Below, piece after piece: positions 1 through 32,991 of a DNA stretch of 32,991 nt. The notes under the pieces were generated by a model, which was not told where the DNA came from, made no database searches, and was given only the letters and a program-made list of their open reading frames with translations. The stretch comes from a virus. Location: IMG/VR virus record IMGVR_UViG_3300049491_000413, positions 1 to 32,991 of that record. One strand, given 5' to 3'. Position numbers and translations under genes: made by a program. Positions within the stretch are counted from its first letter, which is position 1, and every line of letters begins with the position of its first letter.

Positions 1-1000
1 CAGTGGTGGCCGGCGCCGGGCGCTGTATGGGGCGCACAGGGTCGGACAGTCCGAGGACGTCGGGACGTCGACAGGGGTCGATCGTGTCAGCGGTCAGACC
101 ACGGGCCGTGATGATCTGCACGGCCCCGATGACCATCCGTCGCCACTCGGAGGCAGCGGCCTCGGGCGTCCGGTCCGGCACGACCGCTGCCGTGAATGTC
201 GCTGCGAGTGTGCTGAGCGCCGGCCGGGCGCCCGGGTGACCCTCGCTGCCGAGGTGGACGACACGCAGCACGGCGCTCAGTGTCGTGTCGTGACGTGACC
301 CTGTCCGCAGGTCGTGACGCGCCAGGGCGACGCGGATGGCTGGACAGGGGTCACCCGCGGGCAGGGTCGTCAGTGTCGCTGACACGTCGACACCGGGCGC
401 CTTGACGATGTCCCGTGCCAGTACACCCCCGGTGAGTCCTTCAATCCATGACGTGGGCAGCGTCGCAAGATCCTCGACGCTCGGTCGCCCGTAATCGGTC
501 ACGCTGCCACCGTGCAGCCATCGGTACGGCGTGAGCGTGATCGGATGAATGCTCGGTGGCGCGACGACGTACCGATGGCGCCACTGGATAATTTCGACGT
601 CGGGACCGACGGCACCAGGCCAGTACAGCCCCTCCGGTACGGTGTACAGCCGTATGCCGCTGAGGCCGTCGCGTGCGGTGCTGATCGGCGTGGGTGGCAG
701 TGGTCCCCACTGTTCGACGGCACGCGACAACGTCGCGTCGCCATGCTTGTGCCCGTACGCGTCCACATCGATGCCGATGACGGTCGTTGGTAGGCGTATG
801 CCGATGTTCGCGTCGGCTGGCGCATCATCGCACCATGCGTGTATGTCGGCATAGGACGACCACCGACCGTCGGCACCGGTGACGCCTGGCGGTGGTGGAC
901 TTTTCGCGCGTGGCGGTAGTGGGAAGACGCCGAGCCAACCCAACGCATGATAGGCGAGTGCGCTCGTGCGGAACGGCTGTACCGCACCGTCATCGGTCAT
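1..1000 (-). CDS. Bifunctional DNA primase/polymerase (prim-pol), 3' end cut by window edge
   Basis: Reading from ATG at 1000 there are 333 codons with no stop before the left edge, so the C-terminal part is missing. The N-terminal domain matches archaeo-eukaryotic prim-pol proteins. IGIDVDAYG (about residues 75-83) carries the metal-binding DxD (D78, D80). SGIRLYTVP (about 114-122) and VEIIQWRHRYVVAPPSIHP (about 135-153) are the second and third family motifs. The second motif has Arg where many family members have His, which I recall as common in actinophage versions. Such enzymes make primers and often have a helicase domain further on, which here would lie outside the window. The ATG overlaps the stop of the gene at 997-1353 by four bases, indicating translational coupling in a replication operon. 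Confidence 0.85.
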   Translation of the reverse strand, partial: MTDDGAVQPFRTSALAYHALGWLGVFPLPPRAKSPPPPGVTGADGRWSSYADIHAWCDDAPADANIGIRLPTTVIGIDVDAYGHKHGDATLSRAVEQWGPLPPTPISTARDGLSGIRLYTVPEGLYWPGAVGPDVEIIQWRHRYVVAPPSIHPITLTPYRWLHGGSVTDYGRPSVEDLATLPTSWIEGLTGGVLARDIVKAPGVDVSATLTTLPAGDPCPAIRVALARHDLRTGSRHDTTLSAVLRVVHLGSEGHPGARPALSTLAATFTAAVVPDRTPEAAASEWRRMVIGAVQIITARGLTADTIDPCRRPDVLGLSDPVRPIQRPAPATT

Positions 1001-1353
1001 GCGGCAGTGTCATCCGGCGGGACCGGATTGGATGCCGTCATCATGGCGCCGAATTGATCCGACGTCGTCCCCGATGACGTCGTCGGATGCGGACAGACCA
1101 CAGGTATGCCAGTGAGCGGAACGCGTTCCGGCGCAACGCATACGCTGACGTTGGACGTACGGCAGATCATCGTGGCGCCGGACCATGTCCGGTAGGTGTG
1201 CTGACGCCACACGAGATGCACTCCTTGCCACACGAGTCCGACCCGATCGTGCGCAGAGCATTCGGGGCAGTGACCGAACGTCACCGACTTGAGTGACCGG
1301 GGTCGTTGCGGTTGCTGCACGTGTGCCATGTCGAACATCGGTTCGGTGGGCAC
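997..1353 (-). CDS. Small Cys/His hypothetical protein, possible zinc binder
   Basis: A 118-residue frame from GTG at 1353 (in-frame ATG at 1338) whose stop overlaps the prim-pol ATG. It contains HCPEC near residue 28, then a W/H-rich stretch, and further Cys residues (MIC, SVCV, VVCPH), a spacing that could hold one or two metal ions. I do not recognise the family. Placement in frame between two coupled genes, rather than clear homology, is the main support. The alternative frame at 1010-1363 is Arg-rich and looks like a shadow. Function is unknown; a role beside the primase is inferred from position only. Confidence 0.55.
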   Translation of the reverse strand: MPTEPMFDMAHVQQPQRPRSLKSVTFGHCPECSAHDRVGLVWQGVHLVWRQHTYRTWSGATMICRTSNVSVCVAPERVPLTGIPVVCPHPTTSSGTTSDQFGAMMTASNPVPPDDTAA

Positions 1354-1363
1354 GTCGTCCCAC

Positions 1364-1591
1364 CTACGCGCCACGGAGGATGTCCTGCTCGCCACGCTCA
1401 CACCGTGAGCACGTCCGCAGTACCGTTGCCTTTTCGTACTCGTCCTGTGATCCCGTACCGCGCCAGTAGTCGTCACCGGCTCCGAGTCCGCAGAGCGCAC
1501 GCGTACGTGTCACACTCCATCGAGGGAGTAGGTGTGCGACGGTCCCGCGCGGTAGGTACATCCGCGTAGGGCCGATCCGCTTCGTCGTCAC
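1364..1591 (-). CDS. Small hypothetical protein with C-terminal CxxC pair
   Basis: A 75-residue protein from GTG at 1591, whose start overlaps the stop of the mini zinc protein at 1588-1710 (GTGA). A longer start (ATG at 1633) exists in frame but would run far into that gene. The middle reads LCGLGAGDDYWRG and the C-terminus has TCSRCERGEQ, so it may bind one metal. The family is not recognised. Its operon position, between another Cys protein and the gene at 997-1353, suggests co-expression with the primase. Confidence 0.55.
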   Translation of the reverse strand: MTTKRIGPTRMYLPRGTVAHLLPRWSVTRTRALCGLGAGDDYWRGTGSQDEYEKATVLRTCSRCERGEQDILRGA

Positions 1592-1710
1592 GTCCACAGT
1601 CCGAGCGCCTTCCGGCATCGGTCGGAGCACCACAGTTCACCACGAAAGATCGTGGGCCGGTCATCGTCGGTCCGGCCACAGTGCTGACACCCCTTGACAG
1701 CCTCACCCAT
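1588..1710 (-). CDS. 40-residue mini zinc-finger protein
   Basis: ATG at 1708-1710 opens a 40-codon frame ending in TGA at 1588-1590. The product has CQHC at residues 8-11 and CSDRC at 28-32, a typical CxxC...CxxxC zinc ribbon of the type that ends in CSDRCRKAL. Such proteins are often missed by gene callers because of their length. It is the first gene after the hairpin at 1756-1798 and overlaps the next gene by four bases. Nucleic-acid or protein binding through zinc is inferred from the cysteines; no specific role can be named. Confidence 0.6.
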   Translation of the reverse strand: MGEAVKGCQHCGRTDDDRPTIFRGELWCSDRCRKALGLWT

Positions 1711-1755
1711 CCTCGGCGCCCGCCTTCCGTTGTGTATCAACGTGTTTCGATGGTG

Positions 1756-1798
1756 CAACCACCGTGCGCACGGTTGCGGTCAGTGCGCACGGTGGTTG
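1756..1798 (-). terminator. Perfect 15-bp stem-loop between replication genes
   Basis: Arms 1756-1770 and 1784-1798 are exact reverse complements, with a 13-base loop. It lies three bases past the stop of the gene at 1802-2386 on the minus strand and about 45 bases before the next start. There is no U-run after it on either strand, so it may be an intrinsic terminator of actinobacterial type, an RNA-processing or attenuating hairpin, or a protein-binding dyad. Confidence 0.5.
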
Positions 1799-1801
1799 GT
1801 C

Positions 1802-2386
1802 TCAGGGGATGATGATGTATGCGCTTGTGTCGATGCCGGCATTTCGCATCGCAGCGGCCACTGCTTCTGTGAGTACTGGCATCGTCGGAGCCTGCGGTTG
1901 AGCGGAGGCATGTGTCGTGGTGCGTGACACTGGACTGACCCCGAGCGTGGAGAGCGACGTCTCTGCACCCGGCGGCGTGTAGCGCGCGGCGTAGGTGTTC
2001 GCGTCGGCTCCACTCTTGCTCGGCTCGGTCCCGGTCCAACAGACGTAGAGTGAGCCACCGGTCTCGATACCCGTTGCGCGAGAGTCGATCACGGCCTGAC
2101 GGACGGCAGCGATGAGCCGTTGCTTCTCCACCCAGATACGGCGCACGCCGTCGTCATCCACACTGTGCCGACCATCCGTCTGCACATCGACGTGGATGCC
2201 GCGGATCGGGTCACCGGACGGGAAGTACCGCAAGGCACCCTGCCCCGGTCGCTGTGCATCGTATTCCCGCACGTGGTGCGTGCCATGGGCGACGATGGGT
2301 CCGCCGACCCACTGCCCGAGGATGTTGTCGATCCGCGGTGGCGCACCGCCACCCATGAGGACATCGTTCGTTGCGTCGACAGTCAT
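1802..2386 (-). CDS. Possible single-stranded DNA-binding / replication accessory protein
   Basis: A 194-residue protein. The N-terminal part has GQWVGGPIVAHGTHHV and then VDVQTDGRH, DDDGVRRIWVEK, an alternating helix (LIAAVRQAVIDS), IETGGSLYVCWTG and YAARYTPPG. From memory this order (graft of beta strands around a helix, then a Thr/Tyr-rich TYTPP ending) resembles a conserved actinobacteriophage protein encoded near primases and nucleases, thought to be OB-fold-like and ssDNA-binding. That assignment is an inference without a search. The tail after about residue 135 is low-complexity and ends in hydrophobic and aromatic residues (SAYIIIP), reminiscent of SSB acidic or hydrophobic tips, although it is not acidic here. 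It lies 36 bases downstream of the nuclease gene in the same direction. Confidence 0.6.
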   Translation of the reverse strand: MTVDATNDVLMGGGAPPRIDNILGQWVGGPIVAHGTHHVREYDAQRPGQGALRYFPSGDPIRGIHVDVQTDGRHSVDDDGVRRIWVEKQRLIAAVRQAVIDSRATGIETGGSLYVCWTGTEPSKSGADANTYAARYTPPGAETSLSTLGVSPVSRTTTHASAQPQAPTMPVLTEAVAAAMRNAGIDTSAYIIIP

Positions 2387-2422
2387 TGCGGGGTCAACAC
2401 CTTTCGTCGTCGTCTGGTCTGT

Positions 2423-3235
2423 TCATCGGTCACTAGGGTCGGTGTGTCCTGGGCATGAAAGTGCGCTCGGCGTCACGTTGGGTCGGAACCACGGACACGA
2501 CGTGCAGTAGTCGTCAGCGGTCGGCAGTGAGGGGATGATGGCGGTGGCGCCCGCCACCTTGACGCCGAGCACCACTGCATCGGCGCGCTGCAACGCTTGC
2601 GTTGCAACGGTTTCGTCATATCTCTCAGTCCACAACACTGCCTCGCGTAGGTCGCCGTTGCGTGGTAGGTAGAGGATGGCAACGCGCTCGACGGGCAGGC
2701 CTCGACGGACGAAACCCCTTCCATAGCAATGGATCTGGACGCGGTAGGTGTCCGACGGCCCGGCGCGCGCCCGGCGCAGTGTGGTCGCCCCGACCACCTT
2801 GTGATCGACCACCGTGCATGTCACCCGGTCATAAAGGTCCGCACTGCCGACGATGTCGACACCGTTGACCCGACCGACATTGACCCGCGTCTCGACCAGG
2901 AACCGACGTGACCCGTAGTCCTGTGGGTCGACCGCTGCATACAGCGGTGTGCCGATGAGTGCTTCGGCCAGCCAGGCATGCACCGCTGTGCCGATGACGG
3001 GCAGCCATGCGACGCGACGGGCGACGGCCGTGGGGGTCTCGGTGAGTCCGTAGGCCAGCTTGCGCAGACAGGGCGTGCCGAGACCGGATGGACCGATGGC
3101 GCGTTGCAATGATCGGGGAGCGTTGATCGCGGCATTCTCGATCAACGCCAACAGTTCGTTACGCAGCAACTGTGGGTCCGCACCGAGGGTCATCTCACTG
3201 TCGTCGAGTGTCAGGGCCGCCAAGTCCGGTAACAT
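2423..3235 (-). CDS. Cas4/RecB-like PD-(D/E)XK exonuclease with probable Fe-S cluster
   Basis: A 270-residue protein with the full Cas4-type signature. One Cys lies near the N-terminus (C56) and three near the C-terminus (C244, C247, C261), the usual ligands for a [4Fe-4S] cluster. Nuclease residues are H86, E115, D133 in GSADLY, D144 and K146 in VDHK, and Q167/Y171 in QIHCY (the QxxxY motif). Such enzymes process DNA ends in recombination and replication, and in CRISPR loci serve in spacer acquisition, but no CRISPR genes or array are seen here. A strong Shine-Dalgarno (GGAAAGGGGGAG) precedes the ATG at 3235. A recombination or replication role is inferred from the prim-pol and SSB-like neighbours. 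Confidence 0.85.
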   Translation of the reverse strand: MLPDLAALTLDDSEMTLGADPQLLRNELLALIENAAINAPRSLQRAIGPSGLGTPCLRKLAYGLTETPTAVARRVAWLPVIGTAVHAWLAEALIGTPLYAAVDPQDYGSRRFLVETRVNVGRVNGVDIVGSADLYDRVTCTVVDHKVVGATTLRRARAGPSDTYRVQIHCYGRGFVRRGLPVERVAILYLPRNGDLREAVLWTERYDETVATQALQRADAVVLGVKVAGATAIIPSLPTADDYCTSCPWFRPNVTPSALSCPGHTDPSDR

Positions 3236-3274
3236 CGCTCCCCCTTTCCGTAACCCGTTGCGGCATAATGGATT

Positions 3275-3472
3275 TCACAGTCGCGCCCAGACGAGCAGTG
3301 CCAGCCACGCCAGCGCCCACCACAGTCCGCAGGACATGGCGCACAGCAGGAGCAGTGCGATCATCTCGACGAGTTGCACTCGGTGACAGGCGCAATGACA
3401 CTCGACCCAATCGACCGCAGGGCAGTAATCATGAAGGCCATTCACACACTCGTGCGTGAATGGTGCTGTCAT
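3275..3472 (-). CDS. Small Cys/His-rich membrane protein
   Basis: A 65-residue product from ATG at 3472, which overlaps the stop of the upstream gene (ATGA), so this start is preferred over the one at 3508. The N-terminal half has nine Cys/His in a tight cluster (HEC, LHDYC, ECHCACH), resembling small actinobacterial proteins ending in CxCxCH that probably bind zinc. Residues about 36-65 form one or two hydrophobic segments (MIALLLLCAMSCGLWWALAW), so it is likely anchored in the membrane with the metal-binding part outside or inside. Function unknown. About 40 bases of non-coding DNA separate it from the nuclease gene. Confidence 0.6.
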   Translation of the reverse strand: MTAPFTHECVNGLHDYCPAVDWVECHCACHRVQLVEMIALLLLCAMSCGLWWALAWLALLVWARL

Positions 3473-3798
3473 GCAATGCGTACAGCTAGGGCACCTTCCG
3501 TCTGACACTGTCTGTACTGATCAGGTGACAGCACCTTGCGTGCGAGAGCACTGTCGACCGTCGTGCGTGAGCAGGATGCGAGCACGTCTGGCGCCAGCAC
3601 GCGACGTGCCGTGGCCGGATCGAATCGGCGTGACGGGACGACGCTCAACCGCCAGGCGCCGACAGGCATGTCACTGACCGGACCGACACCGAACCGCAGG
3701 TCACGCTTGAGTGCGTCAGCCTCGACAGTGAGTGTATTGATTCGCATGAGTAGATCGGCGAGTCGCGTCACCGTGTCCGTGATCTCATCGGGTGTCAT
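3469..3798 (-). CDS. Conserved-type phage protein with N-terminal coiled coil
   Basis: A 109-residue soluble protein. Residues 1-32 form a heptad-like helix (DTVTRLADLLMRINTLTVEA), followed by a compact domain with VGAWRLSVVPSRRFDPATA and DSALARKVLSPDQY. From memory this RFDP...SALA pattern occurs in small actinophage proteins encoded beside Cas4-like nucleases. Start and stop both overlap neighbours by four bases, showing translational coupling from the HTH gene through to the membrane protein. No enzymatic motif is visible. Confidence 0.65.
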   Translation of the reverse strand: MTPDEITDTVTRLADLLMRINTLTVEADALKRDLRFGVGPVSDMPVGAWRLSVVPSRRFDPATARRVLAPDVLASCSRTTVDSALARKVLSPDQYRQCQTEGALAVRIA

Positions 3799-4058
3799 GA
3801 CTGTGTTGACTTGACTCGTGTGCGTCGCTCGACTCGGTCTGTCTTGCGGATGTCAATGGCGATCAGATCAGGGTGGACACCGAGCACGGTCGCAAGAGCC
3901 TGCACAGTCACGTCTGAGCATGTGTCGCGACTGCCACTGCACAGTGCACGCAGCCATGAGTAGGACACGTGCGCTTGCTCTGCTACAGCGATGAGCGTCC
4001 AGCCTCGCGACGTGATGACCTTGCGCAGCGTGTCGCTGTAGACGATCATTGTCGGCAC
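3795..4058 (-). CDS. Short XRE-type HTH DNA-binding protein, candidate repressor or Cro
   Basis: The start is set at GTG 4058 because a strong Shine-Dalgarno (GGAAGGGG, 4067-4074) lies eight bases upstream; an in-frame ATG follows at 4049. The 87-residue product has a five-helix Cro/C1-type HTH. LIAVAEQAHVSYSWLRALCSG (about residues 22-42) holds the two HTH helices and DVTVQALATVLGV is the fourth and fifth. The C-terminus is basic (RKTDRVERRTRV). There is no LexA-like peptidase domain, so if it is the immunity repressor it would not be self-cleaving. It is encoded next to the divergent control region (4100-4500), the expected position for a regulator of the plus-strand cluster. Confidence 0.7.
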   Translation of the reverse strand: MPTMIVYSDTLRKVITSRGWTLIAVAEQAHVSYSWLRALCSGSRDTCSDVTVQALATVLGVHPDLIAIDIRKTDRVERRTRVKSTQS

Positions 4059-4102
4059 GCGTGCAACCCCTTCCGTGGTAGCGGCCCTACGTCCGGCCCC
4101 GA

Positions 4103-4126
4103 GTAGCGGTAGCGGTAGCGGTAGCG
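4103..4126. repeat. Four tandem GTAGCG hexamers
   Basis: Positions 4103-4126 hold four perfect copies of GTAGCG. Two further copies lie at 4474-4479 and 4486-4491 on the other side of the control region, just before the plus-strand gene at 4514. They sit in the leader of the HTH gene on the minus strand. They could be regulator-binding sites or a slippage-prone repeat. Confidence 0.6.
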
Positions 4127-4140
4127 GCGGTGCGCTAGTC

Positions 4141-4257
4141 CTACGTCGGCGCGATGTCAAGCACCAACCGCCACGGCGTGGCGTAGTAGCGCTTGCCGTC
4201 CGGGTCGGCGGACCGGACGGGCCGTCTGACCTGCGCAGTCACCGATCGATCACGCAC
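4141..4257 (-). CDS. 38-residue hypothetical protein
   Basis: GTG at 4255-4257 opens a 38-codon frame ending in TAG at 4141-4143. The product is basic, with DPDGKRYYATPWRLVLDIAPT at its C-terminus. From memory, very small actinophage proteins with a DGxRYYxTPW core exist, so it may be genuine. No strong Shine-Dalgarno precedes the start and no ATG is available, so confidence is limited. It would be the first gene of the leftward operon, about 80 bases upstream of the HTH gene. Confidence 0.4.
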   Translation of the reverse strand: MRDRSVTAQVRRPVRSADPDGKRYYATPWRLVLDIAPT

Positions 4258-4350
4258 GGAAAGTGTGTCACTCGACGTTTACGCCGCGCGTCGAGATCCG
4301 TTATGTGCCAACGAATCCTGCTATGGGCACGTGTGAGATGTGGAGGAATC

Positions 4351-4380
4351 GTGACGAACCATGCTGTCTCGCAATAGATT
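4351..4380 (+). promoter_or_regulatory. Candidate sigma70-type promoter for the 4514-6342 cluster
   Basis: GTGACG (4351-4356), an 18-base spacer and TAGATT (4375-4380) fit a -35/-10 pair. The same architecture (GTGACG, 18 bases, TANNNT) occurs at 10354-10383 before the second plus-strand cluster. It would leave a leader of about 125 bases that includes the repeats at 4414-4448 and 4474-4491. Confidence 0.4.
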
Positions 4381-4413
4381 TCGACGCCGGCAGGGACGTC
4401 ACGATGACCGGCG

Positions 4414-4448
4414 GACAGTGACCAGATGTGGCAGACAGTGGCCCGATG
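4414..4448. repeat. Two direct repeats spaced 20 bp, possible operators
   Basis: GACAGTGACCAGATG (4414-4428) and GACAGTGGCCCGATG (4434-4448) match at 13 of 15 bases and are 20 bp apart, about two helical turns. They lie between the candidate promoter and the first plus-strand gene, which suits a regulator bound on one face of the DNA. Confidence 0.45.
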
Positions 4449-4513
4449 GAGGCTGTAGCATCCCCCCTCGGGAGTAGCGCTCGCGGTAGCGCTCGGGAGT
4501 CCCGGGAGGACAG

Positions 4514-4879
4514 ATGAGCAGGGATGCGGTGTGGTCGACCCTGGCCGTCATGTCGGTAGGTATGGCCGGACTGCAATTACTGGTGGCGACGACGCGTCAA
4601 CGCGTGTGGCGGATGCCGATGCCCGGATATCACCGGACTGTGTACATCCCTGTGCCCTCGCGCTTCCGCCGATGTGACACGGCAGTGTTTCTGCTGACGT
4701 GCTGTCAGGCATTGGTGTTGGGAGTGAGTGCATCGGACGTCGTGCGCTTCGTCACCGTATTCGTGGTGGGCGTATGCATGATGGGCATGAGGCTATGGGA
4801 AGCGAGTGTCAGACGACAGACACTCGCCACGATCCGTGCAGCCGCAGTGCGCCGCATGATGAGCGATGATGCGTCATGA
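4514..4879 (+). CDS. Small multi-pass membrane protein
   Basis: A 121-residue protein with a clear Shine-Dalgarno (GGGAGGACAG) before ATG 4514. Hydrophobic segments lie at about residues 8-26, 55-73 and 77-95, predicting three membrane spans with a short basic loop (TTRQRVWRMPM) and a basic C-terminus. It is the first gene of the plus-strand cluster and overlaps the next gene (ATGA). The family is not recognised. Possible roles such as superinfection exclusion or a holin-like function are speculation from its early position. Confidence 0.65.
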   Translation: MSRDAVWSTLAVMSVGMAGLQLLVATTRQRVWRMPMPGYHRTVYIPVPSRFRRCDTAVFLLTCCQALVLGVSASDVVRFVTVFVVGVCMMGMRLWEASVRRQTLATIRAAAVRRMMSDDAS

Positions 4880-5109
4880 GAACTCCGAGCGACTGCCATT
4901 GCGGCCGAGAGACAGCCACATCACACCCGTGTCACTACGGCGCTTATACATGTCCCAATGAGGGCACGACACGTTTCTACGGCACCGGCAGGCCGTTCAG
5001 TCTCTCCGGGAGCGCACTTAAAGCGTCGGTCCACTCCACCATCGCCTGCGATGAGCATTGGGTGGAGTGGTTCATAGGGCAGGCCCGATCCGCCGGACCG
5101 ACGTCATGA
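4876..5109 (+). CDS. Small Cys/His protein, paralogue of the 5756-5989 product
   Basis: A 77-residue protein with CHCGRETATSHPCHYGAYTC near the N-terminus and TIACDEHW near residue 56, giving a probable zinc site. The same framework (CxCGRxTAxSHPCH, YxC, EG, TIAC) recurs in the protein at 5756-5989, so one probably arose from the other by duplication within the cluster. Start and stop both overlap neighbours by four bases. No function is known. Confidence 0.65.
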   Translation: MRTPSDCHCGRETATSHPCHYGAYTCPNEGTTRFYGTGRPFSLSGSALKASVHSTIACDEHWVEWFIGQARSAGPTS

Positions 5110-5576
5110 CGCACTCACTCGCGCGTGTGTACGTCCGACACGGTGAGATGTCACACCTTGTGCCCACGGTTGAGGGCATACAGCTAGGCGCGGCACTGTG
5201 CGGCGCGGAGCCTGACCCAGATGACGATTGGTGTGAGGGTGCATACGATGCGGTTGATTGGGTCGCGTTCCTTGCACCCTGTCTGTCGTGCGCTGCTATC
5301 GCGAACATCCGTGAGAGACGTGAACCTCTCGTCCCCTCGTGGACGCATTCGATGTGTGAACATTGTTGGTTCGCACCCGAGCGTGGCAACATCCGGTCGA
5401 CACCGCATGTCGGTTCCATCCTGACGCGCTACCCCGTGCAGTGGCGTACCGGTCAGGACGACTTGTCGGTGACACAGTGCTGCTACTGTGGTCGGGCCAA
5501 GGTCACCAACATCCCGATGCGTGAGAATCCGACAAGCGATGACCTGAAAGGGTGTCACGGTTTTCATGTCGATTGA
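5106..5576 (+). CDS. Two-module Cys-rich protein
   Basis: A 156-residue protein. The start is set at ATG 5106, overlapping the previous stop (ATGA); an upstream start at 5058 would overlap 52 bases of that gene. The first half (VYVRHGEMSHLVPTVEG, AALCGAE, CLSCAAIA) resembles small actinobacterial proteins with an LCGA...CxxC site. The second half (MCEHCWFAPE, then TQCCYCGRAK) resembles another small actinophage family with MCxxCW...CCxCG. Two families known to me as separate small proteins appear joined here. Metal binding is inferred from the Cys pairs. Confidence 0.65.
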   Translation: MTHSLARVYVRHGEMSHLVPTVEGIQLGAALCGAEPDPDDDWCEGAYDAVDWVAFLAPCLSCAAIANIRERREPLVPSWTHSMCEHCWFAPERGNIRSTPHVGSILTRYPVQWRTGQDDLSVTQCCYCGRAKVTNIPMRENPTSDDLKGCHGFHVD

Positions 5577-5588
5577 CTGTCGGGCCCG

Positions 5589-5759
5589 ATGACCGTTCGT
5601 AACAGGATCCGCGAGGGTGACGGCGACCCTCGCCACGGCAGATACGGTGGTTACAGCAACCATGGCTGCCGCTGTCGAGAGTGTCGAAGAGCCAATGCGG
5701 AATATCAGGCGTCAAGACGATTGCGACGATCAAGAGAGGGTGGGTGGCCTCGCCAATGA
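5589..5759 (+). CDS. 56-residue basic Cys protein (GYxNHGCRCxxC family)
   Basis: ATG at 5589 opens a 56-residue frame ending at 5757-5759. Residues about 17-33 read HGRYGGYSNHGCRCREC, followed by a basic helix (RRANAEYQASRRLRRS). This pattern, HGxxxGYxNxGCRCxxC then an Arg-rich helix, is a very common small actinobacteriophage protein, presumed to bind nucleic acid. The stop overlaps the ATG of the next gene by four bases. Confidence 0.7.
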   Translation: MTVRNRIREGDGDPRHGRYGGYSNHGCRCRECRRANAEYQASRRLRRSREGGWPRQ

Positions 5760-5989
5760 TGAATGACTGTCGTTGCGGTCGCAAGACTGCAATGTCGCAT
5801 CCGTGTCACTCGCGTGGGTACAGATGTGTGCGCGAGGGAAGGGCACGCTACCTTCCTATGCCCGGCACCACAGAGCATGACGCAACCATCGCATGCCACG
5901 AGACGCATGCATGCGATGGTTGCTGGCAAGCGTACGTTAGCTATGTCACAGCACATGAAGGGGGGTGGGGTGGTCTCACGCCCCACTGA
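5756..5989 (+). CDS. Small Cys/His protein, paralogue of the 4876-5109 product
   Basis: A 77-residue protein from ATG 5756, chosen because it overlaps the upstream stop; the longer start at 5681 lies inside the previous gene. It has CRCGRKTAMSHPCHSRGYRC, EGRARY and TIACHETHACDGCW, parallel to the 4876-5109 product but with an extra C-terminal CDGCW pair. Probably metal-binding. The two paralogues flank two other small Cys proteins in one coupled cluster. Confidence 0.65.
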   Translation: MMNDCRCGRKTAMSHPCHSRGYRCVREGRARYLPMPGTTEHDATIACHETHACDGCWQAYVSYVTAHEGGWGGLTPH

Positions 5990-6135
5990 TCAGCAGCACG
6001 GCGCGCGCCGCACGCGCGCTGCACCCGTCAAGGGACTCTAACGGCACTGACAGCCATACATCTCCGCCCCTTATGCGCGTGCACGTGCGGACGTCGTGAG
6101 GATGGCAGCGGACCCACTGAACGACGGGTGCTGTC

Positions 6136-6342
6136 ATGACACACGCACGGATGACCCCTGACGAACGCACGCTCGTGAGCGACTGGCATCGTGCAGCGCT
6201 GCACGGGTGGACAGGCTTGAGTGCCGAGGATCGTCGGGCGGTGGCGACGATCCTCGGCACGTACGTGGCACGCGCCACGACGGTCACTGACGCACCGGAG
6301 CACGAGACGTCTGACGGGGTGCGCCGGGCCGCCACCGACTGA
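6136..6342 (+). CDS. Small soluble hypothetical protein
   Basis: A 68-residue, mostly helical protein (MTPDERTLVSDWHRAALHGW, then LSAEDRRAVATILGTYVARA). There is no Cys and no recognised motif. It is the last gene before the terminator at 6375-6407. The stretch before it, 5990-6135, has no frame with a convincing start; one Cys-containing frame runs into this gene's ATG but lacks a standard start codon. Confidence 0.5.
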   Translation: MTHARMTPDERTLVSDWHRAALHGWTGLSAEDRRAVATILGTYVARATTVTDAPEHETSDGVRRAATD

Positions 6343-6374
6343 GCGCTGAGCGAGGCTCACAGCCGCGAACACAC

Positions 6375-6407
6375 ATCACCCCCGACCGGACCACGGTCGG
6401 GGGTGAT
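6375..6407 (+). terminator. Strong stem-loop terminator, probably bidirectional
   Basis: Arms 6375-6387 and 6395-6407 are perfect 13-bp complements around a 7-base loop. A T/G-rich stretch (TGTCTTGTG) follows on the plus strand. It sits between the convergent ends of the plus-strand cluster (stop at 6342) and the leftward integrase module (stop at 6433), so it likely ends both transcripts. Confidence 0.8.
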
Positions 6408-6432
6408 TGTCTTGTGCGTTGTGTATGTTCTG

Positions 6433-6840
6433 TCAGGCAGTGACCTCGGACTGTGCAGCGCGCGGACCACGACCGGGCCGACGGGGAGTGAGGGTGACCT
6501 CCACCTGCGTGGCAGGCCTGCCGCCCCGCCCGACCACGACCGTGATCTCAGACCGGACGCCGAGTCCGGCGGCGCCAGCCGCCTTGCTGAGCTCACGCTT
6601 GAGTCCGGCCACGCCACGCACCTTGATCAGTGGAGTGCCGTCGCTCAAGCCTGACGGGTCGATCGCGTCCGTCAGGAACACCGCACTCATCGGCTCGCCG
6701 TCCTTACCACGCAGCGGCTCACCCTCTGGCGTGACGAGTGCGGCGATGAGGTCTGCGAACCTGTCCGGCGCTGCCTCGCGTCCGCCGCGCGTGAGCAGGG
6801 CTGCGCTGGCCTTGCCGATCTTCCACGTGATGTCAGTCAT
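6433..6840 (-). CDS. Unknown protein downstream of the integrase
   Basis: A 135-residue protein with a good Shine-Dalgarno (AAGGGGAG) before ATG 6840, 51 bases downstream of the integrase stop. Order: WKIGKASAALLTRGG, FADLIAALVTPEG, SDGTPLIKVRG, a helix (AGLKRELSKAAGAAGLGV), then EITVVVGRGG and VEVTLTPRRPG, and a basic low-complexity tail. The second half follows the same strand-helix-strand-strand plan as the possible SSB-like protein at 1802-2386, including the ending TxTPxxxG, but identity is low. It could be a recombination directionality factor, a DNA-binding accessory protein or something unrelated; only its place next to the integrase suggests a link. Confidence 0.6.
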   Translation of the reverse strand: MTDITWKIGKASAALLTRGGREAAPDRFADLIAALVTPEGEPLRGKDGEPMSAVFLTDAIDPSGLSDGTPLIKVRGVAGLKRELSKAAGAAGLGVRSEITVVVGRGGRPATQVEVTLTPRRPGRGPRAAQSEVTA

Positions 6841-6891
6841 GACTGCTCCCCTTGCGTTGTCGTCGTTGCATCCGATGCTGGGTGCGAATGC

Positions 6892-8337
6892 TCATGCTGC
6901 ACTCACCGCGTTGATACTGTCAACCCCGACCGGTCGCACGACGATCGATGTCCAGTCGATCCCCCGGCCCTTGCGTGCCGGCAGGCAGACCACCGACGAG
7001 ACGTAGGCACGCACGAGCGTCTCACGTGCACCGATCGACAGGGCTGTGTCGTCCAGTGCCGCCAGTAGCGTCTCAGGATCGGTGGCGCTGCGCTGTGCGA
7101 GCCGCTGGCGGGCCGTCGCCGCTGCGCTGACGACACGCCGTGCAGCGGTCACCTGATCACGGATGGCGGTCAGCATCGGCGCCCCGTCGTCCACGGCGAT
7201 CGCCCCGTCGACCATGAGGGCACGCACTCTGGTCAGTCGTGTCTCGCACTCTGCGATGGTGGCGAGAGCCTCGCGCTCTGCGTCGGACACGACGTCATCG
7301 GGTGCAGGGACGTCGATCTCAGCAGCCAGTCGGACGAATGTCCTGACGCTCTCCCATACGGCCGCGTAGTCCCGGGCGAGCGTGCCGCACCCGCCACGGA
7401 CACTGACGCATGTCCAGCGCTGCCGGGTCGGGCTGCACTGTGCGACCATCCGCGAGCCGCACACGCCACAGACGACGAGTCCGGCGAGCACGTGCGCTCG
7501 CGGACGCTTGACCCCGCGCAAGTGAGCGTTGCTCTTGGCAGACTCATAGCGCGCGATGGCCGCTAGCTGCGTCACTTCACTGACGATCGGCTCGACGTTG
7601 ACTGCCTCGCAGACAGCCTCGCGACGGTAGTGCACGCGACCGGAGTAAATCGGATTGCTGATCATCCTGCGCAGATCGGTGTATGTCATCGTGCGTCCGG
7701 TCGCTGCCTCGATCTGGCGCAGCACGTCACGGGTACTGACGCCGTTGACAATGGCAGCGAATGCGTCACGCACGACCGGCGCATACGCATCGTGCACGAA
7801 GCGCACGGCTGCCCTCTCGCCGTCGCGTGCATACCCGAACGGCGATTGCGACGACTGATAGATACCGCTGGCACGTTGCTGCGCTCGTGCCAGCTTGGCT
7901 CGCTCGCTCAGCCGCTCGACTTCACCTTGTGCCACGGACAGCTTGATACCGATGACCGTGCGCCCGTTGGCGGTGGTCGTGTCGTCACCCTCGCACGTGA
8001 GGAACGGCAGGCCGCGCGAGACAATCCATTGAAGCGCCATGGCCATCTCAGCGAGCCGACGTGTGTACCGGTCGAGGGTCATGACAACGATGCCGTCACG
8101 CTTGCCCGACTCCACATCGGCGATCATCCGGTCATATGCCGGGCGGACCTTGGACTCACTGAGCGTCGACGCTCCGATGTCATTGTCGGCGTAGATCTCG
8201 CCGATCGTCCAGCCGTGGGATGTCGCGATGGCCATGCACTCGTCGCGCTGGCGAGTGACCGCAAGGCGTGTGTCGTCCGCGTCGTGACTGGCGCGGACGT
8301 ACATTGCTGCACTTTTCGGAACGTATCGTGTGGTCAT
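6892..8337 (-). CDS. int: Large serine recombinase (phage integrase)
   Basis: A 481-residue protein of full typical length. The resolvase domain (about 1-150) has YVRASHD with the catalytic Ser at residue 17, RQRDEC, DNDIGAST, GIVVMTLDRYTRR and GEVERLSERAKLA. The recombinase domain follows (SPFGYARDG, then MISNPIYSGRVHYRREA). A zinc ribbon (CGVCGSRM...C...C, about residues 298-330) and a coiled-coil helical C-terminus complete the standard order. It catalyses attP x attB recombination without host factors, and the reverse reaction needs a directionality factor. The start overlaps the stop of the upstream gene (ATGA). The adjacent attP cannot be recognised without the host junctions. Confidence 0.95.
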   Translation of the reverse strand: MTTRYVPKSAAMYVRASHDADDTRLAVTRQRDECMAIATSHGWTIGEIYADNDIGASTLSESKVRPAYDRMIADVESGKRDGIVVMTLDRYTRRLAEMAMALQWIVSRGLPFLTCEGDDTTTANGRTVIGIKLSVAQGEVERLSERAKLARAQQRASGIYQSSQSPFGYARDGERAAVRFVHDAYAPVVRDAFAAIVNGVSTRDVLRQIEAATGRTMTYTDLRRMISNPIYSGRVHYRREAVCEAVNVEPIVSEVTQLAAIARYESAKSNAHLRGVKRPRAHVLAGLVVCGVCGSRMVAQCSPTRQRWTCVSVRGGCGTLARDYAAVWESVRTFVRLAAEIDVPAPDDVVSDAEREALATIAECETRLTRVRALMVDGAIAVDDGAPMLTAIRDQVTAARRVVSAAATARQRLAQRSATDPETLLAALDDTALSIGARETLVRAYVSSVVCLPARKGRGIDWTSIVVRPVGVDSINAVSAA

Positions 8338-8549
8338 GACTCCCCCTCATCGTCGGTCCAGCCGTCATACTCAAGACTGCGTGCCGTAGGATCCGCGACC
8401 GGCCGGACGCCGACGTGCGTAATATTCCGACTCACCACACTGGCCGACGGAATGACCAGAATGGCACGTGCGGCGAATGCGTGAGCAGTCACCTCACTAC
8501 GAAACGGACCGTAGAGACTGACTGCACGTATGGTCCGGTCACGACACAC
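8334..8549 (-). CDS. Small hypothetical protein upstream of the integrase
   Basis: The conserved-looking part is VSLYGPFRSEVTAHAFAARA, an actinophage small-protein pattern (YGPF then an Ala-rich helix), followed by two strands (ILVIPSASVV, THVGVRPVAD) and an acidic tail. The GTG at 8549 gives 71 residues and a short overlap with the upstream stop (8539-8541). An ATG at 8597 would add 16 mostly basic residues read through the upstream gene, so I prefer the GTG, but this is uncertain. The stop overlaps the integrase ATG, so the two are translationally coupled. Confidence 0.55.
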   Translation of the reverse strand: MCRDRTIRAVSLYGPFRSEVTAHAFAARAILVIPSASVVSRNITHVGVRPVADPTARSLEYDGWTDDEGES

Positions 8550-8799
8550 CGTCGGAACCGTAACGGTACGTCGACGAATACGCACCGACGACGTCATGTC
8601 CGGTGCTTCGGCAATGCGCCGCAGCATTGACGATTGCCCTGCGCGTCAACCACGACGCCGAACATATCAAGCAATGCGCTGCCCATGTACGCACGAGCAC
8701 GTCACGTCGCAGGCCGCGCAGGTCCGGCGCCTCGACCGGGACGGACTCCCGCGGGCGGCCCGGCAGCGATACCGTGGCTGCGGCTTCACCGGCCAGCAC
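8539..8799 (-). CDS. Small zinc-finger-like protein
   Basis: The C-terminal part reads WAAHCLICSASWLTRRAIVN, then AAAHCRSTGHDV, giving CxxC...H/C...H like the actinophage proteins that combine a CxxC pair with a later HxxxxxH. About 85 residues are predicted from GTG 8799; other starts (GTG near 8700) are possible because no good Shine-Dalgarno is visible. The N-terminal part is GC-rich and Pro/Arg-rich and may be untranslated. Function unknown; it lies between the excisionase-type HTH and the integrase. Confidence 0.5.
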   Translation of the reverse strand: MLAGEAAATVSLPGRPRESVPVEAPDLRGLRRDVLVRTWAAHCLICSASWLTRRAIVNAAAHCRSTGHDVVGAYSSTYRYGSDGVS

Positions 8800-8809
8800 G
8801 ACGCTCGAT

Positions 8810-8839
8810 CGAACGGCGCCCCCGCCCGGGCGCCGTTCG
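8810..8839 (-). terminator. GC-rich hairpin after the excisionase-type gene
   Basis: Arms 8810-8821 and 8828-8839 form a perfect 12-bp stem with a 6-base loop, starting 14 bases past the stop of the HTH gene on the minus strand. No U-run follows, so it may attenuate rather than end transcription toward the integrase. Confidence 0.5.
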
Positions 8840-8852
8840 GCGTCTGGCGGCC

Positions 8853-9047
8853 TCACGTTCGCTTCTCGGCGGCGTCGAACTTCTCGGCGACCCAACGGTC
8901 GATGTCCTCGACGCGGAACATCACCCGTCGGCCGAAGCGGACGCCCTGCGGACCTTCGCCCAGATGGCGCCAGTAGCGCAGCGTCTGCTCCGGGACGTTC
9001 AGGCGTTCCGCCGTATCGCGCAGGCCCAAAAGCTTCGATTCGGTCAT
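8853..9047 (-). CDS. Excisionase-type winged HTH protein
   Basis: A 64-residue protein. The start is set at ATG 9047, with AAGGAAG five bases upstream; an upstream frame extension to 9089 is unlikely. LLGLRDTAERLNVPEQTLRYW is the HTH, then GPQGVRFGRRVMFRVEDIDRW forms the wing, the classical HTH_17 / MerR-like excisionase (Xis) layout. Phages with serine integrases use varied directionality factors, so it may be an Xis-like factor or a transcriptional regulator of the integrase module. The palindrome at 9093-9107 lies just upstream and could be its operator. Confidence 0.8.
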   Translation of the reverse strand: MTESKLLGLRDTAERLNVPEQTLRYWRHLGEGPQGVRFGRRVMFRVEDIDRWVAEKFDAAEKRT

Positions 9048-9092
9048 GATCTTCCTTTCGCGATTACTGACGGACGTCCCTAGACTCAATGG

Positions 9093-9107
9093 GCAGTCAT
9101 TGACTGC
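9093..9107. promoter_or_regulatory. Perfect 15-bp palindrome, possible operator
   Basis: GCAGTCA-T-TGACTGC is an exact dyad about 45 bases upstream of the excisionase-type gene. Its size and position fit a binding site for a dimeric regulator controlling the integrase module. Confidence 0.45.
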
Positions 9108-9155
9108 GCAAGCCGTGGTGTGCGAGGGTGAACACGTGGAGAATCACCCAACCGC

Positions 9156-9392
9156 TCATGATGTCGAGTACTCGCGGTAGTACATGCCCCGATCGGCGAA
9201 GATGAGTTTCAGCATGTCGAAATCATCGGTGCGAATCGAGACGATCGTAATCATGTAGCCGAGAGTGCCACCAATGTTGATATTGGACGTGAGCCACCCG
9301 AGACCGGCATCGTGGAGGATGGCACGTAGTTGCCCTTCCGTGCGTGCCTCACACTCAAGCGTCGTGTTATATGTCCGACCCCCGTGGCTCAT
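9156..9392 (-). CDS. Small hypothetical protein
   Basis: A 78-residue soluble protein with alternating strands and helices (TEGQLRAILHDAGLGW, YMITIVSIRTDDFDMLKLIF). Its start overlaps the upstream stop (ATGA), showing coupling with the 9389-9697 gene. No recognised family or metal site. Confidence 0.55.
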   Translation of the reverse strand: MSHGGRTYNTTLECEARTEGQLRAILHDAGLGWLTSNINIGGTLGYMITIVSIRTDDFDMLKLIFADRGMYYREYSTS

Positions 9393-9697
9393 GACTGCCG
9401 CCCGGAGATGTCATGACGCGCGGCAATTTCCGAGACGTCGACGCTCGTCAATAACGCGAGCCAACCAATTTCGCACGCTGCCGCGATGTCCTCGACGTCG
9501 CAATACACCATCGGGTCATGCGATCCGCTCACGTCGCCATAGGTGATTCGAACGGATGGCACGATCGCTTGCGCATCCCGTTCGACAGCGTCGACATACT
9601 CACGATGAATCGCGGTGATGTCGAAATCACTGGCACAGTCACCGAACCATTCCGGCGCGACCAGCGGAATGGTTCTGACGAATGTGGTCCTGCTCAT
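9389..9697 (-). CDS. Hypothetical protein, first gene of a leftward unit
   Basis: A 102-residue acidic protein with GGGGAGCG as Shine-Dalgarno before ATG 9697. Helical N-terminal half (ITAIHREYVDAVERDA), then strands (VRITYGDVSG, MVYCDVEDIAAAC). No recognised motif. A candidate promoter with a consensus TTGACA lies about 75-105 bases upstream, so this may be among the best-expressed genes of the lysogeny module. Confidence 0.55.
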   Translation of the reverse strand: MSRTTFVRTIPLVAPEWFGDCASDFDITAIHREYVDAVERDAQAIVPSVRITYGDVSGSHDPMVYCDVEDIAAACEIGWLALLTSVDVSEIAARHDISGRQS

Positions 9698-9773
9698 GAT
9701 GCGCTCCCCTGCTGTGATCGGTTAATGTCCTGATAGACATTGCGCGGTGCACCCGACGGTGCGTGCAGTACCT

Positions 9774-9802
9774 AGTCTGCCTACTGGCATGCCCAGTGTC
9801 AA
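9774..9802 (-). promoter_or_regulatory. Candidate promoter for the 9389-9697 unit
   Basis: On the minus strand TTGACA (9797-9802) is a consensus -35, followed by a 17-base spacer and CAGACT (9774-9779). The spacer holds GGCATGCC, a small palindrome that could bind a regulator. The -10 is weak. Confidence 0.45.
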
Positions 9803-10353
9803 TGGAGAACTACCGGGACACCGAACATGCCCTTAAGTCAGAACAGTCGATCATGCCTCTGACCTGCGACAATGATGGATGGCCGGTCACGATGTGACGT
9901 CGGGCACAAAGTGCGGTCCCCGCGCTTAGCAGGGGAGCACCGACCGCGCGCAGGGACCGCGAGGGCAGTCTACCGATCGGGCGCCGTGCGGTGGTGAGGG
10001 CCCGCTGGGCGCCCGAGAGTAGCAGGCCTCTGCGTTGGGCCTGCCCTCCGACGCATTCCGCTCACAGTCGGGAGTGTGGAGCGCGCCGCGGTTCAGGGCA
10101 CGCCGTCCCGGGGCCGGACGTCCGACCCGAATCGTCGGTCCGATCCTGCGCAGTAGCGGACCTTGACTATCGGATGCATCGTCCGTGGCTGGCTACGGCG
10201 TGCCCCGTCCTTAGCGTCCGTGCACTGCCATTGACAGACGGGGGCGGCAGTGCACGGACTGACCCCGACCCGTCCCCCTAGTCATCGGTCAGGGGATAGG
10301 AAGTGGGGCTTGGCAGAGGTTAGCCGCTGCCAGCGCGGGAATGCAAGTATTGG
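9803..10353. other. Gene-free region with several inverted repeats
   Basis: No frame here has a convincing product on either strand. Inverted repeats are 9913-9920/9953-9960 (8 bp, extended by 5 bp with a bulge), 9977-9985/10008-10016 (9 bp), 10022-10028/10038-10044 (7 bp) and 10216-10229/10246-10259 (14 bp). It separates the leftward lysogeny genes from the rightward cluster. It could hold a structured RNA, a replication origin or a binding region; no tRNA or known RNA is recognised. Confidence 0.5.
10216..10259. repeat. Perfect 14-bp inverted repeat
   Basis: Arms 10216-10229 and 10246-10259 are exact complements around a 16-base loop that contains TTGACA (10231-10236). The hairpin or cruciform is the strongest in the non-coding region. 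Confidence 0.55.
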
Positions 10354-10383
10354 GTGACGGCCCGGTCGCCCTGTGTCTATCCT
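10354..10383 (+). promoter_or_regulatory. Candidate promoter for the second rightward cluster
   Basis: GTGACG (10354-10359), an 18-base spacer, then TATCCT (10378-10383). The gene start follows at 10422 with GGAAGG upstream. The arrangement matches the candidate promoter at 4351-4380. Confidence 0.5.
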
Positions 10384-10421
10384 GTCCCGGTCGGCAAGAC
10401 TGCCCGAGCGGAAGGCTCGTC

Positions 10422-10796
10422 ATGCGTCCCACCCTCAATGACCCGGTACTGACCACGGATATGCAGCCCGCATCGATCGGATTCGATGCCTACGTCTCGA
10501 CACTCATCGTCAATGTCACGACAGATACCGACCACTGCCATGGTCCGTACATCGTGCGTTACGTCGGCGCATGTGGCTACTCACCCAATGGCACGTTGGG
10601 TCCGCACGCATGGCTCGACAGTCCGAAGCACCTATGCACCGATGATGACGCGGTCAGGGCGCGCGTGAATCTAGGGTTGGAATCGTACGTGCCTTACGGA
10701 ACGGTCATCGTCGTCAAGGGAGAGCGGTTCCGCATCGAACGCAACGTGTTCCGCGGACAGTCACGACCGACATTGGTACACACCGACAATGTCTGA
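10422..10796 (+). CDS. Hypothetical protein opening the second rightward cluster
   Basis: A 124-residue protein. The start is set at ATG 10422 with Shine-Dalgarno GGAAGG six bases upstream; a longer frame to 10341 would cover the promoter. It is rich in beta strands (SIGFDAYVSTLIVNVTTD, YGTVIVVKGERFRIERN) with a short Cys/His segment (DHCHGPY, VGACGY). Not recognised. It overlaps the next gene by eight bases. Confidence 0.55.
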   Translation: MRPTLNDPVLTTDMQPASIGFDAYVSTLIVNVTTDTDHCHGPYIVRYVGACGYSPNGTLGPHAWLDSPKHLCTDDDAVRARVNLGLESYVPYGTVIVVKGERFRIERNVFRGQSRPTLVHTDNV

Positions 10797-11049
10797 CGCG
10801 CGCGATTGGATGACTCGCGAGGATCTCGCGGTCATGCTCGACGTACATGCGGACAGCATTTCTAAGGCGATCCGCCGTGCCAAGACACGTCAAGAGCAGG
10901 GGCTGCCGCCGTCACCGCGCGCACTTCCACTGCCTGACAAGTACATCGGTCGCACGCCAGTGTGGTGGCGTAGCACCATCAACGCGCACATGCGCCGTCA
11001 ACGCGCATCGGTCGGCCCATGGGGGCAGTCCGTCCCTACTGACATCTGA
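10789..11049 (+). CDS. HTH_17-like DNA-binding protein
   Basis: An 86-residue protein. MTREDLAVMLDVHADSISKA (about residues 8-27) is a helix-turn-helix, followed by KYIGRTPVWWRSTINAHMRR, which fits the wing and final helix of excisionase-type HTH proteins. It may be a regulator or an excisionase-like factor. This is the second such protein in the window, after 8853-9047. Confidence 0.65.
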   Translation: MSDARDWMTREDLAVMLDVHADSISKAIRRAKTRQEQGLPPSPRALPLPDKYIGRTPVWWRSTINAHMRRQRASVGPWGQSVPTDI

Positions 11050-11072
11050 CACCGAAGGGGAGCATTCACACC

Positions 11073-11393
11073 GTGGCCTGGAACAGTGATGTAATCAGCG
11101 ATATGCCGGAATCGCACTTGCAATGCCGCGTACTCGGACACACGTGGAAGCGCGGCACGGCAGTCGATCATGGTGGCTACATCGAACTGACGTTCCGTTG
11201 TGCGTCATGCAAGTCCAGTAAGCGACTGTCGGTGTCACGGTACAATTGGCGAATCGTTGTCGCTGCGCGATACACGCACGCCGACGGTTACCTCGTCAAG
11301 GGTACAACATACGATGTCGATACTCGCGCACAGGCACGCGGCGAGTATGTCTCACGATACTTCAACATCATCCCTGCGAAGAGGGATGCATGA
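11073..11393 (+). CDS. Small zinc-ribbon-like protein (CRxLGHxW family)
   Basis: A 106-residue protein with LQCRVLGHTWKRG near residue 16, LTFRCASCKSSK near residue 39, and a later YTHADGYLVKG segment. This CRxxGHxW...CxxC...GY pattern is a common small actinophage protein whose role is unknown. GTG 11073 is taken as the start (AAGGGGAGC about 13 bases upstream); ATG 11103 is possible. Its stop overlaps the next start. Confidence 0.7.
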   Translation: MAWNSDVISDMPESHLQCRVLGHTWKRGTAVDHGGYIELTFRCASCKSSKRLSVSRYNWRIVVAARYTHADGYLVKGTTYDVDTRAQARGEYVSRYFNIIPAKRDA

Positions 11394-11938
11394 TGGCTAC
11401 CATCATCACGCGTATCTGTGACGCATGCCAGCATGCTGACCCGCCGCAGGACGTACCGGGTGTGACGGTAGAGGTTTCCATCACGGGCCTGTGCAATGGC
11501 TCGATCGATCTGTGTGAGCGGCACGTGAGAGAGATCATTACACCAGTAGTGTTGGCGATACGTGAATGGTCAATGACGCCTGTCCGCTCGCACAAGACTG
11601 CCGCCGCGACTGTCGCGACTCCGAGTAAAAAGCGCGCATACCGCCGTCCGAGCGGACCGGCCGATGTGGCGTGTCTGTGTGGCGTGATGAGTACGTCGGT
11701 CGAGGGGGTGAAGCAACACATCCGCGTCAATCATGACATGACGGTAAGCGACGCATTCGGTTATGACTGTCCGCTGTGTGGGTTTCACTTAAAGAACAAC
11801 GGTAGTCTCACTCGCCATGGGGTGAGTGGTCACGACGAGCCCGACGTGCTCGCATTGTTCTCAGCGGCGGAAGCGCAAGGGGATCCGTACGGCGTAGTGG
11901 CCGCACGGCGTGCGGCGTTCATGTCGTCCAGTGGGTAG
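11390..11938 (+). CDS. Zinc-finger protein with an Lsr2-like phage N-terminus
   Basis: A 182-residue protein; ATG 11390 overlaps the previous stop, and a second ATG follows at 11393. It shows three metal-site candidates: C10/C13 with C42/H45 in an N-terminal ribbon (ICDAC...LCERH); C95-x-C97 with H110/H115; and a classical C2H2 finger C127-x2-C130-x12-H143-x4-H148. A basic linker (PSKKRAYRRPSGP) lies between. The N-terminal fold (CDxC, strand VTVEVSI, LCxxHV) resembles a small actinophage domain sometimes joined to Lsr2-like tails. DNA binding is strongly suggested by the tandem fingers; the target is unknown. Confidence 0.7.
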   Translation: MMATIITRICDACQHADPPQDVPGVTVEVSITGLCNGSIDLCERHVREIITPVVLAIREWSMTPVRSHKTAAATVATPSKKRAYRRPSGPADVACLCGVMSTSVEGVKQHIRVNHDMTVSDAFGYDCPLCGFHLKNNGSLTRHGVSGHDEPDVLALFSAAEAQGDPYGVVAARRAAFMSSSG

Positions 11939-11944
11939 GGGATG

Positions 11945-11966
11945 GGCGACCGTTGCAACGGTCGCC
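11945..11966 (+). terminator. 22-bp perfect palindrome, terminator-like
   Basis: GGCGACCGTTG/CAACGGTCGCC is an exact dyad starting seven bases after the stop of the zinc-finger gene. TACGTTCTC follows, which is only slightly T-rich. It may end the transcript or act as a binding site; the small genes at 12138 and 12310 lie beyond it. Confidence 0.6.
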
Positions 11967-12137
11967 TACGTTCTCACGCTCGCAACACTTGTGATGATTG
12001 CCATCATGGGGGGTTTCGGCGAGATGCTCGACCCGATGCCCTTCCGATAAGGGCATCGGTCACGCACTGGACCAGGCCACCGCAATGGCCTGATCAGTGC
12101 AGTACCACACGCAACGATCGCGCGGGAGCGATGAGCA

Positions 12138-12320
12138 ATGGGTGATGACACGAGTGGACTGACGCGTGAACAATGGGCCAAGTTGGCGTTGCTAGAGGCA
12201 CGCGCTGCACGCGCCCGTTGGGCAATGGGCAATCCGCCACGCCTACCTTCACTGCACGCACCGAACGCATCACGGTACGCATTGGACACACACACTGAGG
12301 ATGATGACGATGAGGGATGA
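12138..12320 (+). CDS. Small helical hypothetical protein
   Basis: A 60-residue protein with an Ala-rich helix (LTREQWAKLALLEARAARAR) and a strongly acidic C-terminus (HTEDDDDEG). Preceded by GGGAGCG about nine bases upstream of ATG. No recognised family. It overlaps the next small gene. Confidence 0.5.
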   Translation: MGDDTSGLTREQWAKLALLEARAARARWAMGNPPRLPSLHAPNASRYALDTHTEDDDDEG

Positions 12321-12414
12321 CGACAGTCGCACATGCCCGGTGTGCAAGGACGTGGTGGCAAGACTGCTCAGCGAGCACGACGGGCACGGCACGATCTCGA
12401 TCGACCAATGGTGA
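12310..12414 (+). CDS. 34-residue Cys/His mini-protein
   Basis: ATG 12310 (also in-frame ATG at 12301 and 12304) opens a frame ending at 12412-12414. The product holds TCPVCKDVVARLLSEHDGHG, a CxxC followed by HxxxH, which could bind one zinc. It overlaps the upstream stop by eleven bases. Its size and lack of a clear Shine-Dalgarno keep confidence low. Confidence 0.4.
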   Translation: MRDDDSRTCPVCKDVVARLLSEHDGHGTISIDQW

Positions 12415-12521
12415 TCGAGGCGAACACCCCCTGACGCACAACGCACGAACGGTGACGCGCGGGAGCGTGCACGCTTCCTGCGTCGCCTGCCGCAAACAGT
12501 CGCCGCAGGTGAGCAGAGCCT

Positions 12522-12541
12522 AAGGGGCGCGGGTGCCCTTC
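12522..12541. terminator. Weak hairpin between convergent transcripts
   Basis: AAGGG...CCCTT flanks a short GC-rich core just left of the holin gene's 3' end, where rightward and leftward transcription meet. The stem is short and imperfect, so this is tentative. Positions 12415-12548 otherwise hold nothing convincing. Confidence 0.3.
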
Positions 12542-12548
12542 ACATCGG

Positions 12549-12767
12549 TCAGTCGCCCGGCGTGTCGCCGTCTCGGAAGCCGACCCCGTACGCCCGGGTG
12601 AATGGCGTCAGGATGGCGACGAGCGCCGTCAGCACAACCCCTGCCACGCCCGCATAGCCCGTGTGTCCGTCAAGGGCTGGCACCACGTCGGACGCCAGCC
12701 ACCCGAGAGTCGCGGTCAGGATGATCAGCACGAGATGTCGCCACATCGGCGGCAGTCGGTCCAGCAT
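12549..12767 (-). CDS. Holin, two membrane spans
   Basis: A 72-residue protein from ATG 12767, two bases past the endolysin stop. Hydrophobic spans at about residues 9-25 (HLVLIILTATLGWLASDVV) and 38-55 (YAGVAGVVLTALVAILTPF), joined by a short loop, with a charged C-terminus (GFRDGDTPGD). This matches small r1t-type class II holins, which form membrane lesions that free the endolysin. It lies directly after the amidase in the usual lysis cassette. Confidence 0.75.
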   Translation of the reverse strand: MLDRLPPMWRHLVLIILTATLGWLASDVVPALDGHTGYAGVAGVVLTALVAILTPFTRAYGVGFRDGDTPGD

Positions 12768-12769
12768 CG

Positions 12770-13642
12770 TCAGCCCTTCGGTTGCCACAGTGCGGACCAC
12801 GTCCGCGGTCCGACGAGTCCGTCAGCGGTCAGTGCGTAGCGCCGCTGAAAGTCCGTGACGGCGCGCTGTGTCTGCGATCCGTACAGTCCGTCCACCGTAG
12901 CGGCATAGCCGTGACGGACTAGCTGTGTCTGTATCGCGCGGATGCTGGCACGCTCGCGCGCACTCCCGAATCCGTTGGTACTGCTCGCGTTGAATGCTTG
13001 ATCGTGAGCGAGCGGATATGCGGGCGCATGCTTGTCGACAGTCTTGTGTCGCGGAGGACGCTTAGGCCCCGGCGACCCGATGAGCCGTGACATGTTGAGT
13101 GACCCCGGGTCGCCGTGGGTGTTTTCGGGCACGTGCATGTGTCCACACCAGCCATCCCATGCATCCCACTGTGGGAGCGTAAATCGTTGTGGTGCATCGG
13201 CTCCGTAGGCGAACGGGTACGATGGCCAGGATCCGGCAGCGCGTCGGCGTATGCCCGTCATGGCCTCAATGACGCGCATGAGCCGAGCCAGTGCAGCAAG
13301 CGCATAGTCGTCGGCGCGTGGCCAGTAGTACGCACCGATGAATGACGGATCGCATGTGCCGACGAGCTCAAGTTGAATGGCACTGTCGCGGTTAGTCTGC
13401 ACGCCGTCGGGATCATTGCGCAGCGACTTGGCTGCCCGATCGAACGGAATGTGTTGCCGCACAAGCAGTCTGCGCGCCGCGACGTCGAGCCGTACCGTGA
13501 CGTGCGGTGCCACGGTGCCACCACGATAGTCCGGCCATCCGTTCGACTCCGTAGTGTGTAGCACGCCTTTCGCCGGACCGCCGGTGAACGGGCCGGCGGT
13601 CGCCATGATCTGGCGCTCTGCGTCGGGCAGCCACGGAATCAC
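12770..13642 (-). CDS. Endolysin: N-acetylmuramoyl-L-alanine amidase with peptidoglycan-binding domain
   Basis: A 290-residue protein from GTG 13642. The amidase_2-type domain (about 1-185) has GVLHTTES with zinc-ligand His at 29, APHVTVRL, IQLELVGT, and GHMHVPENTHGDPG with the later ligands near 168-177. A proline/lysine-rich linker follows, then a PG_binding_1 repeat at about 225-287 (IQTQLVRHGY, VDGLYGSQTQRAVTDFQRRY, DGLVGPRTWSALW). It would cleave the amide bond between muramic acid and the stem peptide. No signal peptide is seen, so export depends on the holin. GTG overlaps the stop of the small gene upstream. Confidence 0.85.
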   Translation of the reverse strand: MIPWLPDAERQIMATAGPFTGGPAKGVLHTTESNGWPDYRGGTVAPHVTVRLDVAARRLLVRQHIPFDRAAKSLRNDPDGVQTNRDSAIQLELVGTCDPSFIGAYYWPRADDYALAALARLMRVIEAMTGIRRRAAGSWPSYPFAYGADAPQRFTLPQWDAWDGWCGHMHVPENTHGDPGSLNMSRLIGSPGPKRPPRHKTVDKHAPAYPLAHDQAFNASSTNGFGSARERASIRAIQTQLVRHGYAATVDGLYGSQTQRAVTDFQRRYALTADGLVGPRTWSALWQPKG

Positions 13643-13761
13643 TGTTCCCCAATCGCCTGTATCAAGTCATGACGGTGACGGATCACGTCAAGGCCGCACA
13701 TGGTCGATATGCTGTCGCTCCGCCAGCACCGCTGGCGGAGGTCAAGCAACCGAGGAATCAT
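13639..13761 (-). CDS. 40-residue coupled small protein before the endolysin
   Basis: ATG 13761 overlaps the stop of the 13758-14315 gene (ATGA), and its stop overlaps the endolysin GTG (GTGA), so the frame fills the gap exactly. The product is a basic peptide (MIPRLLDLRQRCWRSDS..., ending RHDLIQAIGEQ). It contains the 10-bp hairpin at 13718-13740. Either a real small protein or a coupling peptide that carries ribosomes to the lysis genes. No known family. Confidence 0.5.
   Translation of the reverse strand: MIPRLLDLRQRCWRSDSISTMCGLDVIRHRHDLIQAIGEQ
13718..13740 (-). other. Short hairpin at the start of the lysis cassette
   Basis: Arms 13718-13727 and 13731-13740 are perfect 10-bp complements with a three-base loop. 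It lies inside the 40-residue frame, about 75 bases before the endolysin start. It could slow or attenuate expression of the lysis genes. Confidence 0.5.
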
Positions 13762-14315
13762 GTGCCCAACCATATCGCCGTGAGAGTGGACGTATGGTTA
13801 GCGCTCACACCCGTCCCGATGGTGCCCGATGCTGCGACCATGTATCCCTGTAGCTCGACATAGTCACCGGATGCTCCGGCCTGGACGACGACCCACGGCG
13901 TGGACACCGACAACGCCGACGCTGAACTTGCAGGCGACGTGGTCGACAACCCACCGAGAATGCGCGTGCCATTGAGTGCGATAGCTGCACGGAGCAATGT
14001 AGCAGCGGCATTAGCGGCAGCGCCGTAGGTACCGGTGACCGCGTACAGTCCGAGCGTGCCACCGATGACGATGCGACTCGTGTTGGTGGACGTCGAGTGC
14101 TGCCCGTCACGGTCGACCGTCTCGCTACTCGTGCCGAACGTGATGGCCGTGAAAGTCGTTGTCGTCCAACCGGTCTGCGCCGTCTGTTGCACAAGATGTG
14201 CGATCTGGCGAGTCGTCGCGAGAAAGTCATAGGTGCCCTTGATGTACGCTGCCCAATCGGCCGCAGGGAAGTCATCGCCCGTGGCACGCGTCGGTACGGT
14301 AGGTACGCTTACCAC
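13758..14315 (-). CDS. Minor tail / tail-tip accessory protein
   Basis: A 185-residue protein from GTG 14315, with AAAGG upstream. An N-terminal helical part (ADWAAYIKGTYDFLATTRQI) is followed by a Thr/Ala/Gly-rich beta domain that ends in a jelly-roll-like stretch (VVVQAGASGDYVELQGYMVA, LTAIWLGT). Such a plan is common for distal tail proteins encoded last before the lysis cassette. Exact role cannot be assigned. It directly follows the large minor tail gene. Confidence 0.6.
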   Translation of the reverse strand: MVSVPTVPTRATGDDFPAADWAAYIKGTYDFLATTRQIAHLVQQTAQTGWTTTTFTAITFGTSSETVDRDGQHSTSTNTSRIVIGGTLGLYAVTGTYGAAANAAATLLRAAIALNGTRILGGLSTTSPASSASALSVSTPWVVVQAGASGDYVELQGYMVAASGTIGTGVSANHTSTLTAIWLGT

Positions 14316-14326
14316 GTGTCAGCCTT

Positions 14327-16483
14327 TCATCGTGCGAATGCCAGGGGAAGGGCGACGTCCAGCGACTCACCTGCAACGTGCGATCGTGCAACGGTTCCAT
14401 TGACTGCACGCGCCGTGATGGTCAATGTCTGCGGTGATGTACTACTCGCGGGTGCGCTCGTGATGGTGACGTGCTCCCCGTTCCAATCGAGCGTCATCGG
14501 ATATGCGCCAGCGGCTACAGTGAATGGCTGACCGATTGTCGTCGTGGCGACGATCGTGCCAGTGCCCGTGCTGCCGACCGCAGTACCGGACGTGACCGTG
14601 ATACCGCCAGCACTGGCGCCGAACTTGCTGTATAGTCCGCTCCCGAATTGACCGTTGACCGGATCGTCGGCCGGTGTCGTGTCGAACGTGTGTCGCGCAT
14701 AAAGCTGGCCATATTCCTCGACGTGCCCGACAACGTACACGTCCAGATATGTTGCACCGTAATGATTCGACGGCAGTGACGTGACCCGTAGCCGCTCCTC
14801 CAGCCGCAGACCCATGACGCTCGCCCATAGGTCTGTCTCAGACGTAGCAAGATCGACACCTACTTGCACAAGGGATGAGCGCACTGGACCATTGACGAGT
14901 GAGGCAGCAACATCCCGCGCACCTTGCTCGTCTGCGGCGCATGTGTCAACCGACGCATCGAACTGCCCGCGCACACTCTCGTCACCAATGTACGTCGTCT
15001 GCCCACCAGGCCATGTTGCCGTGACGCGCGTGGGTTTCGTGTCGACGCCGCGCCGGAACGCCCACCCTGCGGACGCATCGATATCCGCAATCGCGTCGAG
15101 AGTGACTACGACAGTAGACGATCGCAGCACGTCAGCGTCATACCACAACAGACCATTGTTGGACGCTCGGGACGCAATGACGAGCGCACCCGCCGTGCGC
15201 GCAAGCTCGTCGATAATGTCGAATGCTGACCGACCGGTCAGTCGCTTGAGTGCAACCGTCCTACTGCGCGTGCCGTTCTGCGCGCTGCCGAAATCATAGT
15301 AGAGATTGCCGTCAACGAATCGTGTCTGTGCTGGCTCGGTGACCAGCGGCTGCAGATAGTCGGCATAGCCACCGAGAGACGATGATACGGCCACGGTCCC
15401 GAAAGACGCTGCAGTGCAAGCGGTCTGCTTGCCTGGCGTACGCCAGGGGAGTGCGCCGCCCAGCACGATGACTTGCGTCAGGCGACTGTCGAACGCGACC
15501 CCGACGGCGCCCACCTGAACGGCGTCGATACTACGTCGCAAGGTGACGACAGTGCCACCGGAGTAGGACATTCGCAGCGCGAACCATTGATCGTCCGTTC
15601 CGCCATTGACCGGCGCGAATCCTGCGTAGAGCGTTGAGAGCAGCGTGCCCGAACTGTCATAGAGATTCAGATTGCATGCACCGGCAGAGTCCGCAAGGCG
15701 AACAGACCACAGCACCACACCAGCGACGTCACGTCCGAACATCAGCCACTTGTCAATACTGCCCGTGACCGTGCGATCGGCGGTGCGAAACGGAATGACA
15801 ATATCATTGACGCTGCCACTGGCGATGGATGTGCGGATGTCGATTGTCGGCCCGACAAGACTTGTCGGCGTCACAGTGATGGCGCCGTCAAGATTCACGG
15901 TTGACTCATCGGGCGCATCGGCCGTGACCGACCCAACCCCCGACGTGGGTCGGACAATGGTTGCCGTGCCCGTACCGCTGCCCACGTTCGCCAGCGTGGT
16001 CGGAGTCGCGGCAGGGTCGAAAGGAAACAGATCGACCGTCGACGTCTGAGCGCGATTCAACCATCGCTCAGAAAAGTCACATCGAGACACGCGACGCGCC
16101 AGTCTGCCAAGAACGTCAACGCATGACACGCGTACGACGTGCCGAGTCATCTCACCATCGGCGACGTCAGGCTGCATACCCACGACATACCCATAAAATC
16201 GTTGGTACGTCACGCCTTTCGTAACACTGTAGCGAACCTCTACCCACTCGGCCCATCGCGGGTAGTACGGTGACGTCGGATTGTCGGCGAACCGTCCGTC
16301 AGAGTTCTGAAGTGTGAAATCCATTGTGCCCGGCTGCATCGTGTCATATCGCGACGATCGACCGCGCCGGATGCGCACCGGGTCGGTGTGATCGATGTAC
16401 GTCGTGACGTCAGTCCACACGCCAGCCGTGACAATGCTCCGGATCTCAAGCGACTCAGACGTCGCCGGCCCGGTGATGGTCAT
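14327..16483 (-). CDS. Large minor tail protein (tail tip / baseplate)
   Basis: A 718-residue protein whose ATG overlaps the tape-measure stop. The N-terminus (SLEIRSIVTAGVWTDVTTYI, GTMDFTLQNSDGRFADNP, EWVEVRYSV, RFYGYVVGMQPDV) is the usual opening of actinophage minor tail proteins that sit at the tail tip. A lectin- or concanavalin-like middle (about 175-365, with DQWFALRMSYSGGTVVTLRR) and a later hub-like part (SAFDIIDELARTAGALVIAS, RLEERLRVTSLP) follow. It probably combines distal-tail and hub functions and may contact the host. Confidence 0.8.
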   Translation of the reverse strand: MTITGPATSESLEIRSIVTAGVWTDVTTYIDHTDPVRIRRGRSSRYDTMQPGTMDFTLQNSDGRFADNPTSPYYPRWAEWVEVRYSVTKGVTYQRFYGYVVGMQPDVADGEMTRHVVRVSCVDVLGRLARRVSRCDFSERWLNRAQTSTVDLFPFDPAATPTTLANVGSGTGTATIVRPTSGVGSVTADAPDESTVNLDGAITVTPTSLVGPTIDIRTSIASGSVNDIVIPFRTADRTVTGSIDKWLMFGRDVAGVVLWSVRLADSAGACNLNLYDSSGTLLSTLYAGFAPVNGGTDDQWFALRMSYSGGTVVTLRRSIDAVQVGAVGVAFDSRLTQVIVLGGALPWRTPGKQTACTAASFGTVAVSSSLGGYADYLQPLVTEPAQTRFVDGNLYYDFGSAQNGTRSRTVALKRLTGRSAFDIIDELARTAGALVIASRASNNGLLWYDADVLRSSTVVVTLDAIADIDASAGWAFRRGVDTKPTRVTATWPGGQTTYIGDESVRGQFDASVDTCAADEQGARDVAASLVNGPVRSSLVQVGVDLATSETDLWASVMGLRLEERLRVTSLPSNHYGATYLDVYVVGHVEEYGQLYARHTFDTTPADDPVNGQFGSGLYSKFGASAGGITVTSGTAVGSTGTGTIVATTTIGQPFTVAAGAYPMTLDWNGEHVTITSAPASSTSPQTLTITARAVNGTVARSHVAGESLDVALPLAFAR

Positions 16484-18372
16484 GTGCTGCGCAGTCCGAC
16501 ATACGTGCCACTGCGCAGCAGTGCTTGCAGATTCTCGCTCACGGTCCGGGCTAGATCGCGCTCACGGATGACGCTACCTTGCACGATCACCGTGACGTTG
16601 ACGCCACCCGCCGTGCCGATCTGGCGTAGCTGACGGGACGTCTGTGCGGCCGGTGTCACTGCGGCCGACCCGGCACCGGTGAAGGTGAGCATTTCCGGTC
16701 CGTGCTCGCCAATCAGATAGCGCGTGCCCAGAGTCACGCCACCACCACCGGCACGCATGAGGTTCGGACCATTCCTGGATCGCGTGCGCCCGTCGCTGTA
16801 ATCGATTGTGTTCCGATGAATGGTCACATACACTTGCTTATTCTTGATGCGCGCAAGACTACTGTTCACACTTGCGGCGAATTGATTGAACTGTGCGGCA
16901 GCTGTCTTGAGTTTCGGACCGATGCCGGGAATCCACCCGAAAGCACGCGCAGCGCCGTTGATAAGGAACCCCAAGTATCCGAGGATACTGCGCACGACGA
17001 CCCGAAATGCGTCCAGTAGAACATTCTCGACCGCGGCCTTGACCGTGTGGAATACACGCACGAGTGTCTCCAGTGCAAGCTTGCCTGCCGCGAGTAGCCC
17101 GGCGAATGCAAGTTGTACGATCCTCAGCGCGGTCTGTACGCCAGCGCGAAACGTCTCAGATTTTCGGTAAGCGACGACGAGTGCCACGCCGAGTCCCACG
17201 AGGGCAAGCACGATGATGCCAATCGGGTTGGCCGCCAGCACGACATTCATGACGGCCTGCACCGCCGCCCATGCTTTCGTCACGGCAGCAACGACCTTGA
17301 CGACCGTGACGTAGATCTTCCATGCGGTCACCATGGCAAGGATGCCAGCGGCAATCGGCACGATGACATCCTGATACTTGATCAGGAATTGTGCCGTCGA
17401 CTTGAGTGCGTTGAATGCCTTCCTGACAACCGGCACGATGGCGTCGAACGCCACACGCGCCAAGTAGCCTGCCTGCTGCACCTTGTGGAAGCCGTCAGTC
17501 CAAGCGCCCATCGGATCCTTGGTGCTAAACGCCGTCGCGAGTCCGGTGAATGCATCCTTGAGCCAGATGATCGCACCCGGTAACTTGTCACCCAACCACG
17601 TAGCTGCACTGGCCAGCAATGGCAGCAATTTCTCTGCCAGCGAATCACGAAGATTCTTCACTTGGCTGACCAACTTCAACTTGGCCAAGCCAAGCTTATT
17701 GGTCTTGTCTGAGTAGCCGTTGAGTGCGTTCGATGACTGCGACGTAATTTCCTTGAGTGCGATTTCCGCTTCCGCTTGCTTGAGCGCAGCGCCCGTCAAC
17801 TTGTCTTTACCCTGCTCATGCAACCGCTGCTTGATAAGATCGGCATCGATCTGCACACCGAGACTCTTGAGTGAGTCATACTCACCCGTAAGTGCATCGG
17901 CCAGGATGTCACCGACGTCAGCCGCACTCTTGGTGCCGCCCGACCATTGCGTCAGTGCAGCCGTCAACGTACCGATCTCACCGGACATCGTCTGAGCTTT
18001 CGATGTACTGAAGCCCATAGGTGTCAGTAAATCACCGAATCCGGCGGTCAGCGCCAACGTCTCATTGGTCGACATGCCGAGCGCCACGGACAACTCATCG
18101 GCTTTCGCTTTCGCTGCTGCGAAATCTTTCCCGAATACGGTGCGCGCCTTATTGCCCATTGCCTCAGCATTGACAGCAACGTCAATCAACTTCACACCGA
18201 GTACGCCTGCCCCGGCGGCAGCACCGACGAGTAACGCGCCCCCGACCTTGGCCGCATTGCCAAGACGTTCGAATCGTCCGCCCGATCTCTCTGCCGTGTC
18301 ACCGACCTTGTCAATCGTGCTCGATGCACGATCGCGCGCGAGCAGATCGAACGTGACGGTACGGTCAGCCAC
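16480..18372 (-). CDS. Tail tape measure protein
   Basis: A 630-residue protein that sets tail length. An N-terminal helical region (residues 1-60) is followed by a Gly/Ala hydrophobic segment (LLVGAAAGAGVLGVKLIDVA) and long helical stretches rich in Ala and Lys (FAAAKAKADELSVALGM, DVGDILADALTGEYDSLKSL). A cluster of membrane-like segments follows at about 345-425 (IVPIAAGILAMVTAW, GIIVLALVGLGVALVVA). The C-terminal LGTRYLIGEHGPEMLTF is a recurrent tape-measure ending. Using the usual 0.15 nm per residue, tail length would be roughly 95 nm. It follows the tail assembly chaperones, as expected. Confidence 0.9.
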   Translation of the reverse strand: MADRTVTFDLLARDRASSTIDKVGDTAERSGGRFERLGNAAKVGGALLVGAAAGAGVLGVKLIDVAVNAEAMGNKARTVFGKDFAAAKAKADELSVALGMSTNETLALTAGFGDLLTPMGFSTSKAQTMSGEIGTLTAALTQWSGGTKSAADVGDILADALTGEYDSLKSLGVQIDADLIKQRLHEQGKDKLTGAALKQAEAEIALKEITSQSSNALNGYSDKTNKLGLAKLKLVSQVKNLRDSLAEKLLPLLASAATWLGDKLPGAIIWLKDAFTGLATAFSTKDPMGAWTDGFHKVQQAGYLARVAFDAIVPVVRKAFNALKSTAQFLIKYQDVIVPIAAGILAMVTAWKIYVTVVKVVAAVTKAWAAVQAVMNVVLAANPIGIIVLALVGLGVALVVAYRKSETFRAGVQTALRIVQLAFAGLLAAGKLALETLVRVFHTVKAAVENVLLDAFRVVVRSILGYLGFLINGAARAFGWIPGIGPKLKTAAAQFNQFAASVNSSLARIKNKQVYVTIHRNTIDYSDGRTRSRNGPNLMRAGGGGVTLGTRYLIGEHGPEMLTFTGAGSAAVTPAAQTSRQLRQIGTAGGVNVTVIVQGSVIRERDLARTVSENLQALLRSGTYVGLRST

Positions 18373-18795
18373 GCGCTGTATCCTTCCTCTGCTGCGTCAG
18401 TTGCGAGTCAATGTCACGACACATCGCGTCGAATTGATCGAGTCGGAAGCGTGAGATCTCCCACGGCTTGACGCCGTACGCCTGCAGGAGTGCTAGCCAG
18501 TACTGATCGGCTCGCTCGTCAAGGGTGCTGGCCCGGTTTCCTCGCCGGGTGACGTAGGGTCCGACTCATCGTCATCACTCAATGAGAAGTCGGCCGGACT
18601 TAATGCCAGCATGGCATCCCATGACAGAATGATGCCGGCACGGCGCAAGGTGATGAGCATGAGTGCCGCTGTCGCAAGCGTGTCGCCGAGGTCAGACCAT
18701 CCGCGCTTGGCCTGACGTTCGATGATCGACACTTCCTCGAATGAGGGTCGATCAATGAACGGGAACTCTCGCCCATCCCAAGACAGGGTTGTCAC
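18365..18795 (-). CDS. Tail assembly chaperone, frameshifted long form (GT-like)
   Basis: An open frame in the -1 register continues past the short form's stop and ends at 18365, inside the tape-measure start. It encodes ADQYWLALLQAYGVKPWEIS, then FRLDQFDAMCRDIDSQLTQQ, a typical chaperone T-domain with no start codon of its own. The -1 shift must occur between about 18562, where the -1 frame has a stop, and 18495. No canonical XXXYYYZ heptamer is evident; candidates are CGGGCCA (18529-18535) and ACCCTTG (18520-18526). A -1 shift gives a total of 143 residues. Confidence 0.75.
18493..18795 (-). CDS. Tail assembly chaperone, short form (G-like)
   Basis: A 100-residue protein from GTG 18795, overlapping the upstream stop. 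A strand-rich N-terminus (TTLSWDGREFPFIDRPSFEE) and a helical core (DTLATAALMLITLRRAGIIL) end in an acidic, Pro-rich tail. This matches the first of the two tail assembly chaperones found between the major tail and tape-measure genes, which help the tape measure form the tail. The frame ends in TAG at 18493 just before the second-frame extension. Confidence 0.8.
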   Translation of the reverse strand: MTTLSWDGREFPFIDRPSFEEVSIIERQAKRGWSDLGDTLATAALMLITLRRAGIILSWDAMLALSPADFSLSDDDESDPTSPGEETGPAPLTSEPISTG

Positions 18796-19262
18796 GTGAT
18801 CCTCCGCGCAACATCATCAATAGCTGAGACGATTGCTCGTCTCATGTCATCGGACACGTCACCCTCTAACGGCTTGTCGAAGAATCCTGGCGTGACGCTC
18901 TGCGGCACCATCGGCGCGCGTCCGTACACAGGGTGCATCACTCGCCCGGCATTGATCGCAGAGAGGTTCGCTTGCTTGCCGCGCTTCCGGCGCGACCCGA
19001 CGATGGTGATACCGACGTTGCGTCCGCCCGTCCTGATCGTCGTGACGACTTTCGTTGCGGCCACATACTCGGCCAACCCGCCGGACGATGGCAGTGTGGC
19101 GCGCGCCGATGCGGCAATGGCCACCCTCACCGATGCATCACGCACGATACGGTGAATCGACTTGGCCAGATCCACGCGCAAGTCTTTCGCTCCGGCGGCT
19201 TGCAGACGGCGACCGAGTACCGCAAGTTGATCAGCACCCGTCACGCGCAGATCGACAGGCAC
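18792..19262 (-). CDS. HK97 gp10-like head-tail or tail completion protein
   Basis: A 156-residue basic protein beginning DLRVTGADQLAVLGRRLQAA, with a helical N-terminus and a beta-sheet-rich Arg/Lys centre (KVVTTIRTGGRNVGITIVG). VMHPVYGR and SVTPGFFDKPL near the C-terminus are typical of the HK97 gp10 family (tail-component / connector proteins). In most siphophages this gene lies upstream of the major tail gene, but here it follows it directly (TAG then GTG). Position and sequence together support a role in tail completion. Confidence 0.7.
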   Translation of the reverse strand: MPVDLRVTGADQLAVLGRRLQAAGAKDLRVDLAKSIHRIVRDASVRVAIAASARATLPSSGGLAEYVAATKVVTTIRTGGRNVGITIVGSRRKRGKQANLSAINAGRVMHPVYGRAPMVPQSVTPGFFDKPLEGDVSDDMRRAIVSAIDDVARRIT

Positions 19263-20279
19263 CTACAGTGCCGTATCGCTAGTGCGCGTCACGATGTACC
19301 AACCGGCATCGGTACCGTTCTCCCCGACAGTGAACGTCGGCTCCGGAATCGACCCTTCACCGTTGGTCAACTGTCCGAACGCGTCGGAGTCAAGCTGCAT
19401 TGCGGGCACGACGACACCGAAGCGCTCAGTGCCTGTCGACAGTGCCGCACCCGTGAAGAATCCGGTGAACGACGTCACACCCTGCGAAATGAGCAACGCG
19501 CGCGTTGTCGTTGCGTCATAGTCCTGCGTGACCTTGAGTGTGGTCGGTGCCCCGCCCGTGGTCGGTTGCTGCCAGCCGCCCATCCTCGGACGTTCGTTCG
19601 GCATGAGATCACACGACATCGTCCAGCCGCGCACATTGGTCACGACAGTGCCGCCGGTCTCAAGCGCTGTCGTGCTGGGCACTGTGAGCGCGCCACCGAG
19701 CGTCGTGCCCGCCGTGCCAGCGCCGTCCCCGTACAGTGTCGGCGTGCTCGGATATGACGCTGTCGCGAGCGCTGTACCCGTTGCGAGAGTAGAGGCCCAG
19801 AACGTGACCGATAGTGTAGGCACGCCCCGCGAGGGTGCGTCGATTTCGAAACTTGAGGCCACACAACCGCTGTACGTATGAGCGTCGACAGTGCCAGTGG
19901 CGTTCGACTCGACCACGCCGACCTGAATTGTGTAGCTCGGTCGCACGGTTACTGCAAGGGTCGGCCGAGCCCGCTGCTGATACGTAGTGCCCGAAACGAG
20001 TGTGTGTTCTGCCGTCCCTGCAATCGCCTCAAGCAAAACACCCATACCCTTGGAGAACAGTTCGCACTTGACGATAACCTCAGCCTTGCCAACGCCAGCA
20101 ATGCGACGGCCCGTGCGCGGCAGAAATCCACCAACTCTCAGACCGACACCGACGAGGGGAGTCGGATCCCAATCGTGCGTCGAGTCGGGCAGGATTTCGT
20201 AAAATCGAGTGACCGTAACGGCGGTGCCGTACGTCGACTCTTTCGCAAGTCCGATCTGACCATCGATCAGCGTTGCCAC
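19263..20279 (-). CDS. Major tail protein (tail tube)
   Basis: A 338-residue protein from GTG 20279. The opening (GQIGLAKESTYGTAVTVTRF) and the alternating strands with a Gly/Thr-rich centre are typical of major tail proteins. SSFEIDAPSRGVPTLSVTFW and VRGWTMSCDLM are beta segments of the tube domain. About 340 residues is larger than a minimal tube subunit, and a C-terminal part (from about residue 250) may be an added Ig-like domain. It lies before the gp10-like gene, the chaperones and the tape measure, as expected. Confidence 0.8.
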   Translation of the reverse strand: MATLIDGQIGLAKESTYGTAVTVTRFYEILPDSTHDWDPTPLVGVGLRVGGFLPRTGRRIAGVGKAEVIVKCELFSKGMGVLLEAIAGTAEHTLVSGTTYQQRARPTLAVTVRPSYTIQVGVVESNATGTVDAHTYSGCVASSFEIDAPSRGVPTLSVTFWASTLATGTALATASYPSTPTLYGDGAGTAGTTLGGALTVPSTTALETGGTVVTNVRGWTMSCDLMPNERPRMGGWQQPTTGGAPTTLKVTQDYDATTTRALLISQGVTSFTGFFTGAALSTGTERFGVVVPAMQLDSDAFGQLTNGEGSIPEPTFTVGENGTDAGWYIVTRTSDTAL

Positions 20280-20282
20280 GAC

Positions 20283-20474
20283 TCACTCACTCTCGATTGG
20301 ATCGACCGCAACGATCTGCCAACAGTCTTGCTCGTCAAGGGACGTCGCGATATCGGCGGACACTTCCACCACGGCACCGACAGCCACAGTCGCGATGATG
20401 TCCTCAGCATGTCCGCCGGGTCGAATGTCCCGATCGAACGGTCCGAGGTTCCGCACTCTCACAGTTGCCGACAT
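20283..20474 (-). CDS. Small head-tail region protein
   Basis: A 63-residue protein from ATG 20474, with AGGGGATG upstream. It is acidic, with VRNLGPFDRDIRPGG, then VEVSADIATSLDEQDCWQIV, a small beta-type fold. Proteins of this size and composition between connectors and the tail tube are frequent in actinophages, but the role is unknown. A longer frame to 20729 is a shadow of the next gene. Confidence 0.65.
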   Translation of the reverse strand: MSATVRVRNLGPFDRDIRPGGHAEDIIATVAVGAVVEVSADIATSLDEQDCWQIVAVDPIESE

Positions 20475-20485
20475 GCACACATCCC

Positions 20486-21025
20486 CTAGGTTCGTGTCTT
20501 GACGCGCAAGGTAAATCGCACTTTCGCGCGCGACCCGCCACTGACGTATTGCTCTAGCGAGCGAGTGCCGTGCACTTGCGCCCACATGACTTGCGACCCG
20601 TCCGCTTGAGTCAGGACGCCAGCGCGAGGGTTGGCGCGGCACCATGTGTCGACCAGATCGACCAGCGCGAACGCTGTACTCCGCGCAGCGGCGGTGTCGA
20701 CGTAGCCGAGTGAGCACCACGCCACGCATTCGATGTCATCCTCGGGCTGATCCTTCGGCGATGATGTGGCGACCGCCCAGACCTCAGACGATCCGATCAT
20801 CGATGGATCCGGACTGCTGTCGTTGAGTCGCGCATCGAGGTCCTCACCGCCGTATCCGATGACGATCAGTCCGGCCGTGTCCGGTCCCTTGTGTGCCAAC
20901 ACTTCCGGACCGTCATACACCGTGGCGCCCGTGGTGGTCGCCGTCGGTGCACGCAGTCCGGCCGTGCCACGCAGTCCGGTGACAACGGCTGTGATGACTT
21001 CCGGGATGAGGCTTGTGCGTGCCAT
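20486..21025 (-). CDS. Probable tail terminator / tail completion protein
   Basis: A 179-residue protein from ATG 21025, two bases after the adaptor gene's stop. Order: helix (LIPEVITAVVTGLRG), strands (LIVIGYGG, IECVAWCSLGYVD), helix (STAFALVDLVDTWCRANPRA), then VMWAQVHGTRSLEQYVSGGSRAKVRFTLRV. A compact alpha/beta fold with terminal strands is typical of tail terminators, which cap the tail tube. Position between the head-tail adaptor and the tail tube agrees. Confidence 0.65.
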   Translation of the reverse strand: MARTSLIPEVITAVVTGLRGTAGLRAPTATTTGATVYDGPEVLAHKGPDTAGLIVIGYGGEDLDARLNDSSPDPSMIGSSEVWAVATSSPKDQPEDDIECVAWCSLGYVDTAAARSTAFALVDLVDTWCRANPRAGVLTQADGSQVMWAQVHGTRSLEQYVSGGSRAKVRFTLRVKTRT

Positions 21026-21026
21026 G

Positions 21027-21830
21027 TCAGGCAATCGCCGGAGCGCGGTAGGGGTCGAGCATGAGTCGCGCTGCGCGCGGGATGAGATCGTCCTGCACGG
21101 CGTAGGCGTCAGCCTCGATCTGCTGTGTGCCGCCATGCCGCTCAGCCCACAAGACGCGCGCCGTCTGTAGCACGGCTTGACGTACCGGCTCAGGAACGGA
21201 TAGTGCACCGACAACCGCCGTAACGACGACGTTCTGACGACCATACGTCCACACGCCAGTAGACAGCGTGGTGCCACGCAGTAGCAACCACGACGTTGTA
21301 TCGAGTACGTAGGCGGCTGCGGTCAGTGTCGTGCCCGACTCGACAACGGATGTCACGCTGATCACGGGACTTGCGCGCAGAGCCACCGACTCGCAGCCAC
21401 CATCGTGATACTCAACCGCGGTCTGCCGTCGCCACGCTCGCCCAGTGTAGTTTTCGACGATGACCGATGCGGCCTCAATCGTCGCGCGCACTTCATCCTG
21501 TAGTGCATTGCTGTAGACCTGCAGATAGAGTTGCGCATCAGCAAGTCCGACAATAGCCGCCGCAGGATCGACCACTGAATACACCTCTGTGAATGCGCTG
21601 GCGTTCGTGCCAGTGGCAATCCACGACGCTACGTGCCGACCGCGCTGCGTCGGGACGTAAGAGGACGTGTAAACACCCGTGCTTGAATTGACCACGGTCG
21701 GCGTACTGGTGGTTGCATCGGGCAGTGTGATGGTCAGCACGACAGCGGATGCGTTCGCCAGCGCACCGCTTGAGTCGGTCACCTCTATTGCGAGATCGGG
21801 CAGTGGGTCACCTAGATCGATCGTCGGCAC
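21027..21830 (-). CDS. Head-tail adaptor (gp6-like) with an added N-terminal beta domain
   Basis: A 267-residue protein from GTG 21830. Residues about 1-88 form a beta domain (DLAIEVTDSSGALANASAVV, STGVYTSSYVPTQRGRHVAS) like the Ig-like or BppU-type domains of phage particles. From about 90 the HK97 gp6-type connector follows: ADAQLYLQVYSNALQDEVRA, ASVIVENYTGRAWRR, then strands and a final helix (VRQAVLQTARVLWAERHG). The connector domain forms the ring below the portal; the N-terminal domain is an addition that could decorate it. Confidence 0.75.
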   Translation of the reverse strand: MPTIDLGDPLPDLAIEVTDSSGALANASAVVLTITLPDATTSTPTVVNSSTGVYTSSYVPTQRGRHVASWIATGTNASAFTEVYSVVDPAAAIVGLADAQLYLQVYSNALQDEVRATIEAASVIVENYTGRAWRRQTAVEYHDGGCESVALRASPVISVTSVVESGTTLTAAAYVLDTTSWLLLRGTTLSTGVWTYGRQNVVVTAVVGALSVPEPVRQAVLQTARVLWAERHGGTQQIEADAYAVQDDLIPRAARLMLDPYRAPAIA

Positions 21831-21932
21831 TTAGGTCGCCACCTTTCCCCGCATGGTTGACGGCTTGGGTGCCGTGAGTGTCTTGCCGCCGAAATGCGCA
21901 CCACCGAAATAGCCCGCACCGAACACTGTCAT
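21831..21932 (-). CDS. 33-residue Gly-rich small protein
   Basis: ATG 21932 overlaps the tailspike stop (ATGA). The frame ends in TAA at 21831-21833, directly before the next GTG. Product MTVFGAGYFGGAHFGGKTLT..., with the GYFG/HFGG repeat pattern I recall from very small actinophage structural-region proteins. Its mRNA end carries the next gene's Shine-Dalgarno (GGGGAAAGG). Probably real, function unknown. Confidence 0.5.
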   Translation of the reverse strand: MTVFGAGYFGGAHFGGKTLTAPKPSTMRGKVAT

Positions 21933-23983
21933 CCGACCGCTACCGATCGCGCACACTCAAGCCATAGTGCAGCAGAGTTATCCCATTCGAACGTGACATT
22001 GGTACGGCGACTTGCCGTCGTGTCGGAGGGTCCGGCCGCGCCATTGATGAATCGACAATTGCTTGGCCACGCGTACGTGCGACCACCAGTCGCGTCCTGA
22101 TTCCACTCAATGGTCAACACCATTGACTGGCCGGAAGGTGGCGGATTGGTGATGCTGGACGATGTGGCGTTCGCCTGTAACGTGATAACGTGCCGATTAG
22201 CGGACTGCGCATTCATTGTCACGGCACCATTGGCAGCAAGCGTCTGCGTGGCTGCACCGAATGATGTGCGTCCCGTAAAGGTTGCCTGTCCTGCCGTGAC
22301 GCCACCACCTGCGATAGTGAATCCGCCCGCCGTACCGAGCGCGCCCCACTGCTCGACAGTGACTGACGGCGAGCCGCTGCCGGTGTTCAGGTTCGCCAGC
22401 ACGGCACTCGACCCAAGAGCATTGCGCGCCTTGACATACAGGCTCGGCGACGTAGTACCGACAGTGGTCAGCACGCGGTCCAAGTTGCGCCACGATGCGG
22501 CCTGGCGCGAACCACTCGGGTTCTCTACCGAGACATTGTCTCCCGAGCCGACCTTGCACAGATACTTGGCACGTGGTGGCGAGCCGGACGCGTTGACAAG
22601 AATGGTCGGTCCGCGGAAATGAACTTCATCAGAGATGACGTTGACATTGTCATCCACGCCTATCTCGACGAATGCTTCTATTTCACCACTGTATCCTTGC
22701 AAGTGTTCGAACCATGATGCATCGAATGAGATGCCGGACGACCCGGCCGACCACGACGACCCGATACGCACGGGATTGACGGCAGCCGCGCCGTTGCCGA
22801 CGAACCGCGCGCCATAGATGCTTGCGCCACGCACCATGTCAAGGTGCATTACGCGGTCACAGTCGAACGCATAGAGACCAATGATTGTCGGCTGATCGGA
22901 GCGCGGTCCGAGATACATGCCGGTTGCGCACCGAGACAATTGCAACCCGATGAATGTATTCAGATCGGACTGCACGCCGAACACGCCGGTTGCGAATCCC
23001 TTGATACTGACGCGATGTAGCTGCAGGTCGCCACCGCGCCAATCCGCCACGGCCGTACTACCGGCCAAGTAGGTGCCCGTCCCGTTGGCAAGTGTGGTCA
23101 CGCCGTTGAGTGTTTCGATGTTGAGATTCTCAAGCATGAGTGACTCGACGCCGTCATACCCTACGCCATCCCACGGATCTACGGTGTAAGTCGCAGTCGG
23201 ACCCACTGCCGTACTTGCGGCCGTTGCCAGCGTGACAGATGACGATGAGTTGAATGTGACCACGCGCGCGGTGAGCATTGAACCACCCACGCCAGCGCCC
23301 GCTACACCGATGTACCGCGAGACCAGTTCCGCAGTGAAGCCCGAACCGATGAGCGTCGTGGACGCAGAGGACATCGCACCGTCGGCGCGAGTCACTGCAG
23401 TATCCGCACCATTCGTTAACCACGTGCCCGCACTCGGCATGCGCACAGTCGTCCTAGCACGTGACGAACCGACGATGCGTAGGGCACGATCAGTGGTGAC
23501 CGTGCCGGGAGCGCAGTCATAACTACCACCCGGAATGGCGACCATCCTCACGCCCAGGGAGAGTGCTTGACTGACAGCGTCCTGCAGCGCAAGTTGATTG
23601 GCGGCCGACGTAGCCGACGATGCCCAACCGTGGTCAGCGACATTTACCATAGGCAGGCGTGCCGCCGTGGCAGTCGACCCGGAAGCGCGTTGCGGCAACG
23701 CATCCCACATGCCGGCACTGACACCCTGATAGATGACGTCACCAACACCTATCGCTCGAGAAGCAGAGTTCTCGACCGCGCGCGTGACTGTGAGTACGTC
23801 GCCGGTAATGGCAATGACGTCAATGACTTCCGCATTGACGGGGGTGGCCGTTGACAGCGCTGGCGCGACGAATGCTCGCCCGAGTGCGAACCGCACACCC
23901 TCACCAGACAGCACGGTGACGGACGTACCGGAGGTAGTAGGCGATGGCGCGTTCAGGACATTGGACGTAGGGAAGTTTTTCAC
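21929..23983 (-). CDS. Tailspike with right-handed beta-helix (pectate-lyase-3-like)
   Basis: GTG 23983 is preferred because GGAAGGGGG lies five bases upstream and the GTG overlaps the previous stop; GTG 23989 is possible but too close to that site. The product has about 684 residues. An N-terminal attachment part (to about 110) is followed by VADHGWASSATSAANQLALQ, VRMVAIPGGSYDC and RALRIVGSSRARTTVRM, the entry to a pectate-lyase-3-like fold. Beta-helix coils run to about residue 480. The C-terminal jelly-roll-like domain ends with TNVTFEWDNSAALWLECARS. It probably binds or cleaves a host surface glycan. Confidence 0.75.
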   Translation of the reverse strand: MKNFPTSNVLNAPSPTTSGTSVTVLSGEGVRFALGRAFVAPALSTATPVNAEVIDVIAITGDVLTVTRAVENSASRAIGVGDVIYQGVSAGMWDALPQRASGSTATAARLPMVNVADHGWASSATSAANQLALQDAVSQALSLGVRMVAIPGGSYDCAPGTVTTDRALRIVGSSRARTTVRMPSAGTWLTNGADTAVTRADGAMSSASTTLIGSGFTAELVSRYIGVAGAGVGGSMLTARVVTFNSSSSVTLATAASTAVGPTATYTVDPWDGVGYDGVESLMLENLNIETLNGVTTLANGTGTYLAGSTAVADWRGGDLQLHRVSIKGFATGVFGVQSDLNTFIGLQLSRCATGMYLGPRSDQPTIIGLYAFDCDRVMHLDMVRGASIYGARFVGNGAAAVNPVRIGSSWSAGSSGISFDASWFEHLQGYSGEIEAFVEIGVDDNVNVISDEVHFRGPTILVNASGSPPRAKYLCKVGSGDNVSVENPSGSRQAASWRNLDRVLTTVGTTSPSLYVKARNALGSSAVLANLNTGSGSPSVTVEQWGALGTAGGFTIAGGGVTAGQATFTGRTSFGAATQTLAANGAVTMNAQSANRHVITLQANATSSSITNPPPSGQSMVLTIEWNQDATGGRTYAWPSNCRFINGAAGPSDTTASRRTNVTFEWDNSAALWLECARSVAVG

Positions 23984-26070
23984 GTCCACCCCCTTCCGCG
24001 CATGCCGGGATCATCAGTGTCGCGTCCGTGAATTGTGGCTGTATTCTGCGGTCGTCCGCGCATGGCGCCAGGGACGAATACGACTTGCGCCGATCCGATG
24101 AACTTCGGCACGCGTATCGTGAGACGCAGCACGGGACGTGATGCGTGGGTGGCCGGGGTCAGTCGACGTCGCCAATCCGCCCCGGCGATAAGCAACACGT
24201 CCGCCGCGACCGGGGGCGGCACGTAATAACGCAGTGCCGGTACGGTCTGCACTCGCCAGCCGACGAGGGCCTCGCGGTGTGTGGCGAACGCCAATGCTGC
24301 GCCGAGTAGCGGCACGTCCAGTAGTGCCGTGTCGAGTAGTCCGACGATGGATCGGTAGTCGTGCTGTGTCGGGACGGACCTGCGGTCGACGTGTGTGGCC
24401 GCGCGATTGAGCGCCTGCCAGATCGCACTACCCACACCGTAGGCAAGGGTGAGTGGATCCGTCGGCGGCACTTGCGGGTATGTGCTCGGGTCACTGATCA
24501 GGGACTGCTGACGGGGCACTGAGCGGCGGTCCGTCGGCCACGTCCTGGCGACGCTCAGCGGTAGCCAGGCAGCCATCGTCGGATCGGCGTCCGAGAGCTG
24601 GACGCTCTGATCGGCGAGAGGTTGCCGCTGTGAGGGGAGGACGCGCCGGCCCCCGTGCGTGGCGGCAACATTCGCAGTCAGCCACGTGAGCAGCGCACCC
24701 GAGAGGGTCGGATCGCGCTCAAGCACGACGTCGATCTCGACGGGTACATGCTGCTGTGTCGGGACACTGTGTCGATCCGCATGCGTAGCGGGTGTCAGTC
24801 GCGCCGTCCAGCCATATCCGGCCTGCGTGACGTCAAAATCGCTGACCACGTCAGACAGTGGCGGACCGACGACGCTGACAAGGCGTAGCCACATCGGACG
24901 AGAATGCGTGGCAGCAACGGATGGGAGCAATGCTGGCACTACATCAGGCTGCACATCGGATGATGGTAAGTCGAAGGCGCGCAGGACGCGCGTCCAGGAC
25001 GGGCGTGCATGCGTCACGGCGACGGGCAGTGTCAGTGACGACGTCACGTCAGGCTGTGCAGCAATCGTCGATACGTCAACGCACGCACGGACTTGCGTCC
25101 ATGACTGTACCGGCGTCAGTCGCGGCCACCGTGGCGCGACAGTATGCAAGGTCGGGACGTCGAGACTGACCGGGGCGGGGTCGACGCCGGAGGGAGTACG
25201 TGTCTGCGACCATGCATATGACGTGCGCCCGACGGTCGGTGCTGCCGGAACCGACCGTCGCAGTAACGGCATGGCCAGCGGCGGGAGGGAAGTCGACTGA
25301 TTGACCCGAGCGCGAACCTGCGACCATGCGTGTGACGTGCGCGCGGCAAGGTGTGTCATCTGTCGCGCGACGTACGGGACCGCGACGGCACCACCAGCAT
25401 TGGGCACGATCTCGATGTACGCCCACGCACCATTGGTCGTGTTCGTCGGTGTCGTCATGCCAACAGTCGTGTTACCGCCATTCGTTCCATCGGCGGTTGT
25501 CCTGCGTCCGAAACCGTACGTGATCGCTGAAGCTACGTCCGCGGAACCGATCGACGTACAGCCGGTTGCGGCTGTCTGGGCGCCTCTTAGATCCCAATCA
25601 CAGTCAACAATAAGGCCCCAATTGCTGGCCGCCGTGCCGACATATGTGGAAGACAGTGCAGTAATCGCCGTGCCCGATGCCCCGCCCGATGTGCCAACCG
25701 TCGGCGTTCCGGTATCGGTCAGCACGCCGACGTAGAATGCGGACTCTCGGGCGCCTGACGCCGTGCCCGATGTGACTGTGACCGTGCGAGATGCGGATGA
25801 CGCGGTAACCGCAGTCCAGATCGCTGCCTGTCCGTCCACCGTTGGTGTGCCGGACGAACGATGACGCCACTGACGTTGAGTCCACGTCAGGCCACCCGTG
25901 TCACTGATCGACGGAGCGCCCGGGTCGGTATTCGCCTGCGTATCGCCAGACCACATTGCGACAAGCAATGCACCGGATGGCGCCGTGAACGACGCCGTCG
26001 TTATGGTAGCCACCGTTGCACTTGTGTTGGTGACAATAGCGGGAGTGCTGCCGTCAATCGCCAGTGTCAC
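23980..26070 (-). CDS. Repeat-rich fibre-like structural protein
   Basis: A 696-residue protein. Residues 1-225 form a beta domain of the Ser/Thr/Gly-rich kind seen in phage fibres (TASFTAPSGALLVAMWSGD, then NGAWAYIEIVPNAGG). From about 239 to 650 it consists of degenerate 35-44-residue repeats. These have ATHxxR or similar (TH pairs at about 239, 353, 388, 429, 471, 559, 597, 641), often followed by RRSVPTQ and a hydrophobic/Asp-Pro segment. The C-terminus is basic. The repeats are not from a family I recognise. It overlaps the tailspike start, and both are probably part of the host-recognition apparatus; fibre versus capsid decoration cannot be settled. Confidence 0.65.
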   Translation of the reverse strand: MTLAIDGSTPAIVTNTSATVATITTASFTAPSGALLVAMWSGDTQANTDPGAPSISDTGGLTWTQRQWRHRSSGTPTVDGQAAIWTAVTASSASRTVTVTSGTASGARESAFYVGVLTDTGTPTVGTSGGASGTAITALSSTYVGTAASNWGLIVDCDWDLRGAQTAATGCTSIGSADVASAITYGFGRRTTADGTNGGNTTVGMTTPTNTTNGAWAYIEIVPNAGGAVAVPYVARQMTHLAARTSHAWSQVRARVNQSTSLPPLAMPLLRRSVPAAPTVGRTSYAWSQTRTPSGVDPAPVSLDVPTLHTVAPRWPRLTPVQSWTQVRACVDVSTIAAQPDVTSSLTLPVAVTHARPSWTRVLRAFDLPSSDVQPDVVPALLPSVAATHSRPMWLRLVSVVGPPLSDVVSDFDVTQAGYGWTARLTPATHADRHSVPTQQHVPVEIDVVLERDPTLSGALLTWLTANVAATHGGRRVLPSQRQPLADQSVQLSDADPTMAAWLPLSVARTWPTDRRSVPRQQSLISDPSTYPQVPPTDPLTLAYGVGSAIWQALNRAATHVDRRSVPTQHDYRSIVGLLDTALLDVPLLGAALAFATHREALVGWRVQTVPALRYYVPPPVAADVLLIAGADWRRRLTPATHASRPVLRLTIRVPKFIGSAQVVFVPGAMRGRPQNTATIHGRDTDDPGMRGRGWT
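24144..25356 (-). repeat. About ten degenerate protein repeats
   Basis: Coding for tandem units with landmark TH dipeptides spaced 35, 41, 42, 38 and 44 residues, or double and triple that where a unit has drifted. The best-conserved copies read ATHADRHSVPTQQ (about 428-440), ATHGGRRVLPSQR (470-482) and ATHVDRRSVPTQH (558-570). Confidence 0.65.
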
Positions 26071-26073
26071 GAG

Positions 26074-26400
26074 TCAGATCCGTTCCGCACATGCTGGGCA
26101 CAACTGTCCGCGTGGCGGCCGCCAATCGGCGGCATAGCCATTGGTCACGACGACACGACCGCACATCGCCTGACCGTGGCTCAAGTTGCGCCCCTCCTGA
26201 TCGGATGCACCCGGATCACCTTGCGGCGCAACGAATGTGCCAGGCTGCATCACGTGCCACCAACCGAAGGCGCGAGCCCCCTCCTCCACACCGAGGACCG
26301 CCAACCGGCCCCCCACGCGGATCAATGTCGTGAGTTGCTTACGTGCGTGCGACTCTGCACTGTCTGCCGTGCCGAGTAACACAGCGCCCGATATCTGCAC
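26074..26400 (-). CDS. Hypothetical protein of the head region with C-terminal CPAC
   Basis: A 108-residue protein from GTG 26400. A beta-rich first half (MQISGAVLLGTADS, LIRVGGRLAVLGVEEG, GWWHVMQPGTF) and an MCGRVVV...QLCPACAERI end that offers a C...CxxC metal site. Not recognised. It lies between two short genes and the repeat protein in the same direction with two- or three-base gaps. Confidence 0.55.
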   Translation of the reverse strand: MQISGAVLLGTADSAESHARKQLTTLIRVGGRLAVLGVEEGARAFGWWHVMQPGTFVAPQGDPGASDQEGRNLSHGQAMCGRVVVTNGYAADWRPPRGQLCPACAERI

Positions 26401-26402
26401 GG

Positions 26403-26717
26403 TCAGACCCTGAGATCGTTCGCCAGATCGGCGATGCGCTCACCGTGCGCCGTGAGCAGACGTGCGTATTCCATCCCTAGTGCAATGGCGGCAGTGTAGG
26501 AATCGGCTTCTCGCAGCACGTCTGACAGCATCCGATCAGGTGCGAGCAACCGCACGTGCCATGCCTCGCGACTCTCGTGCGTCCGCTCCTCGGGCGTACC
26601 GTCGACTGTGACCGTCTGCGTGCCGCCACCGATCGGCACACTGTCCACTGTCGCCGCGAGCCGACCATCAGTGCATCGCACTTCCGCTGCCGTGATGACG
26701 ACGACCGGGTCACTCAC
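26403..26717 (-). CDS. Small head-region hypothetical protein
   Basis: A 104-residue acidic protein whose start overlaps the upstream stop. Strands (VVVITAAEVRC, TQTVTVDGTPEER) are followed by helices (MLSDVLREADSYTAAIALGM, LLTAHGERIADLANDLRV). It is probably a particle or assembly protein by position; no family is recognised. Confidence 0.55.
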   Translation of the reverse strand: MSDPVVVITAAEVRCTDGRLAATVDSVPIGGGTQTVTVDGTPEERTHESREAWHVRLLAPDRMLSDVLREADSYTAAIALGMEYARLLTAHGERIADLANDLRV

Positions 26718-27190
26718 GCAGCGAACTCAAGCCACTCGACAGTGGACGTAAGGGCGACTGCGGCAGGAGCCGTCGCAAGCTTGACCGCAGCGAATCCGGC
26801 AGCACTGCCGACGAGCAGGAATCGAGCCTCTGGCACCGGAAGCCACAACACGCCATTGACGACGTTGAATCCTTCCGTCCATGGCGTGGCAGTGATGGTG
26901 CCCTCTGCGGACGCGGTCACGCCCGTTGCTGACGTGCCACCCACGCACTTACTCGCCTGCATTCCGTTGCCCAGTGGGGCGGGCGTGGCGGACGTGACGG
27001 TACTTGCCGTGGAGTTCCGGTTGAATTGTGCGCGGGTCTGACCAGTAGTGGTCACGTTGTCCTGCGAAACCTGAACGCGCGTGAACTCAGCCGCAGCCGC
27101 CGCAGGGACGAGCACTTGCTGAAGCGTGATGGCGGTCGACGTCGACACACCCTGTCGGATGACACTGTATGCACCGGACGGCGCGGCCAT
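26714..27190 (-). CDS. Probable structural protein (head decoration or tail-fibre like)
   Basis: A 158-residue Ala/Thr-rich beta protein (STSTAITLQQVLVPAAAAAE, GTITATPWTEGFNVVNGVLW, EARFLLVGSAAGF). The composition, strands with few charges, suggests an exposed capsid accessory or decoration protein. Encoded two genes after the capsid. No specific family. Confidence 0.55.
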   Translation of the reverse strand: MAAPSGAYSVIRQGVSTSTAITLQQVLVPAAAAAEFTRVQVSQDNVTTTGQTRAQFNRNSTASTVTSATPAPLGNGMQASKCVGGTSATGVTASAEGTITATPWTEGFNVVNGVLWLPVPEARFLLVGSAAGFAAVKLATAPAAVALTSTVEWLEFAA

Positions 27191-27226
27191 GATGAACCCT
27201 TTCGGACGGTGAGTGGTTAGTGAGCG

Positions 27227-27454
27227 TCAGCGCTTGGGACTGACGGTGAATGCGACCGCATCATTGACAAGTGCAGCATGATCGGGCGCGGTGTCGAACG
27301 GCGTCACGGTCGCACCCTTTTCAGGCTCGGCACCCATTCCCGACGCGATGAGTCCCCGAGCCTCATCCTCGGGCAGATCGACCGTGGAACCGCGCGGCGG
27401 CCACGCAGTGCCATTACGCGTACCGGTCACCGAACCCTTGAGCGTGACGAGCAT
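27227..27454 (-). CDS. Small capsid-adjacent protein (GTRNGxxWPPRG family)
   Basis: A 75-residue protein with VTGTRNGTAWPPRGSTVDLP, then EDEARGLIASGM. This small SH3-like pattern (GTRNGxxWPPRGxxxDLPxxEAxxLxxxGxA) is common directly after actinophage capsid genes and is often a head-accessory protein. It is separated from the capsid gene by the long hairpin at 27562-27615. Confidence 0.65.
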   Translation of the reverse strand: MLVTLKGSVTGTRNGTAWPPRGSTVDLPEDEARGLIASGMGAEPEKGATVTPFDTAPDHAALVNDAVAFTVSPKR

Positions 27455-27561
27455 GTGATGCCTCTCTGAGACGAATTGCGCGTGAAGTTACACTTGTCGC
27501 TGCCTCGGCGTGTGGCCACCCTTGACGGGTGAACGGTCACGTCCCCCGCCCGGTCGCCGAG

Positions 27562-27615
27562 GATCGTTATGCCAGACCCGTTGCGTTGCGGCGCAACGGG
27601 TCTGGCGTAACGATC
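27562..27615 (-). terminator. Long hairpin at the end of the capsid gene
   Basis: Arms 27562-27585 and 27592-27615 are 24 bp long with one wobble or mismatch, around a six-base loop. The right arm overlaps the capsid stop codon. No U-run follows. It may stabilise the capsid mRNA and lower expression of downstream genes rather than stop the whole operon. Confidence 0.75.
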
Positions 27616-28843
27616 AGGTCGCCGCACCCACGAAATGCTTCACTGCGCCGGTCAGGTCGACGAGGGCAGAGTCGGCACGCATGATGGCGCGGTAGGTGAT
27701 CAGATCGGTGTTGAATGCGAAATCGTCCGACCGCTCGAAGCGCACGCCACCGCCCGCGATCCGCACGAAATACTGCGAGTAGTCACCGAATGTGACGGCT
27801 TTCGCGTTGAGTGCAACAGCAGGAACGAACGGATCGGTCCACACAGGCTTGCCGAGAATCGTGTCAGGAGCGCCGACCTGTAGCGACGGCTGCCACAGAT
27901 ACTGACCCTGCGAGTCCTTCAGCTTACGCGCGACCGCGAGCGAGGCGTCGCGCATGAGCCATCCGCACGACTGCGACATCCGATAGGGCGAGATGACGGA
28001 GTAATGCAGATCGATCAGGTTGTCGGCCGTGAATGCGCCGACGACACCCGTACCGCCGGTCACGCCGAGCGTCGTGTCAATCGTGAGGCCGCGCGGCTGA
28101 GCGGTACCCGTGCCGATCAGCATGTGTGACCCGAACGCGTTGCCGAGCGCGCGACCGACCTGCATTGCCAAGTATCCCTCAAGGTCGACGCCAGTGTCGG
28201 CGACCAGTTCGCGAGAGACCTGCATCAGGTCACCGTACTTGTATGCGCCCAGCGTGATCTGACCGAATGTCGGCTCGGACGTGGCAATGGTGCCAGCCTC
28301 GGTGACAATCGCAGCGGACGAGTGCGCCGTGGTCTTGGGGATCTGCAGCGACTCACCCCCGGCGGTATTGACGACAGTCGGCCCGGCCTGCATGAGTCCC
28401 GACGTCTCGATCAGATGTGCGACCAGTCGATCGTAGAAATTCGTCGGCACCGTGTTGCCGCCTGCAGCGGCCGTCAGCTTGGACAGTGCACGGAAATCCA
28501 CACGCGGCGGCGCATTGACCGTGAACGAACGCACGCCGAGCTCACCGGAGAAGAATCGCCGCAACTCATCGTTGGTGCTGCGACCCTCCGGCAGTGGTCC
28601 GGTCGCCGGACGATTCTGCAACGCATTGAATGCATCATCCGCAGCCTTGGCCCGAGTGTCCTGATCGAGCACGCCCTTAATGCGCGCGTCAAGTCCGTCG
28701 ATCTGTGCGTTGAGCGCCTGAAATGTCCCGGTCTCCTCACCGGTCAGATCGCGGCCTTCCTCGACGGACTTGTCGACAAGTGCACGCATGTCGGCCACGC
28801 ACTGCTGCCGCCGATCGCGGAGCCGCTTGGCAATTTCGGACAT
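27614..28843 (-). CDS. HK97-type major capsid protein
   Basis: A 409-residue protein. An N-terminal coiled-coil delta domain (residues 1-90; KRLRDRRQQCVADMRALVDK) would act as scaffold and be cut by the protease. Then come the mature domain motifs: the N-arm to E-loop region (AGGNTVPTNFYDRLVAHLIE), ASEP-like TSEPTFGQITLGAYKYGDLM, QVSRELVADTGVDLEGYLAM, and the A domain (YSVISPYRMSQSCGWLMRDA, RKLKDSQGQYLWQP). The C-terminus ends in the P-loop-like spine (FAFNTDLITYRAIMRADSAL). The layout is complete for the family. Confidence 0.93.
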   Translation of the reverse strand: MSEIAKRLRDRRQQCVADMRALVDKSVEEGRDLTGEETGTFQALNAQIDGLDARIKGVLDQDTRAKAADDAFNALQNRPATGPLPEGRSTNDELRRFFSGELGVRSFTVNAPPRVDFRALSKLTAAAGGNTVPTNFYDRLVAHLIETSGLMQAGPTVVNTAGGESLQIPKTTAHSSAAIVTEAGTIATSEPTFGQITLGAYKYGDLMQVSRELVADTGVDLEGYLAMQVGRALGNAFGSHMLIGTGTAQPRGLTIDTTLGVTGGTGVVGAFTADNLIDLHYSVISPYRMSQSCGWLMRDASLAVARKLKDSQGQYLWQPSLQVGAPDTILGKPVWTDPFVPAVALNAKAVTFGDYSQYFVRIAGGGVRFERSDDFAFNTDLITYRAIMRADSALVDLTGAVKHFVGAAT

Positions 28844-28891
28844 GATTGAGTCACACCTTTCACATGGGGGTAGCGGACGTCATGAGTGGCT

Positions 28892-28971
28892 CGGACTGGA
28901 CGTCGCCTGGCCCGTGCTGTCTGGCAATGCGTGACGCGACGACGTGCCCGAACTGGACGTTGCCTGGCCCG
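28892..28971. repeat. Pair of 23-bp direct repeats between protease and capsid genes
   Basis: Positions 28892-28914 and 28949-28971 match at 21 of 23 bases and start 57 bp apart. They fill much of the 144-base gap between protease stop and capsid start. Possible regulator-binding sites, a promoter feature or the trace of a duplication. Confidence 0.6.
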
Positions 28972-28987
28972 AGAGTCGTTGTGAGAC

Positions 28988-29731
28988 TTACTGTTCCGCG
29001 AGTCGCCCTGCGAGGATGCTTGCCGCGGATGCGTGCGACAGCCGCGGGACAGGGGTCGACCCACTGCCCGCGCGCTTGTCAGTGCGAACGAAGAATCGAC
29101 GCAGGTCGTCCGCTTCGGCGAGTGCACGAACCTCGGTCTCATCGGCACTCATCGCGGCGGCGAGTGAACGCAACGCGTCGATTGCTTCCGGCAGGACGAA
29201 GCAGGCTCGCTTGCCCGCCGTCGTATCGGTGTACGCAGGCACGTTGACCGGAGCGACATCGACCAACTGCCCGGATGCCAGGCGCCGCAACGGGTATCCC
29301 TGATCCGTCACGGTCCACTCGTCGTCAAGCGCACGGAACGCGAACGACGACTTGCGCACATCACCGCGCGTCACCAACTCATGTACGTCAGCACGCGATG
29401 AGGGCAAGAGTACTTCATACTGCAGGCCACTCTCGTCCAGCGTGAGCGCCAACGTGCCCGCGCCCGTTGTGCCGAGCAGGCGATTGTCATCATGGTTGTA
29501 CCGAGCCATGACGTCCGGCCAGCCACGCGACTTGCTGTCATTGAAGAATGACGGCAACACTTCCTCGACGAATCCGCCGAGATTCTGCGACTGGCGATTG
29601 AATACCGACGCGTAGCCGCCGATCTTCAGACGCGTACCGTCGCCGCGTGCCTCGACGGGCAACGGGGTGTAGCGACGCTCCACCGAGGTCACGCGTATTC
29701 CTCTCTCACGTAAAGGGTTTCGCGACATCAC
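28988..29731 (-). CDS. Prohead (capsid maturation) protease, U35 family
   Basis: A 247-residue protein; GTG 29731 overlaps the portal stop, with ATG at 29728 as alternative. Family hallmarks: GGYASVFNRQSQN, ARYNHDDNRLLG with catalytic His at residue 80, and RGDVRKSSFAF with the catalytic Ser at 128 or 129. The C-terminal helical part (from about 180) may be an N-terminal-like scaffold extension. It cleaves the capsid delta domain. Between it and the capsid gene lies the only larger gap of the head operon. Confidence 0.88.
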   Translation of the reverse strand: MMSRNPLRERGIRVTSVERRYTPLPVEARGDGTRLKIGGYASVFNRQSQNLGGFVEEVLPSFFNDSKSRGWPDVMARYNHDDNRLLGTTGAGTLALTLDESGLQYEVLLPSSRADVHELVTRGDVRKSSFAFRALDDEWTVTDQGYPLRRLASGQLVDVAPVNVPAYTDTTAGKRACFVLPEAIDALRSLAAAMSADETEVRALAEADDLRRFFVRTDKRAGSGSTPVPRLSHASAASILAGRLAEQ

Positions 29732-31065
29732 GTCGACGTCGGCGGGACTATGGGTGTCGGCAGTGGTGGCAAGTCTGCGAACATGTGATCGGCATCGACA
29801 CTTGCAAGTGCAATACCGGACACCGCTTCGACAAGACGACGTGCTTCGTCGACCGTGACGACCTTGCCGATCGACAGATAGATCTGCTGCAGCATCCGCG
29901 CAGCCTCAGCGGCGGAATCGCTCGGCGACTTGCTCGCACTGCCCAATGGCGCGTAACGCGCACCCTCACCGTTGGGCAGTGGCGGCAGATCATCGATGGC
30001 GCGCAGGTCATCGATGCTGGCGAATCCGATAGCACGGTCGATCTGATAGATCTCATGACGAGTCTTGAGATCGGTGCGGATCGCCGCATCCATGTTGAAT
30101 CGTACGAACTGCCGCTCTGGGAACAGACCGAAGAGCGCACTCTCGAGCCGCGTACACCACGGTCGGACCGAGACGTTCTGAAAGGCAATCTCGTCCTGCA
30201 CCTGATTGGCGTAGGTCACCGTGCCGCCAGCCACGCCACCGCCGATGCGCTCAGGTGGCACGCGGTAGATAGCTGCTATCTGCGTTGCATTGAGTTGCAT
30301 GGTCTGAATGAATTGCGCCTGTTCGGGCGGCACTGCAATCGGCGTGTAGTCCCAGTCCATACCGACCACCAGTGGCTCACGTGAGCGCACCGCACGCACT
30401 GTCTTTTTCTTGATTTCCTCAGCCGATGTCGGCGTGAGTTCCTTGCGTGTGTTTTTCATGATGCCTGGCGGGAACCCGCCCGCCGTCATCCAATCCGCAC
30501 CGTACGCCTGCGTTGCGAGACTTGACGTGATGAGCCCACTGAAGGCCTCCAACGGCGAGATGCCGCCGGAGCGTCCGGGCAGTACGGCAGCACGGATGTG
30601 CACGATCTCGTTCGCTGGAATCTCGCGACCGTCGTAGAAGTAACGACAGCCTCTCGGACTGTCGTTGGCGTCCTCGCAACGCATTCGTTGCGGTGCCATC
30701 CATACAACCGACGTAGGAAACTGCCAGCCATCACGTGACGTGATATACCCGTAAGCATTGCCCCACAGCAACAGTGACGTCATGCACGCGTGTAGCCAGT
30801 CATACAGCGACTGCCCTGGCGACGGCTCGTCCAATAGTGATGCGGACATGACGCGCTGCGTGCGATCACCGCTACGCCGGTAGATCTGCAGCGGCAGCGA
30901 TGCGACCGAGTCGGCAAGCAATGTCACAGCCGCGTAAACCGGTGACAGCGACAACGCACGGTCAACAGACGTAGTGCCGCCAAGCGCATATGCGGGCGGA
31001 CCGACGTCATACGGCCACTCGATCTGACGCTGCTCGACACGGCGACGTCGCCACCACTTGGCCAA
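29728..31065 (-). CDS. Portal protein (HK97 family)
   Basis: A 445-residue protein. LSPVYAAVTLLADSVASLPL, then LLLWGNAYGYITSRDG, IVHIRAAVLPGRSGGISPLE, and AQFIQTMQLNATQIAAIYRV with PPERIGGG are the usual HK97 portal motifs. The dodecameric ring it forms would sit at one vertex for DNA packaging. The helical C-terminal domain (from about 330) contains the DLKTRHEIYQIDRAIG helix, and the proline-rich tail ends at residue 445. Position between terminase and protease is standard. Confidence 0.93.
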   Translation of the reverse strand: MAKWWRRRRVEQRQIEWPYDVGPPAYALGGTTSVDRALSLSPVYAAVTLLADSVASLPLQIYRRSGDRTQRVMSASLLDEPSPGQSLYDWLHACMTSLLLWGNAYGYITSRDGWQFPTSVVWMAPQRMRCEDANDSPRGCRYFYDGREIPANEIVHIRAAVLPGRSGGISPLEAFSGLITSSLATQAYGADWMTAGGFPPGIMKNTRKELTPTSAEEIKKKTVRAVRSREPLVVGMDWDYTPIAVPPEQAQFIQTMQLNATQIAAIYRVPPERIGGGVAGGTVTYANQVQDEIAFQNVSVRPWCTRLESALFGLFPERQFVRFNMDAAIRTDLKTRHEIYQIDRAIGFASIDDLRAIDDLPPLPNGEGARYAPLGSASKSPSDSAAEAARMLQQIYLSIGKVVTVDEARRLVEAVSGIALASVDADHMFADLPPLPTPIVPPTST

Positions 31066-31081
31066 CGTGCGCCCTACCCTC

Positions 31082-32614
31082 CTAGAAGACGCTCGCTTCC
31101 ACGTCGTAATCTTCGACCAATGTCAGGCACCACAACGCATTGGCAACGGAAATGATTGGATCAACGTCGACGGACACGGCAGCAGACTTGCGCCGACCGA
31201 ACGCCCATTGCCCTTCACCGATATCACGCTTGATTGCATTCGCCAATGCATTGTCGACGTCTGGCGCATCCCGATGCCATACGGTGCCTTGAGCGACCGC
31301 ATCCTGTAGCGATGCACATGCCGCGCCCACTTCACGCGTAGTCATGAGCACCGGTTCCACGAGTGCCTGGCGTAACGGCTCGATCAACGTTGCGGCTGGC
31401 GACTGCGGATCGAGAACAACACCTTCACAGAACAATGGTTTACCCATGGGCCCGCGTGCGATCGTCAGCGTGCTGTGCCGTTCGATCAGTCGCAGTAACC
31501 GATCGAGTACCCATTCCACACCACGCTGCCGCTCGACCAGCCCGACATGCATGGTGCCATCGGTGCGTCGCCCCGCTACGGCAATCGATGCACATGCTCG
31601 CGAGGGTGGGATCTCGACGGCGAAAATGACCGGTCCGACAGGCTCGGACGTCGGGTCTGTCTGTGTCGCCCATGCCACCATGTCGATAGGTGGCACTGCC
31701 GTTTCCTCAGGTCGGTCATGCACGCCGAGCCGCTCACGCATAAATTCTGTCGGTGACAGTCGCCGACGTTCGACGGTCTCGACGAATCGTTCGGTGAGCC
31801 GACCACGTCGGATGCCCGGATTGGCCTGACGCCAACGATCGCGGTCGTCGAGCGCGCATCCGGGAGTGTCACGCACATGCATGCATCCGATGACCCGACA
31901 GTCGGTCGGCCCGATGTCCGAACACCATTCGACATACGACAGTCCAGGCTCAACACCCGTACGCCCCGCTTGCACAATATCGTACAGCTCAAGGCTGTCG
32001 GTCATGCATGCTGAGGATGCGATGAGCACAAGCGGGTTGACGCGAGCAGACAGGGTCGGCAGTAATGCGCTCAGAGTTCCCTGACTCAATGCGAAACCCT
32101 CGTCCAGAACAACAATCTTCCCGCCGAGTCCCCGACCTTGCATCTTCGATCGAGCCAGGAACTCCAGCGATGCACCCGAGTGTAGGTGGATTGCTTCCTC
32201 ACCGTGTGCTTGACTGTATTTCTTGATCTGACGCCTGAGGTCAGGATTGCTCTCACACATGGAGCGAATGTCGGTGAACGCATCGCGCGACGTCTTGAAG
32301 CGGTGCGCCGTCCACACGATGCGGTCTGGTCGGTCACGATCGAATAACTCCGCGAGTACGATCGGAGCCAGAATGCCCGCCGACTTGCCGTTCTGTCGTG
32401 GCTCGATCACGCAACCTGTCGGCGCTGCCCACATGCCCGTGCTGTCGATCGACGTCAGGGCGTCGATCGCGTACCGCTGCTCGGCGTCGAGGGTGCGTCC
32501 ACCGAGCAATGCGAAATCGGCGACGACGTCGACCATCGATCCGACCCGGGACGCAGGCAGGCTCACATACGCGGGGGCTGTCAGCAGACCCTCAGGGGGC
32601 GCCAGGGCGCTCAC
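31082..32614 (-). CDS. Terminase large subunit
   Basis: A 510-residue protein. The start is set at GTG 32614, which overlaps the small-subunit stop (GTGA); the longer frame to 32899 is a shadow of that gene. Walker A-like EPRQNGKS is at residues 71-78, VVLDE (Walker B) at 168-172 and LIASSA near 195. The nuclease half opens with VIFAVEIPPSRACASIAVAG, where the first acidic residue is Glu instead of the usual Asp, and closes with DPIISVANALW. It would drive packaging at the portal and cut DNA. Confidence 0.92.
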   Translation of the reverse strand: MSALAPPEGLLTAPAYVSLPASRVGSMVDVVADFALLGGRTLDAEQRYAIDALTSIDSTGMWAAPTGCVIEPRQNGKSAGILAPIVLAELFDRDRPDRIVWTAHRFKTSRDAFTDIRSMCESNPDLRRQIKKYSQAHGEEAIHLHSGASLEFLARSKMQGRGLGGKIVVLDEGFALSQGTLSALLPTLSARVNPLVLIASSACMTDSLELYDIVQAGRTGVEPGLSYVEWCSDIGPTDCRVIGCMHVRDTPGCALDDRDRWRQANPGIRRGRLTERFVETVERRRLSPTEFMRERLGVHDRPEETAVPPIDMVAWATQTDPTSEPVGPVIFAVEIPPSRACASIAVAGRRTDGTMHVGLVERQRGVEWVLDRLLRLIERHSTLTIARGPMGKPLFCEGVVLDPQSPAATLIEPLRQALVEPVLMTTREVGAACASLQDAVAQGTVWHRDAPDVDNALANAIKRDIGEGQWAFGRRKSAAVSVDVDPIISVANALWCLTLVEDYDVEASVF

Positions 32615-32865
32615 GCGCCGCGTGTCCGGTTCCGCCGTGCCTGTAGCTCGTCCACGGCGTCCACGGCCCGTGTGGCGCCCGCCCTTGCCTCTCGCATGGT
32701 GACGAGCAGCCGAGCGGCAAGGGCTGCCTGCGCGGCGCCCGTGTGCTCGCCCCGGTCGATCTCCCGCGCGAGATGCACCGCCAGGCGTCCGGCCACCGAG
32801 TCTGCGCGCCCGAGGGCAGTCACTTCCTCGACTGTCGCACCCTCGACCGGACCGACACTCACCAT
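32611..32865 (-). CDS. Probable terminase small subunit
   Basis: An 84-residue helical protein from ATG 32865 (ATG 32874 and GTG 32862 are alternatives). Helices TVEEVTALGRADSVAGRLAV, GAAQAALAARLLVTMREARA and ATRAVDAVDELQARR follow the pattern of short actinophage small terminases, which lack an obvious HTH. Position directly upstream of the large subunit, with overlapping stop and start, is the main support. Confidence 0.65.
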   Translation of the reverse strand: MVSVGPVEGATVEEVTALGRADSVAGRLAVHLAREIDRGEHTGAAQAALAARLLVTMREARAGATRAVDAVDELQARRNRTRGA

Positions 32866-32972
32866 TGCACCCATGCACGCCATGCGACGTAGCACGCACC
32901 GACGACCAGCGGTAGATCCCACCACGTCAGCATCGGAAGGTCGCCTAATTCATCAGGGAGGGAATTGAACAT
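32859..32972 (-). CDS. 37-residue single-span membrane protein
   Basis: ATG 32972 opens a frame ending in TGA 32859-32861, overlapping the small terminase start by seven bases. The peptide has an acidic N-terminus (MFNSLPDELGDLP) and one hydrophobic segment (LPLVVGACYVAWRAWVQW). GGTGGGCGG directly precedes the ATG. Function unknown. The start lies inside the inverted repeat at 32964-32991. Confidence 0.55.
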   Translation of the reverse strand: MFNSLPDELGDLPMLTWWDLPLVVGACYVAWRAWVQW

Positions 32973-32991
32973 CCGCCCACCGATGTTCAAT
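32964..32991. repeat. Inverted repeat across a start codon, at the window edge
   Basis: Arms 32964-32972 and 32983-32991 are perfect 9-bp complements around ten bases that contain the Shine-Dalgarno-like GGTGGGCGG. The right arm ends at the window edge, so the repeat may be longer. In RNA it could hide the start of the 37-residue gene. Confidence 0.55.

Follow-up and report, generated by a model that had tools for sequence, protein, structure and literature searches.

The window analysed here, all 32,991 nucleotides of one single IMG/VR record, encodes a modular protein (hereafter REP) in which an N-terminal beta domain is followed by an array of degenerate repeats. These repeats constitute a previously undescribed family that has so far been seen in uncultured phages only. 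We consider REP to be probably an adhesion fibre, in which an exchangeable N-terminal binding domain sits on a repeat array that serves as length-tolerant stalk or multivalent tether, and assign this reading a probability of about 0.58. Throughout, contigs and loci used for comparison are labelled with L-numbers (e.g., L087).

Genomic context of REP

The structural block of the window is siphophage-like and contains genes for the terminase, portal, protease and major capsid protein (PF05065, phrog_10), several small genes, REP and a fibre-like protein, followed by connector, tail tube, tape measure and tail genes and an amidase-like lysin; window genes without a family match were named by reading the sequences. 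The REP gene (Table 1) has the major capsid gene on one side and the connector gene on the other, and its end is overlapped by the start of the gene for the fibre-like protein. A homologue of the latter in L002 resembles pectate lyases (PF12708, E 1e-4, under the Pfam cut-off). Spike-like or beta-helix-like proteins that directly adjoin REP (L109:4817-5899, L104:4771-5970, L097:8249-9994 and window:21929-23989) vary from phage to phage. Near the lysin side of this block, the presence of a large serine-recombinase-like protein of 481 aa (window:6892-8337) suggests that the window phage is temperate.

Table 1. Positions of REP, its parts and the neighbouring genes in the window.
Feature	Position	Strand	Evidence or remarks
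Fibre-like protein next to REP	21929..23989	-	PHROG 9017 tail fiber, E 4e-5
REP gene (modular repeat protein)	23980..26070	-	ORF, GTG start, 696 aa; homologues in 16 further contigs
C-terminal tail, residues 651-696	23983..24120	-	Varies among relatives
Last repeat unit, residues 600-650 (...ADWRRRLTPATHASRPVLRL)	24121..24273	-	Profile 20.3 bits
Partial unit, residues 571-599 (GLLDTALLDVPLLGA...ATHR)	24274..24360	-	Profile 13.3 bits
Repeat unit, residues 523-570 (SDPSTYP...DPLTLAYG...ATHVDRRSVPTQ)	24361..24504	-	Profile 37.5 bits; best conserved
Repeat unit, residues 484-522 (...DRRSVPRQQ)	24505..24621	-	Profile 6.4 bits; conserved in L087
Repeat unit, residues 441-483 (...AATHGGRRVLPSQRQ)	24622..24750	-	Profile 19.7 bits
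Repeat unit, residues 402-440 (...TPATHADRHSVPTQQ)	24751..24867	-	Profile 19.2 bits
Degenerate sub-type repeats, residues 226-410	24841..25395	-	Lag-35 self-similarity; matched by L087; weak profile matches
N-terminal beta domain, residues 1-225	25396..26070	-	AF2 beta strands; swapped in relatives
g26074, 108 aa	26074..26400	-	E 9e-30 to 2e-54 in REP loci; 0/80 capsid-relative loci
g26403, 104 aa	26403..26717	-	E 2e-14 to 9e-40 in REP loci; 0/80 capsid-relative loci
g26714, 158 aa	26714..27190	-	Highly conserved; identity as high as 87% in L087

Repeat architecture

The degenerate repeat architecture that an initial annotation had described was confirmed. Every TH position that it listed (residues 239, 353, 388, 429, 471, 559, 597 and 641) is exact, and residues 226-696 contain six ATH tripeptides, against the 0.15 that composition alone predicts (P about 2e-8). 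The periodicity is likewise borne out, both by a peak at lag 35 in the self-similarity of the C-terminal region (z 6.5-7.6) and by a repeat profile that was trained and iterated solely on proteins of other phages, with the window protein left out. This profile matched six stretches within residues 412-645 of REP with a full score of 85.8 bits, far above the best of 1000 shuffles (10.2 bits) and the best domain found in the reversed sequence (1.1). Chance similarity within a low-complexity region, an explanation prompted by degenerate units in a repeat region rich in A, V, P, L, R and T, is refuted by this shuffle control and by the 44-residue period of the L099 relative (z = 25), and its probability is negligible.

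About ten units had been proposed, of which five to six are well supported, while the four or five located upstream (residues 226-401) are seen weakly by the profile. The latter belong to a more degenerate sub-type that is shared with L087, whose repeat region is 39% identical over 537 residues, and residues 226-410 comprise about 5 units of 27-52 aa each with the pattern W-x-Q/R-x-R ... D-x-S ... PLL ... TH. The motif RRSVPTQ, which was said to follow ATH often, is found as an exact heptamer once (residue 563), whereas the shorter RRSVP occurs three times, in addition to DRHSVPTQQ. A counterpart similar to the last unit (600-650) is present in L087, L088, L090 and L093.

Relatives and distribution of the repeat family

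Querying with the whole REP protein returned no relatives through peptide scans of IMG/VR and genome_contigs or tblastn in phages, and relatives were reached through the conserved neighbour g26714 first and a repeat alignment second. A scan for g26714 (26714-27190) retrieved eight contigs, six of which encode a REP relative at the same place (E 1e-94 to 7e-9). The first repeat alignment added L096-L101, L103, L105 and L107, and a second one L118. In total, these routes yielded relatives of the same architecture in 16 IMG/VR contigs besides the window, all from uncultured phages, with 6-19 profile matches per full-length relative. The clearest array is that of L099, which is nearly regular with a 44-residue period (z = 24.9) and the consensus DPxLLxTALLExxLLGGAxxxxRxxxPATHxDRRxVPQQRxYxS; a longer sub-type of the repeat reads SDPSFYPxxAPxDPLTxAWGAGGxYWHLYNRAAxxxDRRxVPQQR. 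Whole units have been gained or lost between relatives, as units 3 and 7 of L100 both match unit 2 of L098 at 80-82%.

The earlier statement that the signature belongs to no known family agrees with the absence of any clear match in Pfam, PHROGs, NCBIfam and PDB sequences. Window REP had no matches in the first three of these libraries, and ten relatives gave weak, scattered matches to curated families (e.g., phrog_36833 at E 1.8e-4, where no individual stretch passed). For the repeat family, the best E value among PDB sequences was 0.69. It was also not found in 50,697 phage records or 72,556 plasmids, nor, at peptide-pattern sensitivity, in the genome collection.

Two further peculiarities were observed among the relatives. 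In L093 (5974-9264), a second copy of an N-type beta domain is located mid-array. Short, differing tandem motifs close the REP proteins of L092, L090, L103, L098, L101 and L088 (e.g., TTARPGGGTTARPSTGITARP; TWETDSTGTWDTD), as if the C-terminal end were also modular.

Exchange of the N-terminal domain

Two independent phage pairs, alike in other respects, have exchanged just the N-terminal domain, with the break at the junction between domain and repeats. The DNA of L105 and L092 is about 92% identical ahead of the gene start and from codon about 218 to past the gene end, with no blastn match in the stretch that separates these two parts; at the protein level, the repeats are 88% and the N-domains 25% identical. 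A matching right-hand break is seen between L096 and L103, at codon about 231, and their left break precedes the L096 gene by about 340 bp; their repeats are 63% identical, while similarity of their N-domains is undetectable. These breaks also show that the boundary of the beta domain had been placed correctly at 225 residues. More generally, the N-domains of relatives are mutually distant or lack detectable likeness. The N-domain of the window shares 52% identity with that of L096 and 39% with that of L092, and the repeats of the window and L096 are 36% identical.

The N-domain of L100 matches three PHROG families of minor tail proteins (553, 2106 and 382, with E 6e-21, 6e-18 and 2e-6), and in two of the three, phrog_2106 and phrog_382, the matching part sits C-terminally. 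The window's own N-domain had no match to these three families. In L038, a different protein matches phrog_6813, likewise at the C-terminal end. Because the relatives keep their repeats and swap the front domain, the exchange points to a putative host-binding fibre with interchangeable tips, as far as can be judged from the sequence comparisons.

A linked gene cassette independent of capsid type

In every locus with enough flank, REP is accompanied by g26714, g26403 and g26074. No function could be assigned by family to these three cassette genes, and all 80 loci that were fetched by capsid relatedness lack them. REP and the cassette are both missing from these loci, whose capsid proteins reach 71% full-length identity, and this is therefore evidence for an independent cassette. 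A profile match to the capsid family of the window was obtained among carriers for L098, L100 and L101 only, with some carrier loci being too short to include their capsid gene. The capsid of L092 is a distant member of phrog_10, and that of L087 belongs to a different family (phrog_1650). Given two capsid families among the carriers and 80 capsid relatives without the cassette, the cassette is passed on independently of the capsid, at least in part. It lies close behind the capsid gene in L087, L088 and L090 and, in most loci, ahead of the genes for tail tube and tape measure; in L091, g26714 is located behind tail genes and the contig ends ahead of any visible REP.

Genes resembling glycosyltransferases, epimerases and methyltransferases were noted upstream of the cassette in several carriers (L092:7010-7906, L094:744-4655 and L096:557-3955), among them an L092 glycosyltransferase assigned to phrog_14945 (E 2e-40). 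These genes are a hint at virion glycosylation. Capsid relatives without the cassette encode other proteins in the same region (L062:3938-5773, L004:7956-9740, L038:5097-6668, L075:5053-6162 and L022:6733-7854), in which lectin-like or beta-rich N-domains are followed by unlike arrays with periods of about 35, 20, 18 and 21 residues. The architecture of an N-domain plus repeats thus recurs in capsid relatives with other repeats. The 35-residue RR...P..Q repeats of L062 were tested as possible homologues of the REP repeats and rejected, as there is no profile similarity.

Structure prediction

For window REP, AF2 predicted beta strands within residues 11-118 (pLDDT about 55-83), and pLDDT values in the 30s for the repeats. 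Five tandem L099 units modelled as a monomer had a mean pLDDT of 43 (alignment of 12 sequences). Low AF2 confidence is compatible with an extended chain, with an obligate oligomer or with just a shallow alignment. The initial annotation had envisaged a repetitive rod; the repeats are upheld, but as AF2 gave the monomeric repeats no confident fold, a rigid stalk is a conjecture. Foldseek with the N-domain gave no PDB match at E < 0.01 and nothing convincing overall. Two viral Foldseek matches below 0.001 were distrusted in view of an rmsd of about 40-50 A, and a profile comparison with one of them, Clavibacter phage CN1A_51, revealed no similarity.

Proposed function and alternatives

We infer that REP is located on the virion, with an N-domain that binds the host or glycans, repeats that serve as a stalk and a C-terminal part that faces the particle, and we assume that the N-domains of the relatives share a binding function. 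The N-terminal beta domain would then act as an exchangeable surface-recognising module for host or environmental glycans, and the array of about 44-residue repeats would provide a stalk that tolerates changes in length or a tether with multiple contacts. The repeats and the three small cassette proteins encoded upstream, possibly a base or chaperones, would hold the N-domain on the particle, with the C-terminal part oriented toward it. A receptor-binding fibre had been one of two functions offered in the initial annotation, and it is supported indirectly by the N-domain exchange, by the related domain in PHROG minor tail proteins and by the fibre-like or beta-helix-like neighbours of REP. It is possible, and we put it forward tentatively, that the four genes together form a portable adhesion cassette that is passed among phages of differing capsid type and consists of the three small proteins and a fibre of inverted polarity, with a C-terminal repeat anchor and a plug-in N-terminal receptor binder.

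As a specific case of the adhesion fibre, REP might be an appendage of the neck or tail tip, i.e., a tail or collar fibre with an unusual gene position. The resemblance of the L100 N-domain to minor tail proteins, the location of the L091 cassette gene after tail genes, the fibre-like neighbours and the independence from capsid type are all in keeping with such an appendage, but we regard it as somewhat doubtful because the cassette mostly precedes the tail tube and tape-measure genes, unlike the usual genes for tail-tip fibres.

The other function offered initially was a decoration array, in which each repeat would occupy a capsomer or capsid site and REP would be spread over the head to display its beta domain. 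The REP gene position between the major capsid and connector genes and the proximity of the cassette to the capsid gene in L087, L088 and L090 would agree with this arrangement, as would the extended look of the repeats, which resemble a wrapped chain of short linear motifs; moreover, carbohydrate-binding accessory proteins that aid attachment do occur on phage heads (PMC7602432). A capsid-keyed array is nevertheless the less likely of the two and on the whole unlikely, because more than one capsid family (phrog_10 and phrog_1650) is found with the cassette and close capsid relatives lack it, and the placement of g26714 behind tail genes in L091 also speaks against it.

Far less probable is a role outside adhesion, with REP as an intracellular, intracapsid or nucleic-acid-binding repeat protein. 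Its virion location is itself deduced, and the repeated motif DRRxVPQQR contains arginines, but DNA binding through these was judged unlikely from the net charge of the repeat region, which is near zero (-18 to +14), unlike that of a DNA-binding array. Cassette exchange of the N-domain is, furthermore, typical of surface recognition, and the L100 N-domain resembles minor tail proteins.

While a fibre as such is a known kind of protein, REP adds an undescribed repeat family and an apparent natural plug-in system, in which a constant repeat scaffold has a fixed junction for different beta domains. If the adhesion fibre reading is true, a phage lineage could change its adhesion target without rebuilding the tail, and the adhesion unit could be transferred between capsid types. 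The repeat profile also provides a means to annotate proteins that the searched libraries leave unnamed.

Comparison with known systems

Accessory head proteins with a role in host adhesion, often through attachment to carbohydrates, include T4 Hoc, T5 pb10, SPP1 gp12 and the phi29 gp8.5 head fibre (PMC7602432), and these resemble REP in its proposed role. REP differs from them in having no Pfam or PHROG match to any, in being encoded with a cassette that is not tied to one capsid type and in having a putative virion location. The likeness to the minor tail proteins of PHROG 553, 2106 and 382 is limited to the N-domain of L100, as the repeats do not match. The proteins of L062, L004, L038, L075 and L022 share with REP a beta-rich or lectin-like N-terminal part, a subsequent repeat array and a location downstream of the capsid gene, but their repeats of about 18-21 or 35 residues have another consensus. 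In Clavibacter phage CN1A, proteins annotated as tail fibre and phosphodiesterase are encoded before the tape-measure gene, a position comparable to that of REP and in keeping with the fibre reading; its region 30000-46000 (L112) holds two SGNH-hydrolase tail-fibre proteins and a glycerophosphodiester phosphodiesterase beside a capsid-like gene.

In the usual tail fibre, the N-terminus is a conserved anchor and the variable tip is C-terminal. REP resembles the receptor-binding tail fibres and spikes of phages in its modular build, its repeat region, its recombinationally exchanged domain and its fibre-like neighbours. It differs from the usual tail fibres in its undescribed repeat family, in a gene that usually lies in the head-connector region and in the reverse order of its parts, with the exchanged domain at the N-terminus and the conserved part at the C-terminus.
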